A DNA stretch of 64,000 bases from Brevibacillus agri (lineage in GTDB: Bacteria > Bacillota > Bacilli > Brevibacillales > Brevibacillaceae), in contig NZ_CP026363.1 in assembly GCF_004117055.1 (NCBI RefSeq), positions 3,340,001 through 3,404,000 on the forward strand. The letters run 5' to 3'. The position numbers were made by a program, and so were the translations under genes. Under the pieces are notes generated by a model, which saw only the letters and a program-made list of their open reading frames with translations, did not search any database and had not been told where the DNA came from. This document shows positions 1-64,000 of the stretch, one piece after another. Numbering within the stretch: the first letter of the stretch is position 1; each line of letters opens with the position of its first letter.

Positions 1-941
1 TTGAGCACCTCTTCGGAGCGCGGACGGTAGTAGTGCTTCGCCGCGATTTCCTGGCCTTTTTTCGTGTAGAGGAATTGCAGGTACGCTTCGGCGACTTCCT
101 TAGTCTTGTGCTTTTCCGCGTACTTGTCGACGACGGTGACAGGCGGCTCCGCCAAAATGCTGATAGACGGATTGACGATCTCGAATTTGTCTTTGCCCAG
201 CTCGTTCACCGCGAGATACGCTTCGTTTTCCCAGGCGATCAGCACGTCGCCAATGCCGCGCTCGACAAAAGTAGTCGTCGATCCGCGCGCGCCCGAATCG
301 AGCACCGGGACATTTTTGAACAGCGCTGCCACGAACTCCTGTGCTTTCGCCTCGTCGCCCCCGTTTTTCTTGAGCGCATAGCCCCAGGCAGCGAGGTAGT
401 TCCATCTGGCTCCCCCGGACGTTTTCGGATTCGGCGTGATGACCGAGATGCCCGGTTTGACCAGATCGTCCCAATCCTTGATCTGCTTGGGATTACCTTT
501 GCGCACCAGAAAAACGATGGTCGAGGTGTACGGCGAGCTGTTGTCCGGAAGCTTCTTTTGCCAGTCGGCCGGGATCAGCTCGCGCTCGGCAATGGCGTCG
601 ATGTCGTAGGCGAGCGCCAATGTGACGACATCCGCCTCCAGACCGTCGATGACGGAGCGGGACTGCTTGCCGGAACCACCGTGAGACTGCTTGATCGTGA
701 CCGATTGTCCGGTTTTTGCCTTCCACTCCTGGGCAAATTCCGCGTTAACCTCCTGGTAAAATTCTCTCGTCGGGTCGTAGGAGACATTGAGCAGCTCTAC
801 AGTCTGGGCGCTGCCCCCCGCCTCTGTCCCGCTCGTTCCCGTTCCTGTCGACGCAGCGGAGCATCCGCCCAAAGCGATAGCCAAAGCGACGATGCCGATG
901 CGTTGCAGGCTGGAATGGATCTTGCCCTTTGTGGTGTTCAT
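1..941 (-). CDS. sbp: Sulfate ABC transporter substrate-binding lipoprotein (partial, 3' end off window)
   Basis: Binds sulfate (or thiosulfate) outside the membrane and passes it to an ABC importer that would lie beyond the left edge. Translating down from the ATG at 941 gives a lipoprotein signal peptide with a lipobox ending in Cys27 (ALGGC). The mature part has sulfate-binding-protein motifs: [53 protein letters not shown] and [21 protein letters not shown]. About 313 codons are present and no stop is reached, so only the last few residues are missing. The start is supported by a GGGAGTGAAGG ribosome site. A good sigma-A promoter lies 67 bases upstream. Family assignment is firm; thiosulfate preference cannot be excluded. 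Confidence 0.93.
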
Positions 942-1007
942 ACTGGTAACCTTCACTCCCTGTTTTTTAATCTATACTATTTTACTCGGAATACTTAGTT
1001 ATTTACG

Positions 1008-1035
1008 ATTATACCCGCCTATTTATCGCTGTCAA
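1008..1035 (-). promoter_or_regulatory. Sigma-A promoter for the sulfate-binding protein gene
   Basis: On the minus strand TTGACA (1030-1035) and TATAAT (1008-1013) are separated by 16 bases, a near-consensus promoter. The leader to the ATG at 941 is about 60 bases. It holds an AT-rich stretch that could carry a CymR-type operator, but I see no convincing operator and no S-box riboswitch. Confidence 0.75.
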
Positions 1036-1191
1036 TCATATTCCCATCCACTTTATGCCCCATGGGCGGGCGAGGTGAGCGCGGGCAGCCGTGCAGATGA
1101 TCTTTATCGCATCAGTTGCGGCGACCGCTCCATTGAATTTTTCCCTTGCGCAAACGTATCGCGCCGCTTCCCAGAGCATTTTTGGTCCAAA

Positions 1192-1218
1192 ACAAAAAAG
1201 ACAGCAACCGGCGCTGTC
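1192..1218 (-). terminator. Rho-independent terminator
   Basis: Minus strand: GACAGC, loop GCCGGTT, GCTGTC, then six T. It sits about 35 bases after the stop of the decayed gene upstream and separates it from the sulfate-binding gene. Confidence 0.7.
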
Positions 1219-1252
1219 CCCCATGAATGCGGATTCGATTTATTCATAAACT

Positions 1253-1761
1253 TTACTCCCCGGTTCTGTCGTCTGCTGCCGCTTGAATCTGTTGCACGAC
1301 CTCTTGCGCTTCGAGCGGCGTGTGCGCCGGGAGCTCTAAAAAAGTAGCGGCCCGTTTCCTTGATTTTTTCGTAAAGCGCAAACAGTTCCGGGCCACTTTT
1401 CTCGCCGCCAGCCAGGATCGGCTCTGTATCGGTCGCGATGACGATTCCTTTGGCCCCCCCACCTTCCATGATGAACGAGAGCTTCTCATCCGTAGGAGAT
1501 AGCCAATCCTGCATAGAACGGCCGTCATAGGAGCGTATTTCCTCCGCTTCCGGCAGCACAGCTCCCGGAATGGAAAAGCCGGACAAGCTTACGTTGCTTT
1601 TTCATTTGCTGAAAAATTTGCTGTCTTTGTTACGGGCCTGTTCCATCTTTTTGTAGCAGCCAGCGCTTCCTTGTCGCCTTGGTTCATGGCATTCGCCACG
1701 TAGCCAACGAAATTCCGGCCACGATGACGACGCCGAGCAATGTCCACGAATATTTATTCAT
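1253..1761 (-). pseudogene. Small membrane-anchored hypothetical protein, several frameshifts
   Basis: The ATG at 1761 opens a frame with a signal anchor (MNKYSWTLLGVVIVAGISL), which stops after 25 codons. Coding sense continues in other frames: YVANAMNQGDKEALAATK, then MEQARNKDSK, then a longer stretch containing IRSYDGRSMQDWLSP and SFIMEGGGAKGIVIATDTEP. A final shift at a run of six A (about 1338-1343 on the plus strand) leads to LELPAHTPLEAQEVVQQIQ and a natural stop at 1253. At least three frame changes are needed to join one protein of about 165 residues. The parts are in order and followed by a terminator, so this was one gene. I do not recognise the family. Sequencing error at homopolymers could explain some shifts but hardly all. 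Confidence 0.6.
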
Positions 1762-1852
1762 AAACAAACCCCCACGTTCATTTTTTTCAAAACCGTATAA
1801 GGAGTCGACCCATTCTTGTCTGGCTTGAAATAGTATACCTAAAATATCCAAT

Positions 1853-2077
1853 CTACCAAAAAAACATAAAAAAACGGACGCCCTGTTCCTCGCCAAAAGA
1901 ATGGATGCTGGCGGCAAGCAACTTGTCATTGGCGAACTGCAGCAGCCCTGTGTTGGCACAACTGCTGCCTCCGCCGACGATCACCACATCACAGCGCAAA
2001 TCGTCCGAAATGGCAGGATAGCGTGGCGGGTTGGGAAAAGTATGCGACCAATACAGTTTGCCATTCACTAAATCCAT
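1853..2077 (-). pseudogene. FAD-dependent oxidoreductase, N-terminal remnant
   Basis: The ATG at 2077 has a GAGGGG ribosome site. It opens a frame with CDVVIVGGGSS, the dinucleotide-binding start typical of FAD-dependent amine/amino-acid oxidoreductases, preceded by LYWSHTFPNPPRYPA. After GGGSS the frame jumps directly to CANTGLLQFANDKLL, a motif that in this family lies tens of residues further on, so an internal in-frame deletion is likely. The frame ends after IHSFGEEQGVRF, and nothing of the C-terminal part remains. The gene is dead: about 75 codons of an expected 400 or more. Confidence 0.55.
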
Positions 2078-2205
2078 GCGGCAATTCCCCTCGGCATTGG
2101 TTGGTGTAGCAGCTAACCCATAGCATAACCAACAGAAGCGTTGACATCCGTCTCGCGCATTTTTTCGCTTTCGGTTATGATGAAGGGACAAAGGAGTGAA
2201 GGAAC

Positions 2206-2508
2206 GTGATTACCGTCTATGTAAAACGTCCGCATGAACAGGCGGAAAAGCTCGACATTGCCGATACCAGCTCCTTGAGCGACCTGGTGGACGGCGACTT
2301 TGAAGTGGTGGCCGACGATCATCTGGAAGGAATTTCCTTGATCGTGAATGAAGATGGGCGCGGCGTGTTGGGGAACAACTTCCCGATCACCTCGGACGGC
2401 TATTTGGACTGGGTCTACGGTCCGTGCGTGTTCGTCAAAGCCGACGGCCGTTCGCTCACGGAGGAGGACATCAGCCGGATCGACCGCTTCCTTGCGGCCA
2501 AAGTGTAA
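2206..2508 (+). CDS. Conserved hypothetical protein, DUF3846-like
   Basis: 100 residues from a GTG start at 2206 with a good AAAGGAGTGA ribosome site. The protein is acidic, soluble and has no signal. The layout resembles the small DUF3846-type proteins: a central IVNEDGRGVLGNNFPI, then a GPCVFVKADG strand and a C-terminal SLTEEDISRIDRFL helix. This match is from memory of the pattern and is weak. No enzymatic motif is visible. The gene is alone on the plus strand, ends before a strong inverted repeat and faces dut. Function unknown. Confidence 0.7.
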   Translation: MITVYVKRPHEQAEKLDIADTSSLSDLVDGDFEVVADDHLEGISLIVNEDGRGVLGNNFPITSDGYLDWVYGPCVFVKADGRSLTEEDISRIDRFLAAKV

Positions 2509-2541
2509 AAGCAGCTTGCTCGTTGCAGCGAGCGTACAGCG

Positions 2542-2608
2542 AAAAGACCCCTGATCTGCCCGCGATGTGCCGTTTGTTTCTGCACACGCTGCTTCCCAGG
2601 GGTCTTTT
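2542..2608. terminator. Bidirectional terminator between the 2206 gene and dut
   Basis: Perfect arms AAAAGACCCCT (2542-2552) and AGGGGTCTTTT (2598-2608) enclose a 45-base loop. Each arm supplies T residues in its own direction, so it can end both convergent transcripts. Confidence 0.6.
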
Positions 2609-2627
2609 CTTTGTTGGGCAGATCGGC

Positions 2628-3164
2628 CTAGCCGTTGATCCCGCTGCTGCCGAAGCCTCCCGCTCCTCTTTCCGTCTCATCCAACTCGTCGACAACCTCG
2701 AAGCGGGCGACAGGCACCAGACCGATCACACCTTGCGCGATCCGGTCGCCTTTTTTAATGAAGTAGCTGTGCGCGTCGACTTCCTCAGCCACCTCCACCT
2801 GTTTTTCGCCTGCATCCAGACACACTTTGCCGAGCTTGCCAGAAGGAATGCGGATGTTGTCCATCAACACGCACACCTCTCCGCGATACCCCGCATCGAC
2901 CGTCCCCGGCGCATTCGACAGGCGCAGCTTTGTCTTCGCGCCTATCCCGGAACGCGGGCGCACTTGCAGCTCGAACCCTTCCGGCAAGGCAAAAGCCAGT
3001 CCGGTCGGAATTTTGGCAGACTCCCCCGGAGCGATAATCGTATCTTCTACCGCTACCAGATCGAATCCGGCGTCCATCGCGCGCGCGTATTGCGGAATGA
3101 CGGCATCCGGGTGCAGTTTTTTAAGTTTCACCTGGGCAACCAGGCGCTCATTTGTCGTATTCAT
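2628..3164 (-). CDS. dut: dUTP diphosphatase (dUTPase)
   Basis: Hydrolyses dUTP to dUMP and pyrophosphate, which keeps uracil out of DNA and feeds thymidylate synthesis. The 178-residue protein has all five trimeric dUTPase motifs in order: DAGFDL (31-36), PRSGIG (70-75), GTVDAGYRGEV (87-97, with the uracil-pocket Tyr), RIAQGVI (141-147) and the C-terminal RGAGGFGSSG arm (166-175). The start is ATG 3164 with GAGGAGAG upstream; a longer frame to 3269 lacks a ribosome site. The protein is about 30 residues longer than the usual 145-150; the extra length is mostly between motifs 3 and 4 (about 106-135), as in some Bacillus and phage enzymes. Confidence 0.95.
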   Translation of the reverse strand: MNTTNERLVAQVKLKKLHPDAVIPQYARAMDAGFDLVAVEDTIIAPGESAKIPTGLAFALPEGFELQVRPRSGIGAKTKLRLSNAPGTVDAGYRGEVCVLMDNIRIPSGKLGKVCLDAGEKQVEVAEEVDAHSYFIKKGDRIAQGVIGLVPVARFEVVDELDETERGAGGFGSSGING

Positions 3165-3326
3165 CCAAGTCTCTCCTCGTCTATCGCCTCTACAGCTAAT
3201 GTCCTTCCATAGTGTACAAGATGAACCTGCATCCAGCAAGTTCGCCGCTTTTTCACTACTATTTTGCACATTTTCATAGAAAGCTCACAAATTCCTTTCT
3301 TTTTCTACGCTTTTGCTGGCGAGTTG

Positions 3327-3335
3327 TGATATAAT
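3327..3335 (+). promoter_or_regulatory. Extended -10 promoter for trhO
   Basis: TGATATAAT is a TGN-extended consensus -10 element 50 bases before the TTG start of trhO. No good -35 is seen, as is usual for extended -10 promoters. Confidence 0.55.
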
Positions 3336-3384
3336 CACCGTTGCGTCATAAACTACAATTGAACAAGAAAGGTGGAATTGTACC

Positions 3385-4326
3385 TTGCAAGTACAAAAAC
3401 CATACCGTATTTTGCTTTACTACAAGTACACTCCAGTGGACAACTATGAGGAGTATGCTGCTGAACACTTGCAATTTTGCAAGGAGATTGGACTGAAGGG
3501 ACGGATTATCGTCGCTCCCGAGGGCATCAACGGAACCGTATCCGGCACCATCGAGCAGACAGACGCCTACATGGAGTATGTGAGAAAAGACCCGCGTTTT
3601 GCCGACATGTGGTTTAAAATAGATGAGGCGGACGGGCACGCGTTCAAAAAAATGTTCGTTCGCGCGAAAAAAGAGCTGGTGACCTGGCGCCTGGAAAAAG
3701 ATGTCGACCCGAACGTCAAAACAGGAAAATACTTGAGCCCGAAAGAATTTTACGAAATGATGCAGCAAGAGGACGTCGTGATCCTCGACGGCCGCAACTA
3801 CTATGAATACGACCTCGGTCACTTCCGCGGCGCGATCCGTCCGGAAGTCGATTCCTCCCGCGAGTTTCCTGAGTGGATCGCGAAAAACATGAGCCAGTTC
3901 AAGGACAAAAAAGTCCTCACCTACTGCACAGGCGGCATTCGCTGCGAAAAGCTGACCGGCGTGCTGCTGGAACAAGGCTTTAAAGATGTGTACCAGCTCC
4001 ACGGCGGAATCGTCACCTACGGAAAAGATCCGGAAGTAAAAGGCCGCCTGTGGGACGGAAAATGCTACGTGTTCGACGAGCGCATCTCCGTACCGATCAA
4101 CCACACCGAAGAAGACGTGGTGATCGGCCGCTGCTACTACTGCGGTACTGTCGAAGACCGCTACGTGAACTGCGCCAATCCTTTCTGCAACAAGCAGCAC
4201 TTCTGCTGCCCGGAATGCGAGCAAAAATACAAGCGTTCCTGCTCCGACGAATGCCGCGAGCATCCGCGCAACCGCTTCGTCGAAGAAGAAAAAGCGAAGC
4301 TGCAAGCTGCCGGAGCGAACGCATAA
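3385..4326 (+). CDS. trhO: tRNA uridine(34) hydroxylase TrhO (rhodanese-domain)
   Basis: Member of the YceA/YbfQ/TrhO family, which installs 5-hydroxyuridine at wobble position 34 of tRNA in an oxygen-dependent way. The 313-residue protein has the N-terminal acylphosphatase-like domain (about 5-100, with VAPEGINGT). A rhodanese domain follows (about 115-225) with the active-site loop YCTGGIRC and Cys181. The C-terminal segment is Cys-rich (about 240-290, CYYCG and CCPEC), typical of the longer Gram-positive form and probably metal-binding. The start is TTG 3385 with AAAGGTGG ten bases before. It is monocistronic, with an extended -10 promoter and a strong terminator. Confidence 0.92.
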
Positions 4327-4344
4327 GCAAACGAAAAACAAAGC

Positions 4345-4382
4345 AAGCTGACTGTCCCTTGTGGTAGTCAGCTTGTTTTTTT
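4345..4382 (+). terminator. Terminator after trhO
   Basis: AAGCTGACT (4345-4353) pairs with AGTCAGCTT (4366-4374), followed by G and seven T. Confidence 0.85.
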
Positions 4383-4557
4383 GCGCCTCTCGTCCCGGTG
4401 CGGATAAATAAGATGCTGTCGTTTCGAAATGCACCTTGATTCAGCCGATCTTTTCGGTTGTCTCCAAACGCAATCTCCTTCATAATAAACAAAGTGTTCG
4501 CAAAAATGGAAATCTCATCCTTTTGCTACATTTCGTTCTTTTTGCTTGGGAGGTGCT

Positions 4558-4761
4558 ATGGAAAAGAAGATAAGCATCGTCATCGGTTTTTTGGTCGGAC
4601 TTGTTTTCGTCAACTACGAGATCGACTATAATTTCCTGTTCGATCTGGGGATCAAGCCCGAGCCTGTGCGGCTTGCCGTGAAGCTGATCGGCTTGCTCAG
4701 CACCCTCATCTGCGGCCTGACGCTGATTTTCGACGCGTGGCGAGCGATGCGCTCAAGCTGA
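4558..4761 (+). CDS. Small hypothetical membrane protein
   Basis: 67 residues from ATG 4558, which has a GGGAGGTG ribosome site; an in-frame ATG 12 bases upstream has none. There are two hydrophobic segments, about 5-20 (ISIVIGFLVGLVFV) and 40-60 (VKLIGLLSTLICGLTLIF), with a charged linker and a short basic tail. Function unknown. It lies 18 bases before the Nudix gene on the same strand and may be cotranscribed with it. Confidence 0.7.
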   Translation: MEKKISIVIGFLVGLVFVNYEIDYNFLFDLGIKPEPVRLAVKLIGLLSTLICGLTLIFDAWRAMRSS

Positions 4762-4779
4762 TAAGCGGAGGAAACGCCC

Positions 4780-5247
4780 ATGAATAACTATATTTCGACC
4801 ATGCGCAAGCTCATCGGTCACGAGACGTTGTTGACAGTAGGCTGCGGCGCTATTTTGGAAGACGACCAGGGACGCATTTTGTTGCAGCAAAAATACAACC
4901 GGATATGGGGCATTCCCGGCGGCCTGTTGGAAATCGGCGAGACGTTTGCGGAGACGATCCACCGCGAAGTGCTTGAGGAAACGAACCTCATCGTCAAAGC
5001 AATGCAACTGTTTGGCATCTACTCCGGGAAAAACGGTTTTGCCCAGTACGCCAATGGGGACAAGGTGTTTAGCGTTCAGCTCATTTTTCATGTCACCGAC
5101 TACACAGGCACCGTCCATCCCAATGAAGAGAGTACCGGACAGCCTGAATCCTCATCAGGCTCCGTTCATTCTGGACTGGGCAAACGGCGCAACAACGCCA
5201 ATTGTCAAATAAAGTCCAGGTCCCGGCTCGCCTGCCGCCGAAGCTGA
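4780..5247 (+). CDS. Nudix hydrolase with a frameshifted C-terminus
   Basis: A Nudix pyrophosphohydrolase of the ADP-ribose/MutT type. The Nudix box is complete at residues 48-70 (GGLLEIGETFAETIHREVLEETNL), with Asn in place of the usual last Gly. After NEES (about 5128) the family normally has a short R-F-F strand and an L-P segment followed by a conserved helix. Here that helix (LNPHQAPFILDWANG) sits in another frame and would stop at 5212, while the open frame runs on as low-complexity sequence to 5247. A small deletion and frameshift is the simplest reading. The altered end overlaps the convergent HAD gene by 43 bases; the old end would overlap by 8. The Nudix fold may still form, but function is doubtful. 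Confidence 0.65.
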   Translation: MNNYISTMRKLIGHETLLTVGCGAILEDDQGRILLQQKYNRIWGIPGGLLEIGETFAETIHREVLEETNLIVKAMQLFGIYSGKNGFAQYANGDKVFSVQLIFHVTDYTGTVHPNEESTGQPESSSGSVHSGLGKRRNNANCQIKSRSRLACRRS

Positions 5248-5908
5248 ACAGCCGGGAGCGCGATTCCGATCACTTCCGCCAGATCGGCAATGACGGCGTC
5301 CGCCTCGGCAGCCGCAGCAAACTGATCGCTGCGTTTCCAGACCGCTTTCATCCCGACGGCTCGGCTGGCACGCACGTCGTTTTCCGGATGATCGCCCACG
5401 TATATCGCTTGCTCCGGCGGTACGCGCAGCTTGGATAGCGCCCGTTGAAAAATCGCCGGGTCGGGCTTGCGCAATCCTTCCCATTCCGAAATCAGTACCG
5501 CCTCGAAAAAATGCGCGATGCCGAGCGCCTGCAAATTGGCGTACTGGAACTGTCCAAACCCGTTTGAGATCAGCCCGAGCTTGATGCCCTGCTGTTGCAG
5601 TTGTCCAAGCGTCTCGTGCAGATGAGGAAAAGCAATGCAATGTTGCGGAAACTGGCTGATATAGTCTTGCAGCAAAAACGAAGCGTCCAGATCGGGAATG
5701 GCGAACTCCGCGACAAGCTGCTCGTACACTTTGTCTTTCCATACATACCCGTGCTGGTCCAGCTCGATAAAACGCTCGCAAAAGACATCCTTTTGGACAA
5801 GCTGCAGCGCGCCAATTCGCTCGTACTGATCGTGTACGAATCGCAGAAGAGACGTGTCGCGGTCCAGCAAAGTGCCGTCCAAATCAAAAAGCACAGCCTG
5901 AATCGTCA
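5205..5908 (-). CDS. HAD-superfamily phosphatase
   Basis: A haloacid-dehalogenase family hydrolase, probably a phosphatase for a small phosphorylated metabolite. The 234-residue protein has motif I DLDGTL near the N-terminus (nucleophile and acid Asp), motif II LISNG, the motif III lysine in EGLRKPDPAIF, and motif IV YVGDHPENDV. An alpha-helical C1 cap lies between about residues 17 and 90. The ATG at 5908 is chosen because of its GGAG site; a longer frame to 6026 would overlap the amidase promoter region. The substrate cannot be deduced. It is convergent with the Nudix gene and divergent from the amidase. Confidence 0.85.
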
Positions 5909-6045
5909 TGCCCAAGCACTCCTGTCTTCTTTTTGGTTTGCGGGCGCTACCCGTTACACCCGCTTCTGTTTCTCTGCCATTTTCCCGCTTCCCTGCTTTT
6001 GGTAAAATAAGAATGGTCAAATCCATCAGAAAAAGGTGAAAACTC

Positions 6046-7500
6046 GTGTCACCAAATTATGAAGCAAGCATTCTCGAATGGCAAGCAGCAATGGAAGAAG
6101 GAAAAACCACCTCGAGGGAGCTGACGCTTTCCTTTTTGGAGCGAATCGCGGCCTACGACAAACAGGGGCCTTATATCAACGCGATCAGCGAAATCAATCC
6201 GGACGCCCTGTTCATTGCCGAAGCACTCGACCGGGAGCGCGCCGTCTCGGGCAGTCGCGGCCCGCTGCACGGCATCCCCGTTCTCATCAAGGACAACATC
6301 GCGACCAAAGACAATATGCACACGACAGCCGGCTCGCTGGCACTGGCCGATTCCTACGCGGCGGCCGACTCCTTTGTCGCGGCGCGGCTGCGGGAAGCGG
6401 GAGCCGTCATTTTGGGCAAAACCAACCTGACCGAGTGGGCGAACTTCATGGCCGACCTGATGCCAAACGGCTACAGCTCGCGCGGCGGACAAGTCCGCAA
6501 TCCGTACGGCCCCGGCACGTTTGATGTAGGCGGCTCCAGTTCAGGCTCGGGGGCAAGCATTGCAGCAGGCTTCGCCGTCGCGGCGGTCGGAACGGAAACA
6601 TCCGGCTCCATCCTGCACCCTGCGGAAAAAAATTCGCTGGTCGGGATCAAACCAACGGTCGGCCTCATTAGCCGCCGCGGCATTATTCCGATTTCCCACA
6701 GCCAGGACACGGCCGGGCCGATGACCAGAAGCGTCACCGACGCAGCGATTTTGCTGGGCGCTCTCGCAGGAGTCGATCCCAAAGACCCGGCGACGGAAAA
6801 AAGCGTTGGCATCGCGCAGCGCGATTACCTCCCCTTCCTCGATGCGAACGGTCTGCAAGGCGCGCGAATTGGCGTCGTCCGCTCCCGCTTTCTGGCAAAA
6901 TGCTCTGAGGAAGAAGTCGCGCTTTACGAAGCGGCTCTTTCGCAACTGCGAGAGGCTGGCGCGACGCTGATTGATCCTGTCCGCATCCCGACAGAAGACG
7001 CGGAGTGGAGCTCCCACGTTTTGATGCACGAGTTTAAAGCAGGCATCCAGGCGTATTTGAAAAACTTTGCGCCAACCTATCCGCTTCGCACCTTGAAGGA
7101 CATTATCGCCTTTAATCGCGAGCACGAAGCAAGAGCGCTTCGCTACGGACAAGACATTCTGGAGCAGTCGGAAGAGACGAGCGGCACGTTGACCGAGCCG
7201 GCCTATTTGCGCCAGCGGCTGTACGATCTCGAAATGTCGCAGCGCCAAGGGATTGATGCCGCCGTCAGCGAACACGCGCTGGACGCCCTGCTCTTCCCCG
7301 GCAGCACAGGCTACGCCATTCCTGCCAAAGCGGGCTATCCGTCCATTACAGTACCTGCGGGCTACACGTCGGAAGGAAAGCCTTTCGGGATCACGCTGAC
7401 CGGACTGGCCTTCACCGAGTCGGTGCTGCTTCGTCTGGCTTACGCTTACGAGCAAGCAACGTTGCTGCGCGTGCCACCCGTATTGTCGGACAAGGCCTGA
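6046..7500 (+). CDS. Amidase signature family enzyme
   Basis: Hydrolyses an amide bond, using the Ser-cisSer-Lys triad of the amidase signature family. In the 484-residue protein the triad is Lys82 (GIPVLIKDNI), the cis-Ser in GGSSSGSGAS (about 163-171) and nucleophile Ser188 (VGTETSGSI). The rest of the signature fits (TAGSLAL, ILGKTNLTEWANF). It is a stand-alone amidase, not GatA: there is no gatB or gatC nearby and the sequence resembles the secondary amidases of bacilli. The start is GTG 6046 with AAAAAGGTG. A terminator follows. The substrate is unknown. Confidence 0.9.
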   Translation: MSPNYEASILEWQAAMEEGKTTSRELTLSFLERIAAYDKQGPYINAISEINPDALFIAEALDRERAVSGSRGPLHGIPVLIKDNIATKDNMHTTAGSLALADSYAAADSFVAARLREAGAVILGKTNLTEWANFMADLMPNGYSSRGGQVRNPYGPGTFDVGGSSSGSGASIAAGFAVAAVGTETSGSILHPAEKNSLVGIKPTVGLISRRGIIPISHSQDTAGPMTRSVTDAAILLGALAGVDPKDPATEKSVGIAQRDYLPFLDANGLQGARIGVVRSRFLAKCSEEEVALYEAALSQLREAGATLIDPVRIPTEDAEWSSHVLMHEFKAGIQAYLKNFAPTYPLRTLKDIIAFNREHEARALRYGQDILEQSEETSGTLTEPAYLRQRLYDLEMSQRQGIDAAVSEHALDALLFPGSTGYAIPAKAGYPSITVPAGYTSEGKPFGITLTGLAFTESVLLRLAYAYEQATLLRVPPVLSDKA

Positions 7501-7537
7501 GCCGCCTGCCGCACCTGATTCATCCCACCCATTGGCA

Positions 7538-7571
7538 AGGCCAACCGCTGATATTCCGGTTGGCCTTTTTC
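7538..7571 (+). terminator. Terminator after the amidase
   Basis: AAGGCCAACCG (7538-7548) pairs with CGGTTGGCCTT (7556-7567), followed by a T run. Confidence 0.8.
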
Positions 7572-7666
7572 TGTAGCTTGCCAGCATGTCCAGATCGTGA
7601 CATGATGAAGCAAGCTGGCTTTCCTCTCAACCAAACAGCCGACAAATGAATCGGAGGACTTTTGCC

Positions 7667-8143
7667 TTGAGCCACATTCGTTTACGTCCGACAACAGCAG
7701 ACGATTTGCCCACATTTTACGCCCAACAGCTTGACCCGGAAGCAAACCGCATGGCCGCCTTCACGGCCAAGAACCCGAGCGACCGCGAACCGTTTGCAGC
7801 GCATTGGAACAAGCTGTTGGCAGATGAATCCATTCACAAAATGACCGTGCTTGCGGATGAAAAGATCGCTGGTTACATCGTGCACTTCGAGCAATTCGGC
7901 CATCCTTCCGTCGGCTACTGGCTCGGAACGGAATACTGGGGCAAGGGCATCGCGACGACGGTGCTGCAAACATTTTTGCAGCTCATCCCCGCTCGTCCCG
8001 TCTACGCCCGCGTCGCCAAGGACAATGTCGGCTCGATTCGCGTCCTGCAAAAGTGCGGTTTTCAGACCGTTGGGGAGGACAAAGGGTTTTCCGCTGCGCG
8101 CGGCAGCGAGGTTGAAGAGTTTATCATGCGGCGAGAAGCTTGA
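7667..8143 (+). CDS. GNAT-family acetyltransferase (RimJ/RimL-like)
   Basis: Acetyl-CoA-dependent N-acetyltransferase of 158 residues. It begins with the IRLRPTTADD strand of RimJ/RimL-type proteins, has the acetyl-CoA loop as YWGKGIATTVLQ, and ends with the VAKDNVGSIRVLQKCGF block that marks this subfamily. TTG 7667 is chosen because CGGAGGA lies 9 bases before it; an upstream in-frame ATG at 7646 lacks a site. It is monocistronic after the amidase terminator. The acceptor is unknown. Confidence 0.85.
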   Translation: MSHIRLRPTTADDLPTFYAQQLDPEANRMAAFTAKNPSDREPFAAHWNKLLADESIHKMTVLADEKIAGYIVHFEQFGHPSVGYWLGTEYWGKGIATTVLQTFLQLIPARPVYARVAKDNVGSIRVLQKCGFQTVGEDKGFSAARGSEVEEFIMRREA

Positions 8144-8272
8144 ATGAGCCGGGATGCAGCAACAGGCGTGACCGTGTGCTGCGCGCCGATTTTCCCGCTA
8201 CGCTGAAACTTCTAGTATCTTCCAATCGGATATCCGAGAGAACGAGTCTGCTTGCACAGGAGGGAAAAAATT

Positions 8273-8443
8273 ATGGCTGTAGTCTCCAACGTGTTGGTAG
8301 CGGTTTTGCTGTTTGCCTGGGCGGGGGCGGAGGTGCTTTTGGAGCCTGCGATGGGCAAATGGCGAACTCGCCTTGTCTTTTTTCTTTCCCTCGTTGTCAT
8401 CAGTGGCGTGATCTACTGGAGCGGCTATTGGTGGAAAAGCTGA
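8273..8443 (+). CDS. Small hypothetical membrane protein
   Basis: 56 residues from ATG 8273 with an AGGAGGG ribosome site 9 bases upstream. There are two hydrophobic stretches, about 3-20 (AVVSNVLVAVLLFAWAGA) and 34-48 (LVFFLSLVVISGVIYW), split by a short charged loop. The C-terminus is aromatic and basic. No family recognised. It ends before a bidirectional terminator shared with the convergent gene. Confidence 0.65.
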   Translation: MAVVSNVLVAVLLFAWAGAEVLLEPAMGKWRTRLVFFLSLVVISGVIYWSGYWWKS

Positions 8444-8537
8444 TCGCATCGAAGATTTCGACGCGAGCGGAGAGCGGCGTACGGACAGCTTTTCCGCTCG
8501 TGGCGCAAAAGACGTCTTCTCCTGCTCCAGCAGCCCA

Positions 8538-8579
8538 TAAAAAAACGCATCGAACCGCTACAGGTTCATGCGTTTTTTT
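8538..8579. terminator. Bidirectional terminator
   Basis: AAAAAAACGCAT and ATGCGTTTTTTT arms with an inner GAACC/GGTTC stem. It overlaps the stop codon of the minus-strand gene at 8578. Confidence 0.85.
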
Positions 8580-9027
8580 ACATCGTCGTCGTTTCTTGTT
8601 CCGCTTTGCCCAGTCTGTCCTGGAACAGCTTGCCGAGTTGGCCGATGTCTACTTCCCATTTTTCGTCCTTGTAGTAGACAGTAGCCTTCGTCTCTCCCTT
8701 TTTGCCCACGATGCGAATGCTGGCCGTCTTGACTTCATAGCTGCCATCCGGCTGAAACGTAATGTCGGCATCCTTCAGTTCGCTGTCCAGCACAGGGGTG
8801 ATCGTCTTGTCCACCACTTCCTGGGTTGCCACCACCGCTTGCCGCCCCATCTGAATGACTTCCTCCGGGCTGAACTGGAAAAACAGCACCAGCACCACGC
8901 CGATAATGGCAGCGAGCGAAATGATCCGGATCAGGCTGCGCACGACCCATTGTGCCGCCAAAATCACCACGATGATACAAACCGCGACGGGCCAGTAATC
9001 TTTTACGAGTTGAAGAACTTGCTCCAT
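8578..9027 (-). CDS. Membrane-anchored hypothetical protein
   Basis: 149 residues. Two hydrophobic segments lie near the N-terminus (about 12-30, WPVAVCIIVVILAAQWVV, and 34-51, IISLAAIIGVVLVLFFQF). A soluble domain rich in beta-strand sequence follows (VKTASIRIVGKKGETKATVYYKDEKWEV). The start is ATG 9027, seven bases after GGAGG; a GTG at 9033 is too close to it. No known family recognised; the soluble part is likely outside the membrane. It is monocistronic. Confidence 0.7.
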   Translation of the reverse strand: MEQVLQLVKDYWPVAVCIIVVILAAQWVVRSLIRIISLAAIIGVVLVLFFQFSPEEVIQMGRQAVVATQEVVDKTITPVLDSELKDADITFQPDGSYEVKTASIRIVGKKGETKATVYYKDEKWEVDIGQLGKLFQDRLGKAEQETTTM

Positions 9028-9119
9028 CCTCACCCCTCCTTCACCATCCCATTCTCGCCAAAAATGGGCGGTCGTTAATCAACAACCGGCGAGAAAATGG
9101 CGATTGTTTTGGAAAAGTA

Positions 9120-9148
9120 GAAAAAACCGCCGCATGATGTGCGGACGG
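9120..9148 (-). terminator. Terminator of the former gene at 9181-9550
   Basis: Minus strand: CCGTCCGCA, loop, TGCGGCGG, then TTTTTT. It follows the TGA at 9181 by about 30 bases and shows that a minus-strand transcript ended here. Confidence 0.55.
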
Positions 9149-9180
9149 ACATGTTTGCCTGGCCTTCCCAAGCCTTAACA

Positions 9181-9550
9181 TCATTCGACAATCCGGGCCA
9201 AGAGTCCTGCCCCCGGGCGTAAAAACCGCGAAGCGGCATGCGTCGCAAGCCTTGCCAGCTTTTGCTTCCCGGTGATTTTCTTCGCGATAAAAATGTCTGT
9301 CAGCTCAAGGGCGGCCATGCCTTCACCGAGCTGTGCCACGGTACTGTGCCACGGTTATTCCCGCCGCTCGGCAATCGCGATCTGCCTGTGGGCAATATCC
9401 GAACATCGTATGCGGCTTGATCGCAGGCCGGAGAGCAGCCCCTTCTGCATTAGAGCGACTGCCTCTGTAGCAACTTGTACTCCATGCGGTTCAGAACACT
9501 GGGCAGAGCGGCGTGACCAGTTCGTCCGCGCTATTTCCGATCAGCTTCAT
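9181..9550 (-). pseudogene. Decayed gene downstream of the D-serine regulator
   Basis: The ATG at 9550 lies 5 bases after the stop of the regulator gene. It reads MKLIGNSADELVTP, then stops. Coding sense continues through at least three frame changes: LPSVLNRMEYK, then ATEAVALMQKGLLSG, then IKPHTMFGYCPQADRDC, and finally VAQLGEGMAALELTDIFIAKK to LLARIVE and a TGA at 9181, with a terminator beyond. Joined, it would be a soluble protein of about 120 residues. I do not recognise the family. Its position suggests a role with D-serine or D-amino-acid catabolism. Confidence 0.5.
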
Positions 9551-9554
9551 CGGG

Positions 9555-10211
9555 TCAGTCTTGCTCCGGCTTTTGGCTTTTGCGCAGCTCATCGAGATAG
9601 CTGTACAACGTCACCTTGGAAATTTTCAATTCGGCCGCCACCTTCTCCAGTGCGCCTTTAATTAAAAACACGCCTTTTTGGTCCATGAACTGGACGATTT
9701 GCAGCTTTTCGTTTTTGTCGATTTTCTCCACGTCTTTCTCGGAGATCGTCTGGGCAATCAGCTTTTCCACGATCTCCCACACGTTTTGCACAACTTCCGC
9801 TCCTTCGCGCTCCAGCGGCTCCCCGCCCATGCGGATGAAGTCCTCGATAAACTCCCGTGTGCTGACAAGCGGCTGGATGTCGATGTTGATGCAAAAAGCG
9901 CCGATCGCTTCCCCTTCGGCATTGCGGATCAGGGCAGTCGTCGACTTGATCGTCCGCCCGTCCTCCGTCTCGGTCCGGTAATTGGCTACGACGTCATTTT
10001 GCAGCTTTTGGGACAAAAGCACCTGTGTGATGAGCTGATGGAACGACTGGCCGATAGCCCTTCCTGTTACATGGTTGTTGGCTGCGTAAATAACCGAAGA
10101 TTGCGGCGAGCTTAAATCGTGAATTACAACCTCGCAGTTCTTCCCGAAAGTCTGGGCCATGGCGTCCGCAATCGGAATGTAACGCTTTAATTCCTCCCCG
10201 TATTTCCCCAT
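9555..10211 (-). CDS. YheO/DauR-like PAS transcriptional regulator
   Basis: 218 residues. An N-terminal YheO-like PAS domain (about 5-125) contains VVIHDLSSPQSSVIYAANN and TKALIRN/GAFCINID-type strands. A C-terminal helix-turn-helix follows (about 165-215; KLQIVQFMDQKGVFLIKGA and ISKVTLYSYLDEL). This architecture matches DauR and related regulators of D-amino-acid catabolism. The gene lies downstream of dsdA on the same strand, so a role as its regulator is a reasonable inference. The start is ATG 10211 with AAAGGAG. Confidence 0.87.
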   Translation of the reverse strand: MGKYGEELKRYIPIADAMAQTFGKNCEVVIHDLSSPQSSVIYAANNHVTGRAIGQSFHQLITQVLLSQKLQNDVVANYRTETEDGRTIKSTTALIRNAEGEAIGAFCINIDIQPLVSTREFIEDFIRMGGEPLEREGAEVVQNVWEIVEKLIAQTISEKDVEKIDKNEKLQIVQFMDQKGVFLIKGALEKVAAELKISKVTLYSYLDELRKSQKPEQD

Positions 10212-10492
10212 GCTTCCCGCTCCTTTCGTCCATGCTGGCGTTGCGGCTTGTTAGCCCTCATTTTATTTGCATGTATATTTTTTCAAGGTAATAGCATAAT
10301 TTTTTCTATGAAATTCGAAAAAAGAGATTTTCTTATCGAACTGGGTAGACAGCCGCAAAAAGATGAATCTTCCACACTTCCTGGGCTATTGGTCCTTTGC
10401 GGAAAGAAGCGCCGAGAAAAAATTATATACGAGAGCCTCTTCGTTTTTTCTTTCTAAGTTTATACTTTTTTCTACAAACTTGCAGCTAAAAA
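10212..10492. other. AT-rich intergenic region upstream of the regulator
   Basis: No gene seen. The stretch is much richer in A and T than its surroundings. On the minus strand TTGAAA (10281-10286) and TAAAAT (10260-10265) form a possible promoter for the regulator, but the spacer is only 15 bases, so the call is weak. A TATAAT-like hexamer near 10430 lacks a -35. Confidence 0.35.
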
Positions 10493-10532
10493 AACTCAAA
10501 AAGAACCGCCGCCGATCCCCCAGACCGACGGC
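10493..10532 (-). terminator. Terminator after dsdA
   Basis: Minus strand: GCCGTCGGTC, loop TGGGG, GATCGGCGGC (ten pairs, three of them G-U), then GGTTCTTTTT. Confidence 0.65.
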
Positions 10533-10546
10533 GCTCTGTTGCGCGA

Positions 10547-11914
10547 CTAGATGTTGCGTTGGTCGTACTGCATGCCTTTGGCATAATACGCTTCCTGGAT
10601 GTGCGCCGGAACCATGCTGCCTCCGGTCGCCCAGACGATATGGGTCGCGTTTGCCAGTTTGTCGGCAAGCCCTTGCTGCTCGATGTAGCGCTGCCCCGCC
10701 TCGGTCGAAAGCAGGCGGACTGGCCCCGGCATGCCAGCGAGAGCAGACGGCTCCAGCCGCACAGACTCGCTGTCGCGCAGCGCCCGCAGCAGCCGGTACA
10801 ACTCCTCGTCAGCCACGGTGTAAACGCCGCTGAGCAGCGATTCCATCACCTTGCCGACGAAACGGGAAGGCCGCCCCACGGCCAGTCCGTCCGCTTCTGT
10901 CCTGTTGTCGATGCCAAAGTCTTGCACGGCTACCTGGTCATGCAGGCCAGTCATCAGGCCGAGCAGCATACAAGGCGAATGTGTCGGCTCCGCAAAAAAG
11001 CAGTGGACGTGATCGCCGTAGACGAGCTTCAAGCCGTAGGCGACGCCGCCCGGGCCGCCGCCTACCCCGCACGGCAAGTACACAAAGAGCGGATGCTCGC
11101 TGTCGACCACAACCTGCTGTTCCTCCAGTTGCTTTTTCACTCGTTCAGCGGCCACGGCGTAGCCGAGAAACAGCCGCTGGGAGTTTTCATCGTCAATAAA
11201 ATAGCACTGCGGATCGGCTTCCGCCTGTTTTCTGCCCTCTTCCACCGCTTTGCCGTAGTCGGACTGGTATTCGAGCACCTGCACGCCCTTAGCGCGGAGC
11301 AGCTCCTTTTTCCACGCTTTCGCATCGGCGGACATATGTACCGTCACCTGAAAGCCGAGCTTCGCGCTCATCACACCGATGCTCAGCCCGAGATTGCCCG
11401 TCGACCCTACAGCGATGGAGTAGCGGGAAAACAACTCGCGATACGAATCAGAGGCAAACACGGCGTAGTCCCCGTCAACAGGCAGCAGACCGTGCTTGTC
11501 GGCCAATTCCTCCGCATGGGCGAGAACCTCGTAGATGCCGCCTCTCGCCTTGATAGAGCCTGCGATTGGCAGGTGGCTATCGCACTTCAGCAGGAGCCGC
11601 CCCGGAATTTCCTGTGCGAAGCGGGCCGCCAGTTCGCTTTGCATTTTGCCGATGGAGACGAGCGGCGACTCGATCAGTCCGCCTGCCTCGGCCGTTTCCG
11701 GAAATGCGCGTTGAATGAAAGGCGCGAATCGGCGCAAACGTTCCTCCGCCTCGCGCACCTCATCGGCCGTAACCGACAGAGCCGCACGGGCGATGGGGGC
11801 ATAGCCCGGATTTGTCCAAAATACTTCTTTCGTCGCCATCATTTCGGACAATAACGGATACTCCCGCTTCCACTGCTCGATTGATTTTCCTGCTACTTTC
11901 ACACTGTTTTCCAT
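10547..11914 (-). CDS. dsdA: D-serine ammonia-lyase (D-serine dehydratase)
   Basis: PLP enzyme that converts D-serine to pyruvate and ammonia, allowing use and detoxification of D-serine. The 455-residue protein is collinear with DsdA. It has the PLP lysine in AGSIKARGG (Lys122), the glycine loop [11 protein letters not shown], the family block [13 protein letters not shown] and a C-terminal WATGGSMVP. The start ATG 11914 follows GGAGGCGATTGCG; two further codons upstream are possible but lack a site. It is followed by a terminator and then, on the same strand, by a DauR-like regulator. Confidence 0.95.
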
Positions 11915-12064
11915 CGCAATCGCCTCCATTTTTGTTCCTGCTGCTCGTCAGGTTGCTTGTTCGCCCGGTGATGCGACTGGTGTGGTATACTTGCTCGTTC
12001 GCATCGCATCGTGACTGTACATATTTTACCAGCTCGCCCGTATCCGTATCGCGATTGGCACATT

Positions 12065-12093
12065 TTGCAAACTTTTTTAACGATTGTTATAAT
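12065..12093 (+). promoter_or_regulatory. Sigma-A promoter for the 12193 gene
   Basis: TTGCAA (12065-12070), 17-base spacer, TATAAT (12088-12093). It drives the acetyltransferase and the Nudix gene after it. Confidence 0.8.
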
Positions 12094-12192
12094 AGCACAA
12101 ATACAAAGCTTGCCAATAGCAAGCAACGGCTGGAAGCTGGCAGGTCTGTGCTGCAAAAGCAGACTAAACCCCAGCCAAAAGGAGAGAACAAA

Positions 12193-12645
12193 ATGGAAAT
12201 CAGAAAGCTGGCTCCGCACGAGGAGGCCCCCATGCCCCTGCTATTGCTTGCAGATCCTTCGCCAAAATTGGTGGAAGACTACCTGAAAAGGGGGCAGTGC
12301 TATGTCGCCGTCCAGGACGCGGCCGTCGTCGGGGTCTACGTCCTGATCCCTACCCGCCCGGACACGATCGAGCTGGTCAATATTGCGGTGGATGAAGCTC
12401 ATCAAGGAAAAGGCATCGGCAAACAACTCGTTTTGCACGCCATCGAGGTGGCAAAGGCGTCCGGATACAAAACGATCGAGGTCGGCACAGGCAATTCCAG
12501 CCTGAATCAGCTCGCCCTTTACCAGAAATGCGGGTTTCGCATGACCTGGATCGACCGCGACTTTTTTCTCCGCCATTACGAAGAAGCGATCATCGAAAAC
12601 GGCATTCCATTGACCGATATGGTCCGATTCTCCCAAGATATTTGA
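12193..12645 (+). CDS. GNAT-family acetyltransferase
   Basis: 150 residues from ATG 12193 with AAAAGGAGAG. The central GNAT core is clear: IELVNIAVDEAHQGKGIGKQLV (strand 4 and the acetyl-CoA loop) and NQLALYQKCGFRMTWIDRDFF (motif B, with the Y-x-K-x-G-F pattern). The N-terminal half is short. This layout matches the YvbK-like acetyltransferases of bacilli. The substrate is unknown. The gene is 35 bases before the Nudix gene, with a shared promoter. Confidence 0.85.
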   Translation: MEIRKLAPHEEAPMPLLLLADPSPKLVEDYLKRGQCYVAVQDAAVVGVYVLIPTRPDTIELVNIAVDEAHQGKGIGKQLVLHAIEVAKASGYKTIEVGTGNSSLNQLALYQKCGFRMTWIDRDFFLRHYEEAIIENGIPLTDMVRFSQDI

Positions 12646-12680
12646 ATACTGCGCATATCGCCATATCAGAAAGGATTCCC

Positions 12681-13181
12681 ATGTATACATACACAATCTG
12701 TTTTCTTATGCATCAAAACGAGTTTCTGCTGTTGAATCGGCGCAAACCGCCATTGATGGGCCGCTGGAACGGCGTCGGCGGCAAGCTCGCACCAAACGAG
12801 TCACCGCTTGCCTGCGTTCTCCGCGAAGTATTCGAAGAAACCGGCATTCCGTTGACCTCCGCCCGCTACAAAGGAATCGTCTCGTGGAAGCTCGACAGGA
12901 CGGTACTTGGCGGAATGTACGCTTTCGTAGCCGAGCTGCCGGATGCATGGGAGCGTTTTGACACGCCCCGGCGAGTCGAGGAAGGCATTCTGGACTGGGT
13001 GACGCTGGACTGGATCTTGCACCCGGACAACGAAGGAATTGCGGAAAATGTCCCGCGTTTTTTACCGTATATGTTGGAAAACGACGAGCCTGTCGAGCAC
13101 GCATTTACATATGAAGGCGGCCGGGTGATTGACTACGAGCGGGTTTCGCTTCTGGAATTATCTCCATACCTGTTTGGTTGA
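12681..13181 (+). CDS. Nudix hydrolase, MutT / 8-oxo-dGTP diphosphatase type
   Basis: 166 residues from ATG 12681 with AGAAAGGA upstream. The Nudix box is intact (GGKLAPNESPLACVLREVFE, then ETGI). The start YTICFLMHQNEFLLLNR and the WNGVGGK block fit MutT-type enzymes that hydrolyse oxidised nucleotides, but the substrate is not proven. The C-terminal 60 residues carry VPRFLPYMLENDEPVEHAFTY, usual for 8-oxo-dGTP diphosphatases of bacilli. It is the last gene before the low-GC island. Confidence 0.85.
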   Translation: MYTYTICFLMHQNEFLLLNRRKPPLMGRWNGVGGKLAPNESPLACVLREVFEETGIPLTSARYKGIVSWKLDRTVLGGMYAFVAELPDAWERFDTPRRVEEGILDWVTLDWILHPDNEGIAENVPRFLPYMLENDEPVEHAFTYEGGRVIDYERVSLLELSPYLFG

Positions 13182-13532
13182 TTCCCTTAACCACAGCCTA
13201 GATGGTAGAATATCCCTATACTATCGCTGAAGACGAATTTGCTTGCTTAAGCTAAAACCAGGTTTGTTCTTAGCTATTACTTTGGGCATCCTTGGCTGCT
13301 CACCTTCAAATCCAGAGGAAACTGATACCCCCAAATATAAAGAGTATTCAAATCCTGAATTCGGGATAACCCTCCAATACACACCTGAACTTGAGATTGA
13401 TAAATGATCCAACTTGTCTTGTTAGGTTTAAGTCAAAAAAAAGAACATGAGAATGATGAATTTATCGAAAACATCTCCATTAATGTAAAAGATATTGGCT
13501 CTTTTCAACTTGATATGATACAAGTTGCTATT

Positions 13533-14987
13533 TGAGCACTTTGCATAATTCCATTTTCGAGAAAAAGACAACAGATTTATATGGCCTGTGGTTGGTTTCA
13601 ATGTCGTGATGTGATGGCTTTGGAAAAATGGGCAGACCTGCAGAATTTTCGTCTATGCTGAAAAATTTAAGCTGCGGCTTTGCTTGAATGCTTAACCATG
13701 GCTAGTGCAGAAGCCAGCAATACAATGGCGTTAAGGTACTGGTGCGTTGTGACTTTCTGAATTCCCCAAACGTGCATCGCATCGGCTGTTAGATAGGTTT
13801 TCAAGCGGGAATTGCATCGTTCCACGCTAGTTCTTTCGTTGTACAGTTCTTTCCAACGCTTGCTCTCCCGATGCGGTGTGGAGTAGCGGCGCAGATCACT
13901 GGTTGTATCCACCTTAACGACCATCCCATAATTGGAAGACGAACAAGCGGCCATTCCGAGCGGGCAGTCTACCTTGCCTGTAGCATGGGGACAGCGGAAT
14001 TTCAGAACATCGCCATCCGCTCCCCAATAGGTCATCGGAAAACCCATGGAGCAGCAAGGCGTTCCGTTTGATGTCATGCCGGCAGGCGGCTCTTTCTCAT
14101 TGCGAAGATTCATCGGGATGATCGCCTGTGCTTTCAAATTCCGGGCAGCCTCATAGTTTTTTAGTTGGTCGTACCCAGCATCGAGGACAAAGAAGCTGAC
14201 TTTGGTTTTTGCCGCGACTTGTTCCATCAGATCTGGCGCCATATCGCCGTCATGGACATGAGCCGGTGTCACGGCGAGCGCCATCGGCAGTTCGCTTTTG
14301 GTATCGACGGCGAGATGAAGCTTGTAGCCAAACCACTTCACCTTATTGCCGAAGGAGTCGAACTTGGCACCCCAGTTTGCATTGCCTGTGAGCTCGCTTT
14401 TACGTTTCGGCTGTTTCTTCTCGTAGGCATGGATCGCGGCACTATCGATGGCCACATGACTTCCATCGACGATGCCTTCTTGCTTGCAGCGTGTGACCAG
14501 ATCCTCAAAAAGTCGCTTGACCAGGTCTTTGCTCGTAAGCTCGGCAAAGACGCGGCTCAACGTTGCCACGGAAGGAGCTTTCCGATCAAGCCGAAGTCCG
14601 CATCGATAGCGAAAACGAAGATCCATATCCAGCCGGCGATGTAGGCCAGTGAACGTACTGATATTCTCAAGCGGAGCTGCAAGCAAAGCCCGAAGGATTC
14701 CTTGTCTGCAGTGACCGTCAGCGCCTCGGGGGGAACGGCTTCTCAGTTCTTTGGCGTAAGGACGTAGGTCAAGAGCGCTGAAAAAGATAGGCAATCGTTC
14801 TTTGGATTCAAGTTTTTGCAGTTCCTCGAAGGAAAACAGACTTTCTTGAAGAATATACAAGGTGACTTCCTCCTTTTGGGCGTTTTTGGTTTGGTCACCG
14901 AAAAACTTCTCCAAATTGGGGTGAAGTCCCTTTTTTATCCCTAGAAATCCTTGTGTCTCAAGGGCTCAGATTTCTGCAAAATGCTCA
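13533..14987. mobile_element. IS1182-type insertion sequence
   Basis: Inverted ends TGAGCACTTTGCATAATTC (from 13533) and, on the other strand, TGAGCATTTTGCAGAAATC (from 14987) agree at 15 of 19 positions and enclose a single transposase gene. Length is about 1455 bp. The right end abuts an AT palindrome (TTTTTAAAAAT), in line with the preference of this family for palindromes. No target duplication is clear. The exact ends are uncertain by a few bases. Confidence 0.7.
13667..14860 (-). CDS. DDE transposase, IS1182 family
   Basis: 397 residues from TTG 14860, which has AAAGGAGG eight bases before it and gives the usual family start LYILQESLFSFEELQ. A longer frame with ATG at 14914 also exists. 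The N-terminal DUF772-type domain contains LRPYAKELRSRSPRGADGH. The DDE catalytic core has HVAIDSAAI, FVLDAGYDQ and NERTSVERCNSRLK. A Cys motif sits in the insertion domain (CPHATGKVDCPLG). It appears full length and intact, so the element may be active. Confidence 0.88.
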   Translation of the reverse strand: MYILQESLFSFEELQKLESKERLPIFFSALDLRPYAKELRSRSPRGADGHCRQGILRALLAAPLENISTFTGLHRRLDMDLRFRYRCGLRLDRKAPSVATLSRVFAELTSKDLVKRLFEDLVTRCKQEGIVDGSHVAIDSAAIHAYEKKQPKRKSELTGNANWGAKFDSFGNKVKWFGYKLHLAVDTKSELPMALAVTPAHVHDGDMAPDLMEQVAAKTKVSFFVLDAGYDQLKNYEAARNLKAQAIIPMNLRNEKEPPAGMTSNGTPCCSMGFPMTYWGADGDVLKFRCPHATGKVDCPLGMAACSSSNYGMVVKVDTTSDLRRYSTPHRESKRWKELYNERTSVERCNSRLKTYLTADAMHVWGIQKVTTHQYLNAIVLLASALAMVKHSSKAAA

Positions 14988-15154
14988 TTTTTAAAAATGG
15001 AAAATGATTTATGTTCACTTATACAGGTGAACAAACGAAATATGAAACATACGAAAAAGTTATCGATTCCATGATTCGGTCGATTAAATTCAGCACTATC
15101 GAGTAAATAATTCTTGATATTACTACCTTTCCATATCCATTCTCCAAGGATGTT

Positions 15155-15431
15155 TGTGAACGCTCACCAAAATGTTGACCACTTTGCTCATCATAAAGTT
15201 ACCCACCTGACAGTTTGAGCACACGTCATCATTTTCACACCTAATTGCAAATGTTTTTACTGAGCCAAGGATCGTCAAGGGCTTGCGTAGCAAGGGGTTT
15301 ACCCTTTATCCTTGACGATCCTTGGTGCAGGAAATAAAATGCTACTTTGTGTGAAAAAAAGCATCGTAGGTGGTCAACTCGAAGATGAGCGTTTGCTCCA
15401 AAAATGGTCAACTTTTTGATTAGCATTCACA
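15155..15431. mobile_element. 277-bp non-autonomous element with IS21-like ends (MITE)
   Basis: The ends are TGTGAACGCTCACC (15155 rightwards) and TGTGAATGCTAATC (15431 leftwards, other strand). They continue into AAAANGTTGACCA on both sides and match at 26 of the first 32 positions, as in IS21-family ends. The element is flanked by a direct repeat GATGTT (15149-15154 and 15432-15437), a target duplication. Inside is a perfect 16-bp hairpin, CCAAGGATCGTCAAGG (15265-15280) and its complement (15310-15325). Further GTTGACC and GATGAGC copies lie near both ends. No transposase is left. Confidence 0.7.
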
Positions 15432-15558
15432 GATGTTATCCAAATGGATAAGGGTGAAGATACAGCTTGACAAGATAAGGGGGGATGACTCAAATCAAAT
15501 TTCGGGGCTTGAATATTTGGCACTACTATCTTCAACTATCGAATCCAGTTAACTAACC

Positions 15559-15590
15559 AAAAGCTGCCGTTAAAACTTAGGCAGCCTTTT
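15559..15590. terminator. Bidirectional terminator
   Basis: AGCTGCC and GGCAGCC arms with an 11-base loop, and T runs on both sides. It could end the minus-strand gene at 15722 or a plus-strand transcript from the island. Confidence 0.5.
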
Positions 15591-15721
15591 CAATTCTTCT
15601 GTTATTCTTAGCTTGTTTTTTATTGTATTCAATTTTGTGAGGGAATAATAATTTCTCTCCAGAAACATCTTGATTAATTACGTTAAATAGAAAATTACGA
15701 ATGATTTAAGTCTCTTTATAA

Positions 15722-16162
15722 TCATCCAACGTAATCCTCAATCTCAAGTAGACAGGAAAGTTCATAAGACTGAATACCATGTACTTCGTTCTCAAAATCC
15801 ACTTCACATTTCATCGACATTCTTATGGAGCGATCCGTTCTCTCCCCGAATTCCATGTTAGTAACGCAGACTGGACTATGGTAATAGGACAAATAAATTG
15901 ACGCATCAGGCATAGGAACTTCGTAATCCTCGAAAGCGACGTCGGTAAACTCGTAAGCCTTATTCTCCAAATCCCTCCAACTCCGAACACCTGGCAATTC
16001 ACGAAAATCAATACTGATCTTTGTATGTATTGGGTTATCTATACATTCATTTCCTTCCAGCTCAAATGGGCTCAAATTTACTTCGATTGAATGATATAAC
16101 TTCCCATCAAATAAATTTGAGGAGTATTTACCACCAATTGCTACTAGTTTTACAGGTTTCAT
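15722..16162 (-). CDS. Orphan hypothetical protein
   Basis: 146 residues from ATG 16162 (weak GGGGGT site). It is soluble, acidic and rich in beta-strand sequence (SIEVNLSPFELEG, IRMSMKCEVDFEN, YELSCLLEIEDYVG) with no signal or known motif. Base composition is AT-rich compared with the flanking chromosome. It is in a region of IS debris. Its size, acidity and isolation resemble stray immunity proteins of polymorphic toxins, but no toxin is present and this is speculation. Confidence 0.55.
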   Translation of the reverse strand: MKPVKLVAIGGKYSSNLFDGKLYHSIEVNLSPFELEGNECIDNPIHTKISIDFRELPGVRSWRDLENKAYEFTDVAFEDYEVPMPDASIYLSYYHSPVCVTNMEFGERTDRSIRMSMKCEVDFENEVHGIQSYELSCLLEIEDYVG

Positions 16163-16312
16163 GACTACCCCCAGCATTTTCACGATTTTTTTGCAGTAAT
16201 TAGTTTGATTATACATCCAAAAGTTGGATTTTTCATCAGATAAAAAACGCTCACTCTGGCTAAAAAATGAAAGTTTAGCGCAAGGCCGATGCACACTTGT
16301 TTAATGAAAAAA

Positions 16313-16605
16313 GTGGATCAGCTACACTAAATTGGATAGAAAAATAAGGGCTTGGAGAATAAACCTATCATGTTACGGAGCGGAACTCTACAATGCCAAA
16401 ACAACGACGACGTACCTTTACCTCAGAAACAGAGTTTGTGAATCAGATGAACTCGCAGAATCTCCGTCATCTGGAGCTGGAATTATACGATTACGTGAAC
16501 TGGTTTAACAAGCATCGCATTCACGAAACCTTAGACTACATGACGCCTGTTCAGTATCGCCAAGAAGCCCTAAAAAAATTGTCTGATTTGCTGTTGACAA
16601 TCCAC
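16313..16605. mobile_element. IS3-family remnant with internal deletion
   Basis: The frame from 16393 starts MPKQRRRTFTSE, as OrfA of IS3 elements does. It then jumps directly to the last part of OrfB: HLELELYDYVNWFNKHRIHE and YMTPVQYRQEALKK. About 1 kb between them is gone. Possible ends are GTGGATCAGCTACACTAAAT (from 16313) and ATCCAC (ending 16605); read inwards they share GTGGAT and an AAAT block. No target duplication is seen. Confidence 0.6.
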
Positions 16606-17494
16606 CTCTGGAGCACAGCAGGCTCTATATTTAATTGTCCAGTGCTTGCTTCAACCAGGGGATGCAGTTGCGATTGAAGATCCTTCATATTGCTATTCGC
16701 TGCCCTTATTTAAATCAGCTGGACTAAGACCCTTTTTGTTACCTGCTGATAATCATGGGATTAATCCGGATGATATCGTGCAATTGCATAAGCAGCATCG
16801 CATAAAAATGGTATTTCTTAACCCCAATTTTCAAAATCCCAATGGGTCGTTACTCGACCTGGAACGTAGAAGAAGGGTACTGGAAATTTCGTCTTACTAC
16901 GGAATACCGATTATTGAGGATGATCCATATAGTTTAACTGCTTTTGATAAAACACATGTTTCAACGTTAAAATCCATGGACCAAAATGGTACCGTTCTCT
17001 ACGTCAGTTCTCTAAGCAAAATCGTCGCGTCAGGATTGCGAATCGGATGGATTTTTGGCCCACAAACAGTAATTGAACGCTTGGCGGATGCAAAACAACA
17101 AATCGATTTTGGACATAGCATTATTCCTGAATGGATCGCAACCCAGTTTTTATCGTCTGAGGATTTCTCGATACATATGCACAAGCTTCGTGACTCACTC
17201 GCATTGAATAGAGACAAAATCGTTTTCTCGTTATATGACCAACTTGATGACCAGGTAGAGTTTCTAATACCTGAGGGAGGCATTCATATCTGGTGCAAAG
17301 TGAAGGAAGACGTTAGCGAACAACAATTATTTAAGGAGGCAATCAAAAGAGGAGTTGTTTATGTACCTGGAAGTGTGTTCGGGACACAGAAAGGATATGC
17401 TCGCTTTACATTCGGCCGAGCTAAGGAAGAACATATACATGAAGCAATTTCTCGCTTTGCAGATGCATTACGTAGTTTCAAAAAAGGCAAATGA
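16606..17494 (+). pseudogene. MocR-type PLP aminotransferase, 5' truncated
   Basis: Open from the IS3 remnant to 17494, with the start region missing. The first recognisable residues are STSGAQQALYLIVQCLLQPG, normally in the middle of a GntR/MocR regulator or an aminotransferase of the 2-aminoadipate type. The PLP lysine is present (YVSSLSKIVASGLRIGW), as are NPNFQNPNG and the C-terminal FTFGRAKEEHI. Roughly 180 residues are lost, including any winged-helix domain. A TTG at 16646 could start a 282-residue protein, but it would lack part of the cofactor site. Not functional, in my judgement. Confidence 0.65.
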
Positions 17495-17724
17495 TATCTC
17501 ATAAGCAAGGGCTGCCCAAAAGCAGGTTTTCTACTGGCAGGTAGCAGCCATTTTCTTTATCGCTTTGTTGAACAGGTAGGTTGTGATTGCAGTGGATGGT
17601 TTAATCGATATAACATTGGATGGTTTGTTTTCATACTTTTTCTTTTATCATAGATAGCAAGTCGGGATTCATTGAGGAGTGATCGTACTTGACTATTTAA
17701 GACAAAAAAGAATCCAAGATCAAA

Positions 17725-17892
17725 ATGCTCAAACGACCAGAGGGTGCTCAGCCTGAGTTGTTACTGCATTTCGAATTTGCTAGAAACAACGGTTATTATC
17801 TGGAGATTAAAGAAGGATATTGGCGGGCCGAAGCATGGAAGGAGGAAGGGCTCAGGCGAATATTAGCCCATGAAAACGAATGGATGCCATGA
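17725..17892 (+). CDS. Short ORF, possible gene fragment
   Basis: 55 codons from ATG 17725, without a ribosome site, ending 59 bases before the nitrilase. The sequence has a protein-like composition (ELLLHFEFARNNGYYLEIKE, WKEEGLRRILAHENEW). A separate frame with GAGGAG and GTG at about 17680 runs into the same region and stops, so a frameshifted small gene is possible. Family not recognised. The rest of 17495-17724 shows no gene. Confidence 0.3.
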   Translation: MLKRPEGAQPELLLHFEFARNNGYYLEIKEGYWRAEAWKEEGLRRILAHENEWMP

Positions 17893-17951
17893 TTGCAACG
17901 CTTTCCCATTATTACTCTGAAAAAATTTAAAAATAAGGGGAACTTACTAAA

Positions 17952-18911
17952 ATGAATAGAAGAGCTATATGTGTAGCAGTTGTCCAATCCGCACCTATTC
18001 TTTTTAACAAGCAATCATCCTTGGACAAAATTGTAAGGATGACGAAGGAAGCTGCTGGAAAAGGAGCGAATTTAGTTGTCTTTCCGGAAGTTTTCTTGCC
18101 GGGTTATCCGAGAGGGTTATACTTTGGTACACGTGTCGGGAGCCGGAATACCGCTGGACGAAGTGACTGGGAACGATACTGGGAAAATTCGATTGACGTA
18201 CCTGGCGTAGAAACGGAGCTTCTAGGTGAGCTTGCCAGAGAGACCGGAGTCTATCTAGCTATAGGCGTCGTGGAACGGGATCGGGAATTCAGTAGAGGAA
18301 CTTTATACAATTCCATTGTGTATATAGGCCCGGACGGGAATGTTCTGGGCAAACACAGAAAACTCGTGCCAACAGGTTCTGAGCGACTGTTATGGGGGCA
18401 AGGGGATGGAAGCACGCTAACGGTCATCGATACTCCCTTCGGAAGAATTGGCGGTTTGATTTGCTGGGAAAATTACATGCCGCTTGCTCGAACAGCCATG
18501 TACGCTCAAGGGATTGACATCTTTATTACTCCTACGGCAGATGCCCGAGACACCTGGCAGGCCACTATACAGCATATTGCCTGTGAAGGGCGTTGCTTTG
18601 TTATTTCCTGCAACCAGTTCGTGACTAAAGATACGTATCCGACAGACTTGGCTTGTTACGATGACATTAGGCAGGACCCCGACATTTTATGCAGAGGGGG
18701 CAGCGCCATCGTTGGACCACTTGGGGAATATATTGTGGAACCTCTTTATAATCAGGAAGGCATTCTGATTGCAAATCTGGATCTTTCCTTGGTCACGCAA
18801 AGCCGATATGATTTCGATGTGGTAGGCCATTACAGTCGTCCTGATGTATTCCAATTAATCGTCAATCGTCAAAAACAGGACATTGTTCGGGTTTCAAAAA
18901 TGGATGAGTGA
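17952..18911 (+). CDS. Nitrilase
   Basis: Hydrolyses organic nitriles to carboxylic acids and ammonia. The 319-residue protein carries the Glu-Lys-Cys triad of true nitrilases: Glu46 (FPEVFLPGYPRG), Lys137 (KHRKLVPTGSERLLWG) and Cys171 (GLICWENYMPLAR). The ERLLWG and CWENYMPL contexts point to nitrilase, not amidase, of the aliphatic or arylacetonitrile group. The start is ATG 17952 with AAGGGGAA. Its codon use and GC are lower than the flanking chromosome and it ends the IS-rich island, so it was probably acquired by transfer. It is intact, unlike its neighbours. Confidence 0.92.
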   Translation: MNRRAICVAVVQSAPILFNKQSSLDKIVRMTKEAAGKGANLVVFPEVFLPGYPRGLYFGTRVGSRNTAGRSDWERYWENSIDVPGVETELLGELARETGVYLAIGVVERDREFSRGTLYNSIVYIGPDGNVLGKHRKLVPTGSERLLWGQGDGSTLTVIDTPFGRIGGLICWENYMPLARTAMYAQGIDIFITPTADARDTWQATIQHIACEGRCFVISCNQFVTKDTYPTDLACYDDIRQDPDILCRGGSAIVGPLGEYIVEPLYNQEGILIANLDLSLVTQSRYDFDVVGHYSRPDVFQLIVNRQKQDIVRVSKMDE

Positions 18912-18985
18912 CGGCATACTGTTTGGAAAGAATTTTTGGAGATTTCTCCCAAAAACTTCCTACTGCCTCCCCCCACACGCACACC

Positions 18986-19017
18986 AAACAGCCGATGCTT
19001 TCTCAGCTCGGCTGTTT
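18986..19017. terminator. Bidirectional terminator between nitrilase and YheC/D-like gene
   Basis: AAACAGCCGA (18986-18995) and TCGGCTGTTT (19008-19017), perfect ten-pair arms between convergent genes. Confidence 0.65.
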
Positions 19018-19035
19018 CCTTCTCTTCCGTCTTCC

Positions 19036-20154
19036 CTACCGACTTGCCACTTTACGCTTCAAAAAAGGCTCCCGTCCTTCGCGCCCCTGCGTTTTTACCA
19101 AATAGAGCGCGTACTCCAGCGGCCGCCGGATCGCCTGTCTGTACTGCTCGGTCGCGCCCATCTCGCGAAAAATTTCCCGCGCGGGCTTTGGGTTCACTTC
19201 GATCAGCCAGGCGCGTCCATCCACGTCAATCCCGATATCCAGCCCAAACTCGACCATGCGGCCAAAATGTTCCTCCAGCGTCAACGCTGTCTGATAGGCC
19301 AGCTCCTCGCAGTCGCGGACAATCCGGGCAGCGTGGTCCTCGCCGAAGCGCGGGCGCAAGAAATTAAACACCGGAACCGCCTTGCCTCCCCCGTGCAGGT
19401 TCGAGGTCGCGCTGCGCTCCCCGCCCACACGGATGCCATGCCCGGTGATGCTCCACTCGCCTTGCCCGGTTTTCTGGATCAACAGCCGCATGTCCACGGC
19501 GCGCGATGGCACCAGTTGCAGATGCAGCCCCTGCTGGACGATAAACTTTTCCTGTCGCGTCCAGCGATCGGCCCAGCGCTGGACGGCGGAAATGTCCGTG
19601 AAAAAGCTCTGGACCTTCGCCCGCTGCTTGTCGCGTCCCAGCAGCCGATAGCCGCCCCCGCGCTTCTCGATGGAAAAAAGATTGCGCCCGCCCGTCCCGT
19701 TCAGCGGCTTGACGTACAGAAACGAATGTTTGCCCAGCATTTGGACGAGGTTTTTTCTGTTATATAACACAGTTTCCGGCAACCAGCGATGCATGCGCGG
19801 ATCGCGGTGCAGCACTTCGTGGACGCGCCACTTGTTTGCCAACCGATTGTTTGCGTATAAAAAATCGCTGGTGCGGCGAAAAGCGACGTAGTCTTTGAAC
19901 GCTTGCGTCGGCGTATAGCGGTAGCGGTCGAACACGGCGTCCGGGCGAGGGAACAGGCGTCCTTGCCATTTGCCCTGCGCATCCAGGACGTATCCTCTCA
20001 CCTGCTTGCCCGAGGCCAGTACATCCTTGGGCGAAAACAAAAAAACGGTGCAGCCCAGTTCTTGTCCTGCCTTGAGCAGTCGCCGGAAATAGGTCGGCTC
20101 TGCGAAGCGTTTGCCCTCCCGCCAAGTCAAGATGCCGATTGTGGGTCGTTTCAT
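19036..20154 (-). CDS. YheC/YheD-like ATP-grasp protein (spore coat-associated)
   Basis: 372 residues. It starts with PTIGILTWREGKRFAEPTYF and has the ATP-grasp core of YheC/YheD proteins: YVKPLNGTGGRNLFSIEK (ATP-binding loop), VDMRLLIQKTGQG, GGGKAVPV and the metal-binding end DIGIDVDGRAWLIEVNPKP. YheC and YheD are spore coat-associated in Bacillus subtilis; the ligase reaction is unknown. The ATG at 20154 is preceded by GGGTGG. It lies upstream of no obvious partner; the next gene on this strand is a pseudouridine synthase 60 bases upstream. Confidence 0.85.
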   Translation of the reverse strand: MKRPTIGILTWREGKRFAEPTYFRRLLKAGQELGCTVFLFSPKDVLASGKQVRGYVLDAQGKWQGRLFPRPDAVFDRYRYTPTQAFKDYVAFRRTSDFLYANNRLANKWRVHEVLHRDPRMHRWLPETVLYNRKNLVQMLGKHSFLYVKPLNGTGGRNLFSIEKRGGGYRLLGRDKQRAKVQSFFTDISAVQRWADRWTRQEKFIVQQGLHLQLVPSRAVDMRLLIQKTGQGEWSITGHGIRVGGERSATSNLHGGGKAVPVFNFLRPRFGEDHAARIVRDCEELAYQTALTLEEHFGRMVEFGLDIGIDVDGRAWLIEVNPKPAREIFREMGATEQYRQAIRRPLEYALYLVKTQGREGREPFLKRKVASR

Positions 20155-20213
20155 TCTTCCACCCTCTCTCGTTTCCTCCTTGGCAGTTTATTCAGCAGCG
20201 GGGCAAATGGCGC

Positions 20214-21122
20214 TTATCGCAGCTTCTTTTCCAAGGCGAGCAGATCGAGCGGAAGCGGCGCGTACGCTTCCACGGCTTCGCCTCCAAACGGATGCGCAAG
20301 CGTGAGAACGGCCGCGTGCAGCGCCTGTCTTTTGACCAGATCGCGCTTGCCGCCGTACAGCTCGTCGCCGAGCAGCGGATGGCCGAGATGGCTCATGTGG
20401 ACGCGAATCTGGTGCGTCCGTCCCGTCTCCAGCCTGCACTCCACCTTTGTCGCGGTCTTGTAGCGCTCCTTGACCTCGTAATGGGTGATCGCGGGGTCGC
20501 CGTTTGGAGCCACTCGTCTGCGTGTCGCATGATACCTGTCCTTGCCGATTGGCTCGTTGATCTTTCCGCTGCCCTTGGCCATTTGCCCCGAGACGAAGGC
20601 GATATACGTCCGCTTGATTTTGCGTTCGCGCAGCATTTCGTCCAGCAAGGCAGACGCCCAGGCGTGCTTGGCGTACAGCACCACCCCGGACGTATCCTGA
20701 TCGAGCCTGTGGACGTGGCGCACCTTCGCTTGCAACCCCGTCCGGAAAAAATGCCCCGACACCAGATGGTCCAGCGTCAGATGATGGTGCGGCTCGGTTG
20801 GATGCAACAGCATGCCCGAAGGCTTGTTTACGATTAACAGATGGTCGTCTTCATACAACACTTGCAGCGACTCGCTGGCAGGCGCAAGCCCCAGCGGCTC
20901 CGGCGGACACATTCGCAGGCGAATCTCTTGCCCCTCTCTTACCGGCACATGCTGGGCGACAGGTGCGCCGTCTACGAGCACTTCTTTATGCTGAAACAAA
21001 AGATGGACCTGCTTGCGCGGCAACTTCCACACCTCGCGCAGCAGGTTCCCGATCGGGATGGCGTCGTCGTCCGCCTGCAAGCGGGCAACGAGCCATTCTC
21101 CTTCCTTTTTCATCGATCGCAT
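20214..21122 (-). CDS. RluA-family pseudouridine synthase (RluD-like)
   Basis: Isomerises uridine to pseudouridine in rRNA or tRNA. The 302-residue protein has an N-terminal S4-like part (KQVHLLFQHKEVLVDG), the catalytic motif HVHRLDQDTSGVVL with the active-site Asp, and RLETGRTHQIRVHM. The start ATG 21122 follows CAGGAG; the frame extends to 21155 without a site and would reach into the thioredoxin gene. It belongs to the RluA/C/D group; the target position cannot be read from sequence. Confidence 0.9.
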   Translation of the reverse strand: MRSMKKEGEWLVARLQADDDAIPIGNLLREVWKLPRKQVHLLFQHKEVLVDGAPVAQHVPVREGQEIRLRMCPPEPLGLAPASESLQVLYEDDHLLIVNKPSGMLLHPTEPHHHLTLDHLVSGHFFRTGLQAKVRHVHRLDQDTSGVVLYAKHAWASALLDEMLRERKIKRTYIAFVSGQMAKGSGKINEPIGKDRYHATRRRVAPNGDPAITHYEVKERYKTATKVECRLETGRTHQIRVHMSHLGHPLLGDELYGGKRDLVKRQALHAAVLTLAHPFGGEAVEAYAPLPLDLLALEKKLR

Positions 21123-21151
21123 GGTCAATCTCCTGCCTTGTGTTCGTGCTG

Positions 21152-21499
21152 TCACGCCTCTGTGAGTCCGCTATTCACCTGAACGGCGCGGTCGAGAAAA
21201 TGCTCGATCTCCTCGCGGCTTTTTCCGAGCTTGCTGACGAAGCGGATCAGTTCTTTGCCCTGGCTGAACGCGATGAAGCTGGGGATTCCGAACACATCGT
21301 ATTTCTGCGACAGGTCTGGCAGCGTATCGCGATTGACCGCAACCATGTCCAACTGGTCTTTATACTTTTCTTCGACTTCCGGCATGAACGGATCAATCCG
21401 GTGGCAATCCGGGCACCAATCGGTGAAAAACTTCACCACAACGGGCTTGCTGGAAGCAATCGCCTGTTCAAATTCTGCTTCTGTCTTGATTTCTCTCAT
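21152..21499 (-). CDS. Thioredoxin-like protein
   Basis: 115 residues with the thioredoxin fold: [18 protein letters not shown] with active-site WCPDC, and the cis-Pro in [13 protein letters not shown]. The redox site differs from canonical WCGPC, as in YtpP-like thioredoxins of bacilli. The start ATG 21499 lies after GGAAGGAAG; a longer frame to 21580 has no site. It is followed within 30 bases by the pseudouridine synthase on the same strand, likely an operon. Confidence 0.88.
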
Positions 21500-21592
21500 T
21501 TCGGGATCTTCCTTCCTACCTAGAATGATTTGGCAATAGTGTAGCACAAAAAATGCGCGTTTGTCGCACGAGGCCGACACTTCTCCTGTAAG

Positions 21593-22480
21593 CTACAGGG
21601 CGCCGCCCTGCTCCACCAAACATCGCACAAACGCTTCTGCCGGGCGAGACAGCGGCTTGTCCTTGCGATAGGCGACGACGAGCGTCCGATACGGCCTTGT
21701 CGCAAGCCGCACGTAAACAGGCGGCTCCAGCGTGCCCGGCGCGAGCGTAATCATTTTCGGCGCAAACGACAGCCCCATCCCCGCCGCCACGAGCGACTGG
21801 ACTGTCTGGATGTTGGTGCTCTCAAACACGATGCGCGGACGGAAGCCAGCCTGCTCGCACAGCCGCAGAGAGATCGTCCTAAAGCCTTGGCCTTCCTTGA
21901 GCAAAATAAACGGTTGATCCGCAATCTCCGCCAGGTCTACCTCCTTTTTGCCCGCCAAAGGATGCTGCGGTGGAACCGCGAGAAAAATTTCTTCATTGAT
22001 GGCCGGGATGATCGCAAGCGAAGGATCGCTGATCGGCATCGTCAGCAGGCTGACATCTATTTTGCCCCGCACGAGCAATTGCTCCAGATGGCTGGACGTT
22101 TCCTCCATCAGTTGCAGTTCGACTCCCGGGAACTGCTTGGTAAACGTCGGCAGTACGCGCGGCAGCACATACGCGCCTGTAATCGGCAGGCTGCCTACCA
22201 AAAGCCGTCCGCTCTCTCCGACCGCATAAGCGCGCATCTCCCGCTCCAGCCCTTCGGACATGTCCACGAGCGTTTGCGCGACCTGCACGAACCGTTGGCC
22301 CGCATCCGTCAGCTCCACATGCTGGGGCAAACGATGGAACAGGCTGACCCCGAGTATTTTTTCCAGTTTGGCAATCTGCTGGCTAAGCGACGGCTGAGCC
22401 AGATGCAAACGGTTGGCTGCCCGCGAAAAGCTGCGTTCCTCCGCAACCGCAAGCACATAACGAATCTGTCGTAACTCCAT
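21593..22480 (-). CDS. LysR-family transcriptional regulator
   Basis: 295 residues. The N-terminal winged helix is standard (MELRQIRYVLAVAEERSFSR, AQPSLSQQIAKLEK, SLFHRLPQHVELTDAG). The C-terminal effector domain (about 90-290) resembles CysB/CbbR-type sensors (GYVLPRVLP-like start, GMGLSFAPKM). ATG 22480 follows GGGAGG. It is divergent from leuC, 115 bases away, with a dyad T-N11-A site between them (22493-22507). By the usual logic of this family it regulates itself and probably leuCD; this is an inference. Confidence 0.9.
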   Translation of the reverse strand: MELRQIRYVLAVAEERSFSRAANRLHLAQPSLSQQIAKLEKILGVSLFHRLPQHVELTDAGQRFVQVAQTLVDMSEGLEREMRAYAVGESGRLLVGSLPITGAYVLPRVLPTFTKQFPGVELQLMEETSSHLEQLLVRGKIDVSLLTMPISDPSLAIIPAINEEIFLAVPPQHPLAGKKEVDLAEIADQPFILLKEGQGFRTISLRLCEQAGFRPRIVFESTNIQTVQSLVAAGMGLSFAPKMITLAPGTLEPPVYVRLATRPYRTLVVAYRKDKPLSRPAEAFVRCLVEQGGAL

Positions 22481-22492
22481 AAAAACCTCCCG

Positions 22493-22507
22493 ATAGGCAA
22501 AAGCTAT
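22493..22507. promoter_or_regulatory. Candidate LysR-type operator (T-N11-A dyad)
   Basis: ATAGGCAAAAGCTAT has dyad ends ATAG/CTAT and fits T-N11-A. It lies 13 bases before the LysR gene start and 89 before leuC. Confidence 0.45.
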
Positions 22508-22529
22508 CCTTCTCATAATTATTATATCT

Positions 22530-22558
22530 TTGAACTATTTCCTTTGCCATGATACAAC
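22530..22558 (+). promoter_or_regulatory. Possible leuCD promoter
   Basis: TTGAAC (22530-22535) and TACAAC (22553-22558), 17-base spacer. The -10 is poor, in keeping with activator dependence. Confidence 0.4.
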
Positions 22559-22595
22559 CTTGTTAAGAGTTTTCGCACGAAGGAGGAAATCATTG

Positions 22596-24026
22596 ATGAA
22601 ACCCCGCACGATGTTTGAAAAGATTTGGGACAATCACGTGATTCACGAGGAAGCCGGCAAGCCGACCTTGTTGTACATCGACCTGCACCTGGTGCACGAG
22701 GTCACTTCCCCGCAGGCGTTTGAAGGACTCCGCCTGGCTGGCCGCAAAGTACGCCGTCCTGAGCTGACTTTTGCCACCATGGACCACAACGTGCCGACAG
22801 CGGACCGCTTCAATGTCAAAGACCCGATCTCCCGCCAGCAAATGGAGACGCTGACCGAAAACTGCCGCGAATTTGGCATTACGCTCGCTGACCTGAACAG
22901 CCCGGACCAAGGGATCGTCCACGTCATCGGCCCGGAGCTTGGCCTGACCCACCCCGGCAAAACGATCGTGTGCGGCGACAGCCACACTTCTACGCACGGT
23001 GCTTTCGGCGCTCTCGCCTTCGGAATCGGAACGAGCGAGGTCGAACACGTTCTCGCGACACAGTGTCTGCCGCAGTTGAAGCCAAAAACGATGGAAGTCC
23101 GCGTGAACGGCGAGCTGCCCTTTGGCGTCAGCGCAAAAGACTTAATTTTGGCGATTATCGCAAAATACGGAACTGATTTTGCTACCGGCTATGTCGTGGA
23201 ATATACGGGCGAAGCCATCCGCAAGCTGACGATGGAAGAGCGCATGACCGTCTGCAACATGACGATCGAGGGTGGAGCACGCGCCGGGCTGATCGCTCCG
23301 GACCAGACGACGTTCGACTACCTGAAAGGCAGACGCTACGTTCCGCAAGGCGAAGATTTCCTCGCAGCCGTAGAAGCGTGGAAGCAACTGTGCACCGATG
23401 AAGGCGCAACCTACGACACCTGTGTCGAAATCGACGCGGCTACCATCGCGCCGCAAGTGACCTGGGGAACAAGCCCTGGCATGGGCACCAACATTACCAG
23501 CACCGTTCCAGACCCCGAGTCTTTTGAAACAGCGGCACAACGCAAAGCGGCTCAAGACGCGCTCGCCTACATGGATTTGGCTCCAGGCACGCCGATGAGC
23601 GAAATCAAGATCGACCGCGTCTTCATCGGCTCCTGTACAAACGGTCGGATCGAAGACTTGCGCAAAGCAGCGGAAGTGGCAAAAGGACGCAAAGTCTCCC
23701 CTAACGTGCACGCCATGGTCGTCCCTGGTTCCCAGGCTGTCAAGCAGTTGGCAGAAGAAGAAGGCTTGCACCTCATCTTCCAGGAAGCCGGCTTTGACTG
23801 GCGCGAATCCGGCTGTTCCATGTGCCTCGCGATGAACCCGGATGTCCTGTCGGAAGGAGAGCGCTGCGCTTCTACCTCCAACCGCAACTTCGAAGGCCGC
23901 CAGGGCCGCGGCGGACGCACGCACCTGGTCAGCCCGGAAATGGCGGCAGCGGCAGCGATTGCAGGCCACTTCGTAGACGTACGTGAATGGAAAAGAGAGA
24001 GCGTAAGCAAGGAGGTATTCCAATGA
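22596..24026 (+). CDS. leuC: 3-isopropylmalate dehydratase large subunit
   Basis: Leucine biosynthesis: with LeuD it isomerises 2-isopropylmalate to 3-isopropylmalate. The 476-residue protein is an aconitase-type iron-sulfur enzyme. It has [19 protein letters not shown] (about 125-143) and the Fe-S cysteines in [13 protein letters not shown] and [14 protein letters not shown] 22596 follows AAGGAGGAA; the frame is open 66 bases further but without a site. The stop overlaps the start of leuD by 4 bases (ATGA). leuA and leuB are not in the window. Confidence 0.97.
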
Positions 24027-24616
24027 ACCCATTTGTCGTCCATACCGGACTGGTCGCACCATTGGACCGTGTCAACGTAGATACAGACGCCATCATCCCG
24101 AAACAGTTCCTCAAGCGCATCGAACGCAGCGGCTTTGGCCAGTTTTTGTTCTACGAATGGCGCTTTGCGGCCGATGGCACGCCGATTGACTCGTTTATTT
24201 TGAACACGCCAGCGTACAAAGATTCGACCGTGCTGCTCGCTCGCAACAACTTCGGCTGCGGCTCGTCGCGCGAGCACGCTCCCTGGGCCTTGCTGGACTA
24301 CGGCTTCCGCTGTGTGATCGCTCCGTCGTTTGCGGACATTTTTTACAACAACTGCTTCAAAAACGGCATCCTGCCGATCAAGCTCAGCGAAGAACAGGTA
24401 GATGAACTGTTCCAGCGCGCGCAAAGCCGCGAAAATTACGAGCTGACCATTGACCTTAAGGAGCAGGTAGTGCGCGACAGCGAAGGTCTGTCCTACCCGT
24501 TCGAGGTCGATCCGTATCGCCGCTACTGCCTGCTGAACGGCCTCGACGATATCGGCATCACGTTGCAGTACGAAGACAAAATCGCCGCTTACGAGGCAAG
24601 CCGTCAAGCTCGTTAA
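24023..24616 (+). CDS. leuD: 3-isopropylmalate dehydratase small subunit
   Basis: Partner of LeuC; carries the swivelling domain that completes the active site. 197 residues from ATG 24023, preceded by AAGGAGG inside the end of leuC and translationally coupled by the ATGA overlap. Motifs: [28 protein letters not shown] and [16 protein letters not shown]. Followed by a strong terminator, so leuCD is a two-gene unit. Confidence 0.97.
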
Positions 24617-24650
24617 GCTGGCCCACGAAAAAAAGTCCGTCTCATAGCGA

Positions 24651-24688
24651 AGCGAAGGCATGCAAGCTGTTCATGCCTTCGCTTTTTT
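24651..24688 (+). terminator. Terminator after leuCD
   Basis: AGCGAAGGCATG and CATGCCTTCGCT, 12 perfect pairs with a nine-base loop, then six T. Confidence 0.9.
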
Positions 24689-24844
24689 GCTTGGATCCGC
24701 TGTTTTCCCCCGATGGGGCACCAAGGTCGGACGGAGGTTCGCATCCCCCCGCCTCCACCAACCGATGGGGGGAGACTGTCACATGCACGGGGCCATGCGA
24801 CCCGCGCGGCCGCTTCGGCGTGCCGTCATCACGTACGGCAACTG

Positions 24845-25357
24845 TCAATCGTGCAACAGCATGTACATATGCGTCTCGTCGACGTAGCGCTCCCCTGTTT
24901 TCAACGCCCGTTTTTCCAAGCCGTACGGCAAAAAGCCCATTTTTTCGTAAAAGCGCACCGCGCCGGGGTTTGTCGTGACAACGGCAAGCTGTACCTGGTC
25001 GATGTCGCCCCGCTGTCTCAAATAGGCCAGCTCTTCTTGCATCAGCGCGGCCGCAACACCTGTTCCGCGATGCGCTTCGCGGACGTACATGGATACGACG
25101 GAAGCTTTGTGTCTCGCTTTCAGTCCGCGGTGCCGGAAATAGCCGATGATGCCCGCCAGCTCGCCCCCGACAAAAGCGCCGAAATAGCCGCTGTCGCCCT
25201 CAGGCCCCTGGGAAAGCCGTTCCTGCCATTCGGCCATCGGGCGCTTGATTTCCTCTTCATAGGTGGCGCCGAACGCGTCCGGGTCGGTTTGCAGCCCTTC
25301 CAACCTTACTTTGACGAACGCTTCTGTATCCTCTGGTCCCAATCGTCGAACTTCCAT
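24845..25357 (-). CDS. GNAT-family acetyltransferase
   Basis: 170 residues from ATG 25357 with a GGAGAGGGG site. It has the N-terminal EVRRLGPEDTEAFVKVRLEG, the acetyl-CoA loop in VREAHRGTGVAAALMQEELA, and the motif B block VTTNPGAVRFYEKMGFLPYG. Resembles YkwB/PhnO-type acetyltransferases; substrate unknown. The gene stands alone between the leuCD terminator and the acyl-CoA synthetase. The 24689-24844 stretch holds nothing recognisable. Confidence 0.85.
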   Translation of the reverse strand: MEVRRLGPEDTEAFVKVRLEGLQTDPDAFGATYEEEIKRPMAEWQERLSQGPEGDSGYFGAFVGGELAGIIGYFRHRGLKARHKASVVSMYVREAHRGTGVAAALMQEELAYLRQRGDIDQVQLAVVTTNPGAVRFYEKMGFLPYGLEKRALKTGERYVDETHMYMLLHD

Positions 25358-25429
25358 CTTTTGCTTCCCCTCTCCTAGCATTTCCACTCATCATAGTAAA
25401 GAGTTGCTAGGTTGTAAAGGATTGCCACA

Positions 25430-25456
25430 ACAAAACGCCAGGAAAATATCCTGGCG
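25430..25456 (-). terminator. Terminator after the acyl-CoA synthetase
   Basis: Minus strand: CGCCAGG, loop ATATTTT, CCTGGCG, then TTTTG. Confidence 0.75.
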
Positions 25457-25466
25457 CTTCGTTTGC

Positions 25467-27125
25467 TTACGCTAGCTCGGTCTGGGCGGGATCTGTGAGG
25501 CCAAACGTCGCCAGCGCCTGTTCACGCAGCTTGAATTTTTGAATTTTGCCGGACGCCGTCATCGGGTATTCGTCCACAAACTGAATGTAGCGCGGCGTCT
25601 TGAAGCGGGCGATTTTTCCTTCGCAGTATGCCAGCACTTCCTCCTCGGTCAATGTCTCTCCCGGCTTGACGCGGATGCAGGCCAGCACCTGCTCGCCGTA
25701 TTTGGCATCCGGCACGCCGACGATCTGGACGTCTAATATTTTCGGATGAGTGTACAAAAACTCCTCGACTTCGCGCGGGTAGATGTTTTCGCCGCCGCGA
25801 ATAATCATGTCCTTCAGCCTGCCTGTAATCCGGTAATACCCTTCCTCGTCTACGGTCGCCAAGTCTCCGGTATGCAGCCAGCCCTCTTCGTCGATCGCCT
25901 TTGCCGTCTGGTCCGGCATGTTGTAGTAGCCTTTCATCACCAAATACCCGCGCGTGCACAGTTCGCCCTGTACACCAGGGGGGACAATCTCTCCCGTAGC
26001 GGGGTTGATGATTTTCGCCTCGACCCCTTCGTGCAGCCGGCCGACGGTCGATACCTTGCGCTCGATGGAATCCTCCGGCCGCGTCTGGGTGATGACAGGC
26101 GAAGACTCGGTCTGTCCGTAGGCGATCGTAATGTCGCGAATGCCCATTTTGTCCACGACTTTTTTCATCACCTCGATCGGGCACAAGGACCCGGCCATAA
26201 TGCCCGTGCGCAGCGAGCTGAGGTCGCGCTGTTCAAAAGTCGGATGGTTCAGCTCCGCGATGAACATCGTTGGCACCCCGTACAGCGCCGTGCAGCGCTC
26301 GGCTTCGACAATCGACAGCACCAGCCCCGGATCAAAGGCGATGACCGGAACCATCGTCGCTCCCGTCGCAACGCAGGCGAGCGTGCCCATCACGCAGCCG
26401 AAGCAGTGGAAAAACGGCACCGGGATGCAGACGCGATCGTCTACCCCCAGTCCCTGACATTCCGCGACCTTGATCGCGTTGTTGACGATGTTGACGTGGG
26501 ACAGCATGACGCCTTTCGGAAAGCCTGTCGTGCCGGACGTGTACTGCATGTTGATGACGTCATCGAAAGACAGCGACTCCTGGCGCAAACGCTGTTCTTC
26601 CTCGCTGACCAGCTCGGCTCGCTCCAGCAAGTCTTTCCATAAAAACATGCCGGGCTGGCGCTCTTCGCCCAAGTAGACGACATTTCGCAAGTTCGGCAAC
26701 CGCTTGGACACGAGAGCGCCGGGCTCGCACGTCGCAAGCTCCGGACAAATTTCCCGGATCATCTCCAGGTAGTTGGCGTCGCGATAGCCGTCGATCAAAA
26801 GCAATGTCGTCGACTCCGACTGGCGCAGCAAATATTCCAGCTCGTGAACGCGATAGCTCGTGTTGACCGTCACCAGCACCCCGCCCATCTTGGCCGTCGC
26901 AAATTGCGAAATGACCCACTCCGGTACATTGGTGGCCCAGATGGCGATGTTTTCGCCTTTTTGAATCCCGAGCGACATGAAGCCTCGTGCCGCCCGGTTG
27001 CACACCTCCTGAAACTGGGCGAACGAATAGCGGAGCGATCGCTCCTGATAGACCAACGCTTCCTTGTCCCGATACAGTCTGGCTGCCTCATCCAGCAAGT
27101 TGCCAATCGTAATCATTCGCAGCAT
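25467..27125 (-). CDS. Acyl-CoA synthetase (AMP-forming, YngI-like)
   Basis: Activates a carboxylic acid, probably a fatty acid, to its CoA thioester through an acyl-adenylate. The 552-residue protein has the adenylate-forming signature [16 protein letters not shown] (195-210), AYGQTESSP, the TGD motif in [32 protein letters not shown] and the C-terminal catalytic lysine in TASGKIQKF. It is close to Bacillus YngI and the medium/long-chain ligases. ATG 27125 follows GGAGGTG. Monocistronic with its own terminator; chain length preference unknown. Confidence 0.92.
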
Positions 27126-27204
27126 ACAAGCACCTCCAAAACATTCAGACTATTCCATCTTTATTAACTAGGATTCGTTCCTTCCCATCATATTCCTTCT
27201 CGAT

Positions 27205-27239
27205 AGAAAAAAGAAAAGCGTCCCCCAATCGGAACGCTT
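27205..27239 (-). terminator. Terminator
   Basis: Minus strand: AAGCGTTCC, loop, GGGGACGCTTTTCTTTTTT. Confidence 0.7.
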
Positions 27240-27244
27240 CCCGT

Positions 27245-27727
27245 TTACTTCACGACAATTTTTTGCGTCGCTTCCACCTTGTACGGCAGATGGTTGCTGT
27301 AGTTCAGCTCGACGCGAATCTCATGCTCGCCCTTCGGCAACTTTTTCAGCATGAACTCCGGATGGTAGATCATTCCTTTGGACTCGCCATCGAGGTACAG
27401 ATGGGCGTGGCCTTTTCCATACACCGGCGTTTGCCCAAGCTCGCCGTTTTCCTGCACGAACTCGAAGTTTTGCGTCAAAAGCGATACTTCCGCTGTCGTT
27501 CCATCCACCTGTATATCCATGTTCAACGACGGCTTGGCTGCCCCTTCCGGCTGGGTCAACGGAGCACTGGCATTGGTCGTGGCCGGAACACTCGTGTCAC
27601 CTGGACGATAGGAGTCAGAGACGTGCAACGGATCTTTGACCAATAGCACGATGCCCGCCACCAGAACAACCAGAAAGACGATTCCGCCCAAAATGAGATT
27701 GCGCATACTGATAATAAAGACCTTCAT
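27245..27727 (-). CDS. Membrane-anchored hypothetical protein
   Basis: 160 residues from ATG 27727 with AAAGGGAGAG. One N-terminal membrane segment (about 10-31, ILGGIVFLVVLVAGIVLLV). Then a Pro/Thr/Ala-rich linker and a beta-sandwich-like domain with HAHLYLDGESKGMIYHPEF and LPKGEHEIRVELNYSNHLPY. That layout (HAHLY...DG...LPPGEHEI) resembles small extracytoplasmic domains seen next to copper or halogen handling proteins, but I cannot name the family. It was probably once followed by others; now it stands alone. Confidence 0.65.
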   Translation of the reverse strand: MKVFIISMRNLILGGIVFLVVLVAGIVLLVKDPLHVSDSYRPGDTSVPATTNASAPLTQPEGAAKPSLNMDIQVDGTTAEVSLLTQNFEFVQENGELGQTPVYGKGHAHLYLDGESKGMIYHPEFMLKKLPKGEHEIRVELNYSNHLPYKVEATQKIVVK

Positions 27728-27820
27728 GTCTCTACTCTCCCTTTCGCAAGTGCTTGTCACTTATTTGTACATGCATATGCGAGAGGAAAGAGAGGTAGAA
27801 GCAAAACTTTGCTATAGCCG

Positions 27821-28312
27821 TCAGCGGTAGTTGATAAATTGCACCTCGAGCGGCAAATCCGCCTTGCGAATCGCACTGATGACTTGCTGCAGATCATCCT
27901 TGCTTTTGCCTGTCACGCGAATTTGATCGTCCTGAATTTGCGTCTTCACCTTCAGGCCGGCATCCTTAATAATGCCGTTGATCTTTTTGGCGTTGTCCTT
28001 GTCGATGCCCTGCACCAGCTTCACCCGTTGGCGCACGGTGCCGCCCGCTGCCGGCTCGACTTTTCCGTAGTCCAAATTTTTGATCGGCACGTCGCGCTTG
28101 ACCAGCTTGCCCAGCAAAATGTCCTTGACCTGGCTAAGCTTGAAGTCGTCGTCGGAAACGAGGACGAGCTCGTCCTTTTCCAGTTTGATGCTGCTCTTGC
28201 TCCCCTTGAAATCGAAGCGGTTCTCGATCTCCTTCAAGGCGGTTTGAATGGCGTTGTTCACTTCGGCCAAGTCTACTTTCGAAACGATGTCAAACGAGCT
28301 TTCCTTGCTCAT
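27821..28312 (-). CDS. YajQ-family nucleotide-binding protein
   Basis: 163 residues, full length for the family. It starts [20 protein letters not shown] and has the family blocks [13 protein letters not shown] and [20 protein letters not shown]. YajQ/YitK proteins have two ferredoxin-like domains, and some bind cyclic di-GMP; the role in bacilli is not settled. ATG 28312 has AAGGAGGAA upstream. A gene for a short-chain dehydrogenase-like protein ends upstream on the same strand; the 45-base gap lacks a terminator, so they may be cotranscribed. Confidence 0.92.
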
Positions 28313-28357
28313 GCGTAGTTCCTCCTTCGCTTTTGCCTGTTTGGCGTTTTTTCGCTG

Positions 28358-29146
28358 CTAGATCGCCCGAACCAGTCCTCCGTCCACGAGGAAAGACTGC
28401 CCCGTGATATAGCTGTTGGCTGGCGATGCCAAAAACGTCACCATGCGCGCGAACTCATCCGGCTGGCCGTACCTGCCGACCGGGATTTGTTTTTCCCAGT
28501 TTTGCCGGACTTCCTCTGCGCTAATCCCTTGCCCCTGCGCACTCAGCCCGTCCAGTTGCTGCACCCGGTCTGTCGCAATTCGTCCCGGGCCGATCGTGTT
28601 GATGAGAATGCCATCCGGCCCCAGCTCAGCGGAAAGCGTTTTGGCCAGCCCCAGAACCCCTGTGCGAAACGTGTTCGACAAGACCAAGTTTTCCAGCGGC
28701 TGCTTGAACGAGGAAGACGCAAAGTTGACGATTCGCCCGAACTGCTTGGCGCGCATGTGCGGCAAAACAGCGCGGATCGCCCGGACGTAGCTCAACAGGT
28801 TCAGCTCGAAGGCCAAAATCCACTGCTCGTCCGTCAACTGGTCGAACTTGCCCGTCGCAGGTCCGCCCGAGTTGTTGACCAGTATATCTACGCTGCCGAA
28901 GTGGCGAACCGTTTCCTGCACGACTCGCTCGATGTCTCCCGGCTTGGTGACATCCACCGGAACGGCCAGAGGCGACTGCCCCGCTGCCTGCTCAATTTCG
29001 GCGCGCACGGCTTCCATCGCCTGCTCGTCTCTGCCGCAAATGGTGACATTCGCTCCCTCCTGCGCCAGGCAGAGCGCGGTCGCTTTGCCCAAGCCTTTTG
29101 ACGAGGCGAGCACGAGGGCTGTCCTGCCATGCAATTGAAGATCCAT
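28358..29146 (-). CDS. Short-chain dehydrogenase-like protein without catalytic Tyr/Lys
   Basis: 262 residues of SDR fold: [15 protein letters not shown] in place of TGxxx[16 protein letters not shown] (NNAG-like) and a C-terminal [17 protein letters not shown]. The active site is changed. Where classical enzymes have Y-x-x-x-K after the Ser, this protein reads [20 protein letters not shown], with no Tyr or Lys at the expected spacing. The same substitution is familiar in a group of FabG-like proteins in bacilli. It may bind NAD(P) yet not reduce like FabG. ATG 29146 follows AAAGGAGC. Confidence 0.82.
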
Positions 29147-29234
29147 GTTCAACGCTCCTTTCGAGGTACGGTTTTGGTTTTGTATGTATCATCCTTGCTT
29201 TATATTCTACAGAACTTTCAGACGAACGAAAAGC

Positions 29235-29270
29235 AAAGAGAAGGGGAAAAGCACACTCCCCTTCTCTTTT
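29235..29270 (-). terminator. Terminator after the RND pump
   Basis: AAAGAGAAGGGGA (29235-29247) and TCCCCTTCTCTTT (29257-29269), 13 perfect pairs. It also has T residues in both directions. Confidence 0.75.
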
Positions 29271-29276
29271 TCGCCG

Positions 29277-32200
29277 TTACATCTCTTTGTGAGACGTGTT
29301 GCTGTTTTTGTTTTGCTTCGCGATGCGCTTTGCCTCTCGTTTGGCCTGACGCGCTGCCTTGCGGGCGAGCCGTCTTTCTTTGGCTCCTTCAAACAACGAG
29401 TACAGCACAGGCACGAGCACCAGCGTCACCAGCGTGTGGAAGATCAAGCCGGAAATTACGGCTGTCGCGAGCGGTGCCTCCAGGTCGGAGCCTTCCGCCA
29501 TCGCCAGTCCCATCGGCAGCATCCCCAGAATCGCCGTCAGCTTCGTCATGATAACCGGGCGGACGCGGTCCTTCGTGCCTTGTACAATCGCTTCGGCGGT
29601 AGCCATCCCGCGATTGCGCAGCAGGTTGATCCGGTCGATCAGCAAAATCGCGTTGGACACGACGATCCCGACCAGCATGATAATCCCGATCATCGCCATT
29701 TCGCCAAACGTTCGTTGTGTAAGCACGAAGCCCATCACCACGCCGACCAAGGCCATCGGAATCGTCAGCAAAATAATGAACGGCTGCGAGAGACGGCCAA
29801 ACTGCGCGACCATGATGACGTAGATCAACGCGAGCACGCCGACGAAGACGAAAATCCCTTGCGCGAGGTTGGCGCTTTGCTCTTTCAGCTTCCCGGCGAT
29901 CTCCACCTTGTACCCGGCAGGAACGACCAGGCCCGGCAGCTTCTCATTGATTTCACGGCCAACCGTCCCCAAGTCGCTTCCTTGCATCTCGGCAGATACC
30001 GTTACGATCCGCTCGCCTTTTTCATGGATCAACGTAATCGGAGACTTGCTGTAGTACCAGTCCACGAGGTCAGCCAGCGGCACCTGGGCGCCGTCCTTGG
30101 CTGTCACCATCATTTGCTTGAGCTGTTCCGGGTGCTTCAGCCAGTCGTCCGGCATTTGGGCGACGACATCCACCTCGATTCCATCCTTCGTGATCGACGT
30201 GATCTGCTGGCTGCCAATCCATACGCTCAACTGCTGGAGCAAGGAGCGGTGGTCGACGTTCAGTCTGGCGAGCGCCTCCTGCTTCGGAATGAGCGTTACT
30301 TTTTCCTTGCCTTCTTTAAAGTCGTTGCGAATGTTGGTCAAGCCCGGTACGGTGGACAGCATGCCTTCCACATCGGTAGCGATTTTGCGCATTTGCTCCA
30401 TATCATCCCCGATGATGTCGAGCTGGATCGGCGCCGAAGCCCCTTGCTGCCCGAACGTCATCGAGATGGATTCAATGCCCGGGATCGAGTTGAGGCGATC
30501 GTTAATATCGGCCGTCAACAGTTCTTTGTCGCGCGTGCGCTCTGATTTGGGCACGAGCGAAATGAAAATCTCCGACCCTGTGCTGGAGGAGAAGAAGAAC
30601 ACGTCTTTTACTTCCGGGATGCCGCGCAGCGCTTCCTCTCCGGTCAGTGCCGCCTTCTGTGCCCGCTCCAGGGTGGAGCCGGTAGGCATCTCCAGCGTGG
30701 CAAAAATGAAGTTTTCATTCGGGTTAATGCCTTGCCCCATCTTCATGAGCGGCATGAGGAAGCCCGCGCCGACAAACATCAGGAGCGCGACGATAATCGT
30801 CTTGACCCGGTGGCGCAAGGCCAGTCGCAAGAGGCTGTTAAACAACCGATTAACCACATGCTCTTTTCCTTCGCCTTCCAGCGCGACGTGTTTGTCTTTT
30901 TGCAAAAAACGATCGGAAAAGACGGGAACGAAAAAGAAAGCGGCGATGGTCGATGCGATAATGGCGGAAGATACCGTAAAGGCAATCGTCGCCAAAATCG
31001 GTTTGAGCCAGTCTTCAAAGTCAGCAAAGACGAGCGGCAAAAAGACGATGATGATCGTGAGCTGCGAGGTGAAGACCGGCGTCAAAACCTCTCGCGTTCC
31101 TTTGATAATCGCCTGCTTGAGCTCCTCGCCTCTTTCCCGGAAGTGGTAAATGCTCTCCAGGACGACGATTGCGGCGTCGACAATCAGGCCGACAGACAAG
31201 CTAAGCGAGAGCAGACTGACCATGTCGATGTTGTAGCCGCCGATTTTCATGGCGATAAACGTCATGAGCGCGGACAGCGGCAGCGTCGTCGCGATGACGA
31301 GCGTCACCCGCCAGTTGCGCAGGAACACGAACAAGATGATGATCGCCAGCGCGCCACCGATCAAAACGTCACGGCTGAGGTTGGTCACCGCATGCTCGAT
31401 GTACGAAACGGCTTCGAACATGACTTTCATCTGGTATTTGCCATTCGCTTCCGCATTGATCCCGCGGACGACTTCCTCGACTTTGCGCTGGGTCGTAATC
31501 AGGTCGCTGCCATCCGCGCGCGAAACGCTCAAGTGCACGAATACGTTTCCGTTCGTCAGCGCTACCGAATCTTTCACTTTTCCACGCAAGTCCTCGACCG
31601 TCGCGAGCTGTTCCAACGTAACCGTGCCGTTTGGCGTCACAATCGGCAACGCGTTCAGTTCCTGAACCGAGTTGAACGTGTTGTCAATCATGACGACGGT
31701 GTCAAAGCCCGTGTTTTCCAGCGTGCCGATCGCTTGCTTCCAGTTCGTCTCCTGAAGCTGCGAGATCACCTCTGACGGGGTAGTCCGATACGCACTCAGC
31801 CTGTCTGGACGCAAAGTGATGGCGATCTTGTTTTCGAAGCTGCGGTCCGATACGGCGACTTCCTTCACCCCGGACACTTCCTCGATCCGGTCCTTGATCG
31901 TCGTTTTCGCCAGGCTGAGCATCGCCTGCGGATCGGCTCCGACCAGCGCGTAGTCGATCATTTGTTCATTCCCGAAGTTCATCTGGTTCACGCTGACGCT
32001 GTCAACGGCTTTCGGGAACCCGTTGCGCAAGCGGTTCACGGCATTTTGCACGTCCTGCTTGACTTTTTCGCCTTGCCCTTCCGTGGCCGTAATCTGCACG
32101 TTGACGTAGCCGGTACCTGTCGTAGACGAATATTCTTTGATATCCGCAATCGATTTCAGTTCCTGCTCTACTTTTTTCGTAATCTTCTCTTCCATCTCTT

Positions 32201-32372
32201 CCGGAGGCAGCGCCCCACCTGAGATGTTGACGGAGAGCACGGGGAAGTTCGTTTTCGGAACCAACTCAACGTTGAAGCTGAGCAGGGAGCCAAGACCGGC
32301 GATGACGAGCAAAAAGGTAAACAGATAGACGATCAGGCGCCGCTTCAGCAAAAAGAGAATCATCTTGTTCAT
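29277..32372 (-). CDS. RND-family efflux transporter (SwrC/AcrB-like)
   Basis: Proton-driven efflux pump subunit of 1031 residues with the usual two repeats of one TM plus a large periplasmic-type loop and five TMs. The TM4 acidic motif is present (GLIVDAAIVVLESIYHF), as is the duplicated TM9-11 part with MVAQFGRLSQPFIILL and IIMLVGIVVSNAILLIDRI. The C-tail is basic. In Gram-positives this type (SwrC, YerP) exports lipopeptides such as surfactin, and other amphiphiles. It lies three bases after its adaptor gene; a terminator follows. Confidence 0.93.
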   Translation of the reverse strand: MNKMILFLLKRRLIVYLFTFLLVIAGLGSLLSFNVELVPKTNFPVLSVNISGGALPPEEMEEKITKKVEQELKSIADIKEYSSTTGTGYVNVQITATEGQGEKVKQDVQNAVNRLRNGFPKAVDSVSVNQMNFGNEQMIDYALVGADPQAMLSLAKTTIKDRIEEVSGVKEVAVSDRSFENKIAITLRPDRLSAYRTTPSEVISQLQETNWKQAIGTLENTGFDTVVMIDNTFNSVQELNALPIVTPNGTVTLEQLATVEDLRGKVKDSVALTNGNVFVHLSVSRADGSDLITTQRKVEEVVRGINAEANGKYQMKVMFEAVSYIEHAVTNLSRDVLIGGALAIIILFVFLRNWRVTLVIATTLPLSALMTFIAMKIGGYNIDMVSLLSLSLSVGLIVDAAIVVLESIYHFRERGEELKQAIIKGTREVLTPVFTSQLTIIIVFLPLVFADFEDWLKPILATIAFTVSSAIIASTIAAFFFVPVFSDRFLQKDKHVALEGEGKEHVVNRLFNSLLRLALRHRVKTIIVALLMFVGAGFLMPLMKMGQGINPNENFIFATLEMPTGSTLERAQKAALTGEEALRGIPEVKDVFFFSSSTGSEIFISLVPKSERTRDKELLTADINDRLNSIPGIESISMTFGQQGASAPIQLDIIGDDMEQMRKIATDVEGMLSTVPGLTNIRNDFKEGKEKVTLIPKQEALARLNVDHRSLLQQLSVWIGSQQITSITKDGIEVDVVAQMPDDWLKHPEQLKQMMVTAKDGAQVPLADLVDWYYSKSPITLIHEKGERIVTVSAEMQGSDLGTVGREINEKLPGLVVPAGYKVEIAGKLKEQSANLAQGIFVFVGVLALIYVIMVAQFGRLSQPFIILLTIPMALVGVVMGFVLTQRTFGEMAMIGIIMLVGIVVSNAILLIDRINLLRNRGMATAEAIVQGTKDRVRPVIMTKLTAILGMLPMGLAMAEGSDLEAPLATAVISGLIFHTLVTLVLVPVLYSLFEGAKERRLARKAARQAKREAKRIAKQNKNSNTSHKEM

Positions 32373-32375
32373 GCG

Positions 32376-33599
32376 CTATTCTCCCTTCGCCTCTACTTTT
32401 TGCCCCTCGACGTAGAAAGTAATACCGCTGCGCAAAAGCTGGTCGCCTTCTTTGACACCCGAGAGAATCTCGATTTGATCGTCGACAATTTGTCCGGTTT
32501 TGACTTCCTTTTTCACGGTCAGGCCGTTTTCCACCGCCATGACGTAATGCTGGGTAGAGCTGACTCCGACGCTTTCCAGCGGTACGAGGAACCCGTTTAC
32601 TTTGCGCGGCGCCTCAATCGTCGCAGCCATTCCCCCGCGCCAGAAGCCGTCTGGGTTCGGAATCGTCACTTCCACGCGGTACTTGCCCGTCTCCTTGCTC
32701 ACGACAGGCGAGACGAAGGTAATCGTGCCCTCGCTCTTTTTCCCGTCGTCAGATACTGCCTGCACCTTCGCCTTTTCCTGGAACTGGCTGATGAGATCGT
32801 TGGTGACGTCGAGCGTGACCTTCACTTCCGTCAAGTCGACCAGATGGACGATTTTCTCGCCTGGAGAAGCCTGCTCGCCAGTCTGCTTGTAAACGTCTAC
32901 GACCGTTCCGGCAAAAGGCGCGTGAATTTTCGCATCATCCAGACTCTTTTTCGCCCGCTCCACCTGTCCGGCTGCCGCCTTGATCGAAGCGTTCGCCATC
33001 GCGATGTCCTCTGGCTGCGCTCCGCGTTGCAGCTCGGTGAGCGACAACTGGGCGTCGCGGGCGGAAATTTCCGCTTGGGTCAGGGCGCGGCGCAAATCAT
33101 TTATTTCGGTTTGCGAAATAGCGCCTCCCGCGAACAGCTTCTCGCCTGCTGCGAGGTCTTGTTTCGCCTTTTCCAGACGGCTCTGGGCACTTTGCACTTG
33201 CAGGCGCTGCTGCTCGATCGCTTCTGCTGTCGCGCCCTTCAGCGCTTTCGTTTTGCGGGCGGCCGCCTCTTCTACCTGGCTGGCAGCGGCTTCGACTTCT
33301 TTTTGGTAGTAGCGCGAATCCAGTGTCGCCAAAAGCTGTCCTTGTGCAATCTTCATCCCTTTGCTCACCTGGATGGCCGAAATCGTTCCCCCAGTGCCAA
33401 AGGGCAGTTCCGCGTCGCGCTTTGCTTCCACCATTCCCGTTACCCGCAGGAAAACAGGTTGTGCTCCCTTCTGTACTTTGACGACCTCCACGACTTTCGC
33501 TTTGGCTTCCACCTGCGCCGGAGGCTCTGGTGCCGGTCCTCCGCAGCCGGCTGTAACCAGCAAGAGAGAGGCCATAATGATCGATGCCCGTTTTTTCAC
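32376..33599 (-). CDS. RND efflux adaptor (membrane fusion) lipoprotein
   Basis: 407 residues from GTG 33599 with a TTTGGAGGAA site. Lipoprotein signal with Cys19 (LLLVTAGCGG) and a Pro-rich linker. The biotinyl-lipoyl halves are GTGGTISAIQVSKGMKIAQG and AKIHAPFAGTVVDVYKQTGE, and the coiled-coil hairpin (about 105-205) is rich in Ala, Glu and Gln. A beta-barrel follows (VKVTLDVTNDLISQF). It partners with the RND transporter directly downstream, an unusual but known pair in Gram-positives, which have no outer-membrane channel. Confidence 0.92.
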   Translation of the reverse strand: MKKRASIIMASLLLVTAGCGGPAPEPPAQVEAKAKVVEVVKVQKGAQPVFLRVTGMVEAKRDAELPFGTGGTISAIQVSKGMKIAQGQLLATLDSRYYQKEVEAAASQVEEAAARKTKALKGATAEAIEQQRLQVQSAQSRLEKAKQDLAAGEKLFAGGAISQTEINDLRRALTQAEISARDAQLSLTELQRGAQPEDIAMANASIKAAAGQVERAKKSLDDAKIHAPFAGTVVDVYKQTGEQASPGEKIVHLVDLTEVKVTLDVTNDLISQFQEKAKVQAVSDDGKKSEGTITFVSPVVSKETGKYRVEVTIPNPDGFWRGGMAATIEAPRKVNGFLVPLESVGVSSTQHYVMAVENGLTVKKEVKTGQIVDDQIEILSGVKEGDQLLRSGITFYVEGQKVEAKGE

Positions 33600-33791
33600 A
33601 ATGATTCCTCCAAATGTTCACAATCATTCCCTTGCGTAATTGTGCCAGTTTTTACCTTTCCTGCAAAACAGTCAGCGGTTGGAAATTTGCCTCAGCCCCG
33701 AGACGGAGAACACAATCCCCACCAGTTCATAAGTATATACGAACAATATGCAGGACCGTTACCTTTTTTTGGACTTCTCGCTAAGATTTTG

Positions 33792-33838
33792 TAAAAAAAA
33801 GGAAAAGGCAGCCAAGCCCGATAGCTTGACTGCCTTTT
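33792..33838 (-). terminator. Terminator after pepF
   Basis: AAAAGGCAGCCAAGC (33803-33817) pairs with GCTTGACTGCCTTTT (33824-33838) with one mismatch; minus-strand T run at 33792-33802. Confidence 0.85.
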
Positions 33839-33854
33839 CATGCGGTGACGCTGT

Positions 33855-35666
33855 TTAGTTTTCTGCGAGAAGCTGTTCCATTTCGTCCAGCAAGCCTTTG
33901 AACACGCTCAACGCTTCCGCGATCGGAGCCGGAGAAGCCATGTCCACGCCCGCCTTTTTCAAGAGATTGAGCGGATAGTCGGAGCTGCCGCCCTTGAGGA
34001 ATTGCAGGTAGCGGTCCACAGCCGGCTGGCCTTCCTCCAAAATCTGTTTGGACAAGGACGTCGCGGCCGAAAACCCGGTGGCGTACTTGTAGACGTAGAA
34101 GTTGCGATAGAAGTGCGGGATGCGCGCCCACTCCAGGTCCACCTCGCTGTCCACGACCATCTCCGGTCCGTGGTAAGCGACGTTCAGCTCGCGATAAATC
34201 GCGCTGAGCGAATCGGCTGTCAGCGGCTCTCCCTGCTCCTCCTTCTCGTGTACGATCTTTTCGAACTCGGCAAACATCGTTTGCCGGAAAACGGTGCCGC
34301 GGAATTGCTCCAGGTAGTAGTTGATTAAGTACATCCGCTGCTTTTTGTCTGTCGTGGTCTGCAGCAAGTGGTGCATCAGCAACGCTTCGTTGAGCGTCGA
34401 AGCCACTTCGGCCACGAAAATTTTGTAGTCCGCATACGTGTACGGCTGCGCCTGGTTGGAGTGGTAGCTGTGCAGCGCATGGCCCATCTCGTGCGCCAGC
34501 GTAAACATGTTGTTCACGTTATCCTGGTAGTTCATGAGCACGTACGGATGGGTCGTGTACGCGCCCCACGAATACGCCCCGCTCGTCTTTCCTTCGTTTT
34601 CGTGCACGTCGATCCAGCCGTTGGAAAAGCCTTCGGCAAGCACGCGGCCGTACTCTTCGCCGAGCGGATGCAGCGCTTCCTTGATCGTGGCTACCGCCTG
34701 GTCGTACGGGATTTTCATGTCGACCTCGGGCACGATCGGCACGTACAGGTCGTACATGTGCAGCTCCTCTACGCCGAGCAGCTTTTTGCGCAGAGCGATG
34801 TAGCGGTGCATGAGCGGCAAATGCTCGCGGATCGTCGAGATCAGATTGTCGTACACGGACAAGTCCACATTGTCCGAGAAAAGAGCCGCGTACAGCGCGG
34901 ACGGATATTTGCGCGTCCGGGCGTAGAAGACGTCGCCTTTGATCGCAGAAGTCAGCGACGCCGCGATCGTATTGCGGAACTTGCCGTACGTGGCGTACAG
35001 CGCCTGGAAAGCTTCCTTGCGCACGCGTCTGTCCTTGCTCTCCATGAACTGCGTGTAGCGCCCTTTGGTCAGCTCGACCTCTTCGCCGTTTTCGTCCGTA
35101 ATCATCGGGAACTTCATGTCGGCGTTGTTCAGCATGCCAAAAATTTTGGTCGGGGCAGAAGCCAGCTCGCTCATGTTCGCCAGAAGCGCCTCTTCTTCCG
35201 CGGAAAGCGTATGCGGCTTGAAGCGCGTAATCTCTTCCAGCAAAATCCGGTAATGCGCGAGTCCCTCTGTTTCCTTGATCCACTTCTCCAGCTCTTCTGT
35301 CGGGATCGCCAAAATCTCCGGCTGTATGTACGCGATTGCCCCGTACACTTGCGTGCTGAGGCTGGTGGCACGGTCAGTCAGTCCCTGATACGTGCTGTTC
35401 GCATTGTCCTCGTCGCGGCGCATGCGCGCGTACACGTACACGGTATCGAGCGTCTTCAGCAGCTCGTCCTGCAAGGTCAGCGCTGCGAGCAACTGCTTCC
35501 CGGACTGCGCCAGCGTCCCTTTCAGAGCGGCAATCTGCTCGGTCAGTTGCTTCGCCTTTTGCACATCCTTTTCCCAGTCCGCGTCGGTCGCGTAAATATC
35601 CTCCAACCGCCACTTGTATTCAGCGGGGACGTCACTTCGTTTTGGCAATGTTTTGCTTTTGTTCAC
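33855..35666 (-). CDS. pepF: Oligoendopeptidase F
   Basis: Zinc metallopeptidase (family M3B) that degrades peptides of about 7-17 residues in the cytoplasm. 603 residues from GTG 35666, eight bases after GAGGGAG; an in-frame GTG nine bases upstream is less well placed. The zinc site HEMGHALHSYH is at about 392-402, and the distal Glu lies in the FVAEVASTLNEALL block after it. Length and collinearity match PepF. A single gene with promoter and terminator. Confidence 0.95.
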   Translation of the reverse strand: MNKSKTLPKRSDVPAEYKWRLEDIYATDADWEKDVQKAKQLTEQIAALKGTLAQSGKQLLAALTLQDELLKTLDTVYVYARMRRDEDNANSTYQGLTDRATSLSTQVYGAIAYIQPEILAIPTEELEKWIKETEGLAHYRILLEEITRFKPHTLSAEEEALLANMSELASAPTKIFGMLNNADMKFPMITDENGEEVELTKGRYTQFMESKDRRVRKEAFQALYATYGKFRNTIAASLTSAIKGDVFYARTRKYPSALYAALFSDNVDLSVYDNLISTIREHLPLMHRYIALRKKLLGVEELHMYDLYVPIVPEVDMKIPYDQAVATIKEALHPLGEEYGRVLAEGFSNGWIDVHENEGKTSGAYSWGAYTTHPYVLMNYQDNVNNMFTLAHEMGHALHSYHSNQAQPYTYADYKIFVAEVASTLNEALLMHHLLQTTTDKKQRMYLINYYLEQFRGTVFRQTMFAEFEKIVHEKEEQGEPLTADSLSAIYRELNVAYHGPEMVVDSEVDLEWARIPHFYRNFYVYKYATGFSAATSLSKQILEEGQPAVDRYLQFLKGGSSDYPLNLLKKAGVDMASPAPIAEALSVFKGLLDEMEQLLAEN

Positions 35667-35721
35667 CGCGATCACTCCCTCGTCATTTGCACAAGAATGG
35701 TCAAATCATTCATATGTGACT

Positions 35722-35750
35722 ATCCTACCGTATTATGCCATCTTGTTCAA
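35722..35750 (-). promoter_or_regulatory. Sigma-A promoter for pepF
   Basis: Minus strand: TTGAAC (35745-35750), 17-base spacer, TAGGAT (35722-35727). Confidence 0.5.
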
Positions 35751-35791
35751 ATCATTAGCACAGTTGGCACCTGCTTTTTCGCGGCAAAAGA

Positions 35792-35829
35792 AAAAAGCTG
35801 AGCTTCTCCTGCGGAAAAGTCAGCTTTTT
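35792..35829 (-). terminator. Terminator of the polysaccharide cluster
   Basis: AAAAAGCTGA (35792-35801) and TCAGCTTTTT (35820-35829). The second arm overlaps the last codons of the UDP-glucose dehydrogenase gene. Confidence 0.75.
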
Positions 35830-37106
35830 CCTACGCCCACATAGCGAAATCCGGCTTCCTTGACGATTTTGGCCGGCCACGCATTGCGTCCGTCCAGCAA
35901 AACGGGCTGGGCCATCTTTTGGTAGACCTGTTCCCAATCGAGCTGCACGCACTCTTTCCACTCGGTAATTAAAAGCGCGGCATGTGCGCCTTGCACGGCT
36001 TCTTCGGCTGTCTTGGTGTACGTAACGTTCGGAAACTTCTGCCGCACGGCGTCGGTTGCGATCGGATCGTAGGCGAAAACCGCAGCTCCCTTTTCCTCCA
36101 GCGCTTGCAGGACGGCCAGGGACGGCGCCTCGCGAATGTCGTCCGTATCCGGTTTGAACGCCAATCCGAGTACCGCGATCCGCTTGCCGCGACAGTCCGG
36201 AACGAACGGTTGCAACTGCTGCAAAAACCAGACGGGCTGCGTGGCGTTGACTTTGCGCACTTGCTCCAAAATACCGAGCGAGATGCCGTTTTGCGCAGCG
36301 AGCTGCAGCAAGGCAATCGTGTCTTTCGGAAAACAGGATCCGCCATAGCCGACGCCCGCCCGCAAAAACTCCGGCCCGATCCGGCTGTCCAGCCCCATGC
36401 CGTGCGCGATCGTCACGATATCGGTTCCCAGTGCCGCGCTCAGCCGCGCCAGCTCATTCATGAAAGAAATGCGCGTCGCCAAAAAGGCGTTGGAGGCGTA
36501 CTTAATCAGTTCGGCGTTCGCGCGGGTCGTGACCACGCGCGGAGCGTCCACCCCCTTGTACAGCTCCTCCATGACCTCTCTCGTTTCCGGCTCGCCCGCT
36601 CCAATGACAATCCGCGAAGGCGCCAGCGCGTCGTACAGCGCACTGCCCTCTCGCAGAAACTCCGGATTGGACGCGACCGACAGCTCCCTGCAGCCGCTGA
36701 GCAGCTCGGCAACCTTGTCGCCCGTCCCCACTGGCACCGTGCTTTTGACGACTACGACTCGCCTTTTCGGGGAGGCTTGATGCATCTGTTCGATCGCAGC
36801 TACGGCACTGTACAAATAGCGCAAATCGGCGGTCCCGTCAGCCGCTTCCGGAGTGCCGACGCAAACAAAGAAAACGTCCGCGTCTGCTGCCTCCTGCAGC
36901 TTCGTGGAAAAAGCGAGGGTGCCGTTTTCCAGCACCTGTTTCAGCGCTTCCTCCAACCCGGGCTCGTAGATGGGCGAGATTCCTTGCCTCAGTTTGACAA
37001 TTTTGGCTTCGACCAGATCGATGCCGATCACCTGATGGCCGTTCATGGCCAGGGAGACAGCGGTTGTCAGCCCTACGTAGCCGGTACCGATAACGGCAAC
37101 TTTCAT
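35820..37106 (-). CDS. ugd: UDP-glucose 6-dehydrogenase
   Basis: Oxidises UDP-glucose twice to UDP-glucuronate with NAD. The 428-residue protein has the N-terminal GTGYVGLTTAVSLA, VCVGTPEAADG and KSTVPVGTG. The hinge lysine is in ELIKYASNAFLATRISF and the catalytic Cys258 in YGGSCFPKD. ATG 37106 is preceded by GAGG seven bases away. Last gene of the cluster. With the upstream epimerase it would supply glucuronate- or galacturonate-type sugars for the glycosyltransferases. Confidence 0.93.
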   Translation of the reverse strand: MKVAVIGTGYVGLTTAVSLAMNGHQVIGIDLVEAKIVKLRQGISPIYEPGLEEALKQVLENGTLAFSTKLQEAADADVFFVCVGTPEAADGTADLRYLYSAVAAIEQMHQASPKRRVVVVKSTVPVGTGDKVAELLSGCRELSVASNPEFLREGSALYDALAPSRIVIGAGEPETREVMEELYKGVDAPRVVTTRANAELIKYASNAFLATRISFMNELARLSAALGTDIVTIAHGMGLDSRIGPEFLRAGVGYGGSCFPKDTIALLQLAAQNGISLGILEQVRKVNATQPVWFLQQLQPFVPDCRGKRIAVLGLAFKPDTDDIREAPSLAVLQALEEKGAAVFAYDPIATDAVRQKFPNVTYTKTAEEAVQGAHAALLITEWKECVQLDWEQVYQKMAQPVLLDGRNAWPAKIVKEAGFRYVGVGKS

Positions 37107-37115
37107 CACTTCACC

Positions 37116-38192
37116 TCATCGTTTTTTCATCACACGCAAATAAAGCTCCTCCAGTTTGAGACGCTGCTGGTGAATATCGTGGTTTTTCTCCACCTTCATC
37201 CTCGCCCGCGCCGTCATTTCCGGCCATTCGTGCGCGGATGCGAGCACGTGGTTTATCATCCGTCCGAGCTTCGCCGGAGAGCGCTCCGGGACGAGATAGC
37301 CGGACTCCCCGTGCTCCACCAGTTCGGGAATGCCCGCGTGATACGTCGAAATGACGGGCCTGCCGGACGCCATCGCTTCCATCAGCACGTTCGGGATGCC
37401 TTCCTGGTCGCCGTTTTTGGCCGTTTTGCAGGCGATGACAAACAGATGGCATCGCGCCAGCTCGCGCTGCACCGCTTGATGCGGCAAAGCGCCCTTGAGG
37501 ACGACTTGCTTTTCCAGCTTGTATTTTTTAATCATGCTGCGCAGCTTTTTCTTTTTCTCGCCGTCGCCGACGATAATCAGCTTGGCCTTCGGATGCTTTT
37601 TGTGCACCTGCACGAACGCCTGGATTAACGTGTCCATGCCTTTTTTCTCCGTCAGGCGGCCAACGCTGAGCAGCCGGTACTCGCCATCGTGGACCGGCTG
37701 GGGCGGCAGCATCGGAAATTTGCGCAGATCAATGCCGGAGCGGATCAGCGTGATTTTGTCGCCCGAGCAGCCCAGGCGGATCAGCCGCTTTTTCATATGA
37801 TTGCTGACGACGGTAAACGCCTTGCCTTTGCGAAACAGTCGCTTCAGCGAGCGGCGATAGCCCGGATTTTCCCGCACGCGCTTGGTCGCATCGAAGCCGT
37901 GAAAAGAAGTAATCAACGGCAGTCCCGCCTTTTTGGCGTACGGAAGCAGCTCCAGGCCAGCCGGGCCAAACCGCGCATGCAAGCATTTGATCTTTTTTCG
38001 CTTCAGCCACCCGGAGAGGCCCGCCATTGCCTTGCGCACATAGACCGGCGAGTACGGAAACTGTTTGCGGTTGAACGGCCGCTGTCTGGTCAGCACGACA
38101 GGTTTGACTCTCTGGTGCCCAAGCAATTGCTCGTAGATGAAGGTTTCGCTTCGGGGCAGGAATTTTCTCCGATAGACGAGGACCCGATGCAT
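37116..38192 (-). CDS. Glycosyltransferase family 4
   Basis: 358 residues. GT-B fold with the C-terminal nucleotide-sugar block of GT4 enzymes: LLSVGRLTEKKGMDTLIQAF, KLIIVGDGEKKKKL and the E-x7-E site in DQEGIPNVLMEAMASGRPVI. Basic overall. Nine bases separate it from the next gene (ugd) and 25 from the previous, so it is in the operon. The acceptor and sugar are unknown; the cluster context suggests a surface or spore polysaccharide. Confidence 0.9.
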   Translation of the reverse strand: MHRVLVYRRKFLPRSETFIYEQLLGHQRVKPVVLTRQRPFNRKQFPYSPVYVRKAMAGLSGWLKRKKIKCLHARFGPAGLELLPYAKKAGLPLITSFHGFDATKRVRENPGYRRSLKRLFRKGKAFTVVSNHMKKRLIRLGCSGDKITLIRSGIDLRKFPMLPPQPVHDGEYRLLSVGRLTEKKGMDTLIQAFVQVHKKHPKAKLIIVGDGEKKKKLRSMIKKYKLEKQVVLKGALPHQAVQRELARCHLFVIACKTAKNGDQEGIPNVLMEAMASGRPVISTYHAGIPELVEHGESGYLVPERSPAKLGRMINHVLASAHEWPEMTARARMKVEKNHDIHQQRLKLEELYLRVMKKR

Positions 38193-38217
38193 GCAACTGG
38201 CCTCCTATTTTCGAGTT

Positions 38218-39168
38218 TTAGCTCCTCGGCTGAAAACGCATATCCGCCAACTGCCGACGAAGCCCCTCTTCCAAGGAAACTTGCGGACGGTAGCCCAGGC
38301 GCTGCTCAGCCAGCCGAATGTCCGCGCAAGTGCGCAGCGAGTCGCCTGCCGGACCGGGCTGAAAGCTGATTTTCGGCGAGATGTTCATCAGCGTGCCCAT
38401 GATGTTCAGCACGTCGATCAATTTTACTTCACGATTTCCACCTACATTGAATATCTCGCCGGGTGCAGCGTGGCGCCCCGCCAATATGTTTGCCTCTACG
38501 GCGTCCGTAACGTAGGTAAAGTCTCGCGATTGCTGCCCATCTCCGTAAACGACGACGGGATCTCCCTTCATCATTTGCCGGAAAAAGCGGTGAAAAGCCA
38601 TGTCCGGCCGCTGTCTCGGGCCGTACACGGTAAAGTAGCGCAGCATCGTGATCGGCAGTCCGTACGCTTTGACGTAGACGGAGCACACCTGCTCCATCGC
38701 TTCCTTCGTGACGCCATAAGGCGATACGGGACGCAGCGGAGCAGATTCGTCCGTTAGCGTCCCTTGCATCGTGCCGTACACAGAAGAGGAAGAAGAGACG
38801 ACGATGACAGGCGGTTTTGGCCTTTGCATGCACGCCTCCAGAAGCAGTTGGGTAGCCAAAATATTGTGACTGACGTACTCCGCGAATGCCTTGCCCCAAC
38901 TGTTCCGCACGCCGGGCAGCGCAGCCAGGTGATAGACCACATCTACTCCGTCCAGCCAGTCTTTCCACCGCTCTGCCTGCAGCATGGTTGAATGAAAAGT
39001 AAAGGCGGGATGGCTCCCGATCTCTGCGAGATTGCGGAGTTTGGCAGCAACGTCGTAGTTATCGACGAAGCCGTCGATGCCGATCACTGTCACCCCGTCA
39101 TTTAGCAAGCGCTGGGTCAGATGCGACCCGATAAAACCAGCACAACCGGTGACAAGTGCTTTTGTCAT
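38218..39168 (-). CDS. NAD-dependent nucleotide-sugar epimerase
   Basis: 316 residues of the extended SDR family. It has the nucleotide-binding GCAGFIGSHLTQRLL, DVVYHLAALPGVRNSWGK and SSSSSVYG (catalytic Ser/Thr). The active-site Tyr and Lys are in SPYGVTKEAMEQ, and LRYFTVYGPRQRPDMAFHRF completes the core. The AALPGVR/PRQRPDMA pattern is that of UDP-glucuronate 4-epimerases, consistent with ugd in the same operon. ATG 39168 overlaps the stop of the GT2 gene by four bases. Confidence 0.88.
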   Translation of the reverse strand: MTKALVTGCAGFIGSHLTQRLLNDGVTVIGIDGFVDNYDVAAKLRNLAEIGSHPAFTFHSTMLQAERWKDWLDGVDVVYHLAALPGVRNSWGKAFAEYVSHNILATQLLLEACMQRPKPPVIVVSSSSSVYGTMQGTLTDESAPLRPVSPYGVTKEAMEQVCSVYVKAYGLPITMLRYFTVYGPRQRPDMAFHRFFRQMMKGDPVVVYGDGQQSRDFTYVTDAVEANILAGRHAAPGEIFNVGGNREVKLIDVLNIMGTLMNISPKISFQPGPAGDSLRTCADIRLAEQRLGYRPQVSLEEGLRRQLADMRFQPRS

Positions 39169-39968
39169 CGCTTCCGCCGCCTCACTTTCTTCAACCGTTT
39201 AATGACGAGATAGCCATCCTTGTAGCCGTAGACCGCTTTGTATTTGTTGCCCCAGCGTTTGAGGTAATAATTGAACGTTTTTTTGCGTAAATGATTGCGT
39301 CTCCGCTTCATCTTGTTGTCGGTAAGCTGTCCTTTGTGCTTCGTCCGGTTGTACAGCTTGCGATTGATAAACCGGACGCGGTATTTTTCAATCAGCCGCA
39401 AAATGATGCGCCGATCCTCCATGATTCGGCCTTCGTATTTGTCGGAGGTATCCCAACCTCCGACCTCCCGAAGCGCTTCGACCCGATAGCAGCGCGGCGC
39501 CACCATCCAGCGGTTGTACTTCAAAAACTGGTATTTGTTGCGAAAATGCTTGTGCTTGACGAGAAACGGGTTGTAGTATTTCCCGCGCCGCACTCGCCAT
39601 ATTTTGACGTTGCCGTAGTAGAGCGCTGTACTTTTTTTACTCTTGCGAATGTACTTTTTAATGACAGCCAGCGTCCGTTTTGGCAGCCAATCGTCCGAAT
39701 CAAGCTGCAAAAGGTATGGCGTGTCGACCATAGACAAGGCCTGATTCATCACTTTTCCGATGCCGGAGTTTTGTTCCATCCGGTAGTACATGATGTTCGG
39801 ATGGTACAAATACTTCTCTACCTTTTTCCTCGTCTTGTCGGTAGAGGCATCGTCAATGATTAACAGCTTCCAGTCTTTTGTCGTCTGCTTCAAGACACTG
39901 TTGATCGCTTTGCGGATGAACTTGGCGCGATTGTACGTCGGGATGACCACAGTAAAGGTTGGGTTCAT
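39165..39968 (-). CDS. Glycosyltransferase family 2
   Basis: 267 residues of GT-A fold: TVVIPTYNRAKFIRKAINS, LLIIDDASTDKT, and the metal-binding D-x-D in LLQLDSDDWLPKR. The unusually basic C-terminus (KMKRRRNHLRKK, VRRRKR) is a trait of the coat-type GT2 enzymes of bacilli. Both ends overlap neighbours by four bases (ATGA), so translation is coupled with the nucleotidyltransferase upstream and the epimerase downstream. Confidence 0.9.
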   Translation of the reverse strand: MNPTFTVVIPTYNRAKFIRKAINSVLKQTTKDWKLLIIDDASTDKTRKKVEKYLYHPNIMYYRMEQNSGIGKVMNQALSMVDTPYLLQLDSDDWLPKRTLAVIKKYIRKSKKSTALYYGNVKIWRVRRGKYYNPFLVKHKHFRNKYQFLKYNRWMVAPRCYRVEALREVGGWDTSDKYEGRIMEDRRIILRLIEKYRVRFINRKLYNRTKHKGQLTDNKMKRRRNHLRKKTFNYYLKRWGNKYKAVYGYKDGYLVIKRLKKVRRRKR

Positions 39969-41011
39969 GTGTCCTCCCTCTTCACGGCTGGAATGCGAAT
40001 CGATGACTTGTCGCTTAAAATGAAGACACCGCTCGAATTGGCTGACTGTCCTGTCAAATGAGACGACCTTCCGAAAACGCTGTCCGTAACGCTCCAGGCG
40101 ACGTCCATGAGCGAGCTGTTTTCCAACAGGATGCTGTTCTCAATGTGCGCACAATTTTTCAGATGCACCCCGTTTTGAATCGAAACGTACGGACCGAGCC
40201 GGCAATTTTCAATGTGACAGTCTTCCCCGATCAGCACAGGTCCGATAATCTCGCAGTTTGTGACGACGGACCTTTGGCCAATCTGGTGAGTCTGACCCAA
40301 ATCTTTTGCCAGCATCCAACGGTTTGCCTCCAGCCAACGATCAATGGTTCCCACATCGGAATACTTGCCGCTCGTAAGTGCATGCGCAATATGAAAACCG
40401 CGATCAATCATGGACTGGATCGCATCCGTGATTTCATATTCACCACGGGCGGATGGCTGCAGTGTAGCAATCGACTCAAAAATGGGTGGGGTAAACAGGT
40501 ATGCGCCAATGACAGCCAGATTGCTCTTCGGCTGACGAGGTTTTTCTTCCACGGAGACCAGACGCCCTTCCTGTACTTCGGCAATCCCATAATCCTGTGG
40601 TCTCTCCACTTCACTTAGCATCACAACACCGTCTGATTTTTCACTGGTAAACGCACGCATTAGCCCGTGCAGCGAATCCATCAACAAGTTGTCACCAAGT
40701 AACAAGATAAACGGTTCGTCTTGCAAGAACGGGTGCGCTAAATGGACAGCATGTGCGATTCCAAGCGGCACCTCCTGCTCGATAAAAGTAATGGTAGCCC
40801 CAAATTGACTACCATTGCCCACCAAGGGAGGAATCTGCACTTGGGAAGGGTGGATGACGATGCCGATGTCATGCACACCCACTTCACGCAGTTTGCTGAT
40901 GCAGTAGTGTAATACCGGATGATTGGCCACAGGGAGGAGGGTTTTTGGTTGCGAATAGGAAAAGGGGTGCAGTCGCGTACCACGTCCAGCACACAAGATT
41001 AACCCTTTCAC
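39965..41011 (-). CDS. Sugar-phosphate nucleotidyltransferase (long RmlA-type)
   Basis: 348 residues from GTG 41011 (GGGGAG site eight bases before). The N-terminal pyrophosphorylase domain has GLILCAGRGTRLHPFSYSQP, the sugar-binding LLGDNLLMD and VSVEEKPRQPKSN. The C-terminal half has left-handed beta-helix repeats (IIGPVLIGEDCHIENCRLGP, SIQNGVHLKNCAHIENS). This is the glucose-1-phosphate thymidylyltransferase-like long form found with coat and S-layer glycan genes. It is the second gene of the cluster; the 120-base gap before it shows no promoter I can defend. Confidence 0.88.
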   Translation of the reverse strand: MKGLILCAGRGTRLHPFSYSQPKTLLPVANHPVLHYCISKLREVGVHDIGIVIHPSQVQIPPLVGNGSQFGATITFIEQEVPLGIAHAVHLAHPFLQDEPFILLLGDNLLMDSLHGLMRAFTSEKSDGVVMLSEVERPQDYGIAEVQEGRLVSVEEKPRQPKSNLAVIGAYLFTPPIFESIATLQPSARGEYEITDAIQSMIDRGFHIAHALTSGKYSDVGTIDRWLEANRWMLAKDLGQTHQIGQRSVVTNCEIIGPVLIGEDCHIENCRLGPYVSIQNGVHLKNCAHIENSILLENSSLMDVAWSVTDSVFGRSSHLTGQSANSSGVFILSDKSSIRIPAVKREDT

Positions 41012-41133
41012 AAGTATCACTCCCCAGTTGTGCTCTGCGATACTTATAAGGTATGCGCCTCATGATATCTGGACAGGGCAGACGTCCACCTGGCACAAAG
41101 AAAGGGCAATAACCTAGCGGCTGGACAAGTGAA

Positions 41134-42312
41134 TCATCCCGTTTTGAGCAGCGGCTGCTTTTCTTTTGGCTTCTTGCCGACCACGCTTTCAAACACATTC
41201 AAATAGCCTTGCGCCGTGGCGTACCAGGAGAATTGCTTTGCGCGAAGCAATGCCTGTTTGCCCATTTCCGTGCGCACGTGCGGCGTGCTCCAGAGCAGCT
41301 CCCAGATGGCGGGCAGTTCTTTTTCCCACTCTTTGGGCGGAATCAGGAACCCGCTGCCTTGATGGGTGACAACCTCCTTGATCCCGCCCCGCGTCGTGGA
41401 AATGACAGGCTTGCTCGATGCCATCGCCTCGAGGTTGACGCGGCAAAAGGCCTCCTTCCAGATCGAGGGTGTCGCCACGACATCGCCAATCTGGTAATAC
41501 AGCGGCATCTGCGCGCTGGGGACGAAATTGACGAAGCGTACTTTGTCGCCGAGCGGCTTCGCCAGCCGTTTCAGCTCGCGCACGTACGGATTTAAGCGAT
41601 TGCTGCCGTAGCCGGTTCCGCCGACGATGACGAGCCGCGCGCGAGGGTCTTGCTTGCTGACCTGGTGAAACGCCTTGATGAGAATGTGGACGCCTTTTCC
41701 CCGCATGAGCCTTCCCGCGTAAAACAAAACGCGGTCATCCGCTGCTAGGCCGATCTGTTTGCGCAGCTTTTTGATCGTGTAATGCAGCTTTGCCACCTGG
41801 TACGGCGACACGTCTACCCCGAGATGCACGGCGTGAATTTTGTGTGGAGGAATTTTGCACGCCTTGATAAAATGCTGGCGCAAAAACTCGCTGTTCGTAA
41901 TAAATCCGGACGACAGCCGGACGACCCGCTTCATTTTTTCCTTGCTAATCATGGCGGGAGAGCCGTAGACGTGCGAATGCATGTTGACGAAAACCGGAAT
42001 TTTGGGAAAATGCTTTTTGAGTTGCAAGACGTAAATCGGCCGATTTTCGACGAGAATGACATCCGGTTTATGCTTGCGAATATGCTTGATGATCTTGCGC
42101 AAATAAGGCGTTGGACCATCGTAGGGGAAGCGAATGAACTCCCGGTTGTCCTCCACGGACGACGTTGGGTAGGTCGTACAGCGTCGGGTGTAGATCGTCA
42201 CTTTGTGCTCGGGATCGATCATCTTCGTCACTTCGTCGATGTCGTGCTCCACCGAGCTGCCTTTGACGGGTGGCACGGAAAAGGGCCCCGGGCTAATTAT
42301 GGCGATGTTCAT
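41134..42312 (-). CDS. Glycosyltransferase family 4 (CotSA-like)
   Basis: 392 residues. It starts MNIAIISPGPFSVPPVKGSS, as CotSA-type spore coat glycosyltransferases do. The GT4 core is VLFYAGRLMRGKGVHILIKA, ARLVIVGGTGYGS and the E-x7-E site in WKEAFCRVNLEAMASSKPVI. First glycosyltransferase of the cluster. Its start overlaps the coiled-coil gene by 20 bases. CotSA is a coat protein in Bacillus subtilis; the same location here is an inference. Confidence 0.88.
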   Translation of the reverse strand: MNIAIISPGPFSVPPVKGSSVEHDIDEVTKMIDPEHKVTIYTRRCTTYPTSSVEDNREFIRFPYDGPTPYLRKIIKHIRKHKPDVILVENRPIYVLQLKKHFPKIPVFVNMHSHVYGSPAMISKEKMKRVVRLSSGFITNSEFLRQHFIKACKIPPHKIHAVHLGVDVSPYQVAKLHYTIKKLRKQIGLAADDRVLFYAGRLMRGKGVHILIKAFHQVSKQDPRARLVIVGGTGYGSNRLNPYVRELKRLAKPLGDKVRFVNFVPSAQMPLYYQIGDVVATPSIWKEAFCRVNLEAMASSKPVISTTRGGIKEVVTHQGSGFLIPPKEWEKELPAIWELLWSTPHVRTEMGKQALLRAKQFSWYATAQGYLNVFESVVGKKPKEKQPLLKTG

Positions 42313-42721
42313 TACGCTCGCTCTCCCACTCCTTTTTCAAGGAAAGAACCACCTGATACAAATATTGCCTTTCTTTGGCCTGCTCTTCCTCGGCTTTTTT
42401 CCACCGTTTTTCCCAGGCGGCAAGCGACTCCTTCAAGGCGGCAACCTCCTGCTCCAGCTTCTCCAGTTGCTCGGTCGTCACCACGTCGGTTTCTCTCATC
42501 ATGATCTCGAACTTCGGCTCCAGCACCAGCTCTCGCGCCTCTGCGGGCTGCTCGCAAGCGGTCTGTTCCGTCGCTGTCGCTTTTTCCACGGCGGCCTCCT
42601 GTCCTTTTTCACCGGGTTTCACAATCGAGATGCGCTCTACCGCTTCATCGACCACAAAATGGCCAGAAAAGACTCCTGGCGTGACCCAATGCGGCAGATC
42701 CCATTTTTTGCGTTTTTCCAT
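42293..42721 (-). CDS. Coiled-coil hypothetical protein
   Basis: 142 residues from ATG 42721 with GCAGGAGGG. The N-terminal 45 residues include WDLPHWVTPGVFSGHFV. The middle is Ala/Glu-rich, and residues about 90-140 form one long charged coiled coil (EQLEKLEQEVAALKESLAAW). No signal or membrane part. It is translationally linked to the CotSA-like gene. It may be a scaffold of the same surface structure, but this is only from position. Confidence 0.75.
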   Translation of the reverse strand: MEKRKKWDLPHWVTPGVFSGHFVVDEAVERISIVKPGEKGQEAAVEKATATEQTACEQPAEARELVLEPKFEIMMRETDVVTTEQLEKLEQEVAALKESLAAWEKRWKKAEEEQAKERQYLYQVVLSLKKEWESERNEHRHN

Positions 42722-42807
42722 AAGTCTTCCCTCCTGCAACGTGCTTCTACGTAATATGCTATGACAAACGCGGAAAATGGGTACGTGTACATAGGAGACA
42801 GACAATA

Positions 42808-42843
42808 GAAAAAACCGCCTTGATAGCTGGCATCAAAGCGGTT
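42808..42843 (-). terminator. Terminator after dnaD
   Basis: Minus strand: AACCGCTTTGAT, seven-base loop, ATCAAGGCGGTT, then TTTT. It overlaps the last codons of dnaD. Confidence 0.85.
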
Positions 42844-43516
42844 GTCGATAGTCTTTGGATTGGTTTTGTCTGCGGAAGTTCAGGCTGTACAGCCGTGCCT
42901 GCTCGACCGTGGTAATTTGCTGTTTTTGCCACTCCAGAAGGATTCTGTCGATGTAGCGAATGTGAAGCTTGCCTACGGTTGCGGCTTCACGCAATGCTGT
43001 TAAAATCAGCTCTTCCTGATAACCGTCCTGCTCTGTCCACATGTGGATGCTCTCCAATTCAAAAGGAGACAAGGGCCGACCAAAAGCCTGCTCAAACCGG
43101 GAGTAAATCGCCACCGGCTCGGAATCTACCGTGGCCGCGGCTTCGTTGAACGGCGCCAGCATCCGCGGATCGGCCTGCTGCTCGCGCCAGGTCTGGTACA
43201 GCTTTTTGTACAACGGGGTCAAATTGTACTGCTCGTGGCGCAGCCCCGTATGCGGGTCGATAAACTCGTCGATGCTGATCCAGTCTTCCTTCAGCAGCTT
43301 TTGCAGCGATTGGATCAATCTCATGCTGGACATGGACATGCGTTCTTCCAGCTCAGTCAAGGTCGGAAAACGGTTCCCCTCCTGCTGAAAAGAAAGCAGA
43401 TGAATGAGCAGCATCATTTCGTCGTCTGCCAGGGACATTCGTTTGTACATCTTCAGAAGAAGGTTGGAGACGGATGTTGCACCTTCTTGCAACAGTTGCA
43501 ATATATGGGAATCCAT
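42833..43516 (-). CDS. dnaD: DnaD-family replication protein
   Basis: 227 residues. An N-terminal winged-helix part (about 20-100, LLIHLLSFQQEGNRFPTLTE) and the C-terminal DnaD/DnaB2 domain (about 130-215). That domain has IYSRFEQAFGRPLSPFELES, the WTEQDGYQEELILTALREA block and the YIDRILLEWQKQQI helix. DnaD loads helicase during replication restart and initiation in Firmicutes. The gene is next to asnS, as in Bacillus; nth is not on this side. Confidence 0.92.
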   Translation of the reverse strand: MDSHILQLLQEGATSVSNLLLKMYKRMSLADDEMMLLIHLLSFQQEGNRFPTLTELEERMSMSSMRLIQSLQKLLKEDWISIDEFIDPHTGLRHEQYNLTPLYKKLYQTWREQQADPRMLAPFNEAAATVDSEPVAIYSRFEQAFGRPLSPFELESIHMWTEQDGYQEELILTALREAATVGKLHIRYIDRILLEWQKQQITTVEQARLYSLNFRRQNQSKDYRQPL

Positions 43517-43584
43517 AACGCATGTTCACCTCTGGGTTGGATTAACAAAGGAAGGGCGTAAAACGCGCTGCCATACAATAGGAA

Positions 43585-43612
43585 CACCCTGCTGCCCTCT
43601 CGCAACAGGGTG
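43585..43612 (-). terminator. Weak terminator after asnS
   Basis: CACCCTG and CAGGGTG with a 14-base loop; only a short T-rich stretch follows. Confidence 0.45.
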
Positions 43613-43632
43613 TATGGAAAAAACGAAAAACC

Positions 43633-44922
43633 TTACGGGTAGAGACGGTACAGCATGCGCGGGAACGGAATCGTTTCGCGCACGTGATCCAGTCCGCAAA
43701 TCCAGGCAATCGTCCGCTCAAGGCCCAGACCGAAGCCGGAGTGAGGAACGGTACCGTATTTGCGCAGGTCCATGTACCAGCGATAAGCTTCCTCGGACAG
43801 CTCATGCTCGGCGAAGCGCTTCGCCAACAGCTCCGGATCGTCGATGCGCTGGCTGCCGCCGATGATCTCGCCGTAGCCTTCCGGGGCGATCATGTCCGCG
43901 CACAGCACCACTTCCGGACGCTCTGGATGAGGCTTCATGTAGAAAGCCTTGATCTCGGTCGGATAGTGCGTGATGAACACCGGCTTGTCGAAGTGGTCAG
44001 CGATCAGCGTCTCGTCCGGCGCACCGAAGTCGTCGCCCCACTTGATCTCGCTGCCTTTTTCCTGCAACAGCTTGATCGCATCATCGTACGTGATGCGCGG
44101 GAAGGAGCCCGTCACGTTTTGCAGTTTGGTTGTATCGCGCTCCAGCGTTTTCAGCTCCTGCTGGCAGTTTTTCAGGACGGATTGCACCACGTGGGACACA
44201 AAAGCTTCCTGAATGCGCAAGTTTTCCTCGTGGTCGACGAACGCCATCTCCGGCTCGATCATCCAAAATTCGATCAGGTGACGACGGGTTTTCGATTTTT
44301 CCGCACGGAAGGTCGGTCCAAACGAGTACACGCGGCCCAGTGCCATTGCCGCCGCTTCCATGTACAGTTGGCCGGACTGGGACAAATACGCATCTTCATC
44401 AAAATATTTGGTGTGGAACAGGTTCGTTGTTCCTTCTGCCGAAGTCGGTGTCAGGATTGGCGGGTCTACTTTGACAAATCCATTTTCATGGAAAAACTCG
44501 TAAACAGCGCGAATCACTTCAGAGCGAACCGCCATGACCGCACGTTGACGAGGAGTGCGCAGCCACAGATGGCGGTGATCCATCAGGAAGTCTACCCCGT
44601 GCTCCTTGAGCGAAATCGGGTATTCCTGGGCAATCTGAATGATCTCCACGCCTGTTACCGTCAGCTCGAAGCCGCTTGGAGCACGGTCATCTGCGCGAAC
44701 AACACCGGTTATGTATAAAGAGCTTTCCTGGGTCAGTTGGGATGCTTTTTCCCATACGTCTTCCGCTACTTCTGCTTTTACTACTACGCCCTGGATGAAG
44801 CCGGAGCCGTCGCGAAGCTGCAGAAACTGAATCTTGCCGCTGCTGCGCTTGTTGTACAGCCAACATCCAATGCGCACTTCTTGTCCAACATGCTGCCCTA
44901 CCCGGGCAATCGTCGTCAACAT
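43633..44922 (-). CDS. asnS: Asparaginyl-tRNA synthetase
   Basis: Charges tRNA-Asn. 429 residues from ATG 44922 (ATGGAGGGA upstream). N-terminal OB-fold anticodon-binding domain (about 10-110), then the class II core: [37 protein letters not shown] (motif 2) and [13 protein letters not shown] (motif 3). The insertion [12 protein letters not shown] and the short length fit AsnS, not AspS. Its promoter is clear and no T-box leader is seen. Confidence 0.95.
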
Positions 44923-44975
44923 CGAATAATTCCCTCCATTTACCATGCCACACTACAGACTAAGTGTACCCAACA

Positions 44976-45004
44976 ATTATACTATTGGGGAACGGCAAAT
45001 TCAA
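44976..45004 (-). promoter_or_regulatory. Sigma-A promoter for asnS
   Basis: Minus strand: TTGAAT (44999-45004), 17-base spacer, TATAAT (44976-44981), 54 bases before the start. Confidence 0.75.
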
Positions 45005-45113
45005 TGAAAGTCTCCCCGTCCGGTGATTACCATAATTTTATTATGTAAACAAGCGCAAGGGAGATCGTCTGGCTTGCTCGCCAATGACCTCCCCTGCCCT
45101 CCGGTTTTGCAAG

Positions 45114-47552
45114 CTAGCCGTTCACGTCGTCTGTATCCTCTGTGTCGCCAGCCGCTTCGCCGTCGAGTTCGCCCCCTTCTTCTTCGCTGTGATCTTCATC
45201 GGCTTCGCCGTCGCTCTCGTCCCACTCATCCTCCAGGACGTTTTCCTCGTGTCGGTGCAGATGCAGGGCAGAAACCTCATCGTGCACAGGCTCTCCCTTT
45301 TCCCCGACTGCAATCCATTGCAGCACTCCGCTGTCTTCCTGCTCTGTCTCATGGCGAAAAACAGTCAGTACGGCCGACGTGCGCTTTGTGTACTTCAGCG
45401 AAACCGACACTCCTGCCTGATTCGTCATCGCCACCAGGCAATAGTGCGTATCGGCATACGGTAGCGGCACGCGCACGGTGACATCTGCCGTCTGGCGCTG
45501 CGCCGGGATGCGGAACGGGACAAAGCCGAATTGCTGCAACGTCGTCCCGATGCGGCCTAGAGTCTCTACGGCTTGAAAAGCGAGCTTTTCCTGCGTGATC
45601 GACTTGTCGGCAAGGTGCTCTTCGGCAATCGCCCGCGGCGCAATTTTCGCTTTCGTGACCGCATGATCGGCCAGCTTTTCCTCGCTGACAGCGTGCTTTT
45701 GCAGATGCTGCCCCTCGATGGATTGCGCAGCGAGATGTTCGCCAGACAGCGTTCCTTTCGCGAGATGCTCGCCGTTCAGGCTGCCCTTTTCTACATGCTT
45801 GCCTGTGATCGCATGCAAATCCAGCTTGCTTCCGTCGACAGCGTGATCGGCCAGCTTGTCGCGGGTGACGCTGCCCTCCTGCAATTTTTCCTTCGAGATC
45901 GCTTTCGGCTGGATGTGCTCGTTCTGCACGGATTGATTGGCGAGATGCTGGGACGACACCGCTTTTTCCGCGATCTTCTCGCCCGTGACGGCTCCCTTGC
46001 CCAGATGCCTCGCCTTGATCGCGTCTTTCGCCAGTTTGGGGGCAGTCACAGCAGCATCGGCGAGCTTGTTGGCGGTGATGCTCAGATCGGTCACCTTGTC
46101 TGTCGAGACGGACTCCGGCGCAAGCTTCGAGGTAGTGACGACGTGCTCGTGCAAATGCTGGGTTTGAATCGCGTAATCCCGCAGATGGTTGCTGCCGATG
46201 ACGCGATCGGTCAAATGCTGTTCTTCAATCGAGCGCCGCGCTATTTTTTCCGCGCAGATGGCCCCGTCTGCCAAATGCCTCGTGTTGACGCTCTCTTCGA
46301 TCAACTGCTGGTCGCCCACGCTTCTGTTCGCCAATTTATCGACCGTGACGGCCCTGTCAGCGATTTTTCCTGTCGTGACCTGCTGCTCCCCGATTTTTCG
46401 CGCGGTCACCTGCCCATCCTGCAAGTGGCTCGTCTGGATGCTGCCAGCCTGAATGTGTACGCTGCCAATCGATTCTTTGGCGACTTTTTCCGACGTGACG
46501 CTCGCATGGTCGAGATGCTCGGTCAGGACGGCATACGGGCTGATTTTGTCGCTGGTGACCGCCTCCGACTGCAGATGCTGGCTGTAGATGGCGTGAAAGG
46601 CGATATGCTGGTCCGTTACGCAGCCGAGCGCGATATTGTCGCCATCCACGCTGTTCTCCGCCAGATGATGACGCAAAATAGCCCTTTCGCGAATATGCTG
46701 GGACTCGACTGCATCTTCCTCCAACTTGGTCGAGGTCACCGCCCCGTCGCGAATTTTGTCCGTCGTGACTGCGCCGTCCTCCAGCTTGACGGAGTTAATC
46801 ACGTAATTGGCGAGGTTCCGTGTCTGAATGCTGCCCATCTTGATTTTATCCGAGGTGACAGACTGGTCCTGGAGCAGCTCTGTCGTAATCGCCTGCTCCT
46901 GGATATGCTTGGTCTGGATCGCTGCTTCGGCAAACTTCATCGAGTCAATCGTCTTGTCAGCGAGCTTCTCGGAAGTAATGCTGTTGTTGACCAGCTTTTG
47001 ACCGCTAATCGAATGGTCCTGCACATTGTCGCTCGTGATGACATGGCGCCCCAGATGTTCGCCCAAAACGGCGCCGGGCGCAATTTTGTTCGAGGTCACG
47101 CTCTTGTCCGCAAGCTTGGTGCTGTCCACGGCGTAATCTTTCAGCAGCGCGGTATCAATCGTCCCCGGTTTGATTTTGGAGGAATCGACAGCTCGATTGG
47201 CGATTTTCTCCGTGGTGACAGACTGATCCGTCAAGTCGTCGGTGTAGACAAACGATTGTACCCTGTCGTCGTTGCGCTCCTTGATAATTTTCGAAAAGGT
47301 CGTCTGATTCGAGGACGCCCCCTGCTTGGGCATTTTCTGCAGCGGCTGTTGCAGTGGACTTTTGGCTGCGTGGGCGCTTGGCTTCGCGCTGTTGACAGGT
47401 TCGCTCTCCGAAAGCTCCAGCTCCAGTTCCAGATCAGCCACCCAGTCGCGCTCCACCGTAGAAGAAGTTTGCATCAGCGGAATTTCATGCAGCGTCTGCC
47501 GAAATGTTTTTCCCAGACCTTTGCTCGTTTTTTTTCGGTTCACATTCGCCAT
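45114..47552 (-). CDS. Decapeptide-repeat surface protein with WIAG-like tail
   Basis: 812 residues, ATG 47552 with AGGAGG upstream. Residues 1-110 are a basic, then Ser/Glu/Gln-rich, N-terminal part without a signal peptide. Residues 111-660 are exactly 55 consecutive ten-residue repeats without insertion or deletion. The pattern is roughly [AS]-[VI]-T-[ST]-x-[KH]-[LI]-A-[DE]-x, for example SVTTEKIANR, AVTSTKLEED and SIEGQHLQKH. Residues 661-775 form a globular beta domain with LQWIAVGEKG, similar to the WIAG-tail of repetitive proteins of Paenibacillus. The last 40 residues are Asp/Glu-rich. Such repeats make beta-solenoid fibres in phage tails and surface proteins. The lack of a signal suggests assembly from the mother-cell side, as on a spore surface. 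Confidence 0.88.
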   Translation of the reverse strand: MANVNRKKTSKGLGKTFRQTLHEIPLMQTSSTVERDWVADLELELELSESEPVNSAKPSAHAAKSPLQQPLQKMPKQGASSNQTTFSKIIKERNDDRVQSFVYTDDLTDQSVTTEKIANRAVDSSKIKPGTIDTALLKDYAVDSTKLADKSVTSNKIAPGAVLGEHLGRHVITSDNVQDHSISGQKLVNNSITSEKLADKTIDSMKFAEAAIQTKHIQEQAITTELLQDQSVTSDKIKMGSIQTRNLANYVINSVKLEDGAVTTDKIRDGAVTSTKLEEDAVESQHIRERAILRHHLAENSVDGDNIALGCVTDQHIAFHAIYSQHLQSEAVTSDKISPYAVLTEHLDHASVTSEKVAKESIGSVHIQAGSIQTSHLQDGQVTARKIGEQQVTTGKIADRAVTVDKLANRSVGDQQLIEESVNTRHLADGAICAEKIARRSIEEQHLTDRVIGSNHLRDYAIQTQHLHEHVVTTSKLAPESVSTDKVTDLSITANKLADAAVTAPKLAKDAIKARHLGKGAVTGEKIAEKAVSSQHLANQSVQNEHIQPKAISKEKLQEGSVTRDKLADHAVDGSKLDLHAITGKHVEKGSLNGEHLAKGTLSGEHLAAQSIEGQHLQKHAVSEEKLADHAVTKAKIAPRAIAEEHLADKSITQEKLAFQAVETLGRIGTTLQQFGFVPFRIPAQRQTADVTVRVPLPYADTHYCLVAMTNQAGVSVSLKYTKRTSAVLTVFRHETEQEDSGVLQWIAVGEKGEPVHDEVSALHLHRHEENVLEDEWDESDGEADEDHSEEEGGELDGEAAGDTEDTDDVNG
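45573..47222 (-). repeat. 55 tandem 30-bp coding repeats
   Basis: Codes residues 111-660 of the decapeptide-repeat protein. The period is exactly 30 bases through 1650 bases. The copies are diverged in DNA, so the array is old and kept by selection on the protein. Confidence 0.9.
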
Positions 47553-47667
47553 AGAGTCTCCTTGCCTCCTGATGTCATTCCCGTATCATTGTGTAACATA
47601 TTCAACCCATAGGCTTTTGGCACCGCTCCGCGAAATTTGTTTCCCCACGCGCGCTCGCCACGCATGC

Positions 47668-47712
47668 CAAAAAACCTGCCAAACCAACGGCAATCGTTGG
47701 CTGGCAGGTTTT
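47668..47712. terminator. Strong bidirectional terminator after the FtsH-like gene
   Basis: AAAACCTGCCAaaCCAACG (47671-47689) pairs with CGTTGGcTGGCAGGTTTT (47695-47712), five-base loop. Confidence 0.85.
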
Positions 47713-47733
47713 GGGTAACGCATCACGCTCTGA

Positions 47734-49248
47734 TTACGACACAGCCGCTTCCTGTCTCGTCTGGGACAAAAGGGCTCTAAACTCATCGCCTTGCAGGACT
47801 TCCGTTTCCATCAGCGTGCCCAGACCTGTCTGGAAAACAGCGTCATACTGTCTGAGCAGGCTGCGCGTATCCTCCAGCAGACGGGAGAGCAGCCGATCCA
47901 CTTCGTCGTGAATCCGGTTTTTGTCGACGTACTGCAAATGCACGATCCCGAGGTCGGACATCCCGCTGGAAACGATTTCCTGCGCCATGCCCAGCGCTTG
48001 TTCGAAGTCGTTTTTGGAGCCGGTACTGCGTCCGCCGTAGTAGATTTCTTCTGCAACCGCTCCGGCCAGACTGACCATGATCTGGTTTTCCAACGCTTCT
48101 CTGGTGTACAGATAGCGGTCTTCCATCGGATTTTGCCGGACGTAGCCGAGCGCCTTGCCGCGCGGGCTCAGCGTGACTTGCGAGACTGAGCCTGGGCGCA
48201 CCACTTCGCTCACGATCGCGTGGCCCAGCTCGTGCAGCGCTACCCGCTTTTTCTCTTCCTCGGAAGCCTGGCGGTCGACTTTTTCGCCGAGCATGACCTT
48301 GTCTACGGCGTAGGCAAAATGCTTCGCCATGATCTTGTCGCTTTTGTCGCGCATAGCGTAAATCGCTGCCTCGTTCGCGACGCTTTCCAGTTGCGCACCG
48401 GAGAAGCCGAACGTCTCTTGCGCCACTTTTTCTAAAACGACATCTGGTCCAAGCGGCTTGTTCGCCGTATGAATGGTCAAAATCTGCTCGCGTGCAGGCT
48501 TGTCAGGCAAATCTACGGTAATGTGACGGTCAAAACGGCCTGGTCGAAGCAGCGCTGCATCGAGCATGTCTTTGCGGTTCGTCGCAGCCATGACCAGAAT
48601 GCGCGGCTTGTCACTCGTCGCCACCCCGTCCATCTCGGTCAAAAGCTGGTTCAAGGTCTGGTCGTACTCCCGCTGCTGCTGACCATCCCGTTTTCCCCCG
48701 ACGACATCAATCTCGTCGATAAAAATAATCGCGCTGTCCTGTCCATTTTTCTCCGCCATCGTCTTCGCTTCTTTAAACAGCTCGCGCACGCGCTGCGCCC
48801 CGACCCCTACGTACATCTCCACGAACTGGGAGCCGGAAGCCGCCACGAACGCCGAGTTGGTGTAGTTCGCTGCGGCTTTTGCCATCAATGTTTTCCCTGT
48901 ACCGGGAGGCCCGGTCAACAGCACGCCTTTGATCGGGCGAATGCCGTACTGCTCGATCTTGTCTTTGTACACGAGAAAGTCAAGCGATTCCTTCAGCTCT
49001 TTTTTGGCCCGCTCCTGACCGCCGATGTCGGCAAACTGCACGTCCGACTTCGGAATTTCGTGCTTGTTCTGCTTTCGTTTGCCGCCGAGCGCGACATTGC
49101 CTCCCTGTCCGCTTTGCTGGCGAACGACGAGGAAGTAAATCGCGCCCAGCACAGCGGCGAACAGCACAAAGGGCGTAATGTTCACCCCTAGAAACACGAG
49201 AAAAACCAACACCGCAGGAACGACGCCGATCAGCAGCTCTTTACCCAC
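47734..49248 (-). CDS. FtsH-like AAA metalloprotease, short N-terminus
   Basis: 504 residues. Two membrane segments at about 5-20 and 26-42 separated by only a few residues (GVNITP). Then the AAA domain: Walker A GPPGTGKT (113-120), Walker B AIIFIDEID, second region AATNR, RPGRFDR. The zinc protease domain has HELGH at 339-343. FtsH normally has about 600-650 residues, an extracellular domain of some 70 residues between the two membrane segments, and HEAGH; here that domain is missing and the tail is short. It is a paralogue, not the main FtsH. It overlaps the upstream membrane protein gene by 8 bases. Confidence 0.88.
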   Translation of the reverse strand: MGKELLIGVVPAVLVFLVFLGVNITPFVLFAAVLGAIYFLVVRQQSGQGGNVALGGKRKQNKHEIPKSDVQFADIGGQERAKKELKESLDFLVYKDKIEQYGIRPIKGVLLTGPPGTGKTLMAKAAANYTNSAFVAASGSQFVEMYVGVGAQRVRELFKEAKTMAEKNGQDSAIIFIDEIDVVGGKRDGQQQREYDQTLNQLLTEMDGVATSDKPRILVMAATNRKDMLDAALLRPGRFDRHITVDLPDKPAREQILTIHTANKPLGPDVVLEKVAQETFGFSGAQLESVANEAAIYAMRDKSDKIMAKHFAYAVDKVMLGEKVDRQASEEEKKRVALHELGHAIVSEVVRPGSVSQVTLSPRGKALGYVRQNPMEDRYLYTREALENQIMVSLAGAVAEEIYYGGRSTGSKNDFEQALGMAQEIVSSGMSDLGIVHLQYVDKNRIHDEVDRLLSRLLEDTRSLLRQYDAVFQTGLGTLMETEVLQGDEFRALLSQTRQEAAVS

Positions 49249-49768
49249 GTGCCGTCACCTCTTTTGCCTCGGAACGGGGAATGATCGTGTAGAAATCTTC
49301 CGTTCCTTTTTTCAAGTAAACGTAAATGTTTGCATCATCCATCAAAGCAGACGCTTCATCCAGCTTGTTCGCCTGTTTCCACTCCTCGATCAGAGAAGGG
49401 ATGCGGCTGTATTGGTGCAAGTCCATCGCTTCCGTGAACACAAACTGGCCGCTTTTCCAAATGTCTGTCATCGCTTCGGACTGGTTCGCGACTACGATCG
49501 CGACCTGCTTGTTGCCTGCAATCTTTTCCGTTTTGGCAACGAGGTTGCGGTACTCCGCCGGAAACGTCTCTGGATTGGTTACTTTCAAATCTATTTGAAT
49601 TTTGTCTTTGCTCACATGGAAATGGCCCAAGGTGGCGGATTGCATCTGACCGATTTCTGCGCGGATAGGCTCCTCAATCTCTATCTTCTGATACAAGAAC
49701 CAGCCTCCGAACAGGAGAGCAAGTGTCGCCAGCAAGGACAATCCGATCGCACTTTTTTTCAACTGCAC
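49241..49768 (-). CDS. Membrane-anchored hypothetical protein
   Basis: 175 residues from GTG 49768 with GGGGGAG; a longer frame starts at 49783. One membrane segment at about 7-25 (IGLSLLATLALLFGGWFLY), then a soluble outer domain with no known motif (FHVSKDKIQIDLKVTNPETF, AIVVANQSEAMTDIWKSG, NIYVYLKKGTEDFYTIIPRS). It is coupled to the FtsH-like protease by an 8-base overlap. It might be a substrate, regulator or replacement for the missing outer domain of that protease; this is only from position. Confidence 0.7.
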   Translation of the reverse strand: MQLKKSAIGLSLLATLALLFGGWFLYQKIEIEEPIRAEIGQMQSATLGHFHVSKDKIQIDLKVTNPETFPAEYRNLVAKTEKIAGNKQVAIVVANQSEAMTDIWKSGQFVFTEAMDLHQYSRIPSLIEEWKQANKLDEASALMDDANIYVYLKKGTEDFYTIIPRSEAKEVTARG

Positions 49769-49871
49769 TGCTACTCCCCCCATATCGCGTTCTCGTTGTT
49801 CTCTCTTGTCAACAAAACCAGTATATCACATGGGTATATCAATTTTTTATACAGATGTTGGATCGCATGCC

Positions 49872-49905
49872 AAACAGGCCTTTTCCTCAGCGGAAAAGAC
49901 CTGTC
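49872..49905 (-). terminator. Terminator after ypmB
   Basis: CAGGCCTTTTCC and GGAAAAGACCTG with a five-base loop and one mismatch. Confidence 0.6.
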
Positions 49906-49927
49906 CTCCGTTCTTTTTATGAAGCGA

Positions 49928-50407
49928 TCATGTAGGCGACAATACGTAAGAAGCGAGCAAAGCCCCACTGAACAAATCGTAGTGCAAGTAGTGGTAGCGG
50001 CCGTTTGCGTCTTTTACCGTGACTTCCCAAAATTTCTTGTCCTTTTCAAGTCCGGGGACGATATGGGTAATCTCTGATTGCGGAAACGCCTTGCTTACTG
50101 CTTCCTCGACATTTTTGCGCGGCACAGCGAGATCCATTCGATCAAACGCTACTTTTTCCGCAGTCATCCAGGCGACGACAGGCGTACCGGCGTTGTTTTT
50201 GCCGATGACGACCGCGTAACTCTCCGTCCCGCGGTATTCGTCGATCGACTCGATTTCGGCGATCGTCGTCCGCGCCTGTACCCACTCGCGGACAGTCGCC
50301 TCGAACTGGTTGCGCTCTCCTGCTACGGAAGCAGTCAGATGATAGGCGAATCCCGCTCCTGTCACCAAAAGCGCGATGATCGCTCCCACAATGATTCTCA
50401 CTAGCAC
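49928..50407 (-). CDS. ypmB: YpmB-like DUF5590 membrane-anchored protein
   Basis: 159 residues from GTG 50407 (AGGAG at a long spacing of 12). N-terminal membrane anchor (about 5-25), then two PepSY-like halves: TIAEIESIDEYRGTESYAVV and MTAEKVAFDRMDLAVPRKNV, ending FWEVTVKDANGRYHYLHYDL. This matches the YpmB/DUF5590 layout. In Bacillus ypmB lies between dinG and asnS near aspB, the same relative position as here. Role not known; cell-wall-associated in B. subtilis by prediction. Confidence 0.75.
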   Translation of the reverse strand: MLVRIIVGAIIALLVTGAGFAYHLTASVAGERNQFEATVREWVQARTTIAEIESIDEYRGTESYAVVIGKNNAGTPVVAWMTAEKVAFDRMDLAVPRKNVEEAVSKAFPQSEITHIVPGLEKDKKFWEVTVKDANGRYHYLHYDLFSGALLASYVLSPT

Positions 50408-50437
50408 GTTCCCGTTAACTCCTTTATGCGGTTGACA

Positions 50438-51133
50438 TTACAAACGGAAGCGAAGCTGGTCCTGTCTGACGCCAGCCGCCGTCCTGATTTGCATTTCCAG
50501 CTCCAACTGGCGAAGCGTGCCTGTATCCGGCTCATACCATAGCTGGTACTCGATGCTGATCCCGCGCGCCAGCTCAGGCGTGATGTCAGCGATCGGAAAA
50601 GACGGTCCGAGCCACATCGAAAGCAGCGACGTCACCTTTTCCGGCGGCACCGCCAGGCGATAGCCGCTCCAGTCGCTGCCCGACGTATCCGCAATCGGCT
50701 GGGGCGAGACGGATGGCAGCACACTTTTCAACAGCGTCGCATGTTCATACGGCGTAAACAAAGCGTAGGGCAAGGCAGCGTGATCCTGCACCTGTCCGTC
50801 TATTCTTACGGAAACCGGCTGCTCGTGGTTACGGCTGATGGCCAGCTTGTGCCCCCCGATTTCCCCGTCGAGACTGAACGTCTCGCGTACATAGCGCCCG
50901 TTCAATGCCTGGTCGTGCATGTAAACGAGAAACGCCCGCTCTTCGTCCTGTGTCAATTGCGCAAGCAACTGCGGCACCGAATACGGCTCCTGTTTGGCTG
51001 CCGACACCTGATCGCCCCCTGTCCCGGCAGCCGAATGAATCCATTCACCTGCAGAACCGAGCGCCATCCCCAGACCAAACAGACCGAGAAAGATCGGGAA
51101 AAGCCACCACAGCTTTTTGGGCCGGATGTACAT
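50438..51133 (-). CDS. Membrane-anchored hypothetical protein
   Basis: 231 residues from ATG 51133 with a GGGGGG site. Membrane anchor at about 10-28 (WWLFPIFLGLFGLGMALG) and a soluble outside domain. No family recognised; sequence landmarks are LSVGEIGGHKLAISRN-type strands (EIGGHKLAISRNHEQPVSVR) and DITPELARGISIEYQLWYEP. It lies 30 bases before ypmB on the same strand, and the two were probably transcribed together. The C-terminal amphipathic strands resemble lipoprotein-binding folds, but this is a guess. Confidence 0.7.
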   Translation of the reverse strand: MYIRPKKLWWLFPIFLGLFGLGMALGSAGEWIHSAAGTGGDQVSAAKQEPYSVPQLLAQLTQDEERAFLVYMHDQALNGRYVRETFSLDGEIGGHKLAISRNHEQPVSVRIDGQVQDHAALPYALFTPYEHATLLKSVLPSVSPQPIADTSGSDWSGYRLAVPPEKVTSLLSMWLGPSFPIADITPELARGISIEYQLWYEPDTGTLRQLELEMQIRTAAGVRQDQLRFRL

Positions 51134-51268
51134 CTCCGTCCCCCCTGTCCCATTTTTGTCTCTAGCCTATGCTATACGGGAAGGTTTTAGAACGACACGG
51201 AAAAGTTGCTAATCATAGCTCGGGGCCGGGCGGTCATACTACTTATACACCCGCAAGGAGGTGAGCGC

Positions 51269-51430
51269 GTGAAGTCACCGCAACAAAACGCATCTCCTGA
51301 CATACTTGGGTTTTTGCTACAGGAATACCGCGTCTCCTGGGCTGGATTGTCTTCTCCATTGCGTCAACTGTCGCACACACCCACACTGCATTTTCGCCAT
51401 CATCCCCTGACAGAGCTGTGGCGAAAATGA
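51269..51430 (+). CDS. Short ORF with near-perfect ribosome site
   Basis: 53 codons from GTG 51269, preceded by AAGGAGGTGA at ideal spacing. It is on the opposite strand to all nearby genes. The protein is basic, with no membrane segment (LGFLLQEYRVSWAGLSSPLR). A terminator follows at 51480. CATACTAC at about 51233 resembles a sigma-E -10 element, without a clear -35. Family not recognised; protein status unproven. Confidence 0.4.
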   Translation: MKSPQQNASPDILGFLLQEYRVSWAGLSSPLRQLSHTPTLHFRHHPLTELWRK

Positions 51431-51479
51431 GCACGGCATGTAGTACCCATATTCCCCTACCTACACCTACACTCCCTTA

Positions 51480-51509
51480 CTCCTGTCCCACACCAGACAG
51501 GAGCCTTTT
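51480..51509 (+). terminator. Terminator after the 51269 ORF
   Basis: CTCCTGTC (51480-51487) and GACAGGAG (51496-51503), eight-base loop, then CCTTTT. It touches the stop codon of mtaD on the other strand. Confidence 0.6.
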
Positions 51510-52812
51510 ACCGTTTCAACTGCTGGAACACGCGGTTCGCTTCGTAAATCGCCCGCTCCTCGTCAATCGTGAGCAGCTTGTGGTTGCGCATCAAAAATTT
51601 GCCCGCAACAATCGTATCTTTGACGTCGCGGCCATTTGCGGCATAGACGACATGGGAAATCGGCTCATGCGCCGGGTGGAAATGGGCTTGATGGCTGTCG
51701 AGAACGATCAGGTCAGCCTGCTTGCCTACCTCGATGCTGCCGAGCGTGTCCGCCTGGAATACGCCGTCTGCGCCGTAGCGTGTCGCCATGCGCAGCGCTT
51801 CCTCGGCTGGCACCGCAACCGGATCGTTGTTTACACCTTTGTGCAAAATCGCCGCGAGCTTCAGTTCTTCAAACAGGTTGAGGTTGTTGTTGCTCGCCGA
51901 GCTGTCTGTGCCAAGCGAGACGCTCACGCCTTTTGCCAGCATTTTTGGCACAGGCGCAACCCCGCTCGCCAGTTTCAGGTTGCTCACGACGTTATGGGAA
52001 ACTTTCACTTGATAGTTTGCCAAAATGTCAATCTCTTCATCCGTCAAATGTACGGCGTGCGCAACCAGCGTAGGACGGTTGAACATGCCAAGCTTCTCCA
52101 GGTGAGCGACTGGACGCAGGCCGTAGTCTTTCTCGTTTTGCCCGACTTCCCAGGCAGTTTCGGACATATGAATGTGTAGCGGCAAGGACAGCTCGTCCGC
52201 TTTTTCGATAATTTGCGTAATGAACGCAGGCGAGCACGTGTACGGCGCATGCGGCGCCATCATGACGGTGATGCGGCCGTCTGCCTGGTTGTGCCATTCT
52301 TTGGCAAACGCAGTCGCGTCGCGCAGCTTGGTTTGTCGCTCTTCCTCGGAGCACAGGCCGATCATGCCGCGGCACAGGCGAGCGCGCATGCCGGACGCCT
52401 CGACAGCCTTGGCTACCTCATCCATGTGATCGTACATATCCACGAACGTAGTGGTCCCTGTGCGGATCATTTCGATCAGCGACAGTTGCGTGCCCCATTT
52501 GACGGAATCGGCGGTAAATTGCGCTTCCAGCGGCCACATTTTTTCTTCCAGCCACTGCTGCAGCGGCAAATCGTCGGCATAGCCGCGCAGAAGCGACATG
52601 CCCGCGTGTCCGTGCGTGTTAATCAGACCTGGCAGGATGAAGTCGCCTTTTTGGTCGATGACTTCATCGTAGCCGGCGTCGGAAAGATCCTCAGGCGTCG
52701 GTCCTACATACGTGATCTTGTCGCCCTCGAAAGCGACCGCTCCGTCGTGGATCACTTCATTTTGCTCGTTTACCGTAATCACTGTTGCGTGGATGAGGAT
52801 AGTTTTTTTCAT
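51508..52812 (-). CDS. mtaD: 5-methylthioadenosine / S-adenosylhomocysteine deaminase-like amidohydrolase
   Basis: 434 residues of the amidohydrolase family, ATZ/TRZ-like branch. Metal ligands: THGHAGM (HxH), LHIHMSETAWEV, LVAHAVHLTDEEI and LGTDSSASNNNLNLFEE. The LPLQQWLEEKMWPLEA block marks the MtaD group, which deaminates methylthioadenosine and SAH in the methionine salvage network. Related enzymes act on other aminated rings, so the substrate is an inference. ATG 52812 is preceded by AATGGAGTG; it lies 15 bases after rex on the same strand. Confidence 0.85.
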   Translation of the reverse strand: MKKTILIHATVITVNEQNEVIHDGAVAFEGDKITYVGPTPEDLSDAGYDEVIDQKGDFILPGLINTHGHAGMSLLRGYADDLPLQQWLEEKMWPLEAQFTADSVKWGTQLSLIEMIRTGTTTFVDMYDHMDEVAKAVEASGMRARLCRGMIGLCSEEERQTKLRDATAFAKEWHNQADGRITVMMAPHAPYTCSPAFITQIIEKADELSLPLHIHMSETAWEVGQNEKDYGLRPVAHLEKLGMFNRPTLVAHAVHLTDEEIDILANYQVKVSHNVVSNLKLASGVAPVPKMLAKGVSVSLGTDSSASNNNLNLFEELKLAAILHKGVNNDPVAVPAEEALRMATRYGADGVFQADTLGSIEVGKQADLIVLDSHQAHFHPAHEPISHVVYAANGRDVKDTIVAGKFLMRNHKLLTIDEERAIYEANRVFQQLKR

Positions 52813-52827
52813 GGTTACACTCCATTC

Positions 52828-53451
52828 TTACGTTAAGTAATAGGCCAGGCTCTGCAAATTGGATGTCACATCCGCATAGTGAATGCGCACATCTTTTTTC
52901 GCGCGAATTGTCGTAGGAGCAAAATTCAAGATTCCCTTGATACCCGCTTGAATCAACAGATCACATACGGATTGCGCTGCCGGCGCAGGGACGGTAATGA
53001 TCGCCAACTTGATCTCTTTTGCTGCGATCGTGTCCGCCAGCTCGTGCAAGGGCTGGATCGGGATACCCGCCACTACTTTTCCCAGCTTGCCGGGATCGTT
53101 GTCAAAAATGGCCGCAATCCGCATGTTATCTTTTAAATAAGCGTTGTAGTTGCTGATCGCATGCCCCAAATGGCCTGCTCCTACCAGAGCGACGCGAACT
53201 TCCTCTGTCAGCTTCAAAATCTGCCGTATTTTTTCCACCAGGTAATTGACGTCGTAGCCAATCCCTTTTTTCCCGAAATCGCCGAAGGTAGCCAGGTCTT
53301 TTCGGATTTGGGCTGGATTCACATCCAAATTTTTGCCCATTTGCTGGGAGGAAACAGTGGTCACCTCGTTTTGCTGCAAATAGCTGAGGTAACGCAGATA
53401 AATCGGCAAACGGCGGACGACCGCTTCCGAAATCTTTTCGTGTTTAGCCAC
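52828..53451 (-). CDS. rex: Redox-sensing transcriptional repressor Rex
   Basis: 207 residues from GTG 53451 (GGGGGAAG upstream), the usual length. N-terminal winged helix: ISEAVVRRLPIYLRYLSYLQ, VSSQQMGKNLDVNPAQIRKD and LATFGDFGKKGIGY. The C-terminal Rossmann domain has VALVGAGHLGHA and IFDNDPGKLGK. Rex senses the NADH/NAD ratio and represses fermentation and respiration genes. The start codon lies 15 bases after the stop of the upstream beta-lactamase-fold gene. Confidence 0.95.
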   Translation of the reverse strand: MAKHEKISEAVVRRLPIYLRYLSYLQQNEVTTVSSQQMGKNLDVNPAQIRKDLATFGDFGKKGIGYDVNYLVEKIRQILKLTEEVRVALVGAGHLGHAISNYNAYLKDNMRIAAIFDNDPGKLGKVVAGIPIQPLHELADTIAAKEIKLAIITVPAPAAQSVCDLLIQAGIKGILNFAPTTIRAKKDVRIHYADVTSNLQSLAYYLT

Positions 53452-53465
53452 GTTCGGTCTTCCCC

Positions 53466-54356
53466 CTATTTCTTTTGCTTGAATACCCTGTAATCTTTCC
53501 CATTGGACAAAATGACGATCGAGCCGTCCCTGCCTGTTACATACGTCTCCGCCCACGATTCGCCCAACCGCTCCAGCACCTCGGACTGGCCGACCTCGCT
53601 GCGCTCCTTGCCTGTCTGGATGACCGCAATCTGGGGGTCGACCCGCGTCAGAAACGGCTGAGAGGTGCCTTGATTGCTCCCCTGGTCGCCGACCTTGAGC
53701 ACTTCCGCCTTGAGCTGGTCCGGATGGCGCTCAATCAGGCGTTCCTCGGCTTTTTCGTTGATCCCGCTCGCAAACAAAAACCGCAATTGGCCGTGCTTGA
53801 GCAAAAAGACGAGCGAATTGTTTTGCGGAGACAAAAACAGCGGTTCGCTCGGCAACAAAGCCTCCAGCGTGACGTCGGTATCGAGAATGAGCTCCTGATT
53901 TTCCTCCAGCTCTTTCTGCTTCGGAACCTTGTGGAGCGGGACGAACTGGCGGATCGAGGGCGAAATCAGCTTGGGCAAAATGACCGAGTCGATGATGATT
54001 TGCTGGCTTAAAAAAGGGTATCCTCCTGCATACTCGGGCTGATCGTTCGTCAAAACGAGATAGTCGAGGCGCGTCACCTTCGCGGCAGACAGATGCGCGG
54101 ACAACGTGCTCCAATCCTCCGCGCTGCCTGTATCAATCAGCATCGTTTTTCCGCCCGGCATCCGCACCAGCGTGCTTTCGCCATGAGGAAGCGCCCAATA
54201 CGTAATGACAAGACCCGTAAACTCCTCCACGCGCTCGGTAGCAAACGGGTCGTCTACCTTCACGGCTTCCTGCAAATGGTTGTCGATCGAGCACGAGCAC
54301 AGCAAAGCCACACACGTGACGAGCAACAGCCAGGCCCGCTTTTTTTTCCATAACAT
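53466..54356 (-). CDS. ComEC-like metallo-beta-lactamase-fold lipoprotein, degenerate metal site
   Basis: 296 residues from ATG 54356. Lipoprotein signal with Cys20 or Cys22 (LLVTCVALLCSC). The beta-lactamase fold is like that of ComEC-type proteins (GESTLVRMPGGKTMLIDTGS and LKVGDQGSNQGTSQPFLTRV). The metal motif usually H-x-H-x-D-H is LTNDQPEYAGG here: the His residues are gone. So it is unlikely to hydrolyse with zinc. It may bind a nucleic acid or cell-wall fragment instead. Placed upstream of rex, transcribed with it by spacing. Confidence 0.8.
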   Translation of the reverse strand: MLWKKKRAWLLLVTCVALLCSCSIDNHLQEAVKVDDPFATERVEEFTGLVITYWALPHGESTLVRMPGGKTMLIDTGSAEDWSTLSAHLSAAKVTRLDYLVLTNDQPEYAGGYPFLSQQIIIDSVILPKLISPSIRQFVPLHKVPKQKELEENQELILDTDVTLEALLPSEPLFLSPQNNSLVFLLKHGQLRFLFASGINEKAEERLIERHPDQLKAEVLKVGDQGSNQGTSQPFLTRVDPQIAVIQTGKERSEVGQSEVLERLGESWAETYVTGRDGSIVILSNGKDYRVFKQKK

Positions 54357-54397
54357 TTATTTTATCACCTAAATCCCTGCTAGACTATTGCTTCATT

Positions 54398-57298
54398 TTA
54401 TGAATCTGACAAGGATTGCATACTAAGGAACGGCGCAATCCGCTCACGCAGCGTCGCCCAGGAGCCGGTTTCGACCTGGAACGGCGGGAGCGATTGCAAA
54501 AACGAACGGCCGTAGCGCGATTCGACGACACGCGTATCGAACACGACCACGACGCCGCGGTCCAAATGGTGACGGATCAACCTTCCGACCCCTTGCTTGA
54601 ACAAAATGACAGCCTGCGGCAGCGACAGCGACATAAACGCGTTTTTCCCCTCGGCCTTGAGCGATTCGGCGCGTCCCTGGTAGACAGGGTGATTCGGCGG
54701 CGTAAACGGCAGCCGTACGATGACCAGACTGCTCAGCCACTCGCCCTGGATGTCCACGCCTTCCCAAAAGCTGCTCGTCCCAAGGAGCACGCTTCTCTCC
54801 ATCGTCCGAAACAGGCGCACCAGCTTGCTGCGGTTGTTGCTGTCGATGCCGTGCCCGAACAGCGTGTACGGCTCTGCCTCCTCGGCCAGCCGCTCCTTCA
54901 TGGCCTGGTACACCAGCCGCAGCATCGAGTGCGACGTGAACAGGATCAACGTTCTGCCCTTCGACGCCACGACGATATCGACACAGCCCTGGACAATCGC
55001 ATCGAGATACGCCTGATCGTTTTCTTTGCCGGGCGCCGGAAAATCGGACGGGATCAAGAGCAGCCCCTGTTCTTCGTAGCGGAACGGAGAAGGCAGCGAC
55101 AGCGTGCGCACCCGTTCGGCCGGCAGTTTGTCCAGGCCGAAGCGGCTCATGACGTAAGAAAAGCTGTTTTTGACAGTCAAGGTGGCCGAAGTCATAATCA
55201 GGCTGCGCTTTTGCGAAAACAGCGGTTCCTGGAGCGAATCGGCCACGTTCAGCAAGGCCGCAGACAGATGCACCTGCTTGCGCGCCGCGCGCGACTCGAC
55301 TTCCATCCAGTAGACGTATTCTTCGTCTTGCACGAGTAAAAAGAAATGCAAAAGCTCCATCATCTGCTGCCATTCCTTCACCAGCCCGAGCAGATCGGTC
55401 TGCAGGCTGCGGATAGAAAACGGCGGCTTCTCTTCCTGGGGAATGCTTTGTACCATTTGCTCCAGATGGAGAGCAAATGCCGTCATGCCATCGAGCAGCT
55501 TTTTCGTCGCCTTGCGGATTTTCTCATGCTTTCCGGTGAAGGAAGCTACGCGGTAGCGCACTGTCTCTCGGCCGGCATCCGTCGTCTCTTCCGCGCGCTG
55601 CGAGGCCCATGCGAACAAAAACTGGGTCCACTGCTGGGCCTTCTCCCGCAAGGAAGCAGACAGCTTCTTGCATTCGGAGAGGTGCGCGGACAGCTCCTGT
55701 GCGACTGCAGGCTGCCAGCTTTCCAGCTCCGCTGCGAAGCGTGCGATCGCGCCGCCGTCCTCTACGGAAGCCCGGTCGAGCAAAAACAGCAGTTGGGTCG
55801 TCGTCAACTGCTTGCCCAAATGCTGGGTCGCCGCATCTTCCAAATGATGCGCCTCGTCGATAATCGCAACTTCATAGGGCGGCAAAATCCGGTTCTCTGC
55901 TTGCAGGTCGCTGATGAGCAGGGCGTGGTTGACGATGAGGACATCCGCTTCCTTTGCCCGTTCTTTCGCCTGGAAGTAGTAGCAGCGGCTAAACCACGGA
56001 CAGGCGCGGTTCAGGCACGAGCTGGTGTCGCTTTTGACTTGCTGCCACAAAAGCTGTCCGCTCGGCGGCATGCTCAGCTCCTCCACGTCGCCCGTCTCGG
56101 TCTGCGTCAGCCAGGTGAGCAGTTGCCCTTTTGCCAGCCGCATTTCCTGGCTGCTGCCTTCCACCGGCTCCTCCAGCGCCTGCTCGAACTTGCGCAGACA
56201 CAAATAGTTGCCCCTGCCCTTCAGCGTGGAAGCCGTAAACGAAAACGGCAGCGATTGCTGCAAGGTCGCAATCTCTTTATGGAACAACTGTTCCTGCAAC
56301 TGGATCGTGTTCGTGCTGACCACCAACTGCTCCCGATTCTGGTGCGCCCAGATGATGCCTGGCAACAAGTAGGCCAACGACTTGCCCGTACCTGTCCCTG
56401 CCTCCACCAACAGGTGCACACCGTCTTGCATCGCGTCAAAAACGGCGTGCATCATCGCTTCCTGGGCTTCCCGCCGCTGAAAGCCGCTCATGCTCACCTG
56501 TATCTGTCCCTGCTCGTCCATCAGCTTTTCCAGTTGCTCGCCGAATGCTTTTGCCCGGACCAGATCGCCCTCGGGCCGCTGGAAGCTCGCTTTCAGCTTT
56601 TCCTTGCGCTTTTTTATGGCGAGCTGGCGATAAATGTCCCACAACTGCGTGTTTTCCTCTGCCGACTCAGCCCCCAGCTCGGGCAGCTCCGTGAGCTTTT
56701 CCATCTCCATTTGCCGCAAAAGGACGTGGATGTCCGAGCGAAACGACGAAACAAGCATTTGCAGCCGTTGAATGGTCACGAGCGGCAATTGCTGCAAAAT
56801 ATCGAGCAAGTGCAAAAAAAGTTGGGCCGTTGCCAGCGCGTCACTGTCGGCCTGGTGAGGATTGTCGTGCTCGATGGCCAGCTCTGACGCCAGCTCCCCG
56901 AGCCTGTAGCTGTTTTGCATCGGCAACAGCAGGCGGGACAGTTCCACCGTGTCGAGCACGTATCCGTCAAACGCATAATAGCCCTGACTCAGCAGGGCTT
57001 CTTGTAAAAATTGGAGATCAAAGCTTGCATTATGGGCCACAAAGACCCGTCCATCCAATAGTCGCAAGAATTGAGGAAATACCTCTTCCAACGTCGGGGC
57101 ATCGGCCACCATCTCGTTAGTAATTCCCGTTAGCTGGGTAATAAAAGGGGGGATGTCCTGTCCGGGATGAATCAGGGTCGAGAAGCATTCTGTGATCTGG
57201 CCGTCGTCGATGGCCACAGCGCCGATCTGAATGATGCTGTCTCCCTGCCGCGGATGGCTCCCCGTCGTTTCAAAATCTACTACAAGTAATCGATTCAA
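54398..57298 (-). CDS. dinG: DinG-type ATP-dependent helicase with 3'-5' exonuclease domain
   Basis: 966 residues from TTG 57298 (GAGGTGA upstream). N-terminal DEDDh exonuclease (LLVVDFETTGSHPRQGDSII, FVAHNASFDLQFLQEAL, HQADSDALATA). Then an XPD/DinG helicase: Walker A in LLVEAGTGTGKSLAYLLP, DEAHH, VLLGTSSFWEGVDIQGEWL and VGRLIRHHLDRGVVVVFDTR. In the proteobacterial DinG and XPD the region after Walker A has four Fe-S cysteines. Here SDTSSCLNRACPWFSRCYYF keeps three of them, as in Firmicute DinG. Sits after panD, as in Bacillus, with a TPR gene between. Confidence 0.93.
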   Translation of the reverse strand: MNRLLVVDFETTGSHPRQGDSIIQIGAVAIDDGQITECFSTLIHPGQDIPPFITQLTGITNEMVADAPTLEEVFPQFLRLLDGRVFVAHNASFDLQFLQEALLSQGYYAFDGYVLDTVELSRLLLPMQNSYRLGELASELAIEHDNPHQADSDALATAQLFLHLLDILQQLPLVTIQRLQMLVSSFRSDIHVLLRQMEMEKLTELPELGAESAEENTQLWDIYRQLAIKKRKEKLKASFQRPEGDLVRAKAFGEQLEKLMDEQGQIQVSMSGFQRREAQEAMMHAVFDAMQDGVHLLVEAGTGTGKSLAYLLPGIIWAHQNREQLVVSTNTIQLQEQLFHKEIATLQQSLPFSFTASTLKGRGNYLCLRKFEQALEEPVEGSSQEMRLAKGQLLTWLTQTETGDVEELSMPPSGQLLWQQVKSDTSSCLNRACPWFSRCYYFQAKERAKEADVLIVNHALLISDLQAENRILPPYEVAIIDEAHHLEDAATQHLGKQLTTTQLLFLLDRASVEDGGAIARFAAELESWQPAVAQELSAHLSECKKLSASLREKAQQWTQFLFAWASQRAEETTDAGRETVRYRVASFTGKHEKIRKATKKLLDGMTAFALHLEQMVQSIPQEEKPPFSIRSLQTDLLGLVKEWQQMMELLHFFLLVQDEEYVYWMEVESRAARKQVHLSAALLNVADSLQEPLFSQKRSLIMTSATLTVKNSFSYVMSRFGLDKLPAERVRTLSLPSPFRYEEQGLLLIPSDFPAPGKENDQAYLDAIVQGCVDIVVASKGRTLILFTSHSMLRLVYQAMKERLAEEAEPYTLFGHGIDSNNRSKLVRLFRTMERSVLLGTSSFWEGVDIQGEWLSSLVIVRLPFTPPNHPVYQGRAESLKAEGKNAFMSLSLPQAVILFKQGVGRLIRHHLDRGVVVVFDTRVVESRYGRSFLQSLPPFQVETGSWATLRERIAPFLSMQSLSDS

Positions 57299-57390
57299 GC
57301 GTTGTCACCTCGTAACCTGAGCGGGAACCTGTCATCCGCACTCATTCACATTCGGCAACGATGCGAATGATTCCTGCTTCCAGGCTGCAA

Positions 57391-58872
57391 TTACGGCTGC
57401 ACAAGCTCGCTTTCTGCCGCTTGCCCGCCGGGCTTGCTCGCGCACAATTGCAAGTAAATAGGGATTTCGCGGAACTGGTCGGCATGCGGAAGCGTCCGTT
57501 GGAAATACTGCTCGGCCAGCCGCCAGTTTTCCTCGATCATCGCCAGTCTGCCTAAATGAAAATAGCCAAGGGAACGGATATACGGGTCTGAATCGTCCAG
57601 AAACTGCTTGGCCAGCCGCTTTGCTTCCCGCGTCTCTCCCACTTTTTCAAAAGCGGAGATCATCCCCGACTGGCCGAGGCGATTTTCGCTGTCTTTTTCC
57701 AGCATGTGGCGAAACGCTAGGATGGCGCCGGGGATGTTCCCGTCAAACAACTGCATCCAGCCGTAGCTGAAGACGAAGTCGTCCTGCCCCGGCGCCAGGC
57801 TGATCGCTTTTTTCATCAAGGTCAGCCCCCGTTCGCTGCCTGCGATCAGCCAGGTGTTCCACGCCAGTCCGTGCCACACCCAGCCTTCTTTTGGCAGGCG
57901 CTCGGTCAAAAAATGATAGCAAATCTGCGCCCGGTGATAATTGCCCACCGCTTCGTACAGATGCGCCATTTCCTGCAGCGTCTCGCTGTCCAGCTCGCGA
58001 TTCGGCAACGTCAGGCTGGCAGGCGGGGCAAGCTCAGCCGTCTCGTCCATCTGAAACAGCAAATGGGCGGCGCGCAGCCAGAGCAACTGCGCCTCCCAAT
58101 CGTGCTCGTGCTTTTGCAGGTAGCCTTCGATTTCATCGAGCGCTTCCTGGGCATCTCCGTCCATCAAGTAGCAGAGCGCGAGATTGTACCTGGCTTCTTC
58201 CTGGTCGGGCTTTGCCTCCAGCGAGGTTTTGAAGGCTTGCGCCGCCTCCAGCCACTGCTTTTCCTCGGCGAGTAGGCAGCCGATCGCATTGTAGCTGATG
58301 GCGACGACGGTCGGAGAGCTTGCCGACTTGGCGAGCAGGCGAAACTCGCGAAAAGCCGTTTCCATCTCGTCGCAAAACAGCAGGCTGTAAGCGTAGTACA
58401 GCCGCCCGCTCTCCCAGTCCGGCGACTCCTGCACGAGCTGGGCGAAGCATTTTTTGGCGTCCTGAAACATGCGCAAATGGTAAAAGCCTTCTCCCCGGCG
58501 AAAGACAGGCTCATACGCGTGCATTTCTTGCGGGAGCTTGCCGTGTTTGACCTCACTGCCCGCTTCTTTTGCAGCCGTTTTGCCCGCCTCTTTCTGAACG
58601 AGTGCTTCCCCTTCTTTTGCCATGGCCGTTTCGGCCTGTTCCTCTTGCGTTGCGGCCGGAAGCTGCCCTTCCATTTGCTTGATATGGCGGATGGCGTTGG
58701 ACAACTTTTCCTCAAACTGCAGCCACAGATCTACGACCGTATCGCTGACCTGGCGCAAGTAAAACAGTTGGTCGGCGAGCTGAAGCCGCTCCTGTTCCGA
58801 GGCTTCCTTCCACCGCTCTTCGATGCTCTGCGCTTTGGTACGCAGCGTCTGAAACCAGTCTTCGATTTTCAC
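57391..58872 (-). CDS. TPR-repeat protein
   Basis: 493 residues from GTG 58872 (GGGGGTGG eight bases before). A longer frame with ATG at 58911 exists. N-terminal coiled-coil part (about 1-90), an Ala/Glu-rich linker, then several tetratricopeptide repeats: GFYHLRMFQDAKKCFAQLVQ, NAIGCLLAEEKQWLEAAQAF, ARYNLALCYLMDGDAQEALD and LGRLAMIEENWRLAEQYFQR. A scaffold role is likely; partner unknown. Between panD and dinG, where Bacillus has no gene of this kind. Confidence 0.85.
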   Translation of the reverse strand: MKIEDWFQTLRTKAQSIEERWKEASEQERLQLADQLFYLRQVSDTVVDLWLQFEEKLSNAIRHIKQMEGQLPAATQEEQAETAMAKEGEALVQKEAGKTAAKEAGSEVKHGKLPQEMHAYEPVFRRGEGFYHLRMFQDAKKCFAQLVQESPDWESGRLYYAYSLLFCDEMETAFREFRLLAKSASSPTVVAISYNAIGCLLAEEKQWLEAAQAFKTSLEAKPDQEEARYNLALCYLMDGDAQEALDEIEGYLQKHEHDWEAQLLWLRAAHLLFQMDETAELAPPASLTLPNRELDSETLQEMAHLYEAVGNYHRAQICYHFLTERLPKEGWVWHGLAWNTWLIAGSERGLTLMKKAISLAPGQDDFVFSYGWMQLFDGNIPGAILAFRHMLEKDSENRLGQSGMISAFEKVGETREAKRLAKQFLDDSDPYIRSLGYFHLGRLAMIEENWRLAEQYFQRTLPHADQFREIPIYLQLCASKPGGQAAESELVQP

Positions 58873-58955
58873 GCGAAAAGCCACCCCCTTGTGAGGCATG
58901 AGTAGTTTCATTGTCTCACAAGGCAGGTGGCTCTATGCGTACAAGCGGCCCTCGC

Positions 58956-59339
58956 CTAGACGATGGTCCCGTGCACTTCCTCGCCGAGCATTTCCTTGAT
59001 CCGGTTGTGCTCGTCCATAATCGCCACGCGCGGCTTGTACGTGCGCGCCTGCTCGTCTGTCATCATGGCGTAGGCGATAATGATGACGATGTCGCCTTCC
59101 TGCACGAGACGGGCGGCTGCGCCGTTCAGGCAAATCACGCCACTGCCTGGCGCCCCTTCAATGACGTACGTTTCCAGGCGGGCACCGTTGTTGTTGTTGA
59201 CGATTTGCACTTTTTCGTTCGGCAAAATATCCAGTGCATCCAAAATATTTTTGTCGATCGTAATGCTGCCCACGTAGTTGAGGTTGGCTTCCGTCACGGT
59301 AGCGCGATGAATTTTCGCCTTCATCATAGTGCGAAACAC
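58956..59339 (-). CDS. panD: Aspartate 1-decarboxylase
   Basis: Makes beta-alanine from L-aspartate for pantothenate. 127 residues from GTG 59339, which has AAGGAGG eight bases before and gives [20 protein letters not shown], the same start as Bacillus PanD. The upstream ATG at 59345 is too close to the site. Self-cleavage site Gly24-Ser25 (YVGSITID) is intact and would give the pyruvoyl group. Located 61 bases after panC, in the panBCD operon. Confidence 0.96.
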
Positions 59340-59400
59340 AGGCATTTCCTCCTTTGGCGTTCTCGAAAATAAGTATCCGCTAATCGCCTGTCCCTATCGG

Positions 59401-60264
59401 TCAACGGATCGCGGCAATCAGGTTGTCAATCAGGCGCGTCTTGCCAAAGCGAACGGCCAGCGCCACGATAATCGCTTGTCCCGGCAGTTCGGTTTCTACA
59501 GGCTGCAAATCGGGATAGCGCAAAATCTCTACGTAGTCGATCTCGGCGAGCGGTTTGTCTGCGATCATCTGTCTGATGCGCGCTTTGATCTGTTCCAGCG
59601 GCAGCCCTTCTTCCAGCCATGCCGCCGCCTGCCGCAAGCTTTGCGAGAGGACGAGAGCCTGTTCGCGCTCTTCCGCCGACAAGTAGACGTTGCGCGAGCT
59701 CATCGCCAGCCCGTCCGCTTCCCGGACGATCGGGCACGGGATTACTTCGACTGGAACGGACAAATCGTTGACCATTTGCGTGACGACAGCCACCTGCTGG
59801 GCGTCTTTTTGCCCGAAAAAGGCGTAGTCAGGCTGGACGATGGAAAACAGCTTCAGTACGACCGTCGATACCCCGTCAAAATGGCCCGGACGGGAAGCGC
59901 CGCACAGTGGTGTCGTGACATTTGCGACCGATACCGTCGTCAAAATCGGCCTTGGGTACATTTCTTCCACGGACGGGGTGAACAAGAGATCGACTCCCGC
60001 CCCCGCCGCCATTTGGCTGTCGCGCTCGATATCGCGCGGATAGCGCTCAAAATCTTCGTTTGGGCCAAATTGCAGCGGATTGACAAAAATACTCATGACC
60101 ACCAGGTCGCATTTTTCCCGGGCCGCTTTGACCAGGCTGAGGTGCCCCTCATGCAAAAAGCCCATGGTCGGCACGAAGCCGATCGTTTTTCCTTGCAGTC
60201 GTGCTGCCTTTATTTGAACGCGCAATTCCTCGATGGTGGATATTTGCTGCATCGTTTGAATCAT
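59401..60264 (-). CDS. panC: Pantothenate synthetase
   Basis: Joins pantoate and beta-alanine with ATP. 287 residues with TMGFLHEGHLSL (HxGH, His38 and His41), FVNPLQFGPNEDFERYPR, FGQKDAQQVAVV and the KMSKS-like MSSRNVYLS. ATG 60264 overlaps the stop of panB by four bases (ATGA), so the two are translationally coupled. Confidence 0.97.
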   Translation of the reverse strand: MIQTMQQISTIEELRVQIKAARLQGKTIGFVPTMGFLHEGHLSLVKAAREKCDLVVMSIFVNPLQFGPNEDFERYPRDIERDSQMAAGAGVDLLFTPSVEEMYPRPILTTVSVANVTTPLCGASRPGHFDGVSTVVLKLFSIVQPDYAFFGQKDAQQVAVVTQMVNDLSVPVEVIPCPIVREADGLAMSSRNVYLSAEEREQALVLSQSLRQAAAWLEEGLPLEQIKARIRQMIADKPLAEIDYVEILRYPDLQPVETELPGQAIIVALAVRFGKTRLIDNLIAAIR

Positions 60265-61115
60265 GCCTGGGTCACTCCTTCCCCGTACAGCTCCTTGATC
60301 GTTTCTTCGGACGCGTGGAAAACGTGATCGGGTCCAGGGAAACGCCGAAGCTCGACTTCTTTAATATACGCGGCGACCGCTTCGCGGATGGACGTGCCGA
60401 TGTCCGCGTAGCGCTTGACGAATTTCGGGGTCAATTGGGAAGCGTAGCCAACCAGGTCGTGGAACACCAGCACCTGACCGTCGCAGCCTGCCCCGGCACC
60501 GATGCCGATGACCGCGATCTCCAGTTTTTCGGCGATCATTTTCGCTACTTCTTCCGGCACGCATTCCAGCACGATGGCAAAAGCCCCTGCCTGTTGAATC
60601 GCCAAGGCGTCGTCCAGCAATTTTTTCGCCGCCTCCAAATCTCGTCCCTGCACCTTGTAGCCGCCAAGCTGATGCACGGACTGCGGCGTGAGGCCGATGT
60701 GCCCGACGACGGGAATGCCTGCCTGCACCAGACGGGTAATGAGTGGCGCAAGCTCGCTTCCGCCCTCCAGCTTCACCGCTTTCGCCAGTCCCTCCTGCAT
60801 TAGTCTGCCCGCGTTTTTCACCGCTTCCTCAATCGTTCCGTGGTAGCTGAGAAACGGCATGTCCGTGACGACAAAAGCGCGCTTGGCCGCTCGCGTGACC
60901 GCCTTCGTATGATGGAGCATGTCGTCCATCGTCACCGGCACGGTCGAATCGTAGCCCAGAACGACCATCCCCAGCGAGTCGCCAACCAGGATCATGTCCG
61001 CGCCTGCTTCTTCCACCAGCTTCGCAGATGGAAAATCGTAGGCTGTCACCATCGAAATCGGGATGCCCGCTTCTTTCTTTTTGCGGATGTCGGAAGTCGT
61101 GACTTGTTTTGCCAT
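60261..61115 (-). CDS. panB: 3-methyl-2-oxobutanoate hydroxymethyltransferase
   Basis: First step of pantoate synthesis: transfers a hydroxymethyl group from methylene-tetrahydrofolate to ketoisovalerate. 284 residues from ATG 61115 with AGAGGAGAAG. Motifs: MVTAYDFPSAKLVEEAGADM, VGDSLGMVVLGYDSTVPVTM, the VKLEGG block and IGIGAGAGCDGQVLVFHDLV. Its leader of 267 bases after birA includes a leader peptide and a terminator; see those entries. Confidence 0.97.
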   Translation of the reverse strand: MAKQVTTSDIRKKKEAGIPISMVTAYDFPSAKLVEEAGADMILVGDSLGMVVLGYDSTVPVTMDDMLHHTKAVTRAAKRAFVVTDMPFLSYHGTIEEAVKNAGRLMQEGLAKAVKLEGGSELAPLITRLVQAGIPVVGHIGLTPQSVHQLGGYKVQGRDLEAAKKLLDDALAIQQAGAFAIVLECVPEEVAKMIAEKLEIAVIGIGAGAGCDGQVLVFHDLVGYASQLTPKFVKRYADIGTSIREAVAAYIKEVELRRFPGPDHVFHASEETIKELYGEGVTQA

Positions 61116-61160
61116 TTGCGTCTTCTCCTCTTTCGCGCCAAGGCTTCGTGGATGGAGAGG

Positions 61161-61197
61161 AACAAAAAAACCTTCTCGCTCAAATGCGGAGAAGGTT
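61161..61197 (-). terminator. Terminator or attenuator upstream of panB
   Basis: Minus strand: CCTTCTC, loop CGCATTTGAG, GAGAAGG, then seven T. It lies about 50 bases before the panB ribosome site. It could end the birA transcript or act as attenuator of panBCD. Confidence 0.8.
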
Positions 61198-61230
61198 GTC
61201 CATGCCAAAGAGACATACTTGTCTTGTCAT
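61180..61230 (-). CDS. Candidate leader peptide of the pan operon
   Basis: ATG 61230 opens 16 codons, MTRQVCLFGMDNLLRI, and stops with TGA at 61180-61182. AGGA lies eight bases before it. The codons for NLL are the left arm of the terminator at 61161-61197, and the stop codon is in the loop. A ribosome finishing the peptide would cover the left arm and free panBCD. Val, Leu and Ile codons occur in it; ketoisovalerate, the precursor of valine, is the PanB substrate. No expression evidence is available. Confidence 0.4.
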   Translation of the reverse strand: MTRQVCLFGMDNLLRI

Positions 61231-61382
61231 AAACGGATTCCTTCTGTCTCGGTCCACAAAGGCTCTGAGCAGATTTTTGTCCTTGCACTATTGCCTTATT
61301 GATACACCAATCATGCCAAAAATACTCCGGGAGTACCGTTCTGCCACAGATACAGCCTCCCATTTGGAGTATAGCAAATCAT

Positions 61383-62366
61383 CTACACATTTGCACGATA
61401 ATTGACGTCGGCCGAATACACTTTATGAATTTGTCCGGCGCGATCCTCGATCATCAGCACGCCTTCTTCATCGAGGCCGATTGCCTGGCCCTCCAGCTTT
61501 TGCGAGATCGTCTGCACCGTCACCCAGCGGCCGATCGAGTAGGAGTTGGCTTCCCATTCGTCTTTCACCCGCTGGAAGCCCTCCTGCAAGTAATGGTCGT
61601 ACTCTTCCTCGAAGTTTTGGCAAAAGCGCTGGATGAACGCGACGCGCTTGACCGGGGTGCCCGACTCGATTCGCAACGACGTGGCGATCGAAAGCAGCTC
61701 TTCCGGGAAGTCAGCCTGTACACTGTTGGCGTTCAGCCCGATGCCGATAACCAAATAGTTGACCCGGTCTGCTTCCGCATTCAGCTCGGTCAAAATTCCG
61801 CACACTTTTTTATCGCCAATGAAAATGTCGTTCGGCCATTTGATTTTGACCGTTAGTCCGGTTTCTTCCCGAATCGTCCTCGCGACGGTCACCGCCGTCA
61901 GCAAGGTCATCTGCGGCGCTTTCGGCAACGGAATCGCAGGACGGACGATCAGACTCATCCAGATGCCTGTCCCTTTCGGAGAGTGCCACGGACGTCCCAG
62001 CCGCCCTTTGCCGCCTGTCTGCTGTTCCGCCAAAACAAGCGTGCCTTCCTGCGCCCCTTTTGCCGCCGCCTCATGCGCGAGCGGCTGCGTCGAGACGACC
62101 TCGTCGTGGGCGATGACGTGCTGTCCGATCCTTGTCGTGGCAAGCCCTGCCATAATTTCCGCGGCTGACAGCCGATCCGGCGCGGCCAGCAGACGATAGC
62201 CCGACTTGCGAACCGCCTCGACCTCGTAGCCGTCCCGCCGCAACTCTTCTATATGCTTCCAGACGGCCGTTCGCGAGCAGCCGCACGTCTGGCTCAATTC
62301 TTCGCCAGAGATAAAGCGCCCTGGCTGGTCGCGAAATGCTTGAAGAATGACCTGTTTAATGTTCAT
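61383..62366 (-). CDS. birA: Biotin operon repressor / biotin-protein ligase
   Basis: Attaches biotin to carrier proteins and represses biotin genes. 327 residues. N-terminal winged helix (about 1-60; SGEELSQTCGCSRTAVWKHI, the DNA-binding form). Ligase domain with the biotin loop GGKGRLGRPWHSP (118-130) and KWPND (176-180), and a C-terminal SH3-like domain with GLDEEGVLMIEDRAG. ATG 62366 overlaps the end of cca by 11 bases. Confidence 0.96.
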   Translation of the reverse strand: MNIKQVILQAFRDQPGRFISGEELSQTCGCSRTAVWKHIEELRRDGYEVEAVRKSGYRLLAAPDRLSAAEIMAGLATTRIGQHVIAHDEVVSTQPLAHEAAAKGAQEGTLVLAEQQTGGKGRLGRPWHSPKGTGIWMSLIVRPAIPLPKAPQMTLLTAVTVARTIREETGLTVKIKWPNDIFIGDKKVCGILTELNAEADRVNYLVIGIGLNANSVQADFPEELLSIATSLRIESGTPVKRVAFIQRFCQNFEEEYDHYLQEGFQRVKDEWEANSYSIGRWVTVQTISQKLEGQAIGLDEEGVLMIEDRAGQIHKVYSADVNYRANV

Positions 62367-63585
62367 CTTGCGCTACCTCTTTCTTTGCAGCTTCGATTAG
62401 AGCCTCCGGCGTGTTCGGCAAGCCGTGGAGAGCTGTCTGCGCAAGCAGCGCCCGAAGCACGTGGACAATCCACTCGCCCGCTTTCTTTTGCAGCGCGACT
62501 TGCAGGTCAAGCCCTGTCACCGCCAGCTCCTTCATCGTTTTCACAGGCATGGCCCGATACTGTTCGACCAATGTCTGCATCAGGCTGTGCGTCTGCGCTG
62601 GCTGCTTCCACCAGCAGCTTTGCAATATCCCGGCAAGCTGTTCGCACGTGTCCCAGCCGGCATCAAGCAGCAACTGTCCCCACTCGACAGTCTCGGGCGC
62701 GTCCCATTTTGGCTGGATGCGCTCCAACAGCTCCACAAAGCCGACGATCGTCTCCGTCTCCCGTTTGGACATCCGCAGCGACTGGCAAAACGCTTTGGAC
62801 TCCGCCGCAGTAAAACGCGCCGCATAGAGCAAAAGCGACCATTTTTGCGCCAGACTCTCCACATGGACAGCCCGCCAAAACTCGGAAGCCGCATCGCGAA
62901 ACAGCCGCTGCAAGCCAGGAGCGTACCCGAACAGCCCTGTTTTGTTAATCAACGCGCAGCCGATTTGCGGCGAATCGCTGGCGAGCATTTTGTTCAGCTC
63001 TTCGCGGACGCGCTCCACCGCGATATGCGACAGGAGCGGAGCCGTCTGTTGCATAGCGGCAAGCGTCTGCGCCTCGATGGAAAAGCCAAGCTGGGAGGCG
63101 AACCGTACCGCCCGCAACAACCGCAGCGCATCCTCGCGAAAACGCTCCAGCGGCTCGCCTACGGCCCGCACCAGCTTTTGCGCGATATCCGCCCGCCCGC
63201 CAAACGGGTCCTGCAGCTCTTTTGCGCGGTTCATCGCCATCGCATTCATCGTAAAGTCTCTGCGTTCAAGGTCCAGTCTCAGCTCGGAAACGAACTGGAC
63301 ATCAGCAGGACGGCGGTAGTCTTCATACTTGCCTTCCGTCCGGTACGTCGTCACTTCAAAAAACTGCCCTTCGATTCTCACGGACACCGTTCCATGCTTG
63401 AGTCCGGTCGGGACGTGATCGGGAAACAAGCGGATGACGTCGCTAGGATGGGCATTCGTACATATATCTATATCGTGCACCGGCCGAGACAACAGCCAAT
63501 CGCGGACGCAGCCGCCGACATAATACGCTTCAAAGCCGTGCTTCTCCAACGTTTCCAGAATCTGGTTAGCCAGATGGAGCGTCAT
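62356..63585 (-). CDS. cca: CCA tRNA nucleotidyltransferase
   Basis: Adds and repairs the CCA end of tRNAs. 409 residues from ATG 63585 with a GGGGGGAAG site; an extension to 63678 has no site. Class II enzyme: YYVGGCVRDWLLSRPVHDID (Asp38, Asp40), the RRDFTMNAMAMN motif and EREDALRLLRAVRF-type block (ERFREDALRLLRAVRFASQL). In order bshA-cca-birA as in Bacillus. Confidence 0.95.
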   Translation of the reverse strand: MTLHLANQILETLEKHGFEAYYVGGCVRDWLLSRPVHDIDICTNAHPSDVIRLFPDHVPTGLKHGTVSVRIEGQFFEVTTYRTEGKYEDYRRPADVQFVSELRLDLERRDFTMNAMAMNRAKELQDPFGGRADIAQKLVRAVGEPLERFREDALRLLRAVRFASQLGFSIEAQTLAAMQQTAPLLSHIAVERVREELNKMLASDSPQIGCALINKTGLFGYAPGLQRLFRDAASEFWRAVHVESLAQKWSLLLYAARFTAAESKAFCQSLRMSKRETETIVGFVELLERIQPKWDAPETVEWGQLLLDAGWDTCEQLAGILQSCWWKQPAQTHSLMQTLVEQYRAMPVKTMKELAVTGLDLQVALQKKAGEWIVHVLRALLAQTALHGLPNTPEALIEAAKKEVAQDEH

Positions 63586-63640
63586 GCCACTTCCCCCCTT
63601 TCTCGCATGGTTCACCTGATTACATAAGGAGGCGATACGC

Positions 63641-63718
63641 ATGAGATTTTTGTATGGGCTCTTTATTTTCGTATCCAAACTGCATCAACTGGCGAAAAGC
63701 AATCTGTCCCGCCAGTGA
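63641..63718 (+). CDS. 25-codon ORF between bshA and cca
   Basis: ATG 63641 with AAGGAGGCGATACGC before it. The peptide (MRFLYGLFIFVSKLHQLAKS, then NLSRQ) has a hydrophobic first half and a basic second half, like a small membrane-associated protein or type I toxin peptide. It runs against both neighbours. A possible stem ACTGGCG/CGCCAGT lies at its end (63688-63716). Unproven. Confidence 0.4.
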   Translation: MRFLYGLFIFVSKLHQLAKSNLSRQ

Positions 63719-63743
63719 GCGTGACCGTTTGCGGCAAAAAAGC

Positions 63744-64000
63744 TTACCCGAGCAACTTTGTATAGAGAGCCTCGTACTGGGAGGCAATCGTCTCGTGACA
63801 AAACGTTTTGCAGGAGCGCTCGATGCTGTTTGCGGAAAACTCGCGGTACAACGCTTCGTCTTGCAACAGGCGAATCGCTGCCTGCGACATGCCTTCGACA
63901 TCCCCAATCGGGCGCAAAAAGCCATTGACGCCGTCGACCACGACTTCGGGTATCCCGCCGGCAACCGTCGCCACAACAGGCACGCCGCAAGCCATCGCTT
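63744..64000 (-). CDS. bshA: N-acetyl-alpha-D-glucosaminyl L-malate synthase (C-terminal part)
   Basis: The last 85 codons of a GT4 glycosyltransferase, cut by the right edge. The frame starts EAMACGVPVVATVAGGIPEV, the conserved C-terminal block with the E-x7-E site, then DGVNGFLRPIGDVEGMSQAA and ends YEALYTKLLG. Position upstream of cca and birA identifies it as bshA, the first enzyme of bacillithiol synthesis, but the catalytic half lies outside and only context and motif support it. Confidence 0.75.
   Translation of the reverse strand, partial: AMACGVPVVATVAGGIPEVVVDGVNGFLRPIGDVEGMSQAAIRLLQDEALYREFSANSIERSCKTFCHETIASQYEALYTKLLG

Follow-up and report, generated by a model that had tools for sequence, protein, structure and literature searches.

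A putative spore-surface fibre of Brevibacillus with a decapeptide shaft and a WIAG-tail domain

Filaments of the BclA type have an N-terminal anchor region, a long collagen Gly-X-Y shaft of variable length and a C1q-like jelly-roll tip, with glycosyltransferase genes as neighbours. ENA and F-ENA filaments are polymers of small DUF-domain subunits, and the fibres of R-type pyocin, Acinetobacter phage AP22 (gp53) and LKA1 (gp49) carry a discoidin/H-type-lectin tip. The BclA side of the comparison made here draws partly on passages of PMC11952670.

The window (the whole 64,000-nucleotide stretch of Brevibacillus agri DNA that was analysed) contains, at 45114..47552 on the minus strand, a gene for an 812-residue protein ending in a WIAG-tail domain. 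The protein is like BclA in having a candidate N-terminal anchor region, a long repetitive shaft of variable length, a predicted jelly-roll tip and glycosyltransferase neighbours, but its units are decapeptides and not collagen triplets, and its tip is predicted to adopt the discoidin/H-type-lectin fold of the pyocin and phage fibres named above. Unlike the ENA polymers it consists of a single long chain that includes a shaft, and Pfam reported no ENA-type DUF domain in it. It differs from phage and tailocin fibres in that its gene is chromosomal, vertically kept, placed outside any phage module and preceded by a conserved, putative sporulation-type promoter. NF012201 (WIAG-tail) and PF25296 (Decapeptide repeat) are family names without an assigned function, and we found no functional account of WIAG-tail proteins in the literature outside most subscription journals. 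The sole paper found with the term uses it as a virus-gene label, in a table that annotates a protein of CpV-BQ1 with this domain (PMC12085832).

Protein layout and the register of the array

The fibre gene is present in a single copy in the genome of its host, a Brevibacillus whose closest named relatives are B. gelatini, at 85%, and B. parabrevis, at 83%. Residues 1–102 (47247..47552, this and the following segments all on the minus strand) are hydrophilic by hydropathy and alignment and form the candidate anchor. They are followed by an N-cap, YTDDLTDQ (residues 103–110; 47223..47246), which is kept among orthologues, and by the presumed fibre shaft of 55 decapeptide units (residues 111–660; 45573..47222). 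The WIAG-tail domain, the presumed distal tip, occupies residues 672–751 (45300..45539) and precedes an acidic C-terminal tail (residues ~756–812; 45117..45284). As the preliminary description had proposed, the tail is strongly acidic (25 D/E and one K/R) and the protein lacks a signal peptide by hydropathy: the Kyte-Doolittle maximum over 19-residue windows is 0.74, below the look of a membrane helix, and neither a membrane helix nor a signal peptide was found by hydropathy in any of 60 orthologues (maxima no higher than 0.59 within the N-terminal part and 1.57 over the whole protein). On the plus strand, an antisense frame (45573–47612; 679 codons) spans the entire array and is probably a by-product of the 30-base codon pattern and no gene.

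Residues 111–660 are exactly 55 ten-residue units, with zero indels, of the pattern (A/S)(V/I)(T)(S/T)(E/Q)(K/H)(L/I)(A)(D/E)x. Position 2 is V/I/L in all 55 units and position 7 in 54, while position 6 is K/R/H in 49. The repeats had been called perfect, which holds for their register and fails for their sequence: no two units are identical, pairwise identity averages 2.65 of ten residues with a maximum of 7, and Tandem Repeats Finder reported no array in the gene. Serine and threonine together account for 90 of the 550 array residues and do recur at fixed places, as had been noticed, at positions 1, 3 and 4 in 23, 28 and 29 of the 55 units. Shuffling the repeat region left no array in any of five trials.

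We followed the register across the 60 orthologues (that of the window's own genome, 25 from the genus, 10 from elsewhere in the family and 24 from outside the family but within the class) using a unit tracker that permitted steps of 6–15 residues and a scoring matrix built from the window protein. Only two steps other than ten residues were seen in 5,029 units, both in a single protein (G288). The distance from the N-cap to the KLxF motif that closes the array equals 3 modulo 10 in all 48 proteins with both motifs; one or other motif was missed in the remaining 12 of the 60, and G288 was scored via an internal cap. By comparison, the 120 protein-database repeat homologues listed of 450, with 2,961 units between them, had 122 irregular steps, an excess that may partly reflect a poorer fit to the window-protein matrix. 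With almost no indels over some 5,000 units, the decapeptide shaft appears to be an unusually strict structural ruler. When units were matched one by one to those of relatives, the best partner was the unit of equal number for 53 of 55 in B. parabrevis (G016), 40 in G005 and 38 in G007. The units are thus individually conserved, which argues against ongoing homogenisation of the array and for an ancient ruler whose register has been maintained.

In 58 of the 60 orthologues the array has between 46 and 211 units. The other two are one cut by a contig end (G054) and one without an array (G029; L067 7247–8296, plus strand), whose 349 residues comprise the N-terminus and the WIAG domain at an unchanged place in the gene order, so the shaft can be lost. 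Two further genomes of the latter's genus (G137 and G168) have open frames of just 386 and 378 residues and may resemble it. At the other end of the scale, the WIAG domain of G346, a member of family f4, lies within a frame that stays open for 4,588 codons.

Predicted structure and kinship with phage fibres

The WIAG-like domain seen in the preliminary description is NCBIfam NF012201, matched over the full model at 101.5 bits (cut-off 33). AlphaFold2 models it as a six-stranded jelly roll like those of H-type lectins and discoidin-like fibre feet, and we predict with high confidence that it has this fold. Profile searches with 22 C-terminal pieces listed no H-type lectin model among their matches at E ≤ 1, Gp53-like_C was matched by 12 of the pieces (the window protein itself at 16.1 bits, under the cut-off of 24.9), and PF25296 weakly by two, at best with 0.006. 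The most variable part of the domain is formed by loops whose predicted position is its free end (mean frequency of the commonest residue 0.32 in L1 and 0.41 in L5, versus 0.55–0.76 in the strands), with L3 at 0.59 and the proximal loop L4, also low at 0.45, being discordant.

The repeats fared differently. Both AlphaFold2 models place one short helical turn in every ten residues and no strands, with block-mean pLDDT of ~30–68, and the beta-solenoid that had been proposed for them was dropped. The preliminary description had also held that a disordered or helical repeat region would speak against a fibre, and by that yardstick the low-confidence, helical shaft would do so. A fibre-like architecture, with a tip of predicted phage-fibre fold, does draw support. 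We infer that a monomer prediction is failing on what is probably an intertwined trimer; the shaft models, low in confidence, support a trimer as little as a beta fold.

The suggestion that the repeats are akin to phage tail fibres was borne out by matches to PHROG tail-fibre families (phrog_892 at 2.5e-94 with 11 stretches; phrog_28766 at 4.3e-85) and in 87 phage records. Structure-database matches were to orf16 of 9eg4 (1.8e-4 and 5.7e-5) and the fibre of cyanophage P-SCSP1u (8i4m, 1e-4), the distal part of which is described as unresolved in PMC10575957. A tblastn search of 50,697 phage records did not find the WIAG domain, and viral_contigs, scanned twice, yielded no relative. A search of 72,556 plasmid records also gave no match to the domain, on which ground spread by plasmids was dropped. 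In the protein database, the WIAG part searched by itself yielded 83 candidates but no match. Whole-protein matches there were repeat relatives, and no WIA-G motif was present near the C-terminus among the 120 listed of 450, so this database was of no use for finding orthologues.

Sporulation, promoters and neighbouring genes

Among 299 genomes of the class, WIAG proteins occur in 79 and SpoIVA in 209 (206 above the cut-off); all 79 fall among the 209 and none among the remaining 90, counts that are not independent because the genomes compared are related. The converse does not hold, with 130 of the 209 SpoIVA genomes lacking a WIAG protein. Only 12 of 43 SpoIVA-bearing families have one, and most sampled sporulating families are hence without it. 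Within family f4 the protein is present in 172 of 180 SpoIVA genomes (absent from 8) and in none of 16 SpoIVA-less genomes, which belong to one genus and may represent a single loss. Spore-envelope proteomics of B. laterosporus names four major proteins, ExsC, CHRD, CpbA and CpbB (PMC5335551), and the WIAG fibre protein is not among these four.

Upstream of the fibre gene lies a two-block element, GTGCC-N15-GAATANNNTA (47594..47623, minus strand), and upstream of the glycosyltransferase operon another, GTACC-N15-TCATANNNTA (42755..42784, minus strand), both of which we class as sigma-K-like against the sigma-K consensus letters. In 32 of 35 family genomes searched (7 of 9 outside the genus) the fibre element recurs as GTRCC-N15/16-GAATANNNTR, placed 64–76 nt upstream of the start codon. 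The operon element recurs as GTACC-N14/16-xCATANNNTA in 26 of 31 relatives searched (3 of 7 outside the genus) and in the window. Both patterns were written after inspection of many of the sequences scored. Match rates in block-shuffled upstream regions were 0.00014 and 0, respectively. Genome-wide, neither pattern is enriched over reversed controls (2 versus 2 for the fibre pattern, 4 versus 5 for the operon pattern) and one off-target match sits within spo0F, so that conservation alone speaks for the promoters. The element is conserved and its spacing fits the 15 ± 1 nt of sigma K; this spacing agrees with that given for B. subtilis in a legend of PMC517825.

Two reference genes were examined. 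One, yabG, was without a match in every one of 13 genus genomes and was replaced by dpaA. The latter, presumably sigma-K-controlled as in B. subtilis, has in 13 genomes a TCACC-like block, which reads TAACC in one genome and TCACA in another, 15–16 nt from GAATANNATG and ~100 nt upstream of the start codon; it is a soft comparison because a second conserved block lies closer to the start. The region upstream of spoIVA (16 of 18 loci located) has a differing arrangement that resembles the sigma-E consensus. No sigma-70-type promoter turned up in a scan of the region upstream of the fibre gene on that gene's strand. A terminator-like hairpin with a T run (47676..47693, minus strand) separates the fibre gene from the ftsH-like gene upstream of it, and the operon too is preceded by its own hairpin, in a scan that found 4 hairpins against 3.4 in shuffles and is hence near chance level.

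The neighbours of the fibre gene (asnS, dnaD, ftsH-like, rex and dinG-like) are housekeeping genes in conserved order, not a phage structural module, and none is a phage gene. The fibre gene is present in 26/26 genus and 10/10 other family genomes, mostly at the same place, and a prophage remnant was rejected on this gene order and breadth of occurrence. The FtsH-like protease (47734–49248, minus strand) scores 461.9 bits against a cut-off of 600 and matches model positions 113–531 only; a 180-residue protein without a Pfam match adjoins it, and both sit beside the fibre gene in most of the family.

The glycosyltransferase cluster noted at about 2.4 kb is indeed there: the ATG of its operon (42721) lies 2.4 kb downstream of the fibre gene, and the near end of the first glycosyltransferase gene, at 42312, is 2.8 kb away in the same direction. 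All on the minus strand, the operon comprises a coiled-coil-like gene, cc170 (42293..42721), a GT4 glycosyltransferase (41134..42312), a sugar-1-phosphate nucleotidyltransferase of the RmlA long form (39965..41020), a GT2 glycosyltransferase (39165..39968), an NDP-sugar epimerase/dehydratase (38218..39168), a second GT4 (37116..38192) and a UDP-glucose 6-dehydrogenase-like nucleotide sugar dehydrogenase (35820..37109), the GT assignments being from Pfam. The block GT4-rmlA-GT2-(epimerase)-GT4-ugd is found downstream in 23 of 25 genus relatives, two of the 23 without the epimerase; G023 has a GT4 and a partial rmlA only, and the contig of G024 stops short. In the rest of the family it is absent or partial in eight genomes, often with gene order kept (G026, G027, G028, G029, G032, G033, G034 and G035), and two loci (G030 and G031) have no gene of the downstream region. 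In G174, whose family contains Ammoniphilus, this block directly encloses the WIAG gene without asnS or dnaD, and in family f4 three GT2 genes and a nucleotidyltransferase lie 3′ of the WIAG gene on the same strand in 7 of 8 loci, with intervening genes in three of the seven (three genes in two loci, two in one). Linkage to glycosyltransferases thus recurs in other families but is broken in several genera that keep the protein, and we conclude that it arose or was kept more than once and is not obligatory. The cc170 gene retains a sigma-K-like promoter in genera without the block (G032, G035 and, with rmlA only, G028), and may itself encode a coat protein.

Across 23 loci from ten other families, YheC/D-like ATP-grasp genes neighbour the WIAG gene in 15, SpoVR in 6, glycosyltransferases in 8 and any of these in 16, leaving 7 with none; of 20 control stretches, drawn from 20 of these genomes, 2 had any neighbour type and none had SpoVR. 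These related genomes are again not independent, the YheC/D, SpoVR and GT2 models were seeded with genes from scored loci, and the controls exclude G048, G052 and G092. A GNAT acetyltransferase gene sits between the YheC/D and WIAG genes in two families (L113 18110–18577 and L115 15019–15480, both minus strand).

A proposed spore-surface fibre and its alternatives

We consider it likely that the protein is a spore-surface fibre of Brevibacillus, built to a phage-tail-fibre plan and used as BclA filaments are. The sporulation link proposed earlier draws support from the SpoIVA restriction, the f4 pattern and the promoter; the mother-cell route without a signal peptide draws it from promoter and hydropathy. 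Late in sporulation the mother cell would transcribe the fibre gene from the sigma-K-like element observed upstream, and no signal peptide would be needed because the protein would be made in the compartment surrounding the forespore. The hydrophilic N-terminus may anchor it in the coat or exosporium, and the decapeptides, whose register tolerates almost no indel, would build a shaft whose most probable form is an intertwined trimer like that of phage fibres. The WIAG-tail domain would form a trimeric distal tip that binds a glycan, either the spore's own or one of a surface or host, and the operon, with its promoter of the same class, probably builds a spore glycan on or near the fibre.

Other readings have to be set against these data. 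A tail-fibre gene left behind in the chromosome by a prophage or tailocin would account for the PHROG and phage-record matches of the repeats and for the phage-fibre fold predicted for the tip, but seems very improbable given the non-phage neighbours, the presence of the gene throughout genus and family, and the failure of tblastn to find the WIAG domain in phage records and of the viral_contigs scans to find a relative. A protein with no part in spores, either a surface fibre of vegetative cells or a scaffold inside them, has in its favour that Brevibacillus cells bear other surface layers; it is nevertheless unlikely in view of the hydropathy of all 60 orthologues, the confinement to SpoIVA genomes with loss in the SpoIVA-less f4 genus, and the sigma-K-like promoter.

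Quite unlikely, too, is an unexposed inner coat protein in which the repeats serve for spacing or as a scaffold and the WIAG domain does no more than clamp the trimer. The YheC/D and SpoVR neighbours, which are coat or cortex-assembly genes, suit it, as does the arrayless G029 protein that keeps its WIAG domain, and YheD forms a shell around the B. subtilis spore (PMC7911427). Weakly against it stand the range of array lengths (46–211 units) and the variability of the free-end loops, from which L3 and L4 depart.

If the spore-surface fibre is the right reading, the spores of Brevibacillus, Paenibacillus, Aneurinibacillus, Ammoniphilus and Alicyclobacillus relatives would share a filament type built from phage parts, the name-only family NF012201 would gain a fold and a testable role, and the arrays would offer a natural ladder of shafts, from 46 to more than 200 rungs, for relating filament length and lectin tip to spore adhesion. 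A more tentative idea, which we think possible but doubtful, is that a phage tail fibre was domesticated early in spore-forming Bacilli as a spore adhesin, with a trimeric shaft of lineage-set length, an H-type-lectin tip and mother-cell co-expression with a glycosyltransferase operon of its own. Spores would thereby recognise a glycan, whether their own or that of a mate or a host, in the way a phage recognises its host. The fibre would then be a third spore-filament architecture beside BclA-type collagen fibres and ENA.

Elsewhere in the window, a YheC/D-like ATP-grasp gene, of the kind that neighbours the WIAG gene in other families, lies at 19036–20154 on the minus strand (PF14398, 5e-83), and the open frame at 13667–14914, also on the minus strand, encodes 415 residues that look transposase-like when the translation is judged by eye.
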